Shown here: positions 1 through 64,000 of the stretch, piece by piece
How the letters are laid out: the number at the start of each line of letters is the position of its first letter
How positions within the stretch are numbered: the first letter of the stretch is position 1
From: Burkholderiales bacterium
GTDB taxonomy: Bacteria; Pseudomonadota; Gammaproteobacteria; Burkholderiales; Ga0077523
Assembly (NCBI GenBank): GCA_022843925.1
Contig: JALHMS010000001.1
Coordinates: 74,378 to 138,377 of the forward strand
Direction of reading: 5' to 3'
DNA length: 64,000 nucleotides
Translations under genes and position numbers: made by a program
The notes under the pieces: generated by a model
Told to the model about the DNA's origin: nothing
The model's database searches: none
Seen by the model: only the letters and a program-made list of their open reading frames with translations

Positions 1-1838
1 CTCGGTGCCGTGTCCGGGGCGCGCTGAACCTTTGGCGTCTCGATAACGGTGCCCTTGGCGTCCGTGATGCGATCGATGAAGTAAGGCGCCACCCGGAATC
101 CTCCGTTCGCAAAGGTCGCGTAGCCGCCGGCCATCTGCAAGACCGTGACGCCGCCCGCGCCGAGCGCCATGGTCAGGTACGCGGGAATGAGCTTGCGCTC
201 GAAACCGAATCGGACCACGTAGTCCTGGGCGTACTGCGGGCCGATCGCCTGGAGGATACGGATCGAGACCATGTTCTTCGACTTGGTCAGCGCTGTTCGC
301 ATTGTGATGGGGCCCTCGAACGTCCCATCGTAGTTCTTCGGTTCCCAGGTGGTCGATCCGGTCTCGGACGCATCGAACGAGAGGGGAGAGTCGCTGATGA
401 CCGTCGCCGGCGTGAATCCTTTCTCCAGAGCCGCGGAGTACACGAACGGCTTGAAGCTGGAGCCCGGTTGGCGGTATGCCTGGGTCACGCGGTTGTACTT
501 GTTCCTGTTGAAATCGAACCCACCCACAAGCGATCGGATGGCGCCGGTCTCGCTGTCCAAGGAAACCAGGGCGGCCTCCACCTGCGGCAGTTGGACGATC
601 TGCCATTGACCATCGGCGTCCCGGCGCACCCGGGTACGCGCGCCGCGCCGCAGCCGCCGATCCGGAGGGGCCTTGTCGCCGACCATCTTCTGGGCGAAGC
701 GCAGACCCTCCACCCCCACCGAAAGCGCACCGACACCTCTCGCGAAGAGGGTCGCGCCACGGCTGTCGATGTCGAGCACGATCGCGGGGTAGATGCCGTC
801 CGTCTCGACGTCATCGTTGAAGAGTTCCTCCAGCGACTCGTCGGTGGCGTCGGCCGGGATCTCGACGTACCCCTCGGCACCTCGGAAGCCGTGGCGCCGG
901 TCGTAGTCCAGGACTCCGGTTCGCAAGGCTGCGTAGGCCGCGTCCTGGTGGGCGATCGCCAGCGTCGTGTAGGCCCGAAATCCCGACGTGTATGCCGCCT
1001 CTTGATACTTCTCGAAGAGCTGCTGACGGACCATCTCGTTCAGGTGGTCGGCCCGGGTGGCGAACGCCTGTCGGTCCTTGCGGACGTCCATCTTTGCAGC
1101 GGCAGCAGCGTCGAACTGCGTGTCGGAGATGAAGCCGAGTTCCCGCATGCGCCGGAGCACGTACTCCTGCCGGACCTTGGCGCGTCGTGGGTTGCTGATC
1201 GGGTTGAAGGTGGACGGCGCCTTGGGCAAGCCGGCGAGCATGGCGATCTCGGCGATGCTCAGCTGTTCGAGAGGGCGCCCGAAATAGGTCCGGGCGGCCG
1301 CCGCGAATCCGTATGCCCGCTGCCCAAGAAAGATCTGATTGACGTACAGCTGGAGGATCTCGTCCTTCGACAGGTTGTGCTCGATCTTGAATGCGAGCAG
1401 CGTTTCATTGAATTTGCGGGTGAAGGTCTTCTCGGAGCTGAGAAAAAAGTTTCTTGCCACCTGCATGGTGATGGTGCTTGCCCCCTGCCGGGCACCGCCG
1501 TGCAAAAAGTTCGAAAGTGCAGCCCGTGCGACGCCGATATAGTCGACGCCACCGTGTTCGTAGAAGCGCTCGTCCTCGGCGGCGATGATTGCCTGCACCA
1601 TCGGCTTGGGAACATCCTTGATCGCCACCAGTGCACGGCGCTCCTCACCGAATTCGCCGATGAGAGCGCCCTCACTGCTGAAGACCTGCAAGGGGATCTT
1701 CGGCCGGTAGTCCGTGAGAGCTTCGAGCGACGGCAGTCCCGGGTAGGCCACGACAACCGCATACCCGAGGAGCAAGCCGCATGCAGCCAGAAGGGATGAC
1801 AAGAGGAACAGTGGCAGGAGCCACCAGCGAAGGCGCAT
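1..1838 (-). CDS. mrcA: Penicillin-binding protein 1A, bifunctional murein polymerase (3' end cut by window)
   Basis: Class A penicillin-binding protein that polymerises glycan strands and cross-links peptidoglycan at the outer face of the inner membrane. The minus strand translates from ATG at 1838 as a short cytoplasmic tail and one membrane anchor (about residues 5-28). A GT51 glycosyltransferase domain follows with the catalytic EDERFYEHGG motif near residue 88. The transpeptidase SSFK motif (SxxK, Ser460) lies at 461-450 and an SKN-like motif near 275. About 612 codons are visible; the KTG box should lie beyond position 1. No clear Shine-Dalgarno precedes the start. The gene is divergent from pilM, the usual arrangement in Betaproteobacteria. 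The long plus-strand frame across this gene is a shadow. Confidence 0.93.
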   Translation of the reverse strand, partial: MRLRWWLLPLFLLSSLLAACGLLLGYAVVVAYPGLPSLEALTDYRPKIPLQVFSSEGALIGEFGEERRALVAIKDVPKPMVQAIIAAEDERFYEHGGVDYIGVARAALSNFLHGGARQGASTITMQVARNFFLSSEKTFTRKFNETLLAFKIEHNLSKDEILQLYVNQIFLGQRAYGFAAAARTYFGRPLEQLSIAEIAMLAGLPKAPSTFNPISNPRRAKVRQEYVLRRMRELGFISDTQFDAAAAAKMDVRKDRQAFATRADHLNEMVRQQLFEKYQEAAYTSGFRAYTTLAIAHQDAAYAALRTGVLDYDRRHGFRGAEGYVEIPADATDESLEELFNDDVETDGIYPAIVLDIDSRGATLFARGVGALSVGVEGLRFAQKMVGDKAPPDRRLRRGARTRVRRDADGQWQIVQLPQVEAALVSLDSETGAIRSLVGGFDFNRNKYNRVTQAYRQPGSSFKPFVYSAALEKGFTPATVISDSPLSFDASETGSTTWEPKNYDGTFEGPITMRTALTKSKNMVSIRILQAIGPQYAQDYVVRFGFERKLIPAYLTMALGAGGVTVLQMAGGYATFANGGFRVAPYFIDRITDAKGTVIETPKVQRAPDTAP

Positions 1839-1897
1839 TGGCAAAGTTCGTGCTTAGTGAGGCGCGCGCAGGAACCTTCCGACGCGACGGCAAGCGG

Positions 1898-1903
1898 ATT
1901 ATA
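1898..1903 (-). promoter_or_regulatory. Putative -10 element of mrcA
   Basis: The minus strand reads TATAATCCGC here, a perfect -10 hexamer about 60 bases before the mrcA start. No good -35 box is visible at 16-18 bases. The same TATAATC core recurs before argS and the RNase II gene. Confidence 0.45.
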
Positions 1904-1949
1904 GGCGGTCCCTCTCATCCGGAATCATGGCGAGAGTACTTTCTCAAGC

Positions 1950-1978
1950 TTGATTTGTAGTTGCCAGTCGTATCTAAT
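1950..1978 (+). promoter_or_regulatory. Putative sigma-70 promoter of the pilMNOPQ operon
   Basis: TTGATT (1950-1955) and TCTAAT (1973-1978, 5 of 6 matches to the -10 consensus) are separated by 17 bases, just upstream of pilM. The site is in the intergenic region shared with the divergent mrcA promoter. Confidence 0.45.
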
Positions 1979-2010
1979 GTGTTTTGGACGTAAATTGGCG
2001 TAACTTGTCC

Positions 2011-3123
2011 ATGCTGAAGGGAAAAGTCGATTTCGCAGCCGTCTCGAGGGTTCTGTCGGAACTGATGAAGCCGAAAACGCCGCCCCTCATCGGCGTAGAC
2101 ATCAGTTCTTCTTCAGTCAAACTCGTCGAATTGTCTGCAGTGGCGAAGGGCCGATACCGGCTCGAGCGCTACACCATCGAGCCGCTGCCTAAAGACGCAG
2201 TGGTCGATGGCAATATCATGAACCTCGACGAGGTGGGTGAAGCCGTCAAGCGTGGTTGGAAGAAGCTCAACAGCCGCATCAAGAACCTCGCACTGGCGCT
2301 GCCTTCTGCGGCGGTCATCACCAAGAAGATCGTCGTGCCGGCCGGACAGCGCGAGGAGGATCTCGAGATCCAGGTCGAGACCGAAGCCAATCAATACATC
2401 CCTTTTGCACTCGAGGAAGTCAACCTCGATTTCCAGATCCTCGGACCCTCTCCCAGCAACCCTGAGGAGGTCGAAGTGCTGATCGCCGCCTCCCGCAAGG
2501 AGAAAGTCGAGGACCGGGTGGCCGTCGTGGAATCTCAAGGGCTGAAGGCCGTCGTCATGGACATCGATGCGTTCGCCGCCCAGACCGCGTTCGAACTGAT
2601 CCAGGGTCGCTTCCCCGACGGAGGGGTGGACCAGACCATCGCACTGGTCGACGTCGGCTCATCGATGATGAACATCAACGTCCTGCGCAACGGCCAGTCG
2701 GTCTACATGCGCGAACAGCCGTTCGGCGGGAATCAGCTCTCCCAGGAGATCCAGCGGACGTTCGGTCTTTCCATCGAGGAGGCCGAGGCCGCCAAGAAGA
2801 GCGGCGGCCTGCCGGAAAACTACGAGCCCGACGTCCTCCGGCCGTTCATGGATACCCTCGCTCTCGAAGTCACCCGCGCGCTCCAGTTCTTCTTCACATC
2901 CACACAGTACAACCAGGTGCATCACATACTCCTGGCCGGCGGTTGTGCATCCATCCCCGGGTTGGATGAAGTCGTATCCCGTCGCACCGGTGTGAACACC
3001 GTGGTCGCCGATCCTTTCGCGAGCATGGACAAGGCCCCGAAAATCAAGGAGCGGCAACTGGCGCAGGACGCCCCGTCGCTCATGGTCGCCTGCGGACTCG
3101 CGATGCGAAGATTCGACGCATGA
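2011..3123 (+). CDS. pilM: Type IV pilus assembly ATPase-like protein PilM
   Basis: Actin-like cytoplasmic protein of the type IV pilus alignment complex that binds the N-terminal tail of PilN. The product has the family signature GVDISSSSVKLVEL near the N terminus, a phosphate-binding DVGSS segment in the middle and a C-terminal LLAGGCASIPGLDE segment, all typical of the PilM/FtsA fold. Length is 370 residues from ATG 2011. TTG 1984 and ATG 2065 (352 residues, closest to the usual PilM length) are alternative starts, and none has a strong Shine-Dalgarno. Its stop overlaps the pilN start (ATGA), which supports a single transcript pilMNOPQ. Confidence 0.92.
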   Translation: MLKGKVDFAAVSRVLSELMKPKTPPLIGVDISSSSVKLVELSAVAKGRYRLERYTIEPLPKDAVVDGNIMNLDEVGEAVKRGWKKLNSRIKNLALALPSAAVITKKIVVPAGQREEDLEIQVETEANQYIPFALEEVNLDFQILGPSPSNPEEVEVLIAASRKEKVEDRVAVVESQGLKAVVMDIDAFAAQTAFELIQGRFPDGGVDQTIALVDVGSSMMNINVLRNGQSVYMREQPFGGNQLSQEIQRTFGLSIEEAEAAKKSGGLPENYEPDVLRPFMDTLALEVTRALQFFFTSTQYNQVHHILLAGGCASIPGLDEVVSRRTGVNTVVADPFASMDKAPKIKERQLAQDAPSLMVACGLAMRRFDA

Positions 3124-3713
3124 TCCCAATCAACCTACTACCGCATCGCGAGGAACGCCGTAAGGAGCAGCGCAAGCGTTTCGTCGCGCTCGCGGCTGTG
3201 ACCTTCGTGATCGGCGTTGCCATCTGGGGGGCGGTCCACACCTACTTCGGCAACCGCATCCAGACGCAGGTCGGGCGAAACGAATACCTTCTGAACGAGA
3301 TTGCGATCCTCGATCGCCAGATCGAGGAGATCAAGAAGCTGAAGGAGCAGACCGAAGCCTTGCTGGGTCGCAAGCAGGTCGTCGAGTCCCTCCAGTCCAA
3401 CCGGTCCGAGACCGTCAGGTTGCTGGATCAGCTGGTGCGGCAGATTCCAGACGGCGTGTATCTCAAGTCGGTCAAGCAGACCGGCAACCGCGTGAACATC
3501 TCCGGCTACGCGTCTTCCAACGCCAGGGTGTCCACCCTGATGCGGAACCTGGAGGCTTCGCCCTGGCTGGAAGCGCCCAGTCTCGTCGAAATCAAGGCGG
3601 CGATCGTCGACAAGCAGCAGCAGAACGAATTCATCGTCAATGTGAACCTCACTCGCGAGAAGGTTGATTCGACGGACGCGAGCCAGGGACAGCAGAAGCC
3701 TCCGAAGGGCTGA
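3120..3713 (+). CDS. pilN: Type IV pilus assembly protein PilN
   Basis: Inner-membrane protein of the pilus alignment complex; its cytoplasmic N terminus docks on PilM and its periplasmic part pairs with PilO. The sequence opens with the conserved MIPINLLPHREERRK docking tail. It continues with one membrane segment (about residues 24-45), a coiled coil (about 55-95) and a small ferredoxin-like periplasmic domain. At 197 residues it is of normal size. It overlaps pilM by four bases and ends five bases before pilO. Confidence 0.93.
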   Translation: MIPINLLPHREERRKEQRKRFVALAAVTFVIGVAIWGAVHTYFGNRIQTQVGRNEYLLNEIAILDRQIEEIKKLKEQTEALLGRKQVVESLQSNRSETVRLLDQLVRQIPDGVYLKSVKQTGNRVNISGYASSNARVSTLMRNLEASPWLEAPSLVEIKAAIVDKQQQNEFIVNVNLTREKVDSTDASQGQQKPPKG

Positions 3714-3718
3714 TCCCC

Positions 3719-4354
3719 ATGACACTCGACGATCTCAAGAGGCTGAACCCCCGGGACATCGGCAACTGGCCGGTCCTGCCAAAGCTGGGGGTGCTCCTGC
3801 TCGCGCTCTTGCTGATCGTCGCGGCGAGCTACTGGTTCGATTGGCGCCTTCAAGCCGAGGAGCTGGCGGCTGCTCGCCAGCAGGAGCTCGATCTGCGCGA
3901 TACCTTTCGGCGGAAGAAAGGGCAGGCCATCAACCGCGACGCCTACAAGAAGCAGCTCGCGGACATCGAACAGGCCTTCGGCGCGATGTTGAAGCAGCTC
4001 CCCAACAAGGCGGAGATGGAAGCTCTCCTGACGGACATCAACCAGGCAGGCCTTGGTCGGGGTCTACAGTTCACGTTGTTCCGCCCGGCGCAGCAGGAAA
4101 CCATGTCCGAGTTCTACGCCGAATTGCCCATCACGATCCGCGTCATCGGCGCCTATCACGACATCGGGGCATTCGCGAGCGACGTTTCGCAGCTCTCCCG
4201 GATCGTCACGCTGAACGACATTGCCGTTTCGTACGACAAGGAGGGCAACCTGACCCTCGATGCGATAGCCAAGACCTACCGGTATCTGGACCAGAGCGAA
4301 CTCGATGCCCAGAAACGGAAGGAGAAGGACGCCAAGGCGGGGGCCAAGAAATAA
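3719..4354 (+). CDS. pilO: Type IV pilus assembly protein PilO
   Basis: Bitopic inner-membrane partner of PilN; the PilNO heterodimer carries the lipoprotein PilP. The 211-residue product has a cytoplasmic N-terminal tail, one membrane segment (about residues 24-44), a coiled coil with a lysine/alanine-rich stretch, and a periplasmic domain with ITIRVIGAYHDIGAFASDV typical of PilO. The C terminus is a charged lysine-rich tail. The stop codon shares one base with the pilP start (TAATG), so the genes are translationally coupled. Confidence 0.92.
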   Translation: MTLDDLKRLNPRDIGNWPVLPKLGVLLLALLLIVAASYWFDWRLQAEELAAARQQELDLRDTFRRKKGQAINRDAYKKQLADIEQAFGAMLKQLPNKAEMEALLTDINQAGLGRGLQFTLFRPAQQETMSEFYAELPITIRVIGAYHDIGAFASDVSQLSRIVTLNDIAVSYDKEGNLTLDAIAKTYRYLDQSELDAQKRKEKDAKAGAKK

Positions 4355-4887
4355 TGATCAGGCGCGCTTGGAGTGTTCTTCTCGTCCTCGGCTTGTCCGC
4401 CTGTGGTGGCGACGAATACCAGGACCTCCGGCAGTTCGTGAACGATTCGGGCAACGACCTTCGCGGGCGGGTGGACCCGCTGCCCGAGATGACCCCATAC
4501 CAGCCGTTCTCGTACGAAGCCTACGATCTGCCGGATCCGTTCCGCCCGCGCAAGCCCGAGGCGACCGAGAAGGGCGACAGTGAACGTCCCAGCCAGGCGA
4601 ACGAGTTGCGCCGCAAGGAAGCGCTGGAAGCTTATCCGCTCGAAAGCCTGAAGATGGTCGGAACTCTGCAGGACAAGACCAGGAAGATGTTTGCCCTCAT
4701 CAAGACACCCGAGGGCAATCTTTACCAGGTGAAGAACGGCAACTATATCGGCCAGAATTTCGGCATCGTGTCGGTCATAACGGAAACGTCGATCACGCTC
4801 AAGGAGGTTGTGCAAGACGCCTCCGGGGTCTGGACCGAGCGTACGAGCAGCCTGCAGCTGCTCGATGAAGAGGAGTCGAAGCGATGA
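4354..4887 (+). CDS. pilP: Type IV pilus lipoprotein PilP
   Basis: Inner-membrane lipoprotein that links PilNO to the outer-membrane secretin PilQ. The ATG at 4354 begins a lipoprotein signal with lipobox LSAC (acylated Cys17). A proline-rich disordered stretch with the conserved YEAYDLPDPFRPRK follows, then a C-terminal beta domain (about residues 95-170) with MVGTLQDK and NYIGQNFG, as in known PilP proteins. Length is 177 residues, as usual. It overlaps pilQ by four bases. The longer frame that starts inside pilO is not used. Confidence 0.92.
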   Translation: MIRRAWSVLLVLGLSACGGDEYQDLRQFVNDSGNDLRGRVDPLPEMTPYQPFSYEAYDLPDPFRPRKPEATEKGDSERPSQANELRRKEALEAYPLESLKMVGTLQDKTRKMFALIKTPEGNLYQVKNGNYIGQNFGIVSVITETSITLKEVVQDASGVWTERTSSLQLLDEEESKR

Positions 4888-7052
4888 GAACCTCCGGGGC
4901 GGCCCTGTGCCGCATGATTCTTACCGCGGTGCTGGCCCTGGCCGCGCTGCCTTCCTGGGGGGCGAAGCCGGCGAACGACCCGTCGTCCTCCACGACGCCG
5001 AACACGATCGATGCGGTGGAGGTTCTGTCGGGGCAGGGCGGGCTCGTGCTGGTGAAGATCACCATGAAGCAACCGCTCGCGGCGCCGCCCGCCAGCTTCG
5101 CGATCAACAACCCTCCCAGGATCGCCTTCGATTTCGTCAACACCAGCAACGGCCTCGGAAAGTCCAGTCAGGAGATCGGCAACACGGAACTCCGGTCCAT
5201 CCGGATCGGGCAATCCGGCGGCCGGGCGCGGGTGGTGCTCAATCTGACCCGCCCCGTGAAGTACGACGCCCAGTTGGACGGCAAGGTCCTCTCGATCAGC
5301 CTGCAGGCGGGAGGCGGCGCGTCGCAGAACAATGTCGCGAGTGCCTCTGAAAGCACCCACTTCGCGTCGGGCAAGCCGAACGTCCCCCACGCGCTCCTGA
5401 ACCTCGACTTCCGGCGCGGCAAGGGCGGCGAGGGTCAGGTCGTGATCGACCTTTCGGACAGCACCACCGGCATCGACATCCGCCGCCAGGGCAAGTCCGT
5501 CGTGGTCGACTTCCTCCAGGCGGAGATCCCGGCGAACCTCCAGCGGAAGATGGACGTGGCTGACTTCGCGACGCCCGTCGACATCGTCGAGGCATCTCGC
5601 CAGGGGTCCAACGCCCGCGTGGTCATCTCGCCCCACGGGAACTGGGAGCACTCGGCCTACCAGACCGACAATAGACTGATCATCGAGGTGAAACGGGTCA
5701 TCGAGGACCCGACGAAGATCGGCGCCGCCTCGGGTCGCGGTTACGTGGGCGACAAGCTGTCGCTGAACTTCCAGAACATCGAGGTCCGGGCCGTCCTGCA
5801 GGTGATCGCCGACTTCACCGGGCTCAACATCATCACGAGCGACACGGTCGCCGGAAACCTCACGCTGCGTCTGAAGGATGTCCCGTGGGATCAGGCCCTG
5901 GACATCATTCTGCAATCCAAGGGACTCGATCTCCGCAAGAACGGCAGTGTCGTCTGGATCGCACCTCGCGACGAACTCACGACCAAGGAGAAGCTCGCGC
6001 TCGAAGCGCAGCAGCAGATCCAGGAACTGGAGCCGACGAGGACCGAAAGCTTCCAGCTGAACTACATGAAGGCGCAGTCGTTCCAGTTGATGATGTCCGA
6101 CCCGAACCAGCGCCTCCTCACGAAGCGGGGCAGTGCCGTCGTCGATCCGAGATCGAACACGATCTTCGTGCAGGACACGCCATCCAAGCTGGAAGAGATC
6201 GCGGCGCTGATCAAGAAGATCGATATCGCGGTACGCCAGGTGATGATCGAGGCGCGGATCGTCGAAGCCTCCGACACGTTCGGTCGTTCCATCGGCGCAC
6301 GGCTCGGCACGCTCAGTCTCGGCGCCGGGGCGGGCTTCCAGCCGCTCGGAGGTGACCGTGTCCGCATGAACATCGGCGGCAACGTGCGAAGTGTCGGTGT
6401 CCAGACCGGCCAGGCCCAGGACTACGCGAGCAGCTTCTTCCCGGATTCCCTGGCGGTGAACCTTCCGGCTCCGGCGCTCAGCGCTGGCAGTGGTTCCGCG
6501 GGGGCGTTCACGTTCTCGCTCTTCAACCCCAGCCAGACGCGCTTCCTCAACCTGGAGATCTCCGCGCTGCAACTCGACGCGCGCGGCAAGCTGATCTCAA
6601 GCCCCCGCGTGATCACGGCCGACAACATCGAGGCTGGCATCGAACAGGGCACCGAGATCCCCTATCAGACCGCAACCGCGTCCGGCGCAACCAGCATCAG
6701 CTTCCGCAAGGCAACGCTGTCGCTGAAGGTGAAGCCTCAGATCACGCCCGACGACAACGTGATCATGAAGCTCGATGTCCACAAGGACAGCATCGGCGTC
6801 ACGACGAACGCCGGCCCGGCCATCGACACGAAGCAGGTGACCACCGAGGTACTGGTGGAGAACGGCGGAACGGTGGGCATCGGTGGCATCTACACCCAGG
6901 ACGAGACGACGCAGCAGAGCAAGATCCCCATCCTCGGCGACATCCCGATCATCGGGTTCTTCTTCCGGAACGAACGTCGCTTCAACGACCGTCGTGAACT
7001 TCTGGTGTTCGTGACGCCGAGGATCCTCAAGGAGAACCTCACGCTGCGCTGA
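4884..7052 (+). CDS. pilQ: Type IV pilus secretin PilQ
   Basis: Outer-membrane secretin that forms the exit pore for the pilus fibre. The 722-residue product has a signal peptide (about residues 1-25), two peptidoglycan-binding AMIN domains (about 35-140 and 170-270) and an STN/N0 domain beginning with LSLNFQNIEVRAVLQVIADF. A secretin N1 domain (about 390-460) and the secretin beta-barrel domain follow, with the conserved VPILGDIPIIGFFF-like segment near the end. It is the last gene of the pil operon, and about 100 bases separate it from aroK. Confidence 0.95.
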   Translation: MRTSGAALCRMILTAVLALAALPSWGAKPANDPSSSTTPNTIDAVEVLSGQGGLVLVKITMKQPLAAPPASFAINNPPRIAFDFVNTSNGLGKSSQEIGNTELRSIRIGQSGGRARVVLNLTRPVKYDAQLDGKVLSISLQAGGGASQNNVASASESTHFASGKPNVPHALLNLDFRRGKGGEGQVVIDLSDSTTGIDIRRQGKSVVVDFLQAEIPANLQRKMDVADFATPVDIVEASRQGSNARVVISPHGNWEHSAYQTDNRLIIEVKRVIEDPTKIGAASGRGYVGDKLSLNFQNIEVRAVLQVIADFTGLNIITSDTVAGNLTLRLKDVPWDQALDIILQSKGLDLRKNGSVVWIAPRDELTTKEKLALEAQQQIQELEPTRTESFQLNYMKAQSFQLMMSDPNQRLLTKRGSAVVDPRSNTIFVQDTPSKLEEIAALIKKIDIAVRQVMIEARIVEASDTFGRSIGARLGTLSLGAGAGFQPLGGDRVRMNIGGNVRSVGVQTGQAQDYASSFFPDSLAVNLPAPALSAGSGSAGAFTFSLFNPSQTRFLNLEISALQLDARGKLISSPRVITADNIEAGIEQGTEIPYQTATASGATSISFRKATLSLKVKPQITPDDNVIMKLDVHKDSIGVTTNAGPAIDTKQVTTEVLVENGGTVGIGGIYTQDETTQQSKIPILGDIPIIGFFFRNERRFNDRRELLVFVTPRILKENLTLR

Positions 7053-7154
7053 CCCCCGGTCCCGCCAGGGGCCAGGGGAGATCCGACGCCGCGGTCCCGT
7101 GGGCGGGATGGTCCTGCCTACTGCATGGCGGGATGACGGGCTAGAATCCGGCGC

Positions 7155-7736
7155 ATGGATGATCCGACTCCGTTTCCGGTCCAGGGCCCGGTCCCGCACG
7201 GGAACATTTTTCTCGTGGGGCTGATGGGCGCCGGCAAGACGTCCGTCGGCAAGCTCCTCGCCAAGCGACTGTCGATGACTTTTCTCGATTCGGATCACGA
7301 GATCGAGACCAGGACCGGCGTCAAGATCCCGGTGATCTTCGAGATCGAGGGCGAGTCCGGATTCCGCGCCCGGGAATCGGCGATCATCGACGAACTCACG
7401 CGCCTCGACGGGGTTGTGCTGGCGACCGGTGGCGGCGCAGTTCTCGACCCGGCCAACCGCGCCGCCCTGCACTCGCGCGGGACCGTGATCTATCTCCGCG
7501 CGAACGTCGACGAACTCTGGAACCGCACCCGGCACGATCGCGGCCGCCCGTTGCTACAGACCGCTGATCCGCGCGCACGACTGGCGGAACTCCTGCTCGT
7601 CCGGGATCCGCTCTACCGTGAGGCAGCCCACGTGATCGCCGACACGGGGATCCAGAGCCTGCGCACGCTGGTGGCCCGCCTGGAGGCGACACTCCTCGCC
7701 CGCGGCGTCGCCTCACAAGGAAGCCACCAATGCTGA
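7155..7736 (+). CDS. aroK: Shikimate kinase
   Basis: Phosphorylates shikimate at the 3-OH in the aromatic amino acid pathway. The Walker A loop [12 protein letters not shown] lies near residues 23-34, the substrate-binding FLDSDHEIE follows, and the [10 protein letters not shown] and ATGGGAV motifs are intact. An R-x-R lid (RHDRGRPLL) is present. Length is 193 residues, slightly above average because of a short N-terminal extension. TAGAAT (7142-7147) precedes the start by eight bases and resembles a -10 box, but it is too close for a normal leader. The gene overlaps aroB by seven bases. Position after pilQ is standard for Betaproteobacteria. Confidence 0.95.
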
Positions 7737-8818
7737 CCACCACTGTCGGGCTGGGCGATCGGGCCTATCCCATCTACATCGGCGCCGGCCTCATCGACCA
7801 GGCCGATCTGTTCATCCGCCGCATGCCGCAGAAACGCGCGGCGCTGGTGACGAACGAAACGGTCGCGGCGCTGTACCTTCCGCGCCTGCAGGCGGCGCTG
7901 GAGGGCGCGGGCGTCTCCGTCCTTCCGATCGTCGTCCGCGATGGCGAGGCCTTCAAGACGTGGGAAACCCTCAATGCCATCTACGACGCCCTGCTGTCGG
8001 CGCGCTGTGAAAGACGCACGGCCCTGATCGCACTGGGCGGCGGCGTCGTCGGTGACATCACCGGATTCGCCGCGGCGACCTACCTTCGCGGCGTCCCGTT
8101 CATCCAGGTGCCGACGACGCTGCTCGCGCAGGTGGATTCGTCGGTGGGCGGGAAGACGGCCATCAACCATCCACTCGGCAAGAACATGATCGGCGCGTTC
8201 TACCAACCCGCCGCCGTGATCGCCGACCTTGCCACCCTCTCGACCCTGCCGCCGCGGGAGTTGTCCGCCGGACTGGCCGAAGTCATCAAGTACGGGTTCC
8301 TGGGCGACCGCGATTTCATCGACTGGCTGGATGCCCACCTGGAAGCCCTGCTGGCCCGCGATCCGACGGCCCTGGCCTTCGCGGTCGAGCGCTGCTGCCG
8401 GAACAAGGCCGACATCGTCGCCCGCGACGAGCGCGAGACCGGTGACCGTGCGTTGCTCAATCTCGGGCACACGTTCGGGCACGCCATCGAGGCGGCGCTC
8501 GGGTTCGGCCGATGGCTGCACGGCGAGGCCGTCGGTGCCGGCATGGTGCTGGCCGCCCGGACGTCCCGGCAGTTGGGCCATCTCGACGACGCCGACGTGG
8601 CGCGCGTCACGGCCATGGTGGCCCGGGCGGGATTGCCCGTGACGCCGCCGCACCTCGAGATCGCGCAATGGCTCGACCTCATGGGGCACGACAAGAAGGT
8701 GGAGGGCGGCCGGCTGAGATTCGTCCTGCTGAAGTCGCTGGGGCAGGCCTACGTCGACGCCGCGGTCCCACGGCCCGTGCTCGAGGAAGTACTGGCCGGC
8801 GCCGCGGTCGATGGGTGA
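7730..8818 (+). CDS. aroB: 3-dehydroquinate synthase
   Basis: Converts DAHP to 3-dehydroquinate, the second step of the shikimate pathway, using NAD and a divalent metal. The protein has [11 protein letters not shown], the glycine-rich [37 protein letters not shown], the metal-ligand segment LAEVIKYG, and GHTFGHAIE. At 362 residues it has normal length. The ATG at 7730 overlaps the end of aroK and its own end overlaps dgt, so aroK-aroB-dgt appear co-translated. Confidence 0.96.
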
Positions 8819-9932
8819 CCTCGCGCCGTATGCCGCCCGGGGGGAAACCTCGCGCGGACGCCCACTGCAGGAACCTCCCCCCGATGGCCGTACGGAGTAT
8901 CAGCGCGACCGCGACCGCATCGTCCACTCCACCGCGTTCCGGCGCCTCGAGTACAAGACCCAGGTCTTCGTGAACCACGAGGGCGACCTCTTCCGGACCA
9001 GACTCACGCACTCGATCGAAGTTGCCCAGATTGCACGCTCGGTCGCACGCAACCTTGGCCTCAACGAGGATCTCGTCGAAGCGATCTCCCTCGCCCACGA
9101 TCTCGGGCACACCCCGTTCGGGCACGCGGGCCAGGATGCCTTGAACGAATGCATGCGCGAGCACGGCGGGTTCGAGCACAACCTCCAGTCGTTGCGCGTG
9201 GTCGACCATCTCGAGAGCCGCTACGGCGCCTTCGATGGCCTCAATCTCACGTTCGAGACGCGCGAAGGCATCCTCAAGCACTGCTCCATCCGCAACGCCG
9301 AAACCCTCGGTGCACTCGGCGAGCGGTTCCTCCGGCGGCGCCAACCGGGGCTCGAAGCGCAACTCGCGAATCTGGCCGACGAACTCGCCTACAACAACCA
9401 CGACGTCGACGACGGCCTGCGCTCCGGGCTCATCGATATCGAAGGGCTGTCGACGGAGCCCCTGTTCCGCCGGCACCTGGACGAGGTGGAGCGGCTGTAT
9501 CCGGATCTCCGCGATCGCCGGCGCATCCACGAGACCGTCCGCCGGATGATCAACTTCCTCGTCTCGGACCTCATCCGGGAAAGCACCGATCGGATTGCCC
9601 GCGCGGCGCCCGCTTCGATCGAGGAAGTCCGCGAGGCGCCGCCGCTCATCGCCTTCGGGGCGCAGGTCCACGAGGAGCAGCAGTCCCTGAAGCGCTTCCT
9701 GCGCGAGCGCCTCTATCGCCACTTCCGGGTGGCGCGCATGGCGGCGAAGTCCCGGCGCATCGTCCAGGAGCTCTTCGCCGCCTTCCACTCCGATCGCCGT
9801 CTCCTGCCGCCCGAGTTCCAGGGCCGGGCCGATGCCGAAGGGGTCCGGGCCATCGCGGACTACATCGCCGGGATGACCGACCGTTACGCCATCCTCGAGC
9901 ACCGCCGCCTCTTCGCGATCGAGAATCTCTGA
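8811..9932 (+). CDS. dgt: Deoxyguanosinetriphosphate triphosphohydrolase-like protein
   Basis: HD-domain hydrolase predicted to split dNTPs into deoxynucleoside and triphosphate. The metal-binding set is intact: RLTHSIEV (His67) and [13 protein letters not shown] (His96-Asp97). The N-terminal [14 protein letters not shown]...[10 protein letters not shown] segment is typical of the family. Length is 373 residues, the short form common in Betaproteobacteria rather than the 505-residue E. coli Dgt. The start overlaps aroB by eight bases. An AT-rich inverted repeat lies 80 bases after the stop. Confidence 0.92.
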
Positions 9933-10010
9933 CGCATCGCACCAGACGGGCCGCGCTCCGGTTGAAGCAGCGAGCCGGCTCGCGTTACCATCCGATCCCT
10001 TACGCCCTGT

Positions 10011-10027
10011 GAAAACGTCGTGTTTTC
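10011..10027. other. Inverted repeat between dgt and gltB
   Basis: GAAAAC (10011-10016), a five-base loop and GTTTTC (10022-10027) form a perfect six-base stem in a GC-rich background. It could be a weak terminator for dgt or an operator for gltB; there is no long T run on the plus strand. Confidence 0.35.
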
Positions 10028-10136
10028 CGGGGCCTGGCGCACATAGCCGTTACCGAGACAGCCCCTGCCATTGCGGAGACCGCCCACGGCAGGTGGCGCC
10101 TGGTCGACGCCGAGCAGCAATTCGAAGAGGTTAGCC

Positions 10137-14758
<4,622 letters not shown>

Positions 14759-14780
<22 letters not shown>

Positions 14781-14836
14781 TTGACTGGGAAGCAGGCTCG
14801 CTGCGTAGTTGACGGGGAAGCAGGCTCGCTGCGTAG
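14759..14836 (+). repeat. 28-bp tandem repeat, about 2.8 copies, spanning the gltB stop codon
   Basis: A 22-base core beginning GGGAAGCAGGCTCGC and ending GCGTAG starts at 14759, 14787 and 14815, giving an exact 28-base period. The first copy encodes the last residues and TAG stop of gltB; the other two are downstream copies joined by TTGACT and TTGACG. The period is not a multiple of three. Confidence 0.9.
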
Positions 14837-14906
14837 TGGATGAGGCATCGGGCACGGCGTGCATCGCGCCGTGACGGACAAGAACAACTGAGTCGAGATC
14901 GAGTAC

Positions 14907-16391
14907 ATGGGCAAGGTAACGGGATTCATGGAGTACCAGCGGCTGACCGAGGCCGCGGAGCCGGCCGTCGAACGGGTCCGTCACTGGAAGGAGTTCGTCG
15001 GTCACCTGACGGATCAGGAGGCCTCCGTCCAGGGTGCCCGGTGCATGGACTGCGGCATCCCGTTCTGCATGCAGGGCTGTCCGGTGAACAACATCATTCC
15101 CGACTGGAACGACCTCATCTACCGGCAGAACTGGCGGCAGGCCCTCGACACCCTGCACTCCACGAACAACTTTCCCGAGTTCACCGGCCGCGTCTGTCCG
15201 GCGCCGTGCGAAGCGGCCTGTACTCTGAACATCAATGCCGACCCGGTGGGCATCAAGTCCATCGAGCACGCGATCATCGACAAGGGCTGGGAAATGGGAT
15301 GGGTCGTCCCCCAGCCCCCCAAGGCGAAGACCGGCAAGCGGGTCGCCGTGGTCGGATCGGGGCCGGCCGGTCTGGCCTGCGCCCAGCAGCTCGCGCGGGC
15401 CGGACACGATGTCACCCTGTTCGAGAAGAACGACCGAATCGGCGGGCTGCTGCGCTACGGCATTCCCGATTTCAAGATGGAGAAGCACCACATCGACCGC
15501 CGGATGGCGCAGATGCAGGAGGAGGGCGTCACCTTCCGCCCGGGCGTCTGCGTGGGGAAGGCGCCCACCGAGGGTGGTGTGACCAACCTCGCGAAGGAGT
15601 ACATCGATCCCGAGAAGCTCCTTGCCGAGTTCGATGCCGTCACCCTGACCGGCGGCGCCGAGCAGCCGCGCGATCTCCAGGTCCCCGGGCGCGAACTGCA
15701 GGGCATCCACTTCGCGATGGAGTTCCTGCCCCTGCAGAACCGTGTGGTCGCCGGCGACCGGATTCCCGGCCAGATCATGGCGACGGACAAGCACGTCGTG
15801 GTGATCGGCGGTGGCGACACGGGTTCCGATTGCGTCGGCACATCGAATCGCCACGGCGCTGCCTCGGTCACGCAGTTCGAACTCCTGCCCCAGCCTCCTG
15901 CCGAGGAGAACCGCGCCCTGACGTGGCCCTACTGGCCGCTCAAGCTGCGGACATCCTCGTCCCACGAGGAAGGTTGCTCGCGCGACTGGGCCGTCTCGAC
16001 CAAGGCGTTCCGCGGCGAGAACGGTCACGTGAAGGCGCTGGTGTGCGTCCGTGTGGAGTGGAAGAAGGACGATGCGACCGGGCAGATGAAGATGGTCGAG
16101 GTCTCCGGCAGCGAGTTCGAGATTCCCGCCGACCTCGTCCTCTTCGCGATGGGATTCGTCTCTCCCCTGGCGAGCGTTCTCGAGTCGTTCGGTGTCGCCA
16201 AGGACGCCCGCGGCAACGTCAAGGCGTCGACGGAAGGCCCGGTTTCCTACCAGACGAACGTACCCAAGGTGTTCGCGGCGGGCGACATGCGCCGCGGGCA
16301 ATCGCTGGTGGTCTGGGCCATCCGTGAAGGACGCCAGGCAGCACGCGCGGTCGACGAGTTCCTGATGGGGCGCAGCGATCTGCCGCGCTGA
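14907..16391 (+). CDS. gltD: Glutamate synthase (NADPH) small subunit
   Basis: Supplies electrons from NADPH through FAD and two 4Fe-4S clusters to GltB. The N-terminal cysteine-rich segment [17 protein letters not shown] and the later [12 protein letters not shown] hold the cluster ligands. The FAD-binding loop [14 protein letters not shown] and the NADPH-binding loop [11 protein letters not shown] are intact. Length is 494 residues. The gene lies 126 bases after gltB, the gap being largely the 28-bp repeat and a short leader; the two subunits are almost certainly co-transcribed. Confidence 0.96.
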
Positions 16392-16410
16392 CGTCGGTTC
16401 GCAGTACGGG

Positions 16411-16430
16411 CGGGGGATTCGAGGCCCCCG
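16411..16430 (+). terminator. GC-rich hairpin after gltD
   Basis: CGGGGG (16411-16416), an eight-base loop and CCCCCG (16425-16430) form a strong stem 20 bases after the gltD stop. It lacks a T tract, so it may act only as an mRNA 3' end stabiliser. Confidence 0.35.
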
Positions 16431-16573
16431 TCCGGTGGCACTTCCGGGATCGCGCTCCCCTGCGCCCACGCACGCGCTCCGCCGTGCGCTCGATGGTGCT
16501 CCTCGAAGGGCGCGCCCCACGCAGTCTGCCTCGACCGTCCTCAGCGATTCCTAGCCCTCTCCGAGCCCGAGCC

Positions 16574-17635
16574 ATGTCCCGTCCAAAGAACGACACGTTC
16601 CTCCGCGCCCTGCTGCGCGAACCCACGCCGTACACCCCGATCTGGATCATGCGGCAGGCCGGTCGCTATCTGGCCGAGTACAACGCCACCCGCGCCCGCG
16701 CCGGGGACTTCATGAGCCTGTGCCGCAATGCGGATCTCGCCACCGAAGTGACCATGCAGCCGCTCGCGCGCTTTCCGCTCGATGCGGCGATTCTCTTCTC
16801 CGACATCCTCACCGTGCCCGATGCCATGGGCCTGGGGCTCTACTTCGCCGAGGGCGAGGGTCCACGCTTCGAGCGCCCCCTGCGCGATGAATGGGCGATC
16901 AACGACCTCACACCGATCGATCCGTGGGGCAACCTGCGCTATGTGATGGATGCCGTCTCCCAGATCCGGAAGGCGCTGGCCAACGAGGTGCCGCTCATCG
17001 GCTTCTCCGGCAGCCCGTTCACGCTGGCCTGCTACATGATCGAAGGCCAGGGCGGGACCGATTTCGAGCGCGTGAAGGGCATGGCCTACGGCCGCCCCGA
17101 CCTGCTCCACAAGATCCTCGACGTGAATGCGCGGTCCGTCGTCGCCTACCTCAACGCCCAGGTCGAGAGCGGCGCCCAGGCTCTCATGCTGTTCGACACC
17201 TGGGGAGGCGCGCTTTCGAATGCGGCCTATCAGGAGTTCTCACTGGCGTACATGCAGCAGGTCGTGGCCGGGCTCACGCGGGAGCGCGACGGGCAGAAGG
17301 TGCCGGTGATCGTCTTCACGAAGGGGGGCGGGCTGTGGCTGGAGAAGATCGCCGCGATCGGCTGCGATGCGGTCGGCCTCGATTGGACCGTGGACATCGG
17401 GGAAGCGCGCGCACGGGTCGGCAAGCGCGTCGCGCTGCAGGGGAATCTCGATCCGACGATCCTGCTCACCACGCCGGAGATCGTCCGCCGGGAGGCCGGC
17501 AAGGTCCTCGCGTCCTACGGCGCCGGCACCGGTCACGTCTTCAATCTCGGCCATGGTGTCTCCCGCGTGACCCCGCCCGAGAACGTCGCGGCGCTGGTCG
17601 AGGCCGTTCACGAGCAGTCGCGCATCTATCACTGA
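16574..17635 (+). CDS. hemE: Uroporphyrinogen decarboxylase
   Basis: Decarboxylates uroporphyrinogen III to coproporphyrinogen III in haem synthesis. The N terminus from ATG 16574 ([17 protein letters not shown]) and the family signature [15 protein letters not shown] match HemE, as do [31 protein letters not shown] and the C-terminal NLGHGV. Length is 353 residues, equal to well-known homologues, whereas the earlier in-frame ATG at 16484 would add 30 unmatched residues. It stands alone after gltD with a 182-base gap. Confidence 0.95.
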
Positions 17636-17982
17636 ATTCCAGCCGACAGCGGCCGGAAACCCGCGTCGTTCCACGAGTTATGCACAGGGCGCCAGCATTG
17701 GCGCGGGTCTTCCGGCGATTCCCCTCTGTGTACCCTGGTGGGGTCCTGCAACTCTCTGATTGTCAAATCTTCTTCGCACACGCGCTGACGCGGTGCATGC
17801 TTCCCGGGAAGTCTTCACGACCGGGCCTTGACATTCGCCACGGAAGCTCATGCACAGATTTATCCACAGCCTCTGCAGGCCGTTTCCGCCAGTCCGTCCA
17901 ACGGGTTCCTACCGATATGTCATGCGAGATCGAAGCTCCTGACGCCAACTCCTCGCCTCGCAAAGGGAATTGAGGAACCGTC
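17636..17982 (+). promoter_or_regulatory. hemE-priA intergenic region with two DnaA boxes
   Basis: This 347-base gap has no convincing gene. TTATGCACA (17678-17686) and TTATCCACA (17860-17868) both fit the DnaA-box consensus TTWTNCACA, the second being the high-affinity form; TCATGCACA at 17849-17857 is a near match. A perfect -35 hexamer TTGACA lies at 17828-17833 without a good -10 at the usual distance. The arrangement suggests DnaA-linked control of priA rather than a replication origin. Confidence 0.45.
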
Positions 17983-20166
17983 GTGCCTTTCCTCCAGGTG
18001 GCTCTCGACGTACCGGTGGACACGCTCTTCGACTACCGGTACCCCGATGCCGGTGAGGACGATGTCGGGCGACTGGTGGTCGTACCGTTCGGGCGCGCGC
18101 ACCGGGTCGGAGTGGTCACGGGGGTGTCCGACACCACGCTGATCGAGTCGAACCGTGTCAGGCAGGCGACGCGGATCGCCCGCCATCTGCCGCGCGTGCC
18201 GGCGGAGATCCTGGACCTCGCCCGTTTCTGTCACCGGTACTACCACCATCCCCTGGGGGAGATCCTTCTCGGGGTGCTCCCCACGGCGTTGCGTCGGACG
18301 GATGCCACGGCACTCACGCCCGGGCGCGCCTTTCGTCTGACGGCGGCCGGCCTCGGCGTCGACCTGCAGGCCGTCCCCGCGCGCGCGACGTTGCAACGCC
18401 GCCTGCTCGAATCGCTGCGCGACGCGCCGACTTTGGGGGTTCCGGAGATCAACGCCCTCGGCAGCAGCGCCATGCGGGTGCTCCGGGTGTTCATGCACTC
18501 GGGATGGGTAGAGGAGACCGTACCGCCCGATCCGGCAGCGCCCGGGGAAGTCGCTTTCGCACCGAACGCGTCGAGCCATGCACTGAATCCGGAACAGTCG
18601 CAGGCAGTCGCCGCCGTCGTCGACACGCTCGGGCGGTTCGAGACGCACCTGCTCCAGGGCGTCACCGGCAGCGGCAAGACCGAGGTCTACCTCCAGGTGA
18701 TCGCCGAGGCCGTCGCGCGCGGCGGCCAGGCCCTGCTGCTCGTTCCCGAGATCAATCTCACGCCGCAGTTGCAGGCGCGGGTGGACGACCGCTTCGGCGC
18801 CGACCGCGTCGTCGCCCTGCACAGCGGCCTTGCCGAGGGTGAGCGGCTCGTGCGGTGGACGAAAGCCGCGCGCGGGGAAGCCACCATCGTCGTGGGTACC
18901 CGCCTCGCGGTCTTCACCCCGATGCCGCGTCTTGCCCTCATCGTCGTCGACGAGGAGCACGACGCCTCGTACAAGCAGCAGGAGGGACTCCGCTACCACG
19001 CCCGGGATCTCGCGATCGTGCGTGGCCGCGATCGCGGCGTGCCGCTCGTCCTGGGCTCGGCCACGCCTTCGCTGGAGAGCGTCCGCCAGGTCGATGCCGG
19101 GCGGTACCGCCCCGCCTACCTGCGAACGCGCGCCGGCGGTGCGGCGCCCTCGGTCCGCGTCATCGACACCCGCGCGCTACCGCCGGGCGAGTGGCTGCAT
19201 CCGGCCTCGGCGCAAGCGATCTCCGGCGCGATCGACCGCGGCGAGCAGAGTCTCGTCTTCATCAACCGGCGCGGCTATGCCCCGACGCTGCTCTGCCATC
19301 ACTGCGGCTGGGTGGCGCCGTGTCATCGATGCAGTGCGCGCCTGACGTACCACCATGGCGCGCGTCGCCTCCGTTGCCATCACTGCGGACACGAGGCATT
19401 GCCGCCTCGCGCCTGCCCCTCGTGCGGCAGCCAGGATCTGCGCCCGCTCGGGCAGGGCACCGAGCGGGTCGAGGAGCACCTGGTCGCCCGCTTCCCCGGG
19501 GCCAGGATCGCCCGCGTGGACCGCGACACGACGCGCCGCAAGGACGCGTTCGCGCAGCTGCGCGATCGGATCGAGTCGGGCGACATCGACCTGCTGGTCG
19601 GCACCCAGATGCTGGCGAAGGGGCACGACTTCCCGCGCCTGACCCGCGTCGTGGTGATCGGCGCCGACCAGGGGCTCTTCTCTCCCGACTACCGGGCCGA
19701 GGAGCGTCTCTTCGCGCTGCTGCTCCAGGTGGCCGGCCGTGCAGGTCGCGCATCGCTCGCGGGGGAGGTGCTGGTCCAGACGGGCGCGCCCGAGCATCCG
19801 CTCTATGCCGCGCTGGTCGCCCAGAACTTCGACCGGTTCGCGCGCGAGCAGCTCGAAATGCGTCGCGCCGCGGGCTTTCCCCCGTATGTGCACCAGGCGT
19901 TGCTCCGCGCGGAAGCCACCGACGAACTGGCGGTCTTCGAGTATCTCCGTCAGGCGGCGACCGCCGGCCGCGATCTCGGTGAAGACGTCTTGCTGTTCGA
20001 TCCGGTCCCGCCACTGGTCGCACGGGTTGCCGGCCGATGGCGCGGGCAGTTGCTGGTACAGGCTTCCGCGCGACCCGCCCTGCACCGATTCCTGGATGCG
20101 TGGTGGCCGGCCCTCCAGACGCCGCGCGTGCGCTGGTCGCTCGACGTGGATCCGCTCGACTTCTGA
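17983..20166 (+). CDS. priA: Primosomal protein N' (replication restart helicase PriA)
   Basis: Superfamily 2 DNA helicase that reloads the replisome at collapsed forks. Visible parts are an N-terminal 3'BD domain (LDVPVDTLFDYRYP), a winged-helix region, Walker A GVTGSGKTEVYL, Walker B DEEH, and the zinc-binding cysteine cluster (CHHCGW, CHRC, CHHCGH, CPSC). Helicase motifs V/VI with GTQMLAKGHDFP and QVAGRAGR follow. Length is 727 residues. The GTG start at 17983 is supported by a GAGGAA Shine-Dalgarno at 17972-17977. Confidence 0.95.
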   Translation: MPFLQVALDVPVDTLFDYRYPDAGEDDVGRLVVVPFGRAHRVGVVTGVSDTTLIESNRVRQATRIARHLPRVPAEILDLARFCHRYYHHPLGEILLGVLPTALRRTDATALTPGRAFRLTAAGLGVDLQAVPARATLQRRLLESLRDAPTLGVPEINALGSSAMRVLRVFMHSGWVEETVPPDPAAPGEVAFAPNASSHALNPEQSQAVAAVVDTLGRFETHLLQGVTGSGKTEVYLQVIAEAVARGGQALLLVPEINLTPQLQARVDDRFGADRVVALHSGLAEGERLVRWTKAARGEATIVVGTRLAVFTPMPRLALIVVDEEHDASYKQQEGLRYHARDLAIVRGRDRGVPLVLGSATPSLESVRQVDAGRYRPAYLRTRAGGAAPSVRVIDTRALPPGEWLHPASAQAISGAIDRGEQSLVFINRRGYAPTLLCHHCGWVAPCHRCSARLTYHHGARRLRCHHCGHEALPPRACPSCGSQDLRPLGQGTERVEEHLVARFPGARIARVDRDTTRRKDAFAQLRDRIESGDIDLLVGTQMLAKGHDFPRLTRVVVIGADQGLFSPDYRAEERLFALLLQVAGRAGRASLAGEVLVQTGAPEHPLYAALVAQNFDRFAREQLEMRRAAGFPPYVHQALLRAEATDELAVFEYLRQAATAGRDLGEDVLLFDPVPPLVARVAGRWRGQLLVQASARPALHRFLDAWWPALQTPRVRWSLDVDPLDF

Positions 20167-20200
20167 GCGTTCCGCCCCCGGTTTCCACGGGGGCGGGGTT

Positions 20201-20206
20201 TATAAT
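20201..20206 (+). promoter_or_regulatory. Putative -10 element of argS
   Basis: TATAATCCGC lies 26 bases before the argS start in a short GC-rich gap after priA. No matching -35 hexamer is evident. The sequence is the same as the one proposed for mrcA. Confidence 0.45.
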
Positions 20207-20231
20207 CCGCGCCTTTCCAGAAGTGCCTCCC

Positions 20232-21986
20232 ATGCCCCCGCCCGCGATCGATCTCAAGACCCACCTGTCCGGCCTGTTCGAGACCGCTCTAGAAGTCGTC
20301 GCCCCCGAGGCCACCGACACGCCCGTGGTGCTCGAACGTCCGAAGGTCGCCGCCCACGGGGACTTCGCGTGCAACGTCGCGATGCAGCTCGCCCGGCGCC
20401 TGAAGCGCAATCCCCGCGAGATCGCCCAGCGCATCATCGATCAATTGCCGACCTCCCCCTGGGTGGCGCGCGCCGAGATCGCCGGGGCCGGCTTCATCAA
20501 CCTCTTTCTGCGTCCCGAAGCCAAGCGTGCAGTCGTGCAGCGCATCTTCGCGGAAGGCGACGCCTATGGTCGCGTGACCGTGGGCGCCGGCAAGCGCGTG
20601 CAGGTGGAGTTCGTGTCCGCCAACCCGACGGGCCCGCTGCACGTGGGCCATGGCCGAGGCGCCGCTTACGGCGCGAGCCTCGCCAATCTGCTCGAGGCCG
20701 CCGGCTTCGACGTGGCCCGCGAGTACTACGTGAACGATGCCGGCCGCCAGATGGACATCCTGTCGGTATCGGCGTGGGTGCGTTACCTCGAGCTGTTCGC
20801 CGAAGCCGTGCCGTTCCCCGCCAACGGTTACCAGGGCGACTACGTCCGGACCCGCGCCGCGGAGATGAAAGCCGTCGACGGCGATCGGTTCTCGCGCCCC
20901 GCTGCCGCCGTCACTGAAGGTCTGCCCGACGCACCCGAGGGCGACGAAGCTGCCGTCGAAGCGCGCATGGACGCGCTCATCGAACGGGCGAAGCAGTTGC
21001 TCGGCCCCGACTTCGACCGCCTCACGCTCTTCGTGCTCGAGCGCCAGCTGGAAGGCATCCGCGACGTGCTCGGCCGCTTCGGTGTCACCTTCGACCAGTG
21101 GTACTCGGAGCGCTCGCTCTACGACTCCGGACGCGTGGCCCGGGCCCTCGAAGTCCTCGAAGCCAACGGTCATCTGTACACGCAGGACGGCGCCCGCTGG
21201 TTCCGCTCCACCGCATTCGGCGACGACAAGGATCGTGTCGTCCAGCGCGAGAACGGGCTCTTCACCTACTTCGCGTCGGACATCGCCTACCACCACGACA
21301 AGTTCCAGCGCGGCTTCGATCTCGTGGTCGACGTGTGGGGCGCAGATCACCACGGCTACATCCCGCGCGTGAAGGCGGCGCTCTCCGCGTTCGAGATCGA
21401 TCCCGAAAGGCTCGTCGTCCCGCTCATCCAGCTCGTGGCGCTCTTCCAGGGCGGCGAAGCGGTGAAGATGGGCAAGCGGAGCGGCAGCTACGTGACGCTG
21501 GAAGACCTGATGGACGACGTCGGGGTCGATGCGACGCGCTATTTCTATCTCGCCCGGAAGTGCGACCAGCACCTCGACTTCGACCTCGATCTCGCGAAGT
21601 CGCAGAGCAACGACAACCCGGTCTACTACATCCAGTACGCCCACGCGCGGGTCTCGAGCGTCCTCGAGGAATGGGGCGGCGACCGCGCGATGCTGCGGGC
21701 AAGCGATCTCGCCCCGCTCGACACGCCCGCGGAACTGACCCTGCTGCAACGGATCACCGATTACCCCGACACCATCGAGTTCGCCGCCCGCGATCTCGCG
21801 CCGCACGTGATCGCCTTCTACCTGAAGGACCTTGCCGCCGACTTCCACAGCTACTACAACGGCACCCGGTTCCTCGTCGAAGACGAAGCGGTCCGCAACG
21901 CGCGTCTCGCCCTCGTGCTGGCCGTGCAGCAGGTGCTGCGGAACGGATTGCGGCTGCTCGGCGTCGGCGCGCCGGAACGGATGTAG
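20232..21986 (+). CDS. argS: Arginyl-tRNA synthetase
   Basis: Class I aminoacyl-tRNA synthetase charging tRNA-Arg. The N-terminal additional domain is followed by VEFVSANPTGPLHVGHGRG, which contains the HIGH-type motif (HVGH). The catalytic core contains WGADHHGYIPRVKAA and a KMSKS-like loop (KMGKRSG). A C-terminal all-helical anticodon domain ends the protein. From ATG 20232 the length is 584 residues; the upstream in-frame extension into priA is rejected because it has no family similarity. The gene sits 65 bases after priA and three bases before the SPOR gene. Confidence 0.96.
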   Translation: MPPPAIDLKTHLSGLFETALEVVAPEATDTPVVLERPKVAAHGDFACNVAMQLARRLKRNPREIAQRIIDQLPTSPWVARAEIAGAGFINLFLRPEAKRAVVQRIFAEGDAYGRVTVGAGKRVQVEFVSANPTGPLHVGHGRGAAYGASLANLLEAAGFDVAREYYVNDAGRQMDILSVSAWVRYLELFAEAVPFPANGYQGDYVRTRAAEMKAVDGDRFSRPAAAVTEGLPDAPEGDEAAVEARMDALIERAKQLLGPDFDRLTLFVLERQLEGIRDVLGRFGVTFDQWYSERSLYDSGRVARALEVLEANGHLYTQDGARWFRSTAFGDDKDRVVQRENGLFTYFASDIAYHHDKFQRGFDLVVDVWGADHHGYIPRVKAALSAFEIDPERLVVPLIQLVALFQGGEAVKMGKRSGSYVTLEDLMDDVGVDATRYFYLARKCDQHLDFDLDLAKSQSNDNPVYYIQYAHARVSSVLEEWGGDRAMLRASDLAPLDTPAELTLLQRITDYPDTIEFAARDLAPHVIAFYLKDLAADFHSYYNGTRFLVEDEAVRNARLALVLAVQQVLRNGLRLLGVGAPERM

Positions 21987-21989
21987 GCC

Positions 21990-22697
21990 GTGGCCAGCCG
22001 CGACTACAAGACGCCTCGTCCATCCGTGTCCGCCCGATCCGGCAGTCCCATGCTGGTGGGTATCGTGATCGGCATTCTCGTCGGTCTGGCCGTCGCTCTG
22101 GGTGTCGCGCTCTACCTGTTCAAGGTGCCCGCGCCCTTCGTGCCTCGCGAGGTAGGCGGCAAGGCGGTGCCCGAGTCGGTCTCGAAGCCGACAGGCCCCG
22201 CCGAAGCATCGGACCGCGACGCTGACCGCGCGAAGCCTGGTGCCGGATCCGCGGCCTCGAAGTCGACGACCGCGTCGCCCCGGTCCGGCACTCCCGACGC
22301 GGATGGCGAGAAATCCCGATTCGACTTCTACGAGATCCTGCCCGGCACCGACAGCGCCGCGAAGGCCCGCGAGGGCAAGCCTGCGGACAGCAAGGCTGCC
22401 GAACCGAAGGCGGCGGCGAACGCGCCCGCGCCTTCGTCGGCGGCTGGCGCGGATGTCTACTACCTGCAGGCTGGCGCGTTCCAGAATGCCGCCGACGCCG
22501 ACAACCTGAAGGCGCGGCTCGCGCTCTCCGGCATCGAAGCCAAGGTGCTCACGGCCGATCTGCCCGAGGGCAAGGTATGGCATCGTGTCCGCGTGGGCCC
22601 GCTGCGCGGCGTTGACGAGGTCGGGCGCGTACGCGAGCGGCTCAAGCAGAACCAGATCGACGCGACGCTGATCAAACAGAAGGCAACGGCCGACTGA
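21990..22697 (+). CDS. SPOR domain cell-division protein (FtsN-like)
   Basis: Inner-membrane protein with a cytoplasmic tail of about 20 residues, one membrane segment (about residues 21-44), and a long low-complexity periplasmic linker rich in Ala, Lys, Pro and Ser. A C-terminal SPOR domain (about residues 150-230) carries YYLQAGAFQNAADADNLKARL. SPOR domains bind denuded glycan at the division septum. Position after argS is the common place for an FtsN-like gene in Betaproteobacteria. The start is GTG at 21990, three bases after the argS stop. The assignment to FtsN itself is inferred from domain layout and context. Confidence 0.85.
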   Translation: MASRDYKTPRPSVSARSGSPMLVGIVIGILVGLAVALGVALYLFKVPAPFVPREVGGKAVPESVSKPTGPAEASDRDADRAKPGAGSAASKSTTASPRSGTPDADGEKSRFDFYEILPGTDSAAKAREGKPADSKAAEPKAAANAPAPSSAAGADVYYLQAGAFQNAADADNLKARLALSGIEAKVLTADLPEGKVWHRVRVGPLRGVDEVGRVRERLKQNQIDATLIKQKATAD

Positions 22698-22777
22698 CCC
22701 TGTCGTTCCGGCGACACGTGCGGCACTCGGCGTTTGACACGATGTACGACGCGCCTATGGCGCTTACTGGAGGTGAC

Positions 22778-23431
22778 ATGAAGCTCGTCAGGCACATGGT
22801 TCTCGCGGCAATGCTGGCCGGCGTCGCGGGCGGTGCGACCGCCGCGGTGGAAGTGAACAAGGACTACCGGACGCTCGCCACCGTGCAGCCGACGGAACCC
22901 GCCGGCAAGATCGAGGTGCTGGAGTTCTTCCAGTACGGCTGCAGCCACTGCTACGACTTCGAGCCGACCGTGAAGGCCTGGAAGTCGAAGAAGGCGAAGG
23001 ACGTCGAGTTCCGGTACGTGCCCACGGTCTGGGACGAATCCCGGGTTCCGCAGGCCAAGATGTACTACACCTTCGAGGCGCTCGGTCTCCTCGACGCGCT
23101 GCACGAGAAAGCCTACGAGACGATCCACCAGAAGCAGGTGAAGCTCTGGGATCGCGCGGTGCTCATGAAGTGGGCCGCCGAGCAGCCGGGGGTCGACGCG
23201 AGGAAGTTCGAGGAGACGTACGACTCCTTCGGCGTCAACAGCAAGGTCCAGCGCGCCATGAAGATGACCAAGGACTACGCCATCAAGGGCACGCCGACCG
23301 TCATCGTGAACGGCAAGTACACCACCGGACCGGGCTACGCCTCCGGTGCCAACGGACAGGTGGACTACGCGCGCTTCCAGCAGATCCTCGAAGACCTGAT
23401 CGGGATGGAACGGAAGAAGGGCGCCAAGTAG
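22778..23431 (+). CDS. dsbA: Thiol:disulfide interchange protein DsbA
   Basis: Periplasmic oxidase that forms disulfide bonds in secreted proteins. The start is ATG 22778, with GGAGGTGA at 22769-22776 as an excellent Shine-Dalgarno. A signal peptide ending near ATAA (residue 23) precedes a thioredoxin fold. The active site is C55-S-H-C58 within EFFQYGCSHCYDF, differing from the CPHC of E. coli DsbA. The cis-proline loop KGTPTVIVNG is intact. Length is 217 residues. The partner DsbB is not in the window. A strong hairpin follows the gene. Confidence 0.94.
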   Translation: MKLVRHMVLAAMLAGVAGGATAAVEVNKDYRTLATVQPTEPAGKIEVLEFFQYGCSHCYDFEPTVKAWKSKKAKDVEFRYVPTVWDESRVPQAKMYYTFEALGLLDALHEKAYETIHQKQVKLWDRAVLMKWAAEQPGVDARKFEETYDSFGVNSKVQRAMKMTKDYAIKGTPTVIVNGKYTTGPGYASGANGQVDYARFQQILEDLIGMERKKGAK

Positions 23432-23447
23432 TCCTGGCGACTCATCG

Positions 23448-23469
23448 AAGGCCGGCGCAAGCCGGCCTT
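23448..23469 (+). terminator. Probable terminator hairpin after dsbA
   Basis: A nine-base perfect stem AAGGCCGGC (23448-23456) and GCCGGCCTT (23461-23469) encloses a GCAA tetraloop. Only a weak T-rich tail (TTCCGCGTTT) follows. It lies 17 bases after the dsbA stop and before the next gene's ribosome site. Confidence 0.65.
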
Positions 23470-23498
23470 CCGCGTTTCCGGAGGATCACCACCACGCC

Positions 23499-24278
23499 AT
23501 GGATGAGCCGCTGAGAGTCGTCATCACCGGGGCATCCGACGGCATCGGCGCGGCACTCGCCCGCCACTATGCGGCGCGTGGAGCGACGCTCGGTCTGGTG
23601 GCCAGGCGCAGGGATCTCCTCGAGTCGCTTGCAGCCTCGCTGCCCGTACCGGTGGCGACCTATCCGGCCGATGTCCGCGATGGTGCGGCGATGGCCTCTG
23701 CCGCTGCGGACTTCATGGTGCGCTTCGGACGGCCCGACATCGTGATCGCCAACGCGGGGGTCAGCGCAGGCAACCTCACGGGTTGCGACGAGGACGTCGA
23801 GACCTGCCAGTGGATCCTCGACGTGAACGTGATCGGCATGGTGAAGACGTTCCAGCCCTTTCTCGAACCGATGTGCGCCGTCCGACGCGGCGTGCTCGTG
23901 GGCGTCGCGAGCGTCGCCGGGATCCGCGGCCTGCCCGGCAGCGGCGCCTATTGCGCGTCGAAGGCGGCGGCGATCGCGTATCTGGAAAGTCTGCGGGTGG
24001 AGTTGCGCGGAAGCGGCGTCTCGGTGGTCACCCTCTGCCCGGGCTACGTGCGCACGGCGATGACGGCCCACAACCCCTACGCGATGCCCTTCCTGCTCGA
24101 GGCGGACGACGCTGCCCGGCGTCTCGCACGCGCCATCGAGCAGCGGCGCCCGTACGCCGTCGTGCCGTGGCAGATGGGGCTCGTGGCCCGGCTGCTGGGC
24201 GTATTGCCCCGATGGGTGTTCGACCGGGCTTTCGCCAAGGTCAAGCGCAAGCCCCGACGCGCCACACCCGGACGCTGA
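23499..24278 (+). CDS. Short-chain dehydrogenase/reductase family oxidoreductase
   Basis: NAD(P)-dependent oxidoreductase with a Rossmann fold. The cofactor loop TGASDGIG lies near residue 9, NAG near residue 85, the catalytic Ser in VGVASVAG and the Tyr-Lys pair in YCASKAAA. The C-terminal region PRWVFDRAFAKVKRKPRR is basic and amphipathic, which may indicate peripheral membrane contact. Length 259 residues is typical of classical SDRs. Substrate cannot be told. It is convergent with the HAD gene, with only 23 bases between the stops. Confidence 0.88.
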   Translation: MDEPLRVVITGASDGIGAALARHYAARGATLGLVARRRDLLESLAASLPVPVATYPADVRDGAAMASAAADFMVRFGRPDIVIANAGVSAGNLTGCDEDVETCQWILDVNVIGMVKTFQPFLEPMCAVRRGVLVGVASVAGIRGLPGSGAYCASKAAAIAYLESLRVELRGSGVSVVTLCPGYVRTAMTAHNPYAMPFLLEADDAARRLARAIEQRRPYAVVPWQMGLVARLLGVLPRWVFDRAFAKVKRKPRRATPGR

Positions 24279-24301
24279 GCGTCGCCATCCGCGGTGCCGG
24301 A

Positions 24302-24952
24302 TCAGCGCAGGACAAGACCTGTCACCCGCTCCAGTTCCACGATGGCAACGTCGGGGTCCGTGACCTTGATCGTCGCCATGCCCAGCGCCTTTGCGGGTTT
24401 CAGATTGATGCCTAGGTCGTCGAGATAGACGGCCTCCGCGGGCGCGATGCCGAGACGCTCGCAGGCCATCAGATAGATCGCCGGCTCCGGTTTGCGCACG
24501 CCGACCTTGCTCGATTCCAGCACGAAATCGAAGAGCCCCGTCACTTCGCGCCATGCGCGCTCGCGATCGGCCGAGACGACGCCAGGGCCGAGGTCCCCGA
24601 AATTGTTCGTGATGCAGGCCGTGCGGAACACCGCTCGGCAGCGGCGCAGCGCTTCGACCATCGCCGGACGGATCTCTCCGAAGAGCAGGCGCAGCACATC
24701 GCTGCCGGGGACGGCATGCCCGAGCGCCCTGGCCTCGGCATCGAACGCCGCATCGAAAGCCTGTGCCGTGATCTCCGCACGCTCGAGCTTCGCCCAGGCG
24801 TTGTCGTCGGGATTGATCGAGTTGATCCGGCGCAGCAGGCCGTCGGGCAGTCCGCGTTCGCGCTCGTATCGGGCGAAGGCGTCGAACGGGCTGCTGCTGA
24901 AGACGCCGCCGAAGTCCCACAGGACCGCGCGAAGCGCAGGGGCCTGGGTCAC
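24302..24952 (-). CDS. HAD-superfamily hydrolase (subfamily IA)
   Basis: Haloacid dehalogenase-type phosphatase or hydrolase. Motif I is LWDFGGVF (nucleophile Asp13), motif II ITNNFGD, motif III KVGVRKPEPAIY and motif IV YLDDLGINLKPA, in the order of the epoxide-hydrolase-like IA group. Motif I lacks the usual second Asp (DFG instead of DxD), which weakens a phosphatase assignment. The GTG start at 24952 overlaps the TPR gene stop (GTGA), so the parA-TPR-HAD genes form an operon. Length is 216 residues. Confidence 0.82.
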   Translation of the reverse strand: MTQAPALRAVLWDFGGVFSSSPFDAFARYERERGLPDGLLRRINSINPDDNAWAKLERAEITAQAFDAAFDAEARALGHAVPGSDVLRLLFGEIRPAMVEALRRCRAVFRTACITNNFGDLGPGVVSADRERAWREVTGLFDFVLESSKVGVRKPEPAIYLMACERLGIAPAEAVYLDDLGINLKPAKALGMATIKVTDPDVAIVELERVTGLVLR

Positions 24953-25413
24953 GGATTGCGCTTCTTGTAGGCGGCAATGGCCCGGGCGAGCTGCTTCTGC
25001 TCTTCGCACGGGATCGGTGTGCAGATCTTCTCTAGCTCGGCGAGATGGGCTTCCGCCTTCGCGAGCTGGCGGGTCATGAGATAGGCCTCGCCGATGTACT
25101 CGTGCGCCCCGCGGTGCTTCGGATCCAGGCGCAGGGCCTCGGCGTAGGCGGCGAACGACGCATCGAACTGGCCGAGCTTCCGATGGGCGAAGCCCAGCCA
25201 GTTGTGGGCGTCGGGGCTCGACGGGTTCGCCGCGACCGCCTTCTGCATGGCAGCCACGGCGGCGGGCCAGTCCTCGGCATCTATCGCCTTCTTCCCGGCC
25301 GCGAAGTCGGCGTCGGTGGTGGCTGTCGTGTCGGCGTCGCGACCCATGTTGGCGGATGCGCCACCGACGATGAGCGCGAGCAGCAGCGGTGTCAGGCGCA
25401 GGAACGGATGCAT
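24949..25413 (-). CDS. Exported tetratricopeptide repeat protein
   Basis: Small periplasmic TPR protein of 154 residues. From ATG 25413, preceded by GGAGGA, it has a signal peptide (about residues 1-20) and then two to three TPR units, for example AHNWLGFAHRKLGQFDASFA and GAHEYIGEAYLMTRQLAKAE. A C-terminal CTPIPCEEQKQLARAI helix holds a CxxxxC pair that could form a disulfide. TPRs mediate protein contacts; the partner is unknown. It is translationally coupled to the downstream HAD gene and follows parA by 16 bases. Confidence 0.85.
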   Translation of the reverse strand: MHPFLRLTPLLLALIVGGASANMGRDADTTATTDADFAAGKKAIDAEDWPAAVAAMQKAVAANPSSPDAHNWLGFAHRKLGQFDASFAAYAEALRLDPKHRGAHEYIGEAYLMTRQLAKAEAHLAELEKICTPIPCEEQKQLARAIAAYKKRNP

Positions 25414-25429
25414 GGTCGTCTCCTCCAGG

Positions 25430-26206
25430 TCAGGGGTTGAGGAAGCCCGCACCGTCGAGTTCCGCCAGCAGCGCCCGGTAGTCCGTGGCGCCCTGGCTGG
25501 ACGGTGCGAAACCGAAGATGTCCTTGGCGTGCATGGGGCTCTCGGCGAGCGATACGCTCTCGTGGATGCGGGTCTCGCACACGATCCCCGGGAACGAATC
25601 CACGACTTCCCGGTAGATCCGGAACGAGAGCTTGCGCCGGGCATCGTAGCGTGTCACCACGACACGGCGCACGAAGGGGCGACCCGTCCGGCGCTCCAGC
25701 ACATCGAGCGCGGCGTTGATGCGGTGGACGCCCTGCAGGGACAGGAAGTCCGCGGACACGGGAATGAGCACCCGGTCGGCCGCCATCAACGCATTCAGCG
25801 TGAGGACACCCAGCATCGGGCAGCAGTCGATCAGCACGTTCGGGGTCTCGGACCATCCCGCGTCCTCGATGCCGCCCTTCAACTTCTTGGTCATGCTGAC
25901 GTCGGCACCGTAGAGGGCGTCGACCTTCGAGAGGTCGAGCGACGCCGGAACAAGGCGGACGCCGATACCCGCCTCGCGCGCGAGCGTGGCAAGCGGCACG
26001 GAATGCTGGAAGAACGCAGAGATGCTCTCGCCCGGCGGCACCGCCCGCACGCCGAGGGCGAGCGACAGGTGCGATTGCGGATCGAGGTCGATCGCAACGG
26101 GCGCTCTGCCCTCCCGGCCGAGAACACTCGCCAGATTGAAGGTCGTCGTCGTCTTCCCGACGCCTCCCTTCTGGTTGAAGACAGCGACCACACTCACGAC
26201 CGCCAC
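25430..26206 (-). CDS. ParA-family ATPase without an adjacent parB
   Basis: Deviant Walker A ATPase of the ParA/MinD class. The motif KGGVGKTTTTFNLA is at the N terminus, Walker A' is IDLDPQSHLS and Walker B VLIDCCPMLG. Length is 258 residues, the short form lacking a DNA-binding N-terminal domain. No ParB-like gene is nearby and the locus is not next to gidAB, so it is probably not the main chromosome partition protein. Such orphans often position protein clusters; that role is an inference. GTG start at 26206. Confidence 0.87.
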   Translation of the reverse strand: MAVVSVVAVFNQKGGVGKTTTTFNLASVLGREGRAPVAIDLDPQSHLSLALGVRAVPPGESISAFFQHSVPLATLAREAGIGVRLVPASLDLSKVDALYGADVSMTKKLKGGIEDAGWSETPNVLIDCCPMLGVLTLNALMAADRVLIPVSADFLSLQGVHRINAALDVLERRTGRPFVRRVVVTRYDARRKLSFRIYREVVDSFPGIVCETRIHESVSLAESPMHAKDIFGFAPSSQGATDYRALLAELDGAGFLNP

Positions 26207-26427
26207 CCGCCAGCGGACGCCACAGGTCTGCGGGCGGACGCTCGGTGCGTCACCGCGGCACTTCCATCAGGCAAGACTCCGGATTGGCTGGTGCCGAGAG
26301 AGTGCCAAGCACCGGGAAATTGAGCAAGGAGCACGGCTGTGTCATCCGCGTCGCTTGCCGCCGGCGCGAGCTGGTCACCGACGATCGCTCGACCGACCCG
26401 GGAGCAGGTCGGTCGTCGGGACGCCGA

Positions 26428-26808
26428 TCAGCTCTTGCCGCGCTTGATCAGGAAGGTCTCCCGCTTGGCACCGCCGGCTTCCGCCTCGCTCAGCCACTTC
26501 GGCGTGCTGCCTCTGCCGCTCCACGTTTCCCCGGTCTTCGGGTTCTTGAACTTGGCTGGCACCTTGCGACCGGTCAGCGGGTGGGTGACATCGCGACCGC
26601 CACCCAGACGGGCCGCCTTCCCCGCACCCCGTGGCGCGGTGCTCGCCACGGCACCCCTCAGCTCGGGCAACGTGATCTCGTAGTGATGAATCGCCTGGGC
26701 AATGGCCGCCAGGATGGGCTTCTTCTGCCGCTCGCGAAGGATGGCGGCCTCGTGTTGCAAGCGTTCGATCTGTGCAATCAACGACTCATAGGATTTGGAG
26801 CTAGGCAT
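26428..26808 (-). CDS. H-NS-family nucleoid protein
   Basis: Histone-like silencer of the short betaproteobacterial type. From ATG 26808 the 126-residue product has an N-terminal coiled-coil oligomerisation region (about residues 5-45, SYESLIAQIERLQHEAAILRERQ). It ends with the conserved DNA-binding motif KFKNPKTGETWSGRGSTPKW (about residues 85-107). Proteins of this class bind the minor groove of AT-rich DNA. It is monocistronic; the upstream region holds a 15-bp minisatellite. An earlier in-frame ATG at 26952 is rejected because it would extend translation through that repeat. Confidence 0.9.
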   Translation of the reverse strand: MPSSKSYESLIAQIERLQHEAAILRERQKKPILAAIAQAIHHYEITLPELRGAVASTAPRGAGKAARLGGGRDVTHPLTGRKVPAKFKNPKTGETWSGRGSTPKWLSEAEAGGAKRETFLIKRGKS

Positions 26809-26926
26809 CGGTTTCCGTTTCAGAAAGGGCTGCAGTCGGACACGACGGCAAGCGCGGCTATGGCGCAAGTGGACTTGGAAGTGAGATTCCCGTGCGCGTG
26901 CTGGCGACCGGGATGTCATGACGGAA

Positions 26927-27001
26927 GTACACGTCACACGGGTACACGTCACACAGGGTCAGGCACGCGTGGGTCAGGCACGCTTGGGTCAGGCACGCTT
27001 G
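26927..27001 (+). repeat. 15-bp minisatellite, five units of two related types
   Basis: GTACACGTCACACRG occurs at 26927 and 26942, then GGTCAGGCACGCKTG at 26957, 26972 and 26987, all on an exact 15-base step. The array lies about 120 bases upstream of the hns start on the other strand. Confidence 0.85.
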
Positions 27002-27740
27002 GCCAGTCAAAGTTCTGCGGGCAGGCAGCAAGACTTTGCATCCGGGGTGAGTAGCTCGGCAGGGCAGGGAACGGAAAGGCTTTCAAAGCGACTCATTCAC
27101 CCTGGCCGACATCGACCCCGACCGACATCGGCCCTTTTGTCGGCGCTTTCGTCGACTCTTGCGTCCGACCCGGAGAGCACTGACAACATTCAAGCTCGAA
27201 GATCGCACATTTCTCGTACGCACCGCAATAGGGAGTCCGCGCAGCCGGGCCGGCTTTGCCGATGCGTGGATCGGCGATCGCAAAGCGTTTCCCCGGAACG
27301 AACACTCCCTTTCCGCCCGTGGGGCGCGACGAATCGACGCAGGGTCGCGTGGATCCCGCCCCGCGCTGCAGCGCCTTGACATAGGGCTTTCTCGGCCCAT
27401 CCGTCGAGCAATGCGTCGGTGTCGAGTGGCCCGCCATTACGCTCCGGACCCGGTTCGACCTCGCGGCGGGCCAACCTTCGGCGAGACCGCTGACACCCGA
27501 ATTCACGCTCTGTCGACTCACGGGCGGCCACAAGCCGAGACGGGGCCGTCCGACATTCACGCGATCTACCCCGACCAGCGCTGACACCATGCAGCCGTGG
27601 CGGGTGTCGGAGTCGTGCGATTGCTCCAGAAAGCGAAGAGACGCGTGACGGACACACCGGCTCCCCGGCCGAAGCGGATACCATTCGCGGCATTCGAGCG
27701 CTGACCCTGGCGCCGCCGCTTCACCCAGGAGCCTCATCGG
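27002..27740. other. Stretch without a recognisable gene between hns and the peroxidase gene
   Basis: With the preceding repeat this makes over 900 bases without a supported gene. Open frames exist on both strands (for example 27093-27737 minus, 27159-27584 plus) but their products show no family motif, have unusual cysteine and arginine content and no Shine-Dalgarno. It could be noncoding DNA or a decayed gene. Confidence 0.5.
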
Positions 27741-28844
<1,104 letters not shown>

Positions 28845-28859
28845 ATCGATGCGATCAGC

Positions 28860-28890
28860 GGCCGGCGGGGGCAACCGCCCCTCACCGGCC
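28860..28890. terminator. Possible bidirectional terminator hairpin
   Basis: GGCCGG (28860-28865) pairs with CCGGCC (28885-28890), and an inner GGGG/CCCC stem (28867-28870 with 28878-28881) adds stability. It lies between two convergent stop codons. No T tract is present on either side. Confidence 0.45.
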
Positions 28891-28902
28891 AACGACGTCG
28901 CG

Positions 28903-30306
28903 TCAGATGCGACGACGGCGCAGCGCACCGCCGATCAGGCCCAGACCACCCAGCATCAGCGCCCACGTACCCGGCTCGGGGACCGGCTGGCTCAGCGAGA
29001 GCATGATGAACTCGTTGTTGTCGGACACACCGAACGCCCGCCCCGCGCTGCCTGGATAGTTGTTGTCGTTCAGCACGAGCAGCGTGTTCGCATCGACCAC
29101 CAGCACGCTCTCGATCGTGACGAAGGGGAAGTTGAACGTGGTCTTGCCGTCGCCGTTGAGGTCGTGCGGATCCGCGATGTTCATGAGGTCCACCACTTCG
29201 GTCTTCCGCACGAAACCTTCGGCGTCGAGATCGCCGATGTCGACCATGAAGATCTTCTTGAACTGGGCGGGGTTGGTGAACGCGGGAATCGTGGGGTCGC
29301 CCTGGCGGTTGTCGCGCTCGATGACCAGGAAGCGGCGGTCGTCGATGGCCGTCATGTCGCCGATGGCGCTGCCGGCCGGATCGAGGCGGTAGCCGAACGT
29401 GTTGCCCGTGTACTGCTCGGTGGCGAGGTCGAACTCGCTGATGAGCAGCCGGAGCCTGTCCGGATCCGTGGTGAGCGGGCGCTCCAGCAGCGGATACAGC
29501 ATCGTCCCGCTGGCGTTGATGGCCATGCCCTCGAAGCCGCCGGAGCCGGGCAGGTTCGTCGTGCCCTGCGGGTTCGGGTTCTGCGGCGCCTGCACGATGG
29601 GGTTGCTGCCGAAGTCGACCGCGTTTCCGCCGACGTTCGTGGGCAACGGCAGGGGGATCTCGGCGCGCAGCACCTTGCCGGTCGCGTCGGTCTTCACGAG
29701 ATACGGGCCGAACTCCTCGCCGAACCAGAGGTTGCCATTGCGGTCCTGGCGGACGGATTCGAGATCCAGGTCGTAGCCGGTGAGCAGGCGGTCGTTGGCA
29801 ATCGCCGCCGCCACCGGAATCGAGTTCGTGCCGTTCGGATAGTTCGCGAACGAGGCCGAGATGGGGAACCCCAGCTTCTGGTCCGGATCGCGCAACTGGA
29901 TGAAGCTGTCGCCGGTGAAACCGGACAGCGCCGCCCCGTTGGCGTAGCCCACCGGCGCCACGGTGCCCGTGCCGCCGGCGGCCGTACGGAAATCGGGCTT
30001 CACGGCGAACATGCGCAGGATCGTATCGGCCGAGTTGGTCTTCGCGCCGAAACCGTTGTCCTGCATCACACGGTACGTGCCGGCCGTGGGGCCGTTGAGC
30101 ACCGCGGAGAAACCCTGCACGGGCTGACGATCGAGCAGCGGAAGCGCATTCCCGTTCGCGCTGTTCGCGAACTGACCGGACGTCGGACCGTCGGCGAACG
30201 TGTTGGCGTGCAGCGAAGCGAATCCGATCAGCGTGGTGTCGGCTGTTGCCGGTCCGGCAAGTGCCAGGCCGATGGCGATGGCGAGCGGTGTTCTCAATGC
30301 ATTCAC
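28903..30306 (-). CDS. Esterase-like phytase-domain protein with PEP-CTERM sorting signal
   Basis: Exported protein of 467 residues. The GTG start at 30306 is preceded by GGAG; a signal peptide ends near GPATA. The body matches the 'esterase-like activity of phytase' beta-propeller family, with GYDLDLESVRQDRNGNLWFGEE, GGFEGMAINASGTMLYPLLE and AIDDRRFLVIERDNRQGD. The C terminus is VPEPGTWALMLGGLGLIGG followed by RRRR, a PEP-CTERM tag that an exosortase recognises for surface sorting. No exosortase is in the window. Enzyme activity on phytate is not established by sequence alone. Confidence 0.88.
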   Translation of the reverse strand: MNALRTPLAIAIGLALAGPATADTTLIGFASLHANTFADGPTSGQFANSANGNALPLLDRQPVQGFSAVLNGPTAGTYRVMQDNGFGAKTNSADTILRMFAVKPDFRTAAGGTGTVAPVGYANGAALSGFTGDSFIQLRDPDQKLGFPISASFANYPNGTNSIPVAAAIANDRLLTGYDLDLESVRQDRNGNLWFGEEFGPYLVKTDATGKVLRAEIPLPLPTNVGGNAVDFGSNPIVQAPQNPNPQGTTNLPGSGGFEGMAINASGTMLYPLLERPLTTDPDRLRLLISEFDLATEQYTGNTFGYRLDPAGSAIGDMTAIDDRRFLVIERDNRQGDPTIPAFTNPAQFKKIFMVDIGDLDAEGFVRKTEVVDLMNIADPHDLNGDGKTTFNFPFVTIESVLVVDANTLLVLNDNNYPGSAGRAFGVSDNNEFIMLSLSQPVPEPGTWALMLGGLGLIGGALRRRRI

Positions 30307-30736
30307 GATGGAGGCTCCTGGTGTCGGGGTGCGATCGGTCGTGGCGGAACCGCGGCGACGCCCGCGAACACGAGCGGGTCCGCGGTGACTCCACCATTCG
30401 ATCGGCATGAAGCGTACGGAGGCCCTGTGACATCGCCGCGGAGGCCCTCTGGTGCGAACGGGGCATGCGGCGGCGTCATCCCGGTCCCGGGAGAGCGTTC
30501 GGCGCAGCGAGGGCTCGGGAGCCGCTGAAGGACAGACTGGAGGAAGAAGATGAAGGAAAAGCGGCTGGCAAGAAGCGAGACCTGACCTCAGCCGCCAAGA
30601 CTTAAGCCACGGAGCCTCGACCCGGGGCCGAATTCCTCGGGATCGACCTCCCGGCGGAGGTGGAGCGGTGAAGCATCTGCGGCCGGCCCGTTCAGGCGAG
30701 AATCGAAACTGACCACGTGATCAGTCGAGCGGGTCG
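30307..30736. other. Gene-free stretch upstream of the PEP-CTERM phytase-like gene
   Basis: This 430-base gap contains no supported coding region. It should hold the promoter of the minus-strand phytase-like gene. A tiny plus-strand frame near 30550 follows an AGGAAGAAG sequence but encodes only about ten residues and is not called. Confidence 0.5.
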
Positions 30737-31030
30737 CTACACCCGATTCTCCCCGTAGATGGGATCACGATACTGATGCCGTACCACAAGCACCCGGATC
30801 TCCGAGTCCACGTGACGGTAGATCACCGAATAGGGAAAGCCTGTGAGTGGGATACAGCGACGACCTGATTCTGTCGGCTTCCCGAGATCGGGATATGCCT
30901 CGATCAGATTCAATACGCGCTCGAACTCGTCGAGGAACCGCCTCGCGAGCCCTGCCCCCGCCTCCCGGCGATAGAACCGGACGGCATCTGCAAGATCCCG
31001 TTCGGCACCGCGGTGAAACGAGCTACTCAA
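30737..31030 (-). CDS. ParE/RelE-superfamily toxin
   Basis: Small basic protein of 97 residues with the plasmid-stabilisation (ParE) pattern: FHRGAERDLADAVRFYRRE at the N terminus, GLARRFLDEFERVLNLIEAYPDLGKP in the middle, and the C-terminal strand pair PYSVIYRHVDSEIRVLVVRHQYRDP. ParE toxins poison gyrase, while RelE relatives cut mRNA; which applies here cannot be read from sequence. It starts within the antitoxin stop (ATGA overlap), giving the usual antitoxin-first operon. Confidence 0.88.
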   Translation of the reverse strand: MSSSFHRGAERDLADAVRFYRREAGAGLARRFLDEFERVLNLIEAYPDLGKPTESGRRCIPLTGFPYSVIYRHVDSEIRVLVVRHQYRDPIYGENRV

Positions 31031-31251
31031 TCCAGCTCATTCCGCAGGCGGGTCAGAACCTCGCGGCTGGAAATCACAGTCACTGCTCCGGACTCGATCT
31101 CGGCATCGCGACTTGCGGCGATGGCGTCCCACGCCTCGTCACGCTTCCGGTCCGCATCCAGGCTCGCAACGACCCGATCCAGCAGCTTCGCCCGAGCATC
31201 GGTCGGCAAGTTCAACACTTCCTCTGCGAGCGCTTCGATGGGGCGTGACAT
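31027..31251 (-). CDS. Addiction-module component (antitoxin) partner of the ParE-like toxin
   Basis: 74-residue protein resembling the addiction-module component family: SRPIEALAEEVLNLPTDARAKLLDRVVASLDAD is the typical leader, followed by an acidic and then flexible tail that would wrap the toxin. GGAG precedes the ATG at 31251. A perfect palindrome about 25 bases upstream is a likely operator for autoregulation. Coupling with the toxin gene (four-base overlap) supports the pairing. Confidence 0.85.
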   Translation of the reverse strand: MSRPIEALAEEVLNLPTDARAKLLDRVVASLDADRKRDEAWDAIAASRDAEIESGAVTVISSREVLTRLRNELD

Positions 31252-31274
31252 GCTTCTGACTCCGAGACCAACGA

Positions 31275-31285
31275 TACGGACCGTA
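31275..31285 (-). promoter_or_regulatory. Putative operator of the ParE-type toxin-antitoxin operon
   Basis: TACGG-A-CCGTA is a perfect 11-base palindrome 24 bases upstream of the antitoxin start, a natural site for antitoxin dimer binding. Confidence 0.45.
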
Positions 31286-31429
31286 GATTGCCACAGCGGG
31301 GAGGGCGGGAGGGAATCGCCGTGATCAATGGTAAGGAATGAGGACGCTGCGATTCATTCCCGCAAGGTCAGCCGTGCCACGTGCACGTCCGCAGGCCGTT
31401 TCCCTCGGCAAGAATGGAGACCTGCCCCA

Positions 31430-32005
31430 TCACTGCGCCCTGATCTCATTGCAAGTCATCTCGACATCGACGCTAGTTCGTTCGGTCTCGACACCACGCA
31501 GCGAGTATCGAAAGCACCGCCGAACTGAGAATCGTAGATCCCGGCGCGATGCTCGGTACTTTCGCACTTTCCACTCGTACGTGACGAAGCATGTTCGATC
31601 TTCGAGAAATCGGTAGCTGTACCCCATGCAGTAGCCGCCGTGTTTCTGAAACAACTTCTCTACTTCCTGAAAAGACTGATGACGAGCGTTCATCGCGTGC
31701 TCAAGCGAACGAGCCATGTAGTGCGGTACATCTGGTGGGACTGCGCCATCTGGAAACATTAGTCCATACATGAGAAATCCGTCTGAGAGCACGTCGTTCG
31801 GTATATGGTCGGTATCCTCGGAGGACAGTATCGGTATGTAGCAACCACCGAGGCCACCCAGAAACAGCAAGAAGCTCCATCGGCTGAGGAGTGTCCTTTC
31901 ATCGACTCTCCCGAGACCAGTTGCCCGGCGAACCCCCAAAACCTTTGAGAAACTGCGACTCGCCGCGGTCCGTGGAGCCCATTCGAACGCCAACAGTGCC
32001 CGCAT
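31430..32005 (-). CDS. Hypothetical protein with a lipoprotein-like segment
   Basis: Unrecognised 191-residue product. A hydrophobic stretch SFLLFLGGLGGC ends in a lipobox-like LGGC about 55 residues in, so the true start may be nearer than ATG 32005 (a TTG near residue 23 is in frame). After it comes a globular region with a cysteine pair and many aromatic residues (KHGGYCMGYSYRFLEDRTCF). Base composition is less GC-rich than the flanks, and the gene lies between two toxin-antitoxin pairs, which suggests acquisition. No function can be given. Confidence 0.5.
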   Translation of the reverse strand: MRALLAFEWAPRTAASRSFSKVLGVRRATGLGRVDERTLLSRWSFLLFLGGLGGCYIPILSSEDTDHIPNDVLSDGFLMYGLMFPDGAVPPDVPHYMARSLEHAMNARHQSFQEVEKLFQKHGGYCMGYSYRFLEDRTCFVTYEWKVRKYRASRRDLRFSVRRCFRYSLRGVETERTSVDVEMTCNEIRAQ

Positions 32006-32234
32006 CTCCGTGCTCCTCTCGTCGAGTTCTTGGTCATGTGGATCGCGAGCAGACAGTGTGAAGGCGCATCAGCTGCGGACACACGCCAAGCGGCATCGTG
32101 AACGGCAACCCCGCGACGCCCTTCCTCCGCCCAGAGCTACCGCCGAGATGCTATCGCGAGATCAACCAACGCGGGAGCTGATGGCCATGGCAATCGCGCA
32201 CTGGAGCGACCGACGCATACCACGATGCGCGCTG

Positions 32235-32630
32235 TCAGCGATCGTTGTCGAGATGAGCGTCGAGCCACGAAGCGAACTCATCTTCGTCGAGCTTTCCACT
32301 GGCGAGATCAATGAACGCTTCGTACTTCTCTTCCTGCGTGGCGTCGACCGTAAATCCGTTCAGGCGGAGGAACAGCATCGACACGACGAAGGCGGTCCGC
32401 TTGTTGCCATCCACGAACGGGTGATTGCGGGCGATCCCGAATGCGTAGGCCGCTGCAAGCTGCGTCAGCGACACCCCACGCTCGGCATAGGTGGCCATGT
32501 GCCGGGGACGCGCCAAGGCCGATGACAGGAGACCAGCATCGCGGATGCCAGGAGCACCACCGTGCTCGGCTAGCTGGCGTAGATGCACTGCCTCGGCGAC
32601 GGCATCGAGGACCCATCGCGGTTCATTCAT
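32235..32630 (-). CDS. Doc-type Fic-fold toxin (death on curing)
   Basis: 131-residue Fic/Doc protein. The core motif HPFVDGNKRTA (residues 70-80) fits the HxFx(D/N)(A/G)NKR signature; the N-terminal VLDAVAEAVHLRQLAEHGGAPGIRD and the RPRHMATYAE segment fit Doc proteins. P1 Doc phosphorylates elongation factor Tu, a precedent for the likely activity. It lies 18 bases after an AbrB-like antitoxin gene on the same strand, so the two should be one operon. Confidence 0.9.
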   Translation of the reverse strand: MNEPRWVLDAVAEAVHLRQLAEHGGAPGIRDAGLLSSALARPRHMATYAERGVSLTQLAAAYAFGIARNHPFVDGNKRTAFVVSMLFLRLNGFTVDATQEEKYEAFIDLASGKLDEDEFASWLDAHLDNDR

Positions 32631-32648
32631 GCGACCTTCCCGGCTGCG

Positions 32649-32873
32649 CTACTTCGACAGCTTCCTCAGAACATCACGGTTCTCGCGCATGACATCCTCC
32701 GCGAGATCCATCTGCGCAGCAAAGTCCGGCGCGTAGGGCGTCAGTTCGATGCCGTTGGGCGTCTCGACGACGTAGAGGCTGTCGCCCTTGTCGACGCGCA
32801 GTCTGGCCAGCAGCTCTCTGGGAAGGACGACGCCTGCCGAGTTCCCGATAGCGGTGATCTTCAACGTGGTCAT
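32649..32873 (-). CDS. AbrB/SpoVT-fold antitoxin of the Doc pair
   Basis: 74-residue swapped-hairpin DNA-binding protein: MTTLKITAIGNSAGVVLPRELLARLRVDKGDSLYVVE is the complete AbrB-type domain, followed by an acidic C-terminal tail (FAAQMDLAEDVMRENRDVLRKL) that should neutralise the toxin. GGAG precedes ATG 32873. An inverted repeat 26 bases upstream is a probable autoregulatory site. Doc toxins usually pair with Phd-type antitoxins, and the AbrB-type partner is the variant seen here. Confidence 0.88.
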   Translation of the reverse strand: MTTLKITAIGNSAGVVLPRELLARLRVDKGDSLYVVETPNGIELTPYAPDFAAQMDLAEDVMRENRDVLRKLSK

Positions 32874-32898
32874 CTCGCATCTCCATGTTGAACGCGGT

Positions 32899-32915
32899 AT
32901 TACAGATGTAATTAC
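32899..32915 (-). promoter_or_regulatory. Putative operator of the AbrB-Doc operon
   Basis: ATTAC-AGAT-GTAAT (32899-32912) overlaps the palindrome GTAATTAC (32908-32915) in an AT-rich patch directly upstream of the antitoxin gene. The minus strand also offers TAAT-rich -10 like sequence here. Confidence 0.45.
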
Positions 32916-32996
32916 GATAGTGCATTCGCGCCAGACCGGCAATCGACACCGCTCAACCGCGATAATCCCGCCTCCACCCAACCAGCCCCACCCGCC

Positions 32997-34070
32997 ATGC
33001 CCAACATCCTCGAAATCCGCACCATCCCCGTCATCGCGCCCATCCCGCGCCCCGTGAAGACCGCTTCGGGAACGATCGACCGCTTCCCCGTCGTGCTCAT
33101 CGATGTCGTGACGGACGCCGGGGTCACCGGCCACGCCTACGCGCAGGTCTACCTGCCCGATCTGCTGCGCTCGCTCGACGAGACGGTGAAGGCCCTCGGC
33201 CGGTACATCACCGGCATGCCGCTCGCGCCGCGCGATCTCCACGCGCATCTGCGGAAGCGCCTGCGGCTCTGGGGCGTGATGGGCACGGTGGGCACCGCGC
33301 TCGGCGGGCTCGACATGGCGTTGTGGGATGCGTGGGCGAAGGTGCAGGGGCAGCCGCTGTACGCGGCGCTTGGCGCGGCGCCGCGCGCGCTGAAGGCGTA
33401 CTACAGCGTCGGGATGTACGACGCGAAGACGGTGCACGAGGTCGCCGACGAATGCGTCGAGCGCGGCTTCGAAGGGCTGAAGATCAAGCTCGGTCTGCCC
33501 ACCCTCGCGGACGACATCGCGGTCGTGCGCGCCGCGAAGCGCATCCTCGGCGACCGCGCGCTGATGGCGGACTACAACCAGTCGCTCACGCCGCTCGAAG
33601 CGATGGCCCGCTGCCGCGCGCTCGATGGCGAGGGGCTGACGTGGATCGAGGAACCCGTGCTCGCGGACGACTTCGCGACGACCGCGGCGCTGGCCGAGGC
33701 CATCGCGACACCGATCCAGATCGGCGAGAACTTCCACGGGCCCGACGACATGCGCGCCGCCATCGCTGCGCGGGCGATGGATCTCGTGATGCCCGACGCG
33801 CAGTTCATCCAGGGCGTGACGGGCTGGATGGAGGCCGCGACGCTCGCTCGCCTCGCCGACATCGGCATGTCGTCGCACACGTTCGTCGAGGCGAGCACGC
33901 ACTTGCTGTGCGCGACGCCGACGGCCGACTGGCTGGAGCACATGGATGTGGTGGGCAGCCTGCTGGCCGAGCCGTTCCCGCAGGTGAACGGCCGCTTCAC
34001 GCCGCCGGACCGGCCGGGCTGCGGGATGACGTGGGATGCCGCGAAGGTGGAGAAGCACCGGGTGCAGTGA
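32997..34070 (+). CDS. Mandelate racemase/muconate lactonizing enzyme family protein
   Basis: Enolase-superfamily enzyme of 357 residues that abstracts a proton alpha to a carboxylate. The catalytic set can be read with an almost constant offset of three from mandelate racemase: KIK (Lys162, Lys164), metal ligands Asp192, Glu218 and Glu244 (GENFHG), Asn194, and an Asp267-His294 dyad in the C-terminal barrel (MSSHTF). The presence of both the KxK lysine and the His-Asp dyad favours a racemase or epimerase of a hydroxyacid over a simple dehydratase, but no substrate can be named. It is followed 88 bases later by an EamA transporter on the same strand. Confidence 0.88.
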   Translation: MPNILEIRTIPVIAPIPRPVKTASGTIDRFPVVLIDVVTDAGVTGHAYAQVYLPDLLRSLDETVKALGRYITGMPLAPRDLHAHLRKRLRLWGVMGTVGTALGGLDMALWDAWAKVQGQPLYAALGAAPRALKAYYSVGMYDAKTVHEVADECVERGFEGLKIKLGLPTLADDIAVVRAAKRILGDRALMADYNQSLTPLEAMARCRALDGEGLTWIEEPVLADDFATTAALAEAIATPIQIGENFHGPDDMRAAIAARAMDLVMPDAQFIQGVTGWMEAATLARLADIGMSSHTFVEASTHLLCATPTADWLEHMDVVGSLLAEPFPQVNGRFTPPDRPGCGMTWDAAKVEKHRVQ

Positions 34071-34158
34071 CCTGGCCGCTGGCGGGCGCTGACGCACTCG
34101 ATGTCGCGCGACGCACCTGCACGCTGGCTGGGACCACGAACCAAGCTACTCTCCGCCG

Positions 34159-35166
34159 ATGTGGATCGGTACTCTCTTCGCGCTCGCTGCGGGGCTTCTT
34201 TGGGGCCTGGTGTTCATCAGCCCCCTGCTCCTCCCCGACTACCCCGCCGCCATGCTTTCGTTCGGACGCTATATCGCCTTCGGGATCGTTGCCCTGCCGA
34301 TCGCGTGGGCCGGTCGGCGGCAGTTCGCCGCGCTCGCCCGCGCCGACTGGATCGAGGCCGGGAAGCTCGTGCTCGTCGGCAACCTGCTCTACTACCTCTT
34401 TCTCGCAAGCGCGATCCAGCGGGCGGGGACACCGCTCGTGGCGATGATCATCGGGGCGCTGCCGGTCGTGATCTCGATCGCGTCGAACATCCGCGATGCG
34501 AAGCGCGACGGCCGGGTGCCGTGGCGGCGACTCGCGCCGTCGCTTGCGCTGATAGCAGCCGGGATCGGGTGCATCCATCACGTCGAGATCATGCGCGTGG
34601 AGACGGCACCCGGCGGCGATCCGCAGCGCTACGCCCTGGGCGCCGTGCTGGCGCTGGGTGGCGTCGCATGCTGGACGTGGTACCCGCTGCGCAACGCCGA
34701 CTGGATGCGGGCCCACGCCGATCGCGACCCGCGCACCTGGGCCACGGCACAGGGCATCGCGACGCTGCCGCTCGCGCTGGCAGGGTACGTCGGATTCCTC
34801 GTGGTGGGGCGTTTGTCGGAAGGCGCATGGCCTGCGCCGCTCGGCCCGCGACCCTGGCCGTTCGTCGGGATGATGTTCGCGATGGGTCTTCTGGCGTCGT
34901 GGGTGGGGACGCTGTGCTGGAACGAGGCGAGCAAGCGGTTGCCGACGACGGTGGCCGGCCAGCTCATGGTGTTCGAGACATTGGCGGCGTTGGGGTACGC
35001 GCTCGCGCTGCGCGGAACGGTGCCGCCGGTGCTCACGGCGGTGGGGGCGGGGTTGCTGGTGGCAGGGGTGGTGAGCGCGGTCCGGATGCGGGGGGATTCA
35101 CGGGTTGTGGATGAACCACGAACTGTAGGAGCGGCCCATGGCCGCGAAAGCGATCGTTCCGGTTGA
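34159..35166 (+). CDS. EamA-family (DMT superfamily) transporter
   Basis: Inner-membrane permease with ten predicted membrane segments in two EamA halves (about residues 1-140 and 155-310). It begins MWIGTLFALAAGLLWGLVF, and conserved second-half features such as GLLASWVGTLCWNEASKRLP are present. Substrate is unknown; relatives export amino acids or metabolites. The last 14 residues and the TGA stop are encoded by the left arm of a REP palindrome, so the natural C terminus has probably been altered by the repeat. Confidence 0.87.
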   Translation: MWIGTLFALAAGLLWGLVFISPLLLPDYPAAMLSFGRYIAFGIVALPIAWAGRRQFAALARADWIEAGKLVLVGNLLYYLFLASAIQRAGTPLVAMIIGALPVVISIASNIRDAKRDGRVPWRRLAPSLALIAAGIGCIHHVEIMRVETAPGGDPQRYALGAVLALGGVACWTWYPLRNADWMRAHADRDPRTWATAQGIATLPLALAGYVGFLVVGRLSEGAWPAPLGPRPWPFVGMMFAMGLLASWVGTLCWNEASKRLPTTVAGQLMVFETLAALGYALALRGTVPPVLTAVGAGLLVAGVVSAVRMRGDSRVVDEPRTVGAAHGRESDRSG

Positions 35167-35215
35167 AGCGATTTCTTGCATCAACCGCTTTCGCGGCCAT
35201 GGGCCGCTCCTACAG
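35123..35215. repeat. REP pair with perfect 30-bp inverted arms
   Basis: Arms 35123-35152 and 35186-35215 are exact reverse complements over 30 bases, separated by 33 bases that hold a further inverted pair GGTTGA/TCAACC. Each arm contains GGAGCGGCCCATGGCCGCG. The core TTCGCGG-n-CCGCTCCTACA is very like the Pseudomonas REP family. It overlaps the end of the EamA gene. Confidence 0.9.
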
Positions 35216-35241
35216 AAAGCGTGGCCCACTTCCAAGCACCC

Positions 35242-35937
35242 CTACGGCACCGTCACTAACGGCATCCGCGCCAGGATGATGCCCGTCTTCCGCGTGAGCG
35301 CCGGGGACGATCGGTTGCGGTCGTAGTACCTCGGGTTCGGCACCATCGACGCGAGGCGTGCCGCTTGCGCGGGACCGAGGTTGGCCGCGCCGGTCTGGTA
35401 GTAGTGCCGCGCCGCGGCCTCTGCGCCGAACACGCCGTTGCCCCACTCGATCACGTTCAGGTAGATCTCGAGGATGCGACGCTTGTCCATCACGCCCTCG
35501 AGCATCAGCGTGATCACGGCTTCCTGCAGCTTGCGCCACGGGGTCTTCTTCGATGAGAGGAAGAGATTCTTCGCGAGCTGCTGACTGATGGTCGAACCGC
35601 CGGCGACGATGCGGCCCTTCTTCAGATTCTTCTCGTACGCCTTCTGCAGGGCCTCCCAGTCGAAGCCGTCGTGGTCGAGGAACTTCGAATCCTCGGCGGC
35701 GACGATCGCGCGTTTCAGGCTGACCGAGATCTTCGCGTACGGCACCCACTGGTGCTTCAGTTCCGCTTCGGGGTTCTTCTCCTGCAGGATCTGGCGGCGG
35801 TCGTCCATGAAGCTCGACGACGACGGGTTCACCCAGATCCACGCGACCACGTGCGCGAAGATCCACAACTGGTAGACGAGGACGAGGAAGGTGAAGAGCG
35901 CGAGGCCCCGCCACGCATAGCGCCAGAACTTGCGCAT
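35242..35937 (-). CDS. mtgA: Monofunctional biosynthetic peptidoglycan transglycosylase
   Basis: GT51 enzyme that polymerises lipid II without transpeptidase activity. The start ATG 35937 opens with one membrane anchor (about residues 9-35). The GT51 motifs follow: AIVAAEDSKFLDHDGFDW (catalytic Glu), GGSTISQQLAKNLFL, KRRILEIYLNVIEWG and GAEAAARHYY. Length is 231 residues. The gene lies two bases after the aroE stop, so the two are coupled; this aroE-mtgA order is common in Betaproteobacteria. Confidence 0.95.
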   Translation of the reverse strand: MRKFWRYAWRGLALFTFLVLVYQLWIFAHVVAWIWVNPSSSSFMDDRRQILQEKNPEAELKHQWVPYAKISVSLKRAIVAAEDSKFLDHDGFDWEALQKAYEKNLKKGRIVAGGSTISQQLAKNLFLSSKKTPWRKLQEAVITLMLEGVMDKRRILEIYLNVIEWGNGVFGAEAAARHYYQTGAANLGPAQAARLASMVPNPRYYDRNRSSPALTRKTGIILARMPLVTVP

Positions 35938-35939
35938 GG

Positions 35940-36758
35940 TCAGACGGCGGCGCGGAGCATGGCGAGCACGGGGGCGGTGTCGGGCCGCACGCCGCGCCAG
36001 ACCTCGAAGGCTTCCGCCGCCTGCTCCACGAGCATGCCGAGGCCATCGGCCACGCGCGCGGCACCCTCCGCGAGCGCGAACCGCGCGAACGCCGTCTCGC
36101 CCTTGCCGTACATCATCTCGTAGGCGAGGGCGCCCGGTGCGAACACGCCGCGCGGAAGATCCGGCGCCGCACCGCCCACGGCTGCCGACGTGCCGTCGAT
36201 GACGAGATCGAACTGCTGCCCGGCGAGTTCCGCGAAGCCACAACCGGTGACGTCGCCCCTGCCCGCGAAATGCTGTGCGAGATCGCGCGCCTTGTCGGCG
36301 GTGCGGTTGGCCACGACGAGCCGCGCGGGCGCGCACCCGAGCAGCGGCAGGATCACGCCGCGCACCGCGCCACCCGCACCGAGCAACAGGACGCGCGCAC
36401 CGGCGATCGCGAGGCCCTGATTGCGTACGAGGTCAGCCACGAGCCCTGCACCGTCGGTGTTGTCGCCGAAGGCATCGCGCCCGTCGAACACCATCGTGTT
36501 GACGGCCCCGGCAGCCTCCGCCCGTTCGCTGCGGCGATCGACGTAGTCGAAGGCGTCGAGCTTGAAGGGCAGGGTGACATTGGCGCCGGCACCACCGGCT
36601 GCGCGAAACGCGTCGACCGTCGCGGCGAAGCCGTCGACGGGGGCGAGCAGGCGGTCGTAGACGATGTCCTGCCCCGTCTGCTTCGCGAACGCGGCGTGGA
36701 TCTGCGGCGAGCGGCTGTGGGCGATGGGGTTGCCGATGACGACGTAGGTGGCGGGCAT
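35940..36758 (-). CDS. aroE: Shikimate dehydrogenase
   Basis: Reduces 3-dehydroshikimate to shikimate with NADPH. The N-terminal YVVIGNPIAHSRSPQIHAAF holds the shikimate-binding Ser-x-Ser, the catalytic Lys is in GANVTLPFK, the Asp in GDNTDGAG, and the NADP loop is LLLGAGGAVRGVI followed by VANRTADKA. Length is 272 residues. With aroK and aroB elsewhere in the window it makes three shikimate-pathway genes. Confidence 0.95.
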   Translation of the reverse strand: MPATYVVIGNPIAHSRSPQIHAAFAKQTGQDIVYDRLLAPVDGFAATVDAFRAAGGAGANVTLPFKLDAFDYVDRRSERAEAAGAVNTMVFDGRDAFGDNTDGAGLVADLVRNQGLAIAGARVLLLGAGGAVRGVILPLLGCAPARLVVANRTADKARDLAQHFAGRGDVTGCGFAELAGQQFDLVIDGTSAAVGGAAPDLPRGVFAPGALAYEMMYGKGETAFARFALAEGAARVADGLGMLVEQAAEAFEVWRGVRPDTAPVLAMLRAAV

Positions 36759-36850
36759 GGCGGGGCTCGACTATCGGGGGATTCTTGCGCGGTGGGGGCA
36801 GGGCGCCGATTCGACAGCGGCGATCAATACAAGGCTTCCCGTGTATCCAC

Positions 36851-37136
36851 CGCTTTCGCGGGCATGGCCCGCTCCTACAAGGTCGCAGCCACGGCGCGCG
36901 GCGCACCCACCGGGGGATATACAAGGGGCCCCTCCCCTTGTTCGTACTCCACGCGGGCCCCCCGCCGCGGGCCACCGGCCCGATAGGCGGGCGTGGCCCG
37001 CTCCTACAAGGTCCACAACCGGCTCACGCGGCGGATCCACCGATCTTGTAGGAGGGGCCCATGGCCCCGAAAGCGGTCGATGCGAGGTAGCGCTTCGACC
37101 AGAGCAAACGCTTTCGCGGGCATGGCCCGCTCCTAC
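36851..37136. repeat. Cluster of four REP-type palindromes between tonB and aroE
   Basis: The 36759-37237 gap has no gene. It holds single REPs at 36851-36882 and 36986-37011 (stem GCGGGC/GCCCGC) and a facing pair at 37045-37075 and 37109-37136. A separate perfect eight-base hairpin ACAAGGGG/CCCCTTGT lies at 36919-36939. The cluster separates tonB from aroE. Confidence 0.8.
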
Positions 37137-37237
37137 GGAAGCTCGCCGATTGCCAAGTCGGGTAGGCGCATCCCCGGCGAACATTCGACGCACGCCGGCG
37201 CACGTCCACCGACGCGAACTGGAGGAGCAAGGAAAGC

Positions 37238-38197
37238 TCACTCGCTCACCAGCTGATCCGACTTCGTGAAGGACCAGTTCCGCGTGATGCTCAGGATGTC
37301 GTACTCCTTGCGGATCGACGGCGGGAACGGGGCGAAGGGGGCGGCGAGCTGGACGACGCGGCGGGCGGCCTTGTCTAGGATGGCATGGCCGGACGACCGA
37401 TCGATCTCGACCTTCTCGACCGTGCCGTCGGCGCGGATCGACACGGTGATGAGCAGCGTGCCGTAGAGGCCCTTCTGGCGGGCCTCCGCCGGAAAGTTGT
37501 GCGTGCCGACGCGCTCGATGCGCTGGCGCCATTCGTCGACGTACTGCGCGTACGCGGCCTCCTCCGTGCGCGCGCCGATGAACTTGCGCTTCGGTAGCTT
37601 CTGGTAGGCCTCCCACTGTTTCGCGATCTGCGCCTCCAGGCGGGCGATCTGTTGACGGCGCTCCGCGGCGTCCAGCGGCTCGCGACCCTCGGACGCGATT
37701 TCGGCGGGGCGCGGTGCCGGGAGGGCGGTGGCGACCTGACGATCGGCTTTCATCTGGGTGAGCAGCCGCTGGACCTCGGTCTCCAACTGCTGCACGTGCC
37801 GGGACGCGACGCTCACCTGCTCGGACTCGGTAGAGTCCGACACGACGGGCAGGTTGGACTTCGCGCGGCGATCGGCCTCGGTGTTGCCGCCGCCGTCGAG
37901 GTTCGCCTGCGCGAGAGCGTCGGCCTTCACGGGCTTGCGTGCCGTCTTGCTGTTGACGAGCACCACCTCGAGCGGCGGCGTGAGGTTCTCGAGCAGCTTC
38001 ATGTCGGGCGCGACGAAGCGCAGCAGCAGCAGACACGCGTGAACGACCAGCGATACGGCGATCGCCACGGACAGCAACTGGCTCCGCGGTGGCGGCGGCG
38101 GCAGCGTGAACTCGGCGGAGGGCGTCATCGGTGCCGTAGGGGCGGGCAGAGGTGTCGCATCCCGCTGGCGTGCACCGCGTTTGCGCCCGCCCGCCAT
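37238..38197 (-). CDS. TonB-like energy transducer protein
   Basis: Inner-membrane protein that would pass proton-motive energy to outer-membrane receptors. It has a proline run (LPPPPP), a single membrane segment (about residues 40-62), a long Ala/Lys/Gln-rich coiled region, and a C-terminal TonB domain (about residues 225-305) with GTLLITVSIRADGTVEKVEIDRSSG. Length is 319 residues. The start 38197 lies four bases after the ribonuclease stop; a downstream ATG at 38128 is an alternative. No ExbB/ExbD genes are nearby. Confidence 0.85.
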   Translation of the reverse strand: MAGGRKRGARQRDATPLPAPTAPMTPSAEFTLPPPPPRSQLLSVAIAVSLVVHACLLLLRFVAPDMKLLENLTPPLEVVLVNSKTARKPVKADALAQANLDGGGNTEADRRAKSNLPVVSDSTESEQVSVASRHVQQLETEVQRLLTQMKADRQVATALPAPRPAEIASEGREPLDAAERRQQIARLEAQIAKQWEAYQKLPKRKFIGARTEEAAYAQYVDEWRQRIERVGTHNFPAEARQKGLYGTLLITVSIRADGTVEKVEIDRSSGHAILDKAARRVVQLAAPFAPFPPSIRKEYDILSITRNWSFTKSDQLVSE

Positions 38198-38201
38198 CGG
38201 G

Positions 38202-40043
38202 TCAGGACACGCTCTTGCCGGCGAAGCGGCAGTCGAGGTCGAGACCGAGCAGGTCCACGCGCGTCACGTCCACATCGACCGCCGTACCGGGCTCGATCTC
38301 GGGCAGCGACGGCACCCGCGCGAGCAGCGGGATGCGATCGATGCGCACGAGGCTTTCTCGCAGGACGTGGGCACGCGTGGTGGTGATGTTCTCCTGCACG
38401 AGCCAGCGCAGGCACCAGTAGCGTTCCATGCCGCGCTGGAAGTCGATGTAGATCTCGTTGGCGGCCTCGAAGTCGCGCATCGCGATCATCAGCTCGTCGG
38501 AGTCGAAGCGGTACGGTGCGTCGATACCCTGCGTGACGGCGATGATCTGCCGCTGGTTCACGAGGTCGACGTAGCGGCGCAGCGGGCTGCTGGACCACGC
38601 GTACTGCGCGACGCCGAGGCCCTCGTGCGGTGCGGCCTCGATGGACATCTTCACCTTGCCGCCGCCCTGCACGCGGTATATGCCGGGCACGCCGAACTCG
38701 GCGAGCTGGCGACCCCATTCGGTGTTGGCGAGGATCATCATCTCGGCCACCACCTTGTCCATCGGCGAACCGCGCCGGCGCTCGACGATCCGCACGCGGT
38801 CGTCCTCGACGTAGAAGCTGTAGTCCTGCCGGTCGGGCTGGCCGTCGGCCTTGCCGCGCGCGATCTCGCGACGGCGCGCGAACCGCAGCAGCAGCTCCAG
38901 CTCGCGGCCGTACGGGAAGTCGAGCTGGCCGGCAGCGACCGTCTCCTCGTTGAACTGCGCATCGAGCGCGTCGTGTCGCAGGTTCGCGACGATGGGCACG
39001 CGCTCCACGCGGGTCTCGTAGCCCACGGGATCGAGCGCTTCGTCCACGAACACGTACAGCGACACGGCGGGCCGGGCGGAGCCTTCGAGCAGCGTGTACC
39101 GGTCGATCACGGCGTCCGGCAGCATCGTGATCTTGCGGCCCGGCATGTAGATGGTCGACAGGCGGCGCGAAGCGGCAGCATCCATCGGCGAGCCCGGCAC
39201 GATGCCGAGCGCCGGGGCGGCGATGTGGATGCCGATTCGCCATCCACCGGCGGGCAGCGGAACGATCGACAGCGCGTCGTCGATCTCGGTGGTCGTGGCG
39301 TCGTCGATGCTGAAAGCCTCGACCTCTGCCAGCGGGAGGTCGCCGGGCTCGGGCATCTCGCCCGGGTCGGCGAAGGCAGTGCCGCGCGGGAAGTGCTCGT
39401 GCAGGAAGCGGTTGAAGTGGTACTCGTGGCTCGACGGGATCGCGCCGCACTTCTCGAGCAGGTGCAGCGTCGACAGGCCGGTCGCCACGGCGGCGCTCTC
39501 GAGCGCCTTCACCTCGATGGTGTTGCGGTCGGGGGCGTAGAGCAGGTCGGGCAGCTTGTCGCGGAAGGCCTCGGGCAGTTCGAAGCGCGAGAGGGTCTCG
39601 ATGTACTCCGCCTGGGCGAGGGCCTGCAGGCGTTTGCGTTCGGCGCCGGCGAGTGCGGCCTTCAACGATTCCGGTGGCGCGGCACGATAGCGGCCGCGGC
39701 CCTTCTTGTAGAAGTGCATCGGCGCGCCGTGCAGACGCAGCAGCAGGCCCGCAGCTTCCATCGGGTTGGGCGCGTGACCGAAGTAATCCTTGCCGAGGTC
39801 GGTGTAGTCGAACTCGTCCTGCGGCGCGACCTCCCAGAGGAAGTTCGGGTCGATGTCCGCGGCGAGTGCCTGCGCGCCCTCGGCGAACGCGGTGAGACCC
39901 GGCGACTCGAAGCGCACCATCACGGCATTCGCCTTGACCTTGGTGCGTTTGCCGTGGGCCGTCTCGACCTGGAGCGAGGTGTTGTTGTCGGCGAGGACGG
40001 TGCCGGCCTTGAAGCCGCCATCCTCTTCGTAGAAGACGTTCAC
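38202..40043 (-). CDS. RNB-domain ribonuclease (RNase II/RNase R family)
   Basis: 3'-5' exoribonuclease of 613 residues. The RNB catalytic domain contains AFSIDDATTTEIDDALSI with the cluster of metal-binding aspartates, HIAAPAL, and YAWSSSPLRRYVDLVNQRQ; a short S1-like C-terminal domain follows. The N-terminal region lacks clear cold-shock domains and resembles the betaproteobacterial VacB-like form rather than E. coli Rnb. A TATAAT element lies 57 bases upstream. It heads the group rnb-tonB-(REPs)-aroE-mtgA. Confidence 0.9.
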   Translation of the reverse strand: MNVFYEEDGGFKAGTVLADNNTSLQVETAHGKRTKVKANAVMVRFESPGLTAFAEGAQALAADIDPNFLWEVAPQDEFDYTDLGKDYFGHAPNPMEAAGLLLRLHGAPMHFYKKGRGRYRAAPPESLKAALAGAERKRLQALAQAEYIETLSRFELPEAFRDKLPDLLYAPDRNTIEVKALESAAVATGLSTLHLLEKCGAIPSSHEYHFNRFLHEHFPRGTAFADPGEMPEPGDLPLAEVEAFSIDDATTTEIDDALSIVPLPAGGWRIGIHIAAPALGIVPGSPMDAAASRRLSTIYMPGRKITMLPDAVIDRYTLLEGSARPAVSLYVFVDEALDPVGYETRVERVPIVANLRHDALDAQFNEETVAAGQLDFPYGRELELLLRFARRREIARGKADGQPDRQDYSFYVEDDRVRIVERRRGSPMDKVVAEMMILANTEWGRQLAEFGVPGIYRVQGGGKVKMSIEAAPHEGLGVAQYAWSSSPLRRYVDLVNQRQIIAVTQGIDAPYRFDSDELMIAMRDFEAANEIYIDFQRGMERYWCLRWLVQENITTTRAHVLRESLVRIDRIPLLARVPSLPEIEPGTAVDVDVTRVDLLGLDLDCRFAGKSVS

Positions 40044-40099
40044 GGAGTGACCTGGTGAGTCGCGGGCGCCGGCGGATGCCCCCCGCCCGAAGCGCCGCG

Positions 40100-40105
40100 A
40101 TTATA
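40100..40105 (-). promoter_or_regulatory. Putative -10 element of the RNase II-family gene
   Basis: The minus strand reads GTATAATCGCGG, a perfect TATAAT 57 bases before the start at 40043. No good -35 is visible. Confidence 0.45.
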
Positions 40106-40117
40106 CGGGCCGCGCAC

Positions 40118-40690
40118 TCACGTGCCGTGGTCGCCGAAGGCGATCACTTCGTCGAGGTACTGCTCGAACTCCGCGAACCCGTGGTCGGAACCCTCGACGA
40201 TGCGCTGCTTCGAGCCCGAGAACCGCGCCACGGCGATGCGCCAGTCGAGCAGTTCGTCGCCGGTCGTGTGCATCAGGAAGAGACGCCCCGGATGCGTGGA
40301 CTGCGGCACGAAGCGTGCCGCCATCTCGGCGAGATGCCCGCGGGTGAGCTCGTACGCTTCACCGGTGTAGAGATTCTTCTGGGGCCCCAACCAGGCGACG
40401 AGCCCTTCATGGGGGGTGATCGCCGGGTTCACCAGCACGGCGCGGCAGTCGTGGTGTTCCGCGAGCCAGGTCGCATAGAACCCGCCGAGCGAACTGCCCA
40501 CGAGCACCAGGGGCTGGTCCCCGCACCCGGCGATCACGCGCTCCAGCAACGTCATCGCCTCGCGGGGCGACGGGGGCAGGGCGGGGCAGGCGAACTCGGC
40601 CGCGCGTCCGAGCGCGGTCAGCCGGGCGTGGAGCTGGCGCGCCTTGATCGACGCGGGGGCACTGTTGAAACCGTGGATGTAGAGATACAC
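40118..40690 (-). CDS. YqiA/YcfP-like alpha/beta-hydrolase (esterase)
   Basis: Small serine hydrolase of 190 residues. It begins VYLYIHGFNSAPASIKA, typical of the UPF0227/YqiA family; the nucleophile elbow is GSSLGGFYA and the catalytic His is in EGSDHGF near the C terminus. The GTG start at 40690 has GGAG seven bases upstream; the longer frame reaching 40912 has no family match. It is divergent from the acetamidase-like gene. Natural substrate is unknown. Confidence 0.85.
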   Translation of the reverse strand: MYLYIHGFNSAPASIKARQLHARLTALGRAAEFACPALPPSPREAMTLLERVIAGCGDQPLVLVGSSLGGFYATWLAEHHDCRAVLVNPAITPHEGLVAWLGPQKNLYTGEAYELTRGHLAEMAARFVPQSTHPGRLFLMHTTGDELLDWRIAVARFSGSKQRIVEGSDHGFAEFEQYLDEVIAFGDHGT

Positions 40691-40823
40691 GAGACGCTCC
40701 GGAAGCCGTGCGCCATTGTGCGACGAACCGGACGCGAAGACGCGGGCGCCCCGCGGTGGTGCGACGGATGCGCCCGCCGCGGCCTTCGTGTATATCACGC
40801 GCTCCCGTTCACGGAAGACCGCC

Positions 40824-42149
40824 ATGCATTCCCGCCGCGATTTCCTGGCCGGCTGCGCCACGGCCGCTGCCGCCGGTGTCCTGCCGACCCACGCCGAGGA
40901 ACCCACCCCCATGCGTCCCGAGATGAAGGCCCTGCGCGACGGCTACGTCGGCCAGTACCAGGGCGGTGTCTATCTGCTTCCCGCCACCGACGAGACGGTG
41001 CAGTGGGGCTGGTTCGATCAGGCCGAGCCGCCGCGCGCGCGCATCCGCTCCGGCGACACGCTGGTGATGGAGACCATGATGGCCTCCCTGGACCAGGTGC
41101 TCCCCGGCGTGCCGGTGGACGAGATCACGCGCCTCCGCAAGGCGCACCCCGGGCGGGGGCCGCACACGATCACAGGGCCGGTGTACGTCGAGGGCGCGAT
41201 GCCCGGCGACGCGCTGCGCATCCGCATCAACCGCATCGTCCCGCGCAGCTATGGCGCCAACTGGAATCTCCCGGGCGATCTGAAGCTCGGTCAGTTCCCC
41301 GACGCGTTCCCGGAACCCCAGGTGAAGTACTTCTACTTCGACCTCGCGCGCGGCGTCACCGAATTCCTGCCCGGCATCGAGATCCCGGTGCGGCCGTTCC
41401 CCGGCGTGCTCGGCGTGGCGCGGGCCGAGAGCGGCAGGTTCAGCACCGTGCCGCCCGGGCCCTTCGGCGGCAACATCGACATCCGCGAACTGGTGGCCGG
41501 CACGTCGATCCTGATCCCCGTGTTCGTCGACGGCGCCCTGCTGTGGTCCGGCGACTCGCACGCGGCGCAGGGCAACGGCGAGATCAACCTGACGGCCATC
41601 GAAACCGCGTTCAGCGAGCTCAACATGACGGTCGAGGTGGTGAAGGGCGCGAAGCTCGCGTGGCCGCGACTCGAGACGCCGACCCACTGGATCACCGTCG
41701 GCTACGACCGCGATCTCAACAAGGCGCTGGAGATCCTCGAAGAGGAGACCGTGAAGTTCCTCGTCGAGACCCAGGGCATGGACCAGGCCGGCGCGCGGAA
41801 GCACATGGCGACCTACGGCGACTGCCGCGTGGCCGAGGTGGTGAACCAGGTGAAGGGGCTCTACTGCATGCTGCCCAAGCGGGCGGGCGCCAAGCCCGGC
41901 ATCCGGCCGACGGCCGAGACGCGCAACAACTACGTCGCGCATGCGGTGGACGGCGATCTCATGCAGGCACTGAACGAGGCGGCGATGCGCATGATCCGCG
42001 ACGTCGCCGACCGGACAGGCATGGCACCCATCGATGCCTACTCGCTGGCGAGCCTCGCAATGGATGCGCGGGTGGGTCGGCTCGAACCGGGTGCGCGGCA
42101 CGTGCACTGCCTGCTGCCGAAATCGCTGTGGGTGAAGGGCAAGGGTTGA
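40824..42149 (+). CDS. Tat-exported acetamidase/formamidase family protein
   Basis: 441-residue FmdA/AmdA-family protein. The start ATG 40824 is preceded by GGAAG and opens with a twin-arginine signal SRRDFLAGCATAAAAGVLP, so it should be exported folded. Family features include HTITGPVYVEGAMPGDALRIRI, PGVLGVARAESG, PPGPFGGNIDIRELVAGTS and LWSGDSHAAQGNGE. Cytoplasmic family members hydrolyse short amides to ammonia; the periplasmic location here is unusual and the substrate is uncertain. Confidence 0.87.
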   Translation: MHSRRDFLAGCATAAAAGVLPTHAEEPTPMRPEMKALRDGYVGQYQGGVYLLPATDETVQWGWFDQAEPPRARIRSGDTLVMETMMASLDQVLPGVPVDEITRLRKAHPGRGPHTITGPVYVEGAMPGDALRIRINRIVPRSYGANWNLPGDLKLGQFPDAFPEPQVKYFYFDLARGVTEFLPGIEIPVRPFPGVLGVARAESGRFSTVPPGPFGGNIDIRELVAGTSILIPVFVDGALLWSGDSHAAQGNGEINLTAIETAFSELNMTVEVVKGAKLAWPRLETPTHWITVGYDRDLNKALEILEEETVKFLVETQGMDQAGARKHMATYGDCRVAEVVNQVKGLYCMLPKRAGAKPGIRPTAETRNNYVAHAVDGDLMQALNEAAMRMIRDVADRTGMAPIDAYSLASLAMDARVGRLEPGARHVHCLLPKSLWVKGKG

Positions 42150-42192
42150 CCAGCGGGGGGAAATCCCGGTCGCCCGGGAAAACCCCGGCACC

Positions 42193-42764
42193 GTAGGAGG
42201 GGCCCATGGCCCCCGAGAGCGGCAGATGCCGCAGAAGCGCATCGACCGGAACGATCGCGTTCGCGGGCATGGCCCGCTCCTACAAGAGCCTGGTCCATCC
42301 GGATGGCGGTGGCGCACCATGACCCTCTAGGAGGGGCCCATGGCCCCGAGAGCGGCACTTGCCGCAGAAGCGCATCGACCGGAACGATCGCGTTCGCGGG
42401 CATGGCCCGCTCCTACAAGGGCATGGTCCATCCCGATGGCGGTGGCACACCACGACCCTGTAGGAGGGGCCCATGGCCCAAAGAGCGGCACTTGCCGCAG
42501 AAGCGCATCGACCGGAACGATCGCGTTCGCGAGCATGGCCCGCTCCTACAAGGGCATGGTCCATCCCGATGGCGGTGGCGCACCACGACCCTGTAGGAGC
42601 GGCCGATGGCCGCGAACGCGGTGGATGAGGGTCGACACAAGACAGTGCCTGCGCACTGTCCTGTGCCTCCCGAATCCGAGCGCCATGCAGGGCGCGAGGT
42701 GGATGCAAGGAAACGCTTCAACCGGAACCGTCGCTTTCGGGGCCATGGGCCCCTCCTACAAAGG
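42193..42764. repeat. Tandem array of about 133-bp REP-containing units
   Basis: Units begin with TAGGAGGGGCCCATGGCCC-type heads at 42193, 42327, 42460 and 42593, giving lengths 134, 133 and 133 for three close copies; the fourth is diverged and ends at about 42764 with a facing REP arm. Each unit carries a head arm (stem GGGGCC/GGCCCC) and a tail arm ending GCGGGCATGGCCCGC or similar, plus a conserved linker. It fills the gap between the acetamidase-like gene and mpl, which otherwise has no gene. Confidence 0.9.
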
Positions 42765-42776
42765 CTTAGGCCCCAC

Positions 42777-44126
42777 CTACCCCTTCGCGAGCCGCTCCAG
42801 CAGTTTCCCGTGCACGCCACCGAACCCGCCGTTGCTCATCACCAGGATGTGGTCGCCGGGGCGTGCCTCCTTCGCGACGGCCTCGACCAGCGCCGCGAGA
42901 TCCGTGAACGTCTCCGCGCGATCGCCGAGCGGCGCGAGCGCTTCGGCGGCGTCCCAGCCGAGGCCGCCCGCGTAGCAGTACACGCGGTCGGCGTCCTGCA
43001 GGCTCCCAGGCAGCTGCGCCTTCATCACGCCCAGCTTCATCGTGTTGGAGCGCGGCTCGAGCACCGCGAGGATGCGCGCACCGCCCACGCGATGGCGCAG
43101 GCCGCCAACCGTGGTGGCGATGGCCGTCGGGTGATGCGCGAAGTCGTCGTACACCGCGATGTCGCGCACGGTGCCGCGCAGCTCCATGCGCCGCCGCACG
43201 TTGCGGAACCGTCCGAGCGCCTCGATCCCCGTCGCAACGGGCACGCCGGCATGGCGCGCGGCGGCGATCGCGGCGATCGCGTTCAGGCGGTTGTGTTCGC
43301 CGAGGAGATCCCACTGCACGCGCCCCACGGGTTCGCCCCTCAGGATCACGTCGAAGGCGCCGGCGGCATCGGGCGGACCCGCCTGCCATCCGCCGGCTGC
43401 GCCGAAGCGCTCGACGGGCGTCCAGCAGCCGCGCTCCATCACGCGGTCCAGCGAGGCCTCGGCGCCGTTCGCCACGATCAACCCGTTGCCGGGCACCGTC
43501 CGGACGAGGTGATGGAACTGGGTCTCGATGGCGCCGAGGTCGGGGAAGATGTCCGCGTGGTCGAATTCGAGGTTGTTCAGCACCGCGGTGCGGGGGCGGT
43601 AGTGGACGAACTTCGAGCGCTTGTCGAAGAATGCCGTGTCGTACTCGTCGGCCTCGATCACGAAGAAGTGCGAGTCGGTGATCCGCGCGGAGAGGCCGAA
43701 GTTCATCGGCACGCCGCCGATCAGGAACCCGGGCCGGAGGCCGGCATCCTCCAGGATCCACGCGAGCATCGAGGCGGTGGTGGTCTTGCCGTGCGTACCG
43801 GCGACGGCGAGCACCCAGCGGTTGCGCAGCAAGGTCTCGGCGAGCCACTGCGGACCGGACACGTAGGGCAGGCCGCGATCGAGGATGGCCTCCATGAGCC
43901 GGTTGCCGCGCGACACCACGTTGCCGATCACGTAGAGGTCGGGGCACAGCTCGGTCTGGTGCGGATCCCATCCTTCGGTGAGACGGATGCCCTGCTGTTC
44001 GAGCTGCGTGCTCATGGGCGGGTAGACGTTCTCGTCGCAGCCCGTGACGGTGTGACCCGCCTGCCGGGCGATGACGGCGAGGCCGCCCATGAAGGTGCCG
44101 CAGATACCGAGGATGTGAATGTGCAT
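42777..44126 (-). CDS. mpl: UDP-N-acetylmuramate:L-alanyl-gamma-D-glutamyl-meso-diaminopimelate ligase
   Basis: Recycles murein tripeptide by ligating it to UDP-MurNAc. The product begins MHIHILGICGTFMGGLA, the mononucleotide-binding start specific to Mpl, and has the ATP loop GTHGKTTT (residues 110-117). The Mur-ligase central segment FFVIEADEYDTAFFDKRSKF and VYDDFAHHPTAI follow. Length is 449 residues, standard. It is read toward the REP array and may terminate there. Confidence 0.95.
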   Translation of the reverse strand: MHIHILGICGTFMGGLAVIARQAGHTVTGCDENVYPPMSTQLEQQGIRLTEGWDPHQTELCPDLYVIGNVVSRGNRLMEAILDRGLPYVSGPQWLAETLLRNRWVLAVAGTHGKTTTASMLAWILEDAGLRPGFLIGGVPMNFGLSARITDSHFFVIEADEYDTAFFDKRSKFVHYRPRTAVLNNLEFDHADIFPDLGAIETQFHHLVRTVPGNGLIVANGAEASLDRVMERGCWTPVERFGAAGGWQAGPPDAAGAFDVILRGEPVGRVQWDLLGEHNRLNAIAAIAAARHAGVPVATGIEALGRFRNVRRRMELRGTVRDIAVYDDFAHHPTAIATTVGGLRHRVGGARILAVLEPRSNTMKLGVMKAQLPGSLQDADRVYCYAGGLGWDAAEALAPLGDRAETFTDLAALVEAVAKEARPGDHILVMSNGGFGGVHGKLLERLAKG

Positions 44127-44216
44127 GCAGAGACCGGACGGGATGGAGACGTGCGCTGCTCGCGCGTTCGGGAACGGGCCGGATTGTAGACGGCGATGCC
44201 GCGGCGGTCGCGTCGA

Positions 44217-45914
44217 TCAGGTGGACCGGCGCATGGCCCCCATGGTGTCGGCATTGCGCGCGCCGCCGAGGCTCACCGGAGAGGCCAGGGCCGCCGGCGG
44301 TGCGAGCTTCATGAGTTCGTACAGCCGCGCCAGGCTGGCGCGGTACACGAGGTCCATCGCCTGCACGGACTCGGGCGGGTTGTAGTCGCCGAACCACCAG
44401 CACCAGTCGGACCCTTCGCACACGCCGAGCTGACGCGATGCGGCCTCCTGCTCCTTCGGCGACAGGCGACCGCTCGCGGTGACGAGGTCGTAGCTGCTCT
44501 TCGCTTCGCAGAGGAGATCCCACGCGAGGTTCTTGTCGCGGCTGCCGATCCAGGTGGACAGACTGCCGTACACCCAGCTGCCGGCGACGAGGTTGTCGAG
44601 CTGCCCGATGCGGGAACCGCCTTCGGCCACGACCGCGGCACACGTGGTGGTGCGGATCGTCGGATGCGATTCGAGCGACGCATAGAGGTCGTCGAGGAAG
44701 TAGAAGCCGTTGTAGGGGTAGTACTCCCACGCGTTCTCGCCATCGAGGATGATGCTGACCACCGGCACCTCCGACCCGGGGGCCTCATCCGCGATGCGGT
44801 CGAGCGCCGCGATCATGTGCGCAGCCGCATCGCGCCCGTGCCACTTCGAGTACTCGAAGCCGATGGCATCCGACAGGCGGTCGTCGCGGAAGAAGCCCGT
44901 GACGCCGGTCTGCGCGATGCGCCACGGGCGGTAGAGATACTGCTCCCGTGGCGGCAACGGCCCGGCGGTGGCCAGGCTCGCGGCGAGAATCGCCTCCCCC
45001 GACGCCGTCCAGGCGATGCCCTCGCGACCCAGCATCTCGACGAACGCGCCCGACACCGCGCCCTCGGCCGGCCAGATGCCGACGGGCGGATGTCCGAACC
45101 GCGCGGCGTGGGACTCGAGACCCCAGGCGATGTGCGTCGCGAGCCGCTGTCGCCCGCCCGGATAGCGCGCGTGCCGCGGCAGGGGGGCATCGGGTTCGCG
45201 CTCGTGGGCGGCGGCGAAGTCGAGCAGCAGGGGACCGATCGGGTGATAGTGCGGCGTGCTGGAGATCTCGACCTGGCCCCGCTCGGCGAGGCGCCGCCAG
45301 CGCGGGACCACGTCGCGCGTCACCTGCCCGAACACCGCGAGCAGCGCACGTCGGTCGGCGGCGGTGAAATGCTCGCCCTTGGTCATCAGCTCGACGACGA
45401 CGGCGTGGTCGCGACGCACGGTCTCGCCGGTCCAGGCGAGGTGGTACCAGGTGAGCAGGTCGGACAGATAGCGGCCGGAGAGGTAGTCGAGCCCCGCACC
45501 GCCCTGTGCCTCGGCGAAGCGGAAGAGTTCGCGCAGCCGGCGATAGGCCGGATAGGGCTCGATCATCTTCTCGTGGTTTGCCCGGAAGCAACGGTCGAAG
45601 AGCAGTTCGCGATCGGCCGGGCCGATGGCGTCGAGGTCTTCGGCATCGAGGAAGCGAAGCAGCGGATCGCGGAGCCGCCCGGTCTCGAACTGGTCGACGT
45701 AGTCGTCCAGCTGGTCGAGCAGCACGGGCACCCAGTTCACGACTGCGCGCACGCGCGGATGGCGTTCGAGGTGCGCCGCCATGTCGGCGTAGTCCTTCAC
45801 GGCATGCAGGTACACCCAGGGCAGGCGGAATTCGCCGGTCGCGCAGTCCCGGAAGTCCGGTTGGTGCATGTGCCAGAAGAGCACGAGGTCGACCGCGCGG
45901 ACCGCTGGTTCCAT
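44217..45914 (-). CDS. Glycoside hydrolase family 57 protein
   Basis: 565-residue GH57 protein, cytoplasmic (no signal peptide). The N terminus FWHMHQPDFRD is the GH57 hallmark; GIWPAEGAVS matches the segment with the nucleophile Glu, and IILDGENAWEYY the conserved region with the acid Asp. Family members are amylases, 4-alpha-glucanotransferases or branching enzymes. Its position 35 bases after glgC on the same strand ties it to glycogen metabolism. The ATG at 45914 has GAGG upstream; the longer frame to 47318 is a shadow of glgC. Confidence 0.9.
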   Translation of the reverse strand: MEPAVRAVDLVLFWHMHQPDFRDCATGEFRLPWVYLHAVKDYADMAAHLERHPRVRAVVNWVPVLLDQLDDYVDQFETGRLRDPLLRFLDAEDLDAIGPADRELLFDRCFRANHEKMIEPYPAYRRLRELFRFAEAQGGAGLDYLSGRYLSDLLTWYHLAWTGETVRRDHAVVVELMTKGEHFTAADRRALLAVFGQVTRDVVPRWRRLAERGQVEISSTPHYHPIGPLLLDFAAAHEREPDAPLPRHARYPGGRQRLATHIAWGLESHAARFGHPPVGIWPAEGAVSGAFVEMLGREGIAWTASGEAILAASLATAGPLPPREQYLYRPWRIAQTGVTGFFRDDRLSDAIGFEYSKWHGRDAAAHMIAALDRIADEAPGSEVPVVSIILDGENAWEYYPYNGFYFLDDLYASLESHPTIRTTTCAAVVAEGGSRIGQLDNLVAGSWVYGSLSTWIGSRDKNLAWDLLCEAKSSYDLVTASGRLSPKEQEAASRQLGVCEGSDWCWWFGDYNPPESVQAMDLVYRASLARLYELMKLAPPAALASPVSLGGARNADTMGAMRRST

Positions 45915-45949
45915 GTGACTGCCTCGGGGGTGGACCTGTTCGGACAAGA

Positions 45950-47227
45950 CTACCGCTGATGGAACACGGCCTGGCCCAGCATGTCGGGCGTGATGAGCGT
46001 GACGCCGCCCTCGGTGACGTGGAATCGGCGGGCGTCCTCGACCGGATCGTAGCCGGCCTCCAGGCCCGCGGGCAGGACGCAGTGCTTGTCGACCACGCAG
46101 CGCTTCAGCTTCACGCCGCGATTGAGCACCACCTCGGGCAGGATCACGGAGTCCTCGATCGAACCGTAGCTGTTCAGCTTCACGTTGGAGAAGAGCACGG
46201 AGCGCGCGATGCGCGAGCCGCTGACGATGCAGCCGCCGGACACCAGGGAGTCGACGGCATAGCCGCGGCGCCCGTCCTCGTCGAACACGAACTTGGCAGG
46301 CGGCAGTTGCTCCTGCCAGGTCCAGATGGGCCACTCGCGGTCGTAGAGGTTCAGCTCCGGATCGACGCTGGCGAGGTCGAGGTTGGCCTCCCAGAAGGCA
46401 TCCACCGTTCCGACGTCGCGCCAGTACGGCACGCCGTCCTCCATGCCGACGCAGCTCTCGTTGAAGCTGTGGGCGAAGACGCGATAGCGCGGCACCAGGT
46501 GCGGGATGATGTCCTTGCCGAAGTCGTGCGTGGACCCGGGGGTGTGGGTGTCGCGCTCCAGCTGTTCGTAGAGGAACCGCGTGTTGAACACGTAGATGCC
46601 CATGCTCGCGAGGGCCATGTCGGGGCGGCCCGGCACGCAGCGCGGATCCTCGGGCTTCTCGACGAACTCGCGCACGCGCCATTCGTCGTCGACGCCCATG
46701 ACGCCGAACGCGCGGGCGTCGGCGAGCGGGACTTCGATGCAGGCGACGGTGAGGTCGGCGCGCTTCTGCACGTGATCGGACAGCAGGCGGCCGTAGTCCA
46801 TCTTGTAGATGTGATCGCCGCCCAGGATCAGCACGTACGTCGGATCGTTGGACCGCAGGATGTCGAGGTTCTGGTAGACCGCATCGGCGGTGCCGGCGTA
46901 CCAGCCGTCGTCCAGCCGCTGCGAGGCGGGGAGGACGTCGACGAACTCGTCGAAGCGGCCGTCGAGGAAACTCCAGCCGCGCTGGATGTGGCGGATCAGG
47001 CTGTGGGCCTTGTACTGCGTGGCGATGCCGATGCGGCGCACGCCGGAGTTCACGCAGTTGGAGAGCACGAAGTCGATGATCCGGAACTTGCCGCCGAACG
47101 GCACGGCGGGCTTGGCGCGCCAGTCGGTCAGGTTGCGGAGCCGGCTGCCCTTGCCACCCGCGAGGATGAGGGCGTAGCTGTCCTTGACGAGCTTGCTGAC
47201 GAAGCGGGGATCCGTCGGACTGGCCAT
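45950..47227 (-). CDS. glgC: Glucose-1-phosphate adenylyltransferase (ADP-glucose pyrophosphorylase)
   Basis: Makes ADP-glucose, the donor for glycogen. The N-terminal [35 protein letters not shown] is the complete nucleotidyltransferase signature; [25 protein letters not shown] and WRDVGT follow, and a left-handed beta-helix domain ends the protein. Length is 425 residues from ATG 47227. It is divergent from glgB across a 164-base region and heads a glgC-GH57 operon. Confidence 0.96.
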
Positions 47228-47293
47228 GGTGATTCTCTCGTCGACAGGTGGACGGTTCGGGAGATAGGGTGAGGCTCCCGGCAGACGCGTCCC

Positions 47294-47299
47294 TATAAT
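47294..47299 (+). promoter_or_regulatory. Putative -10 element of glgB
   Basis: CCTATAATACC on the plus strand contains a perfect TATAAT 93 bases before the glgB start in the glgC-glgB divergent region. No clear -35 accompanies it. Confidence 0.4.
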
Positions 47300-47391
47300 A
47301 CCTGCCGCATCGTTCCAAACGCGTTCTGCGCGCGCGGCCCGTCTCACTCTTCCCTTCGGCGCCACCTGCGTGCTTCCGGCATGACTCCTCG

Positions 47392-49554
47392 ATGACCCCA
47401 GTGAACGATCACCGCTTCGATCAGCTGCTCGCCGGCCGCCAGCACGACCCCCTGGAGATCCTCGGGGTCCATCGTGCCGCGCAGGGCTGGGTGGTGCGGC
47501 ACGTGGATCCGCACGCCGCCACCGTCAGCCTGCGCGACGGCGACCGGTCGGTGCCGCTCACCCAGATCGCCCCCGGCCTGTGGGAGGTCACCGTGCCCGG
47601 CGAGCCCGCGCATCCGCTGCGGCTCCTGGTCGACCACGGGGGGGCGCCGCGCGAGATCGCCAGCCCGTGGGTGTTTGCGCCCGCCATCGGCGACGACGAC
47701 CTGTATCTCTTCAACGCCGGCCAGCTCACCCGCGGCTGGAAGGTGCTGGGCGCCGTCGCGACCCATCGCGGCAGCACCGCCGGCGTCCGCTTCGCGTGCT
47801 GGGCGCCGAACGCGGAGCGCGTGAGCGTCGTGGGCGACTTCAACCGGTGGGACGGCCGCGTCCATCCGATGATCTCCCGTGGGGCGAGTGGCGTCTGGGA
47901 GCTGTTCGTGCCGGGTCTTCCCGCCGAAGCGCTCTACAAGTTCGAGATAAGGCACCGGGCGAGCGGCACCGTGTTCGTGAAGTCCGACCCGTACGGCCGG
48001 GCATTCGAACTGCGCCCCGGCACCGCCGCGCGCGTGCAGACGTCGACGTTCGAATGGACCGACACCCGCTGGATGCAGACCCGCGCCACCCATGACTGGC
48101 TGCACGCACCGCTGAACGCGTACGAGGTGCACCTCGGCTCTTGGAAGCGCCATCCCGACGGCGCGTTCTACACGTATGGCGAGATGGCCGAGCACCTCAT
48201 CCCCTACGCCCTCGAGATGGGCTACACGCACCTCGAGCTGCTCCCGGTGTCGGAGCATCCGCTCGACGAATCGTGGGGTTATCAGACCACCGGCTACTTC
48301 GCCGTGACGAGCCGCTTCGGCACCCCCGACGACTTCCGCGCCTTCGTCGATTCGTGCCACCGCGCGGGGCTGGGCGTGATCCTCGACTGGGTGCCCGGCC
48401 ACTTCCCGCGCGACGCCTGGGCGCTCGCCCGCTTCGACGGGTCGGCACTGTACGAGCACGAGGACCCGCGGATGGGTCTCCACGAGGAATGGGGGACCCA
48501 CGTCTTCAACTACGGCCGCAGGGAGGTCTGCAGCTTCCTGCTGTCGTCGGCGGCGTTCTGGCTGGAGGAGTTCCATCTCGACGGTCTGCGCGTCGATGCC
48601 GTGGCGTCGATGCTCTACCTCGACTACTCGCGGCGCGCCGGCGAGTGGGTCCCGAACCGCTTCGGCGGGCGCGAGAACCTGGAAGCGATCGACTTCCTGC
48701 GCGCGCTGAATGCGATGGTCCACCGCGACTTCCCCGGTGCGCTGACCTTCGCGGAGGAGTCGACGGCGTGGCCGATGGTGTCGCGGCCAGTCTACGTGGG
48801 CGGCCTCGGGTTCTCGATGAAGTGGAACATGGGCTGGATGAACGACTCGCTCGCGTACCTCGCGCACGACCCCATCCATCGCCGCTATCACCACGACAAG
48901 CTCACCTTCGGCCAGATCTACGCGTACAGCGAGAACTTCATGCTGCCGCTGTCGCACGACGAGGTCGTGCACGGGAAACGCTCGCTGCTCGACAAGATGC
49001 CGGGCGACGCGTGGCAGAAGTTCGCGAACCTCAGGCTGCTGCTCGCGTGGCAGGCGTGCACGCCGGGCAAGAAGCTCAATTTCATGGGCAACGAGTTCGG
49101 GCAGGGCCGCGAATGGCGGGTCGGCGGCGAGCTCGACTGGCACCTGCTCGACACGGCATGGCACGGTGGTGCCCAGGCCTGTGCGCGCGACCTCAACCGG
49201 CTGTACCGCGATGTGCCGGCGCTGCACGACCTCGACTTCGATCCCGCCGGCTTCCAGTGGATCGACTGCCACGACGCCGACCACTCGGTGGTGAGCTGGC
49301 TGCGGCGCGATCGCGAGGGCCGTTGCGTCGTGGTGCTGATGAACTTCACGCCGGTCGGCCGCCCCGGTTACCGCATCGGCGTGCCGTCGGGCGGGCACTA
49401 CCGCGAGATCTTCAACAGCGACTCGCGGTTCTACGGCGGCTCGGACCAGGGCAATGGTCATGGCGTCACGGCCGAGCCACATCCTTGGATGAACCAGCCG
49501 TGGTCGGTCGTGCTGACGCTCCCGCCCCTCGCGGCGGTGATCCTGGCGCCGTAG
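47392..49554 (+). CDS. glgB: 1,4-alpha-glucan branching enzyme
   Basis: GH13 enzyme that forms alpha-1,6 branches in glycogen. The product has an N-terminal CBM48-type domain ([25 protein letters not shown]) and a catalytic barrel with [11 protein letters not shown] (nucleophile Asp402), FAEEST (acid Glu455) and SHDEVVHGK (Asp523). A C-terminal beta-sandwich follows. Length 720 residues is the long GlgB form. The gene is 47 bases upstream of glgA. Confidence 0.96.
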
Positions 49555-49601
49555 CTGGCGCCGTGGCCGACACCCTTTCTTCCATCGCCGACGCGAGACG
49601 C

Positions 49602-51053
49602 ATGCAGGTCCTCTTCGCCACCTCCGAAGCCGCACCCCTCGTGAAGACCGGCGGGCTCGCCGACGTGAGCGGTGCCCTGCCGGCCGCGCTGCGCCGCGAG
49701 GGCGTCGACGTGCGGATCCTGCTGCCCGGGTACCCCGCGGTGCTCCGGCACCTGGGCGGACAGCCGATCGTGCTGGCCGAGTTCGACGTGCCCATGCTGG
49801 GTCGCGCGGCGCTGCTCGAAGGCGCGATGCCGGACGGCGTGCCGTTGTACGTCATCGCCCGCGACGATCTGTACGCCCGCGACGGCGGCCCGTACCAGCG
49901 CGCGGACGGCGCCGACTGGCCCGACAACGACCGGCGCTTCGGGCTGCTGTCCCGCGTGGCGGCGATGCTGTCGCAGGAATCCTCGCCGATCGCGTGGCGG
50001 CCGGACGTCCTCCACTGCAACGACTGGCAGACCGGGCTCGCGCCGCTCTTCCTGCAGCTGGACGGCACCCGCCATGCGCCGACGCTCTTCACGATCCACA
50101 ACCTCGCCTACCAGGGCATCTTCCCGGCGGACAGCCTTCCGAGGACGGGGCTGCCGTGGGACGTCTTCCGCATGGAGGGCGTCGAGTTCTTCGGGAACAT
50201 CTCGTTCCTGAAGGGCGGCCTGCAGACCGCGGACCGCATCACGACGGTGAGCCCGAACTACGCCCGCGAGATCCAGCACGAACCGCTCGGCTTCGGCCTG
50301 CAGGGCCTGCTCTCGTGGCGGGCGAAGGATCTGACGGGGATCCTGAACGGCATCGATCTCGCCACGTGGGACCCGGGCACGGACCCGCTGATCCCCCGCC
50401 GCTACGGCGTCGACAGCCTGCTGCGCAAGGACGCCAACCGGAGCGCGCTGCGCGAGGTGATGGGTCTCCAGGCGGTCAAGGGGGTTCCGGTCGCCGGGCT
50501 GGTCACGCGCTTCGCGCATCAGAAGGGCCTCGACCTGCTGCTCGCTTGCGTCGAGCAGGCCCTGACCCTGCCGATGCAGTTCGCGATCCTGGGGTCTGGA
50601 GAACCGACGCTGGAACACGCGTTCCGCGACCTGGCGGCGCGCCACCCGGGGCGGATCGGCGTGCGGATCGGCTTCGACGAGGCGCTGTCGCATCTCGTGG
50701 AGGCCGGTGCGGACCTCTTCGTGATGCCGTCCCGCTTCGAACCCTGCGGGCTCAACCAGATGTACAGCCAGCGCTACGGGACGCCGGTCGTGGCGCATGC
50801 CACGGGCGGATTGTCCGACAGCATCGTCGACGCGACCCCCGAGGCCGTGGCCGCCGGGGAGGGCACCGGCTTCCTGTTCCACGAACCGACGCCGCCCGCA
50901 CTGCTCGCGGCGCTGGGCCGGGCAGCGGCGGCCTTCGGCGACCGGCGGGCCTGGAGACGCATCCAGCGATCCGGGATGGCGCGGGATTTCTCGTGGGACG
51001 CCGCGGCCCGCCGGTATGCCTCCCTCTATCGCGCGGTGACGGGCACCCCCTGA
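49602..51053 (+). CDS. glgA: Glycogen synthase
   Basis: GT5 enzyme that extends alpha-1,4-glucan from ADP-glucose. It begins MQVLFATSEAAPLVKTGGLADV with the ADP-glucose-binding KTGGL (Lys15), contains HCNDWQTGLAPL and ends with the GT-B motif PSRFEPCGLNQMYSQRYG holding the catalytic Glu. Length from ATG 49602 is 483 residues, near the E. coli enzyme; GTG 49563 would add 13 residues. The long frame beginning in glgB is not real. Confidence 0.95.
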   Translation: MQVLFATSEAAPLVKTGGLADVSGALPAALRREGVDVRILLPGYPAVLRHLGGQPIVLAEFDVPMLGRAALLEGAMPDGVPLYVIARDDLYARDGGPYQRADGADWPDNDRRFGLLSRVAAMLSQESSPIAWRPDVLHCNDWQTGLAPLFLQLDGTRHAPTLFTIHNLAYQGIFPADSLPRTGLPWDVFRMEGVEFFGNISFLKGGLQTADRITTVSPNYAREIQHEPLGFGLQGLLSWRAKDLTGILNGIDLATWDPGTDPLIPRRYGVDSLLRKDANRSALREVMGLQAVKGVPVAGLVTRFAHQKGLDLLLACVEQALTLPMQFAILGSGEPTLEHAFRDLAARHPGRIGVRIGFDEALSHLVEAGADLFVMPSRFEPCGLNQMYSQRYGTPVVAHATGGLSDSIVDATPEAVAAGEGTGFLFHEPTPPALLAALGRAAAAFGDRRAWRRIQRSGMARDFSWDAAARRYASLYRAVTGTP

Positions 51054-51126
51054 GGGTGGCAGAATCGAGGTCTACTCAGGAGTCCCGGTCGCGCGGCCGG
51101 GGCGTCCGCACAACGGGAGGGGTGAA

Positions 51127-52452
51127 ATGATCGGTGACAAGATCGAAGTGAACATCGCGGGCGGGCTCGACATTCCCCTGCCGCGCATGATCCACGTCCG
51201 CCAGAAGTTCGAGACGCCCCGCGTCACGGACATCGCCGGCACCGTCGCGACCCAGTTCCAGCGTGCGGAAGTGCGCGCCAAGGTGAAGCCCGGCATGACC
51301 ATCGCCGTGGGTTGCGGCAGCCGCGGCATCGCCAACATCGCGGCGTGCGTGAAGCAGGTCATCGCCGAACTGAAGGCGCTGGGTGCGAAGCCCTTCATCT
51401 TCCCGGCCATGGGCAGCCACGGCGGCGCGACGGCGGAAGGCCAGCGCGAAGTGCTCGAGGGCTACGGCATCACCGAGGAGACGATGGGCTGCCCGGTGCA
51501 CTCGCAGATGGACGTCGTCGAACTCGGCAAGCTGCCCTCCGGCATGCCGATCTACATGGACAAGCTGGCCGCCGCCGCCGATGGCGTCGTGGTGGTCTGC
51601 CGCGTGAAGCCGCACACCAATTTCCGCGCCCCGATCGAGTCCGGCATCGTGAAGATGCTGACCATCGGCATGGGCAAGATCGTCGGTGCGACCGAACTGC
51701 ACACCGAGGGCATGGACGCCTTCGGCACGCTGCTCCCGGCCGCCGCACGCCTCATCATCGAGCAGAAGAACATCCTGATGGGTGTGGCGATGGTCGAGAA
51801 CGCTGCCGACGAGACGGCCCTCATCGAGGCCGTGCCCACCGAGCAGATCTTCACCCGCGAGCCAGAGCTGCAGGCGAAGGCCAAGGCGATGATGGCGCGG
51901 TTGCAGTTCGACGAGATCGACGTGCTGGTCGTCGAGCGCATCGGCAAGAACATCTCCGGTTCGGGGATGGACCCGAACATCACGGGTCGCAACTGCCGCC
52001 ACACCGAGTGGAACATGTTGCCGTTCGTGAAGAAGATCGCCGTGCTGGGCCTCACGCCCGAGACGCACGGCAACGCGACGGGCATCGGCGGTGCGGACGT
52101 CATCACGATGCGGCTCTACAAGGACCTCGACATCGCCAAGACGTACGCGAACGTGATCACCTCCACTTACCTCGACGGCGCGGCGATCCCGATCATCATG
52201 AACACCGACGAGGACGCCATCCGCCTCGCCGTGAAGACCGTGGTGCGCGTGAAGCCGCAGGACACCAAGATCGTCCGCATCGCGAACACGCTGGAAGTGC
52301 TCGACATCCACGTGTCCGAAGGGATGCTGCCGTACATCAAGGCGAACCCCTCCATGTTCGAGATCGTCGGCGAGCCCGCCCCCTTCAAGTTCGATGCGAA
52401 GGGCACGATCTACCCGATGCTCGGCCAGCACCACGACCACGCGCACGCGTAG
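51127..52452 (+). CDS. LarA-family nickel-pincer enzyme (lactate racemase domain), substrate unknown
   Basis: 441-residue cytoplasmic protein of the LarA/DUF2088 superfamily. The residues that hold the nickel-pincer nucleotide in Lactiplantibacillus LarA (His108, His174, Lys184, His200) can be placed: His98 in MGSHGG, His163 in KPHTNF, Lys176 in GIVKML and His192 in ATELH. The Lys-to-His spacing of 16 is identical. Otherwise the sequence is diverged (GCGSRG instead of the DHTR motif), so lactate may not be the substrate. A very strong Shine-Dalgarno (GGGAGGGG) precedes ATG 51127. larC, larE and larB follow, which supports cofactor dependence. A racemase or epimerase of another 2-hydroxyacid is the best guess. 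Confidence 0.85.
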   Translation: MIGDKIEVNIAGGLDIPLPRMIHVRQKFETPRVTDIAGTVATQFQRAEVRAKVKPGMTIAVGCGSRGIANIAACVKQVIAELKALGAKPFIFPAMGSHGGATAEGQREVLEGYGITEETMGCPVHSQMDVVELGKLPSGMPIYMDKLAAAADGVVVVCRVKPHTNFRAPIESGIVKMLTIGMGKIVGATELHTEGMDAFGTLLPAAARLIIEQKNILMGVAMVENAADETALIEAVPTEQIFTREPELQAKAKAMMARLQFDEIDVLVVERIGKNISGSGMDPNITGRNCRHTEWNMLPFVKKIAVLGLTPETHGNATGIGGADVITMRLYKDLDIAKTYANVITSTYLDGAAIPIIMNTDEDAIRLAVKTVVRVKPQDTKIVRIANTLEVLDIHVSEGMLPYIKANPSMFEIVGEPAPFKFDAKGTIYPMLGQHHDHAHA

Positions 52453-52497
52453 GTTGCAGGCCAGGTCACGGGGCGCAGGTCACGGGGCACAGGTCCC

Positions 52498-53745
52498 ATG
52501 CGGATCCACCTCGATGCCGTCGGCGGCATCGCCGGCGACATGTTCATCGCGGCGGTCACCGATGCGTTCCCGCACCTGCGTGAAGGCATGCTGGCGGCCG
52601 TGCGCGCCGCCGGCGTCCCCGACCGCATCGACTGCCGGTTCGAACCCCATCGCGACCACGCACTGACCGGCAGCCGCTTCATCGTCAACATCCCGGTGGA
52701 TCCTGCGCCCCACGGCATACGCCGGCAGCCTCGGCCCGAACACACCCATCGCAACTTCGCCGACCTTCGGGGGCATCTGCTCGGGTCGGGGCTGTCGTCC
52801 TCGGTCAAGACGCACGTGGTCGGCATCTTCACGGTACTCGCCACCGCCGAGGGCAAGGTCCACGGCGTGTCACCCGACGACGTGTCGTTCCACGAACTGG
52901 GCGAGTGGGACTCGATCGCCGACATCGTCGGCGCCGCGTTTCTGATCGACGCGCTCGGCGCCGACGGCTGGACGGTCGGGACGCTACCGCTGGGCGCCGG
53001 ATTCGTGCAGACAGCCCACGGCCGGCTGCCGGTGCCGGTACCCGCCACGGCGGAGATCCTCCAGGGGTACGCCTTCGCCGACGACGGTCTGCTCGGCGAG
53101 CGCATCACGCCCACCGGTGCGGCGATCCTCCGACACCTCGGCGCGCGCCAATCCACCGGCGACCGCCGGCCGCGCGTGCTGCGTCAGATCGGCTACGGCT
53201 TCGGCACCCGCGTCTTCCCGAATCTCTCGAACGTGCTGCGCGTCTGCGCGTTCGAACCCGCCGAACTGGGTGACGACGGCGACGACGGTGAAGGCGGCGA
53301 GGTCGCCGTTCTCGCGTTCGAGGTGGATGACCAGACCCCGGAGGACCTCGCGATCGGCCTCGACAGGATCCGTGCCTTCCCCGGCGTGCTCGACGTGCTG
53401 CAGACGCCGGCCTTCGGCAAGAAGGGGCGGCTCACCGCCCACATCCAGGTGCTCGCGGAACCGGGGGCGACGGAAGGCGTGATCGACGCGTGCTTCCTCG
53501 AAACGACGACCATCGGATTGCGTCATGGCCTGGTGCGGCGCCGTCGGCTGCCGCGCGATCTGCGCGTGGTCCAGGTGGGCAATCACGCCATCCGTGTGAA
53601 GGTCGCCCGGCGGCCCGACGCGCGCACGGCCAAGGCCGAGGCCGACGACATGCAACCCCTTGCCGGCAGCGACACCCGCAGCCGGCTGCGACGCGCGGCG
53701 GAAGACGCCGGCCTCGCGAACCAGGACGAGGAACCCTCCGCTTGA
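52498..53745 (+). CDS. larC: Nickel insertion protein for pincer nucleotide cofactor (LarC)
   Basis: CTP-dependent cyclometallase that installs nickel in the pyridinium dithiocarboxylate mononucleotide. The N terminus HLDAVGGIAGDMFIAAVTDAF is the family signature; VSFHELGEWDSIADIVGAA and LPLGAGFVQTAHGRLPVPVPAT follow, then the C-terminal DUF111 part with TTIGLRHGLVRRRRLPRD. Length is 415 residues in one continuous frame, unlike the Lactiplantibacillus gene that needs a programmed frameshift. The stop overlaps the larE start (TTGA). Confidence 0.93.
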   Translation: MRIHLDAVGGIAGDMFIAAVTDAFPHLREGMLAAVRAAGVPDRIDCRFEPHRDHALTGSRFIVNIPVDPAPHGIRRQPRPEHTHRNFADLRGHLLGSGLSSSVKTHVVGIFTVLATAEGKVHGVSPDDVSFHELGEWDSIADIVGAAFLIDALGADGWTVGTLPLGAGFVQTAHGRLPVPVPATAEILQGYAFADDGLLGERITPTGAAILRHLGARQSTGDRRPRVLRQIGYGFGTRVFPNLSNVLRVCAFEPAELGDDGDDGEGGEVAVLAFEVDDQTPEDLAIGLDRIRAFPGVLDVLQTPAFGKKGRLTAHIQVLAEPGATEGVIDACFLETTTIGLRHGLVRRRRLPRDLRVVQVGNHAIRVKVARRPDARTAKAEADDMQPLAGSDTRSRLRRAAEDAGLANQDEEPSA

Positions 53746-54578
53746 ATGCCGTCGCCGCCCCCCTCGAACGCCTCGAGACCGTTCTCTCCACTCTGCCTGC
53801 CATCGCCTGCGCGGTGAGTGGCGGCGTCGACAGCCTCACGCTCGCCACCTTCGCTCACCGGCGCTTCGCGGGCCGGGTCACGATGTTCCACGCCGTCTCG
53901 CCGGCGGTGCCCGACGAAGCCACGCGGCGCACGCAGGCGCTGGCGGAAAGCGAGGGCTGGTCGCTCACGATCATCGACGCCGGCGAGTTCGCCGTGGCCC
54001 AGTACCGCGCCAACCCGGTGAACCGTTGCTACTTCTGCAAGACGAGCCTGTACGGCGCGATCCGTCCGGCCACCACGGCGCAGATCGTCTCCGGCACCAA
54101 CCTCGACGACCTCGGCGAGTACCGTCCCGGGCTCGACGCCGCGGCGGAACATTCGGTGCGGCATCCGTTCGTCGAGGCTGCGATCGACAAGACCACGGTC
54201 CGCGCGCTGGCCCGCGAGTTGGGCCTGGGCGACATCGCCGAGCTGCCGTCCGCGCCATGCCTGTCGAGCCGCATCGAGACCGGCATCGGGATCGACCCGG
54301 GGATGCTCGCTGCCGTGCACGCGTCCGAACTGCTTGTGAGGGACCGCCTGAATCCCTCGACCGTGCGTTGCCGGGTGCGGGCCACCGGAGCCGTGATCGA
54401 ATTGGACTCCGGGAGCCTAGCTGCGCTCGACGATGCCCGACGGTCGGCCCTTACCGACGAGATCGGCGGACTCTTCTCCGCCCGCGGCTTTGCGCTCGCG
54501 GTCGACTTCGCGCCGTATCGCACCGGCAGCGCCTTCCTGATCCACCAGCTCGGCACGCCCGCGTCGCGTCCGGCCTGA
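53742..54578 (+). CDS. larE: Pyridinium dithiocarboxylate synthesis sulfur transferase (LarE)
   Basis: PP-loop enzyme that adenylylates the pincer precursor and inserts sulfur. The ATP loop is SGGVDS (residues 26-31). Three cysteines, C96-x-x-C99 (NRCYFCK) and C173 (SAPCLSSR), are present; C173 corresponds to the donor Cys176 of the sacrificial enzyme, while a three-cysteine set is known from cluster-dependent homologues. The TTG start at 53742 is chosen because it overlaps the larC stop by four bases and gives 278 residues, the family length. An ATG at 53746 is out of frame. Confidence 0.92.
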   Translation: MNAVAAPLERLETVLSTLPAIACAVSGGVDSLTLATFAHRRFAGRVTMFHAVSPAVPDEATRRTQALAESEGWSLTIIDAGEFAVAQYRANPVNRCYFCKTSLYGAIRPATTAQIVSGTNLDDLGEYRPGLDAAAEHSVRHPFVEAAIDKTTVRALARELGLGDIAELPSAPCLSSRIETGIGIDPGMLAAVHASELLVRDRLNPSTVRCRVRATGAVIELDSGSLAALDDARRSALTDEIGGLFSARGFALAVDFAPYRTGSAFLIHQLGTPASRPA

Positions 54579-54594
54579 CGAGAAGTTTGCACCT

Positions 54595-55257
54595 ATGAAC
54601 CCGTCCCAAGACATCCGGCTGGATTTCGATCGCCGCAACCGCATGGGTCTCGAGGAAGCGATCCTCGCCGGCTCGAAGAGCGTCGCCCACCTGACGGCCA
54701 TCCTCGACCAGGCCGCCGAGCGCAAGGCCCGCTTCCTGTTCACCCGCCTCGATCAGGCCCAGTTCGATGCACTCCCCGAGGCCCATCGCACGCGGCTCGA
54801 CTACGACCCGCTGTCCCGCACGGCGTGGTTCGGGGCGCCCGAGCCCCTGCGGGTGCAGATCCGCGTCGGCGTCGTCGCTGCGGGCACCTCGGACATCTCG
54901 GTGGTCCGGGAAGTCACGCGGACGCTGGCCTGGTACGGCGAACCCGCGCTGGAGATCACGGATGTCGGCGTGGCAGGCCTCTGGCGCCTGATGGAGCGCG
55001 TCGAGGAGCTGCAGCGGTTGCCGGTCGTCGTCGCGGTCGCCGGGATGGATGCCGCACTGCCGACCGTCGTGGGCGGACTCCTGCCGGGCATCGTGATCGG
55101 CGTTCCGACCTCGGTGGGCTACGGCGTCGCGGCGGGCGGGCATTCGGCCCTGCACTCCATGCTGTCGAGTTGCGCGGCCGGCCTCGTCGTCACGAACATC
55201 GACAACGGCTTCGGCGCGGCCTGCGCGGCGCTGCGGGTGCTGCGGTCGGCGCGGTAG
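54595..55257 (+). CDS. larB: Pyridinium-3,5-biscarboxylate mononucleotide synthase (LarB)
   Basis: PurE-like carboxylase/hydrolase that starts pincer cofactor synthesis from nicotinate adenine dinucleotide. The N-terminal IRLDFDRRNRMGLEEAILAGSKS is typical of LarB. The C-terminal PurE domain contains VVAAGTSDISVVREV, the catalytic-site segment VAGMDAALPTVVGGL and VPTSVGYG...ALHSMLSSCA and VTNIDNGFGA. Length is 220 residues. It follows larE by 16 bases and ends the lar operon. Confidence 0.94.
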   Translation: MNPSQDIRLDFDRRNRMGLEEAILAGSKSVAHLTAILDQAAERKARFLFTRLDQAQFDALPEAHRTRLDYDPLSRTAWFGAPEPLRVQIRVGVVAAGTSDISVVREVTRTLAWYGEPALEITDVGVAGLWRLMERVEELQRLPVVVAVAGMDAALPTVVGGLLPGIVIGVPTSVGYGVAAGGHSALHSMLSSCAAGLVVTNIDNGFGAACAALRVLRSAR

Positions 55258-55418
55258 TTTGCTCGGGGGTCCACCCGCAGATGGCCGACCACTCGCACAT
55301 GCACCCGGTGTCGGAAAGGTTGTCGTTTGGGGTCGCGAGACGCGGCAAGCCGCTGATTCCATTCGGTGGCCGATCGCTTGCTCCGGGGCGCGTTCCAGAT
55401 ATGCCCACTGAGGTCTTC

Positions 55419-56042
55419 ATGAAGCGCCAGCTCATTCCCTTCGTCACCGCCCTGCTCCTCTCCGTCGGCGGAGCCCACGCCGACAACCTGTTCGAGAACG
55501 GCAGCTTCGAGTCTCCCGGCGGCGCGGGCAATTTCATCCTGACTGGCGGCAGCACATTCGTGACCGGATGGACCACCGTGCTCACCGGTGTCGAGTACTT
55601 CAACGCCTCGGGCTTCGGCGGCGCCGCCGACGGCGTGATGGTCGTGGACCTGGCGAACTACGTGTACTCCGCCGGTGGCATCGAGCAGACGATCAGCACA
55701 GTGATCGGGACGACCTATGAACTCACTTTCTCGGCCGGCAACTATCTCGGCTCGGGGCGCACCGGCACCGGCGTGGTGAAGGTCACCATCGACGGCGTGA
55801 CGCAGGCATTCGACACTGCCGTCGCGACCACCAGCACCACTGTCTGGAAGGAAGTGTCGTTCGAGTTCGTAGCGACACAGTCCGAGACCACGGTCCGGTT
55901 CTGGAACGACCAGAACGCCAACCAGTACTTTGCGTTCATCGACGGTGTCGGCATGACGCCCGCAGTGCCGGAACCGCAGACCTGGGCGCTGCTCGCCGGA
56001 GGCCTCGGGCTGGTGGGCTTGGCGGGCCGTCGGCGCGCCTGA
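55419..56042 (+). CDS. PEP-CTERM sorting-domain protein, DUF642-like beta-sandwich
   Basis: Secreted 207-residue protein. ATG 55419 follows GAGG; a signal peptide ends near GAHA. The mature part begins DNLFENGSFESPGG and continues as a beta-rich domain resembling DUF642/choice-of-anchor carbohydrate-binding folds (VVDLANYVYSAGGIEQTIST). The C terminus VPEPQTWALLAGGLGLVGLA plus RRR is a PEP-CTERM tag. Its function is unknown; related proteins go to the cell surface or exopolysaccharide matrix. A clear terminator follows. Confidence 0.87.
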   Translation: MKRQLIPFVTALLLSVGGAHADNLFENGSFESPGGAGNFILTGGSTFVTGWTTVLTGVEYFNASGFGGAADGVMVVDLANYVYSAGGIEQTISTVIGTTYELTFSAGNYLGSGRTGTGVVKVTIDGVTQAFDTAVATTSTTVWKEVSFEFVATQSETTVRFWNDQNANQYFAFIDGVGMTPAVPEPQTWALLAGGLGLVGLAGRRRA

Positions 56043-56074
56043 CTGCCGCGCCCGCAGCGTCGGCACATCACCCG

Positions 56075-56105
56075 GCCCCGTGAACTTCGCGGGGCTTTTT
56101 CTTTT
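56075..56105 (+). terminator. Rho-independent terminator after the PEP-CTERM gene
   Basis: GCCCCG (56075-56080), a nine-base loop and CGGGGC (56090-56095) are followed by TTTTTCTTTT (56096-56105), 33 bases after the stop codon. Confidence 0.88.
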
Positions 56106-56193
56106 GGATGGGCGCCACCGGACGTATCCTCGCCGCCGCGTTCTGCCCCGCCGTTCCGGCCGATGGGCGCGCGCACCGGAGAACCCCCTCGAG

Positions 56194-56589
56194 ATGGACG
56201 TCAGCCCCCTGAGCGCGGAATGGATCGCGCTCCAGCAGGACCACGAACGGTACGAGGCGTCGGCGCTGCTCGTGAAGCTCGTTGCCGTCGTCCTCGCGAC
56301 CCTTGGGATCGCCCTCTCGTGGCCTGCCCTCGCCACGATCCTCCCACTGCCCGTTCTGTGGCTGCAGGAGGGCATCCTCCGGACCTCGCAGTCGCGGCTC
56401 GGCGCGCGTCTGCTGCGCATCGAATCGGGTGCCACCGATGCCTGCCGCCTGCATTCCGAATGGCAGGCGATGCGCCCCGGTGCGGTCGGACTCCTGACCG
56501 AGTACGTCCGCAATGCGCTGCGGCCCACGGTCGCGTTTCCCTACGCGGTCTTGCTGGTCGTGCTTGTCATCGTTGCAGGCACCCGCTGA
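56194..56589 (+). CDS. Small integral membrane protein of unknown function
   Basis: 131-residue protein not recognised as a known family. From ATG 56194, with GGAGAA ten bases upstream, it has an N-terminal soluble helix (MDVSPLSAEWIALQQDHERYE) and two adjacent membrane segments (about residues 28-60). A positively charged middle region and a final membrane segment (about 110-129) follow. The soluble start with LQQDHERYE is typical of small 'hypothetical' proteins near polysaccharide loci. It is convergent with the sigma-like gene, 21 bases apart. Confidence 0.7.
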   Translation: MDVSPLSAEWIALQQDHERYEASALLVKLVAVVLATLGIALSWPALATILPLPVLWLQEGILRTSQSRLGARLLRIESGATDACRLHSEWQAMRPGAVGLLTEYVRNALRPTVAFPYAVLLVVLVIVAGTR

Positions 56590-56610
56590 CACCCTTCCCG
56601 AACCGGGTGA

Positions 56611-57189
56611 TCACCCGGGCGTCGCGGTGACCTCCCGGGCCGCAGTTGGAGTACGCCGTGCGGCGAGCCGCAGGGAGACGAGCAGACGGCTGGCGGTGCC
56701 CACCTTGCGGGTGGGCGTCGCGTTCAACATGAGGTGCGCAGCGCGAAGCGCTCGCAGCCCCCGCCGTACCCAGGCCCTCGCCGTCCCGATCGGGACGGCG
56801 AGATGGGTCGCCGCCTCGCCATGGGTGCGGCCATCGACGTACACGAGGTGGAGTACCTGGCGGTAGTGGCCCGGCAGGGTGGCGAGCGCTGCGCGGATCC
56901 GCACGGCGTCTTCGTGGCGCTCGCAGGCCTCGCAGGGTGCCGGATCGGGTGCAGGTCCGGCGATTCGCCCGATGCTCCCGGCCGGCCCCGGTTCGCCGAC
57001 GGATTCCCGCCATCCCCGCACCGATCTGACGCGGATCGGACCGCGATGCACAATCGCCTCGACCAAAGGCCAGGTGAGCCCGGTGCGCGCCGGCCGTCGT
57101 TCCTGGACCCGGGTGGCGAACCATCCGTCGGGCCAGGCGATCGCGCGGCCCGCGTCAGCCGCGCCGCAGATGCCCTCTTCGCGATCCAT
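56611..57189 (-). CDS. Sigma-70 region 4 protein lacking a recognisable region 2
   Basis: 192-residue product whose central part is a clear ECF sigma region 4: ALATLPGHYRQVLHLVYVDG followed by the helix-turn-helix THGEAATHLAVPIGTARAWVRRGLRALR. The N-terminal 90 residues are Arg/Pro/Gly-rich and show no region 2 core-binding or -10 recognition motif. A CEAC pair (CEACERHED) precedes region 4. It may be a truncated sigma factor, a region-4-only regulator, or a gene with an upstream frameshift. It is probably co-directional with the secreted protein gene upstream. Confidence 0.65.
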   Translation of the reverse strand: MDREEGICGAADAGRAIAWPDGWFATRVQERRPARTGLTWPLVEAIVHRGPIRVRSVRGWRESVGEPGPAGSIGRIAGPAPDPAPCEACERHEDAVRIRAALATLPGHYRQVLHLVYVDGRTHGEAATHLAVPIGTARAWVRRGLRALRAAHLMLNATPTRKVGTASRLLVSLRLAARRTPTAAREVTATPG

Positions 57190-57304
57190 CAGGTCACCCC
57201 GCGCGAAGCCTGCGGCCCTGCACCGCTTGGCGCCGCGGGGAATCGGCGCCTTGATGGATCACCCGCCGGGTCGGGGAGGTCGGCACGCGCGCGCCTACCG
57301 ACGG

Positions 57305-57760
57305 CTAGAAGGGCCACGGGCCGATGGATGTCCGATCTGAGCGGTCGGCTTCGCGGATCGAGGTGAACTCGAGACCCCACGGCCGGGCGCCGCGCAGCCG
57401 GACCTGAGCCTCCCAGAGCACGGTGAACGTAGCGCGATCCCGCACGACCGAGATCGGGGTGCCGAGCCGGCGGATGGTCACGATCTCGAAGGCCCGCGGA
57501 ATGTCGTCCGGATCGGTGGAAGCGTCCTGCGTCCGGGTCTCGTCCCCCGGGATGGTCAGGCGCGGCTCGCCGGGGCGCCCGCCCTCGCGCCACTGACCGA
57601 GACCCGGAACGATGCGCAGCTTCGAGAGAACCCGCTCGGCCCCTCCATCCGCGCCCCGCGCCTGGGCCCCCTCGTCGCGCCCGACAGCTTCCGCCGTCGC
57701 CAGACCCGTCCAAAGTGCCATCACGACCAACCCGCCTACCGCCGTCGATGTACCCATCAC
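57305..57760 (-). CDS. Exported hypothetical protein
   Basis: 151-residue protein with a signal peptide (MMGTSTAVGGLVVMALWTGLATAEA) and a charged mature part containing RLTIPGDETRTQDASTDPDDIPRAFEIVTIRRLG and a beta-rich C terminus ending in RTSIGPWPF. No family was recognised. It is divergent from the LysR-type gene and 115 bases upstream of the sigma-like gene on the same strand, so the two may be co-regulated. Confidence 0.6.
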   Translation of the reverse strand: MMGTSTAVGGLVVMALWTGLATAEAVGRDEGAQARGADGGAERVLSKLRIVPGLGQWREGGRPGEPRLTIPGDETRTQDASTDPDDIPRAFEIVTIRRLGTPISVVRDRATFTVLWEAQVRLRGARPWGLEFTSIREADRSDRTSIGPWPF

Positions 57761-57933
57761 GCTTCTCCGTCATCCGGTGCGCGGCGAGGGCTGGCCTGCC
57801 GCACATGGACGCTGCGGGCCGGGTGGGCTGCAAGGCATCCATGTCTCCAGTGACCTGACGACCTGGAAGCGATTCCTTCGGGAACCTCTTAGCGACCCTG
57901 ACTGTCCGTTCGGGAACGACGAGGGAGGTACCA

Positions 57934-58884
57934 GTGAAAAACATCAACTACCGCCATCTGCACGTGTTCTGGGCCGTCGCCACCCGCGGCGGCATCAGCG
58001 CTGCGTCCGACGTGCTGGGCGTGACGGCGCAGACCATCAGCGAGCAGATCCGCATTCTCGAGACCACGCTGGGCAGCAGCCTCTTCACGCGGGAAGGACG
58101 CGGGCTCTCTCTGACGGAACAGGGTCGTCTGGTCCTGGGCTACGCGGACGAGATGTTCGCGATCGGGCAACAACTGCAGGAGGCCCTGTCGGACGAGTCC
58201 ACGGAGACCCCTGTCCGCCTGCGCGTCGGTGTGGCCAATGCGATGCCGAAGACCATCGCGTATCGCATTCTCGAACCGGCCCTGCGCATGGACCGGCCGG
58301 TCCGGGTCGTGTGCCGTGAAGCGGACCTCGACGAACTCCTGGGCGACCTGGCGGCCCATCGGCTGGAGCTGGTGCTGGCGGACCGCCCGATGCCGCCGTC
58401 GGCCGCGGTGCGCGGCTTCAACCATCTTCTGGGCGAGAGCGGCATGTCGTTCTTCGGTTCGCCCGGTCTGGTGGCGCGATTCTCCGCGCCCTTCCCGGCC
58501 TGCCTCGATGGCGCACCCTTGCTGGTGCAGGCCGAGGGTGCGGTCATCCGGGGACGACTCATGCGATGGTTCGCGGATCAAGGACTGCGACCCCGCATCG
58601 TGGGCGAATTCGATGACGGTGCGCTGATGAAGGCCTTCGGGCAGGCATCCGCCGGATTCTTCGCGTCCCCCACCGCCATCGCGGAGGCGGTGGTGCGCCA
58701 GTACGGCGTGATGAAGATCGGCGAGGCCAGCGACGTCCGCGAACAGTTCTACGCGATCTCGATCCAGCGCCGCCTCACGCACCCGGTGGTGGTCGCCATC
58801 GCCGAGCGGGCGCGGACCGACCTCTTCCGCCCCGAGGAATCGTACGCCGCGGCTACTCCCGGCCACCTTCCCATGGGAGCGTGA
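57934..58884 (+). CDS. LysR-family transcriptional regulator, NhaR-like
   Basis: 316-residue regulator. The N-terminal winged helix NYRHLHVFWAVATRGGISAASDVLGVTAQTISEQI matches NhaR-type LysR proteins, followed by the linker helix and an effector-binding domain. NhaR in E. coli responds to sodium and controls nhaA and matrix genes. The GTG start at 57934 has GGGAGGT five bases upstream. Upstream sequence contains two TTCGGGAAC copies (57878 and 57909 region), possible operator half-sites. It overlaps the next minus-strand gene by 32 bases tail to tail. Confidence 0.9.
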   Translation: MKNINYRHLHVFWAVATRGGISAASDVLGVTAQTISEQIRILETTLGSSLFTREGRGLSLTEQGRLVLGYADEMFAIGQQLQEALSDESTETPVRLRVGVANAMPKTIAYRILEPALRMDRPVRVVCREADLDELLGDLAAHRLELVLADRPMPPSAAVRGFNHLLGESGMSFFGSPGLVARFSAPFPACLDGAPLLVQAEGAVIRGRLMRWFADQGLRPRIVGEFDDGALMKAFGQASAGFFASPTAIAEAVVRQYGVMKIGEASDVREQFYAISIQRRLTHPVVVAIAERARTDLFRPEESYAAATPGHLPMGA

Positions 58885-59278
58885 GAGCGTCCATCGTATT
58901 CCCCCAGAAGCCGCTGAAGGCGCGGTAGTCGGACGAAAACAGCAGTCTCGCGAATCCGACGCCGTGGCGGTCGGTCCAGCGACACGTGATCAGCAGCATC
59001 GTCTCCCACGTGCAGGCGTCGAGCTGACCGACCTCCACGTCGTCCTCCTCCCCCAGCACGTAGCTGCCGGTCCAGACCCCGGCAGGGCTGCGGGAGAACA
59101 CCGTGAGGACGGGATCTATGTCGTCGCCGTTGTAGACCTGCCCTTCGTAACTGCCCCCGGCAGGGCCCGCTCCCGGGGGCGGACCGGCGCTGCCATCGGC
59201 GGTGACGGGAGGTGATACGGACGCCATGAGCAGCAAGGCGGACAGGGCGGCGGCCGAGGGGCTGGGAAAGCGCGACAT
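58853..59278 (-). CDS. Exported hypothetical protein
   Basis: 141-residue protein from ATG 59278, which has GGAG at a good distance. A signal peptide (MSRFPSPSAAALSALLLMASVSPPVTA) is followed by a Gly/Pro linker and a compact beta-rich domain with GSYEGQVYNGDDIDPVLTVF and a single cysteine pair (LDACTW...LITCRW). It resembles small secreted lipocalin-like or 'avidin-like' beta proteins only in general pattern. The last 32 bases overlap the LysR gene on the other strand. Confidence 0.65.
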   Translation of the reverse strand: MSRFPSPSAAALSALLLMASVSPPVTADGSAGPPPGAGPAGGSYEGQVYNGDDIDPVLTVFSRSPAGVWTGSYVLGEEDDVEVGQLDACTWETMLLITCRWTDRHGVGFARLLFSSDYRAFSGFWGNTMDALTLPWEGGRE

Positions 59279-59537
59279 GGGAACTCCGTTGGCGGACGGG
59301 CCGAGGGTGCGGCATGGAGCGTACCGGTCGACTCCCATGCCACCGGTGAAGGGTGCCCGAGCGGTGCCATGGCGTCCATCGGCTCGCTCCAAGATCGCCG
59401 GCCCGCAGGCCCTGCGGTCACCCACTCGCTTCCGACGAACACCAGGTGGGGAAACTTCGGGCACGCGGGCGGCGCCACCGGCCGGATCGGGGTATCTTCG
59501 ACCGGCGGCACACGGCCGCGACTCGAGGAGACAGAAA

Positions 59538-59969
59538 ATGGGATTGCTGGACCAGATCGCGGGCGCCATCGGTGGCGCAGTCGGTGGTGCATCGGGGGGC
59601 ACGTCGGGCGGTGGCGACAACCCACTGCTGCAGATGGCGATGCAGTTCATCCGCCAACAGCCCGGCGGCCTCCAGGGACTCGTGGACAGTCTGACGAAGG
59701 GCGGGCTCGGCGAGCAGGTCGCCTCGTGGGTGAGTCAGGGCCAGAATCTCCCGGTGTCGGGCGGGCAGCTCGCTGCGGCTGTGCAGGGTGGCGGTATCGG
59801 CGACCTGCTGAAGCGCTTCGGGATGGACAGCCCGGACGCCATGGACGGCCTGGCGAAGATGCTGCCGGACGTCGTGAACCAGCTGACGCCGAACGGTCGG
59901 GTGGAACCCGACACCGTCGGCGGGCTCGAGTCCCAGCTGGGCGGACTGCTCGGCAAACTGACCGGGTGA
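59538..59969 (+). CDS. YidB-like DUF937 family protein
   Basis: 143-residue protein. It starts MGLLDQIAGAIGGAVGGASG with a glycine-zipper stretch, then the DUF937 domain QMAMQFIRQQPGGLQGLVDSLTKGGLGEQVASWVSQGQNLPVS, and a C-terminal helical repeat GIGDLLKRFGMDSPDAMDGLAKMLPDVVNQLTP. ATG 59538 follows GAGGAGA. Function of the family is unknown; E. coli YidB is a homologue. Convergent with livF. Confidence 0.87.
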   Translation: MGLLDQIAGAIGGAVGGASGGTSGGGDNPLLQMAMQFIRQQPGGLQGLVDSLTKGGLGEQVASWVSQGQNLPVSGGQLAAAVQGGGIGDLLKRFGMDSPDAMDGLAKMLPDVVNQLTPNGRVEPDTVGGLESQLGGLLGKLTG

Positions 59970-60013
59970 CGCACTGACCGGGCAACGGGGCCAGGCGCCC
60001 TGCCTCAACTACG

Positions 60014-60739
60014 TCAGCCGTGGTGGCCGCCGAGATACGCGGCGCGCACCTGCTCGTTGCCCAGCAGTTCCTTCGGCGTGCCTTCGACGGTGAGGGTGCC
60101 GGTCTCGAGCACGTAGCCGCGATCGGCGACCGACAGCGCCATGTTGGCGTTCTGCTCCACGAGCAGGATCGTGACGCCGCGCTTGCGGATGTCACGGATG
60201 GTCGCGAAGAGGTTCTGCACGATGAGCGGTGCCAGGCCGAGCGACGGCTCGTCGAGCAGCAGGAGCTTGGGTTCGGCCATCAGGCCCCGCGCGACGGCAA
60301 GCATCTGCTGCTGACCGCCGGAGAGCGTCCAGCCGAGCGCGTTCTCGAAGCGCCGGATCTCCGGGAAGATCTCGAACTTCTCGTCGGCCTCCTTCTCGAG
60401 CTGCTTGCGCGGCACGCCCTTGCGGTTCGACGCACCCAGCAGGATGTTCTCGCGCACGGTGAGACCCGGAAAGATCCGGCGCCCCTCCGGCACGTGGCTG
60501 ATGCCGAGGCGGGCGATGGCCTCGGGCCCAGCGCGATGGATCGGCTTCCCCTCGAAGAAGACCTCACCCTCGGTCGGCACGATGAGGCCGGAGATCGTCT
60601 TCAGCGTGGTGCTCTTGCCGGCGCCGTTGGCGCCGAGGAGCGTGACGAGCTCCCCTTCGTCCACGTGCACGCTGACGCCCTTCAACGCCTGGACGTTGCC
60701 GTAGTGGCTGGAGATGCCGCGCAGTTCGAGCAGGGCCAT
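60014..60739 (-). CDS. livF: Branched-chain amino acid ABC transporter ATP-binding protein LivF
   Basis: Second ATPase of a HAAT-type importer. Walker A GANGAGKS (residues 36-43), signature LSGGQQQ (139-145), Walker B LLLLDEP (159-165) and H-loop region VEQNANMAL are intact. Length is 241 residues. It begins one base after the stop of the fused livM-livG gene, so it is the promoter-distal gene of the operon read from livK to livF. Substrate class (Leu/Ile/Val or other amides and urea) is inferred from family only. Confidence 0.93.
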   Translation of the reverse strand: MALLELRGISSHYGNVQALKGVSVHVDEGELVTLLGANGAGKSTTLKTISGLIVPTEGEVFFEGKPIHRAGPEAIARLGISHVPEGRRIFPGLTVRENILLGASNRKGVPRKQLEKEADEKFEIFPEIRRFENALGWTLSGGQQQMLAVARGLMAEPKLLLLDEPSLGLAPLIVQNLFATIRDIRKRGVTILLVEQNANMALSVADRGYVLETGTLTVEGTPKELLGNEQVRAAYLGGHHG

Positions 60740-60740
60740 G

Positions 60741-62510
60741 TCAGTTCACCTTGCCTTCGGTGCCGAGGTACGCGGCGATCACGTCCGGATTGCGCAGGAC
60801 CTCCTGGGGTGAGCCCTCGGCGATCTTGCGACCGAAGTTGAGCACGCTGATGCGATCGGACACCTTCTCGACGAGACCCATGTCGTGGTCGATGAGGAAC
60901 ACCGTGAGGCCGTGGCCGCGCAGGCGCTTCAGCAGTTCCACGAGTTCCATCTTCTCGGTCTGGTTGAGGCCGGCCGCCGGTTCGTCGAGCAGCAGCAGCT
61001 TCGGATGGCCGGCGAGCACGCGCGCGATCTCGACGAGCCGCTGATGCCCGTACGGCAGGTTGCGGACGATCACGTGGGCGCGGTCGGCGAGGCCGACGAA
61101 CTGCAGGGCGGACATGGCACGGGCGCGGAGCGCGCGGTTGCCGCCCTGGATCGGATTCCGGTCGCGCTGGGCGCCGACCATCACGTTCTCCAGCGCCGAC
61201 AGGGTCGCGAACAGCCGGATGTTCTGGAAGGTGCGTCCGACGCCCCGCCCGGCGCGCTGGTGCGGCTGGGTCTGGGAGACGTCCTCGCCGTCGAGCACCA
61301 CGCTGCCCAGGGTCGGCTTGTAGATGCCGCTCACGACGTTGAGGGACGTCGTCTTGCCGGACCCGTTCGGGCCGATGAGCGCGTGCACCGTGCCGCGCTG
61401 CACCTCCAGGTCGATGCCGTCCACGGCCTTCAACCCACCGAAGTGCTTCGCGAGACCCGTGAGCTTCAGCAGGACGCCGCCGTTCTTGCCGGACACGTCG
61501 AAATCGAGCGGCGCGATGCCGGAGGTGTCCGTGACGACCGGCTTCGCGAAACGCCCGCGCCAGAGCTTGATCAGGCCCCAGATGCCCTCGGGCAGGAACA
61601 CCATGATGAGGATCACGCCGATGCCGTACACGGCGAGGTAGACATCCTTGATGAAGCGCATGGCCTCGGGAAGCTGCTTCAGCCATTCCGGCATCTGCAC
61701 GATCAGCACCGTGCCGATCACGCCGCCGAAGGGCGACTGCACACCGCCCAGCAGCGAGGCCGTCAGGAACTCCACGGAACGCGCGAAGTTGAAGTTGTCG
61801 GGGCTGATGTAGGCGAACCCGGCGGCGTACAGCCCGCCGCCGATGGCGCCGAGCAGTGCGGAGAGTGCGAAGGCGACCACCTTGGTCCGCAGCGTATGGA
61901 CGCCCACGACCTCGGCCGCGAGCTGGTTCTCGCGTACCGATCGCATCGCCCGCCCGAGCCGCGTGTTCGGCAGCCACCAGACGGCGAAGACGAGCGCGTA
62001 GAGGACGAGGGCACAGAAGAGCAGGTAGGCGCGGTCATCCTCCAGCACGTAGCCGAAGAGCGACGGCCGCTCGATGCCGGCGATGCCGTCGGGACCGCGC
62101 GTGACCTCGATCCAATTGACCAGCACGAGATCGAAGATCTGCTGGAAGCTGATCGTGATCATCGCCAGGTAGTGGCCGCCCAGCCGGATGGTGGTCGCAC
62201 CGAGCAGGAAGCCCGCGAACGTGGCGACACCGACACCGAGGCCGAGCGAGATCCAGAACCCCAGTCCGCCGCCGACCGTGCCCAGCGCCACGCCATAGGC
62301 GCCGAACCCGAAGAACGCCGCCTGCGCGAGATTGATCTGTCCGGTGTAGCCGAGCACGACGACCATGCCGAGCACGGCGACCGCGTAGGTCACCGCCTGC
62401 ATGAACATCTGGACGACGTACGAGCTGACCGGAAAGAGGTACGGGACGATCGCCGCCGCGAGGGCGAGGATCCCGATGAAGACGAGGGTGGGCGGATGGA
62501 GTCGCTGCAT
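60741..62510 (-). CDS. Fused ABC transporter permease LivM and ATP-binding protein LivG
   Basis: 589-residue fusion. Residues 1-320 are a LivM-type permease with about ten membrane segments and the EAA-like loop RAMRSVRENQLAAEVVGV. A short linker (about 321-345) leads to a complete LivG ATPase: Walker A GPNGSGKT (380-387), LPYGHQ signature (485-490, atypical of LSYGQQ), Walker B LLLLDEP (505-511) and DHDMG (His542). No stop or restart occurs between the parts. ATG 62510 lies two bases after the livH stop. Confidence 0.92.
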   Translation of the reverse strand: MQRLHPPTLVFIGILALAAAIVPYLFPVSSYVVQMFMQAVTYAVAVLGMVVVLGYTGQINLAQAAFFGFGAYGVALGTVGGGLGFWISLGLGVGVATFAGFLLGATTIRLGGHYLAMITISFQQIFDLVLVNWIEVTRGPDGIAGIERPSLFGYVLEDDRAYLLFCALVLYALVFAVWWLPNTRLGRAMRSVRENQLAAEVVGVHTLRTKVVAFALSALLGAIGGGLYAAGFAYISPDNFNFARSVEFLTASLLGGVQSPFGGVIGTVLIVQMPEWLKQLPEAMRFIKDVYLAVYGIGVILIMVFLPEGIWGLIKLWRGRFAKPVVTDTSGIAPLDFDVSGKNGGVLLKLTGLAKHFGGLKAVDGIDLEVQRGTVHALIGPNGSGKTTSLNVVSGIYKPTLGSVVLDGEDVSQTQPHQRAGRGVGRTFQNIRLFATLSALENVMVGAQRDRNPIQGGNRALRARAMSALQFVGLADRAHVIVRNLPYGHQRLVEIARVLAGHPKLLLLDEPAAGLNQTEKMELVELLKRLRGHGLTVFLIDHDMGLVEKVSDRISVLNFGRKIAEGSPQEVLRNPDVIAAYLGTEGKVN

Positions 62511-62512
62511 CG

Positions 62513-63397
62513 TCAGGCCTTCTCGGAAACCTTCTCGCCGAAGATTCCCGACGGACGGATGAGCAGGAAGATGAAGAGGGCGAGAAAGGCGTAGGCGTCC
62601 TTGTAGGGCACCGAGATGTGGTACGCCGCCAGGCTCTCGATCACGCCGAGGAGCAGGCCGCCGACGATGGCGCCGGTGACGTCGCCGAAGCCGCCGATGA
62701 TGGTCGCGGCGAAGGCCTTCAGCGCGATGATGGAGCCCATGCCGATCGACACGAAGAGGATCGGGCCCACGAGCACGCCGGCGAGCCCGCCGAGCACCGC
62801 GCTGTAGATGAACGTGATCGAGATCATCAGCGCGACCGGGATACCCAGCAGCCGCGCCATGTCCTTGTCCTGGCTGGTGGCCTGCAACTTCTTGCCGAGC
62901 AGCGTGTGCTCGAAGAACACGTAGGTGAAGAGCACCATCGCCATCGTCACGGCGAGGATCACGAGGTACTGGCTGTCGAGGAAGACGCCGCCCACCGTGA
63001 TGCCGTCGGCGGCGAGGACCTTGTCCATCGGCCGCGGCTGCGGCCCGAAGATCGCGAGCACCGTGTTCTGCAGGAAGATCGATGCGCCGAGCGTGCTGAT
63101 GATCACCGGCAGGAAGGACCGGTGGCGCAGCGGGTAGTAGACACCGTAGTTGAAGATCACTCCGAAGATCGCCATCGCCACGAGCGACGCGATGAACGCG
63201 AGCCAGTAGGGCCACTCGAGGCCGGTGAAGAACATCACCATCGCGTAGGCGCCGAGCATCGCGAAATCGCCCTGCGCGAAGTTCACGACGTTGGTGGCGC
63301 GGATGATCAGCACGAAGCCGAGCGCCACCAGCGAGTAGATGCTGCCGAGGGCCAGGCCCTGGAACAGCACCTGCAGGTTGTCGAACAGTATCTGCAC
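62513..63397 (-). CDS. livH: Branched-chain amino acid ABC transporter permease LivH
   Basis: 294-residue inner-membrane permease that pairs with LivM. It starts VQILFDNLQVLFQGLALGSIYSLVALGF, carries ATNVVNFAQGDFAMLGAY and the loop GKKLQATSQDKDMARLLGI, and has eight or more membrane segments. The GTG start at 63397 has GAGG upstream and gives the usual length; the longer frame to 63919 runs through the binding-protein gene in another frame and is rejected. Confidence 0.93.
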   Translation of the reverse strand: MQILFDNLQVLFQGLALGSIYSLVALGFVLIIRATNVVNFAQGDFAMLGAYAMVMFFTGLEWPYWLAFIASLVAMAIFGVIFNYGVYYPLRHRSFLPVIISTLGASIFLQNTVLAIFGPQPRPMDKVLAADGITVGGVFLDSQYLVILAVTMAMVLFTYVFFEHTLLGKKLQATSQDKDMARLLGIPVALMISITFIYSAVLGGLAGVLVGPILFVSIGMGSIIALKAFAATIIGGFGDVTGAIVGGLLLGVIESLAAYHISVPYKDAYAFLALFIFLLIRPSGIFGEKVSEKA

Positions 63398-63525
63398 GGC
63401 AGGAGCCTCGTTGTGTGGGATCGCGCGAGAAGGACGCTCCGCCACCGGATCCTGTGCTGCCGGTCCGGTGGCGGGCCCTCCTCCCCCTCTTTGTCCGTGT
63501 CGCTGCGCGTCGGCGCCGGGCAGAC

Positions 63526-64000
63526 TCAGTCCTTGAAGTCGATGTGCTTGATGAACGTGACGCGGCCGCCTTCGTTCTTCACCACGTTGTAGCCGCGCAG
63601 ACCGTCGCCCTTGTCGTCGAAGGTGTACGTCCCCTCGACACCCTTCCAGCCCCTGATGCCGACGATGCCCTTGCGGATGGACTCGGGATCGGTCGCCTTG
63701 GCATTGTTGATGGCGAGCGCGAGCACCTTCATCGCGTCGTAGGCCCAGCTGGAATACACGTCGGGATCGAGCTTGTAGCGGGCCCGGTACTTGGCGGTGT
63801 ACGCCTTGGACTCGTCGTTCGCGTCGGGGGTGAAGTCCGCGATGCTGTACACCCCGTGCAGGGCGGGGCCGGCGAGCTTCATGGCGGTGTCGGTGACGAC
63901 CGAGGAGGAACCCACCCACTCGGCATTCAGCCCGAGCTGGCGGAGCTGCTTCGCGAAGATGCCGACGTCGGGCGAGTTGGTCATGTAGGAGCCGATGATG
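63526..64000 (-). CDS. Periplasmic branched-chain amino acid binding protein (LivK-like), 5' part beyond window
   Basis: C-terminal 158 residues of a type I periplasmic binding protein. IIGSYMTNSPDVGIFAKQLRQLG, GVYSIADFTPDANDESKAYTAKYRARY, PDVYSSWAYDAMKVLALAI and YTFDDKGDGLRGYNVV are typical of LivK/HAAT receptors. Codons run in frame to the last base of the window, so the gene continues upstream. It is followed by livH after 128 bases that have no gene. Confidence 0.9.
   Translation of the reverse strand, partial: IIGSYMTNSPDVGIFAKQLRQLGLNAEWVGSSSVVTDTAMKLAGPALHGVYSIADFTPDANDESKAYTAKYRARYKLDPDVYSSWAYDAMKVLALAINNAKATDPESIRKGIVGIRGWKGVEGTYTFDDKGDGLRGYNVVKNEGGRVTFIKHIDFKD

Follow-up and report, generated by a model that had tools for sequence, protein, structure and literature searches.

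Related nickel-pincer nucleotide enzymes

Several groups of nickel-pincer nucleotide (NPN) enzymes have been named without an activity, group 22 among them in the literature searched; its number was presumably taken from the classification of Desguin et al. (2020, PMC7583248) into 25 groups. A search of literature listings showed no activity report for group 22, and the phrase "group 22" is absent from the main text of PMC7583248. SAR (LarAH2) from Isosphaera pallida is represented by the structures 9eia and 9eid. GntE2 (LarAH20, 4nar), the D-gluconate 2-epimerase from Thermotoga maritima, belongs to another group, for which PMC7583248 gives Glu-Ser behind the second histidine. The group 17 LarA homologs (LarAHs; 9q3j, 9q3k) possess a single catalytic histidine, with Asn in place of the second, according to PMC12611868.

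The operon described here lies in a window of 64,000 nucleotides, the whole stretch of DNA analyzed, from the genome of a Burkholderiales bacterium. Both the operon and its LarA-type enzyme are real and belong to an already named kind: the gene product LarAH matches the model NF052515 (nickel pincer cofactor-dependent isomerase, group 22) over nearly its full length (residues 18-405 of 441) with 539 bits, well above the curated cut-off of 400. A preliminary description, made from the sequence, had regarded the protein as an individually diverged LarA; it is instead a member of this named group. Identity to SAR is ca. 16%. Compared to SAR, LarAH lacks Asp72, spaces the second His and the Lys three residues further apart, carries HTNF rather than HLM behind the second His, and differs in the C-domain motif (GKNISGSGMDPN). 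GntE2 gave no match in the group 22 sequence search. Unlike group 17, group 22 keeps both histidines in 42 of 42 proteins. Within group 22 at large, the window protein belongs to clade A (see below), whose members are mostly encoded in a larCEB operon near an L-arabinonate dehydratase gene.

Gene organization

The larAH gene (51127-52452, + strand, 441 amino acids; assigned by ORF call and NF052515) is preceded by a strong purine-rich ribosome-binding site, cgggaggggtgaa, recognized from sequence at 51114-51126 (+). It is followed on the same strand by larC (52498-53745, +, 415 amino acids), a single reading frame that covers both the LarC1 and the LarC2 domain, larE (53742-54578, +, 278 amino acids, with a TTG start at 53742) and larB (54595-55257, +, 220 amino acids), which encodes the NaAD carboxylase/hydrolase of the NPN pathway. 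The intergenic distances already noted in the preliminary description agree with the ORF coordinates: 45 bases between larAH and larC, a 4-base overlap of larC and larE, and 16 bases between larE and larB. The full larC/larE/larB set reported there behind a LarA-superfamily gene was likewise found, and all four proteins score above the NCBIfam cut-offs.

Upstream on the same strand are glgB (47392-49554, +), named from sequence and not from a family-model scan, and glgA (49602-51053, +), which ends 73 bases before larAH, a distance that the earlier description had not mentioned; glgA is also the neighbor in relatives. A simple consensus scan of 50900-55700 found no sigma-70-like promoter (0.3 expected by chance), and a simple scan of the same region, including the glgA-larAH gap, found no terminator-like site (1.5 expected by chance). 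These results are compatible with or without a transcript common to glgBA and larAH. The lar operon seems to end with larB; directly downstream, at about 55420-56042 (+), the translation reads as a secreted-looking protein that ends in a PEP-CTERM-like sequence.

Family assignment and active-site residues

LarAH scores 31.8 bits with Lar_N (PF09861; Pfam cut-off 23.3). The residues R66, H98, H163, K176 and H192 align with Arg75, His108, His174, Lys184 and His200 of LarA and are invariant in all 42 aligned group 22 proteins. The assignment to the LarA superfamily on the basis of nickel-, lysine- and histidine-type residues at 98, 163, 176 and 192 was thus borne out, and the Lys-His spacing of 16 is indeed that of a SAR-type LarA encoded elsewhere in the genome (K183-H199). 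The segment GCGSRG was earlier viewed as replacing the substrate segment of LarA; this does not hold, as its R66 corresponds to Arg75 of the D-x-T-R motif and is kept in 42/42 proteins. What is missing is the equivalent of Asp72, a residue counted as catalytic in LarA in PMC7583248: LarAH has C63, and the 42 proteins have C (19), V (18), A (4) or G (1) at this position. K274 is also invariant in the group 22 alignment; an alignment with Lys298 of LarA would lie beyond the profile, which spans the N-domain only.

A sequence search of solved structures, with either LarAH or the 42-sequence profile as query, returned chance-level matches only and no LarA entry, and kinship therefore rests on the Pfam/NCBIfam models, hhalign and fold comparison. 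In the latter, the N-domain of the modeled protein matched the fold of LarA structures. The AlphaFold model, calculated from an alignment of eight close sequences, has a mean pLDDT of 58.8, with values below 50 in residues 262-391 and in the loops with H98, H163 and H192. The C-terminal domain, which reads the substrate side chain, is modeled poorly. No relative of LarAH was found in the viral contigs scanned.

The own genome encodes three Lar_N proteins: LarAH, a second group 22 protein on contig C40 (L044:12043-13362), 60% identical to it, and a SAR-type homolog on contig C3 (L001:1483-2769) with an HFM loop and a YYQTVK motif, whose match to the I. pallida enzyme of 9eia reaches 361 bits. 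The last of these bears on the idea that LarAH is a racemase of lactate or another short-chain 2-hydroxy acid. Reported activities of NPN enzymes concern 2-hydroxy acids, and several of the enzymes are promiscuous, as stated in PMC7583248 and PMC11770544. Against this stand the separate SAR-type protein, the score of only 16.2 bits with the lactate racemase model NF033504 (cut-off 460), and the lack of a lactate gene beside larAH on reading of the ORFs, the last in agreement with the preliminary description. We consider such an activity highly improbable and rejected a lactate racemase identity on the model scores and the separate SAR-type homolog. Activity on a substrate other than lactate, as proposed earlier, is likely.

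Cofactor genes and dependence on NPN

LarC scores 177 bits with the LarC1 model TIGR00299 (cut-off 90) and 101 bits with the LarC2 model NF052512 (cut-off 50), LarE 240 bits with TIGR00268 (cut-off 150) and LarB 244 bits with NF033503 (cut-off 175), so that a complete NPN pathway is predicted from the genes of one operon. LarE has the SGGVDS motif and a CXXC-C pattern (C96, C99, C173). PMC9283937 associates this pattern of LarE with a [4Fe-4S] cluster and multiple turnovers, as opposed to cysteine sacrifice, and the protein is predicted to be a sulfur transferase of the [4Fe-4S] type, like LarE of T. maritima. Since larC of the window is the only match to PF01969 in the whole genome, larCEB probably supplies the cofactor to all three LarA homologs of the cell.

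Lar genes accompany group 22 genes elsewhere as well. In clade A, larC, larE and larB follow larAH; on a Paenibacillus plasmid larB, larC and larE are all located behind the group 22 gene, on a Loktanella plasmid larB, larC and a larE-like gene, and on a Sulfitobacter plasmid larC follows directly while larB is ca. 12 kb away. In the class of G299, LarC is present in 9/11 genomes with group 22 as compared to 21/374 others (Fisher p 1.5e-9, a value to be read with the non-independence of the genomes in mind). The group 22 protein of G299 is its only Lar_N match, and larC is located ca. 8.5 kb away. G633 and G757, which both carry group 22, gave no LarC match.

These last two genomes, together with the absence of Asp72, could be explained if LarAH were DUF362-like, bound no nickel and no NPN, and only traveled with larCEB. 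LarAH does pass the Pfam cut-off for DUF362 (26.5 bits, cut-off 24) alongside that of Lar_N, and several relatives are annotated as DUF362. The invariance of the five NPN residues, the lar genes behind group 22 genes in clade A, Paenibacillus, Loktanella and Sulfitobacter, and the co-occurrence with LarC argue against it, and we regard such a protein as quite improbable.

Genomic context in clade A

Group 22 is rare: a sample of 398 genomes from the phylum, which included the own genome, gave 3 with it, and the class of G299 gave 11 among 385 genomes. A search of 41 genomes (the own one, genus mates and further members of the order) found it in 15, each with at least two matches; G398 has three. 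In the tree the proteins form a clade A of the window type (support 100/97) and a clade B (92/86) that includes the C40 paralog; the long-branched L029 is the least sure member of clade B. G420, G422 and G426, which belong to other families, carry both clades, and the duplication thus predates the genus.

The gene order in clade A of the genus is araD - HPF - GH57 - GH57 - glgC, glgB - glgA - larAH - larC - larE - larB, where araD is the L-arabinonate dehydratase gene; HPF, GH57, TctC and glg are labels assigned from sequence. The dehydratase is found near larAH in 10 of 15 clade A loci, counting those with ca. 9-10 kb or more of upstream contig (G398, G408, L007 and L011 have too little, and G401 has no clear clade A copy). 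It is 9.5-10.1 kb from larAH in G402, G404, G405, G406, G407 and G426 (the G426 locus gave no HPF match), 6.2 kb in L008, and only 202-215 bases away, in divergent orientation, in L009, L010 and G422, which are close relatives of one another. No dehydratase match appeared in the stretch covered around larAH in G399, G400, G403 (only 10 kb) and G420. The own genome has its dehydratase gene (C1:186915-188621) 60 kb from larAH, as part of a dehydratase-HPF-GH57 block (L132:8904-13804) that adjoins the glycogen-larAH block in five genus mates.

The glycogen genes noted earlier as neighbors are indeed there, with glgB-glgA upstream, and larAH might be thought to serve glycogen metabolism: glgA is ca. 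73-192 bases upstream in the window and in six further loci (L046, L048, L052, L063, L006 and L008; estimated from alignment ends), and no terminator-like site separates the genes in the window. As a functional guide, however, this neighborhood looks weak: the dehydratase is kept in 10/15 loci, and most group 22 genes elsewhere have sugar-acid genes around them (see below). In the stretch searched, the orthologs in L009, L010 and L059 lack any glg match and have the dehydratase 202-215 bases away, and glycogen genes are absent beside the C40 paralog (L044) and beside the group 22 gene at 17 annotated plasmid places. We know of no NPN chemistry on glycogen precursors. A role in glycogen metabolism appears very unlikely and was set aside on the evidence of L009, L010 and L059; given the dehydratase linkage across loci, the glycogen genes appear to be bystanders located between a linked pair, although glgBA may share a transcript with larAH.

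Context of clade B and of plasmid-borne group 22 genes

The genes behind the C40 paralog encode a histidine-kinase-like protein, a regulator-like protein (unscanned) and a TRAP transporter large permease; the same contig has an IlvD/Edd dehydratase gene ca. 21 kb away. MR/MLE enzymes, from the superfamily of sugar-acid dehydratases, are encoded near clade B genes (L055 and L060 by scan, L057 by clustering) and near the clade A gene of L058, with matches below the equivalog cut-offs. Also encoded close to clade B genes are a transporter-like protein (unscanned) and an RraA-like family, of which the members in L008 and L062 were scanned.

The group 22 protein has matches in 111 plasmid records, 47 of them from Pseudosulfitobacter. 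The contexts of 18 places in 17 genera were examined; Niallia has no annotation, which leaves 17 annotated places in 16 genera. A sugar-acid gene is present within 6 kb of the group 22 gene in 14 of the 16, or 12 of 16 if DUF4147 is excluded, with a gene list that was fixed after the contexts were seen (UxaC, UxaA, IlvD/Edd dehydratase, MR/MLE, mannonate dehydratase, DUF4147, KDPG aldolase with KDGal kinase, and four-carbon acid sugar kinase with PdxA). The Halocatena and Salinigranum plasmids have no listed gene within 6 kb. In six 50-kb control regions from six of the same plasmids, only Natronococcus had a sugar-acid gene (an L-rhamnonate dehydratase, with two L-rhamnono-lactonases), a rate of 5% of positions, or 8% if lactonases are counted; with related loci and a post hoc list, binomial tails against these controls are not to be taken literally. 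The Rubrobacter control region has a classical larA at its edge.

Proposed function

Because of the gene linkage in relatives, we propose, with somewhat better than even confidence, that LarAH is an NPN enzyme that inverts C2 of a sugar acid, the epimer feeding an L-arabinonate-type dehydratase. Aldonates with the stereochemistry of the L-arabinonate / D-fuconate / D-galactonate series, together with their C2 epimers (L-ribonate or D-talonate, for example), are the most likely substrates. LarB, LarE and LarC would build the NPN cofactor from NaAD. In LarAH, K176 would form the covalent bond with it, and H192 would serve as the fourth ligand of the nickel. The substrate carboxylate would be held by R66 together with H98 and H163, the two histidines alternating as acid and base while a hydride is transferred to the cofactor and back to the opposite face. 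The product would then pass to the IlvD/Edd-type dehydratase, here the one on C1. Loading with the cofactor, the reaction and the class of substrate are inferred, and the exact substrate most of all. Against the proposal are the 60-kb distance of the dehydratase in the own genome and its absence from the stretch covered around larAH in G399, G400, G403 and G420, as well as the missing Asp72, the lack of a placed Lys298 equivalent, the genomes G633 and G757 (two of 11 with group 22), the Halocatena and Salinigranum plasmids, the Haloarcula and Halomicrobium plasmids on which DUF4147 alone is counted, the late fixing of the gene list, and the poor model of the C-terminal domain.

If the proposal is true, it would suggest a reason for the retention of a nickel cofactor pathway next to sugar-acid dehydratases in bacteria, and the annotation "lactate racemase domain-containing protein" need not mean lactate here. 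More tentatively, and with rather less than even confidence, group 22 may be a broad NPN family, extending from haloarchaea to Bacillota, that epimerizes sugar acids for dehydratases of unrelated folds (IlvD/Edd, UxaA, enolase-type MR/MLE) or for kinases of C3-C4 acids, without Asp72 and with a different substrate-reading C-domain. If so, group 22 would make C2-epimeric aldonates accessible to catabolism.

The same cofactor chemistry could act on a smaller polyhydroxy acid, such as glycerate or threonate/erythronate. Threonate or erythronate is the substrate of PdxA-like proteins that occur with four-carbon acid sugar kinases, and in Rubrobacter genes for such a kinase and pdxA are directly upstream of the group 22 gene. 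In Haloarcula and Halomicrobium a gene of DUF4147, a glycerate kinase family, is 0.1-1.1 kb upstream, in the latter with one gene between. These relatives are only ca. 38-44% identical, however, and the window protein's clade is linked with a C5/C6 dehydratase whose characterized homolog was inactive on L-threonate (PMC11316719). For LarAH we therefore consider a smaller substrate unlikely and retain the aldonate C2 epimerase, although other group 22 branches may prefer glycerate or tetronates. In Haloarcula (L089) and Halomicrobium (L094), DUF4147 is the sole gene counted and points to glycerate rather than an aldonate; the group 22 gene is located close behind it, flanked on its far side by LUD genes in Haloarcula, and the protein is possibly a glycerate racemase.
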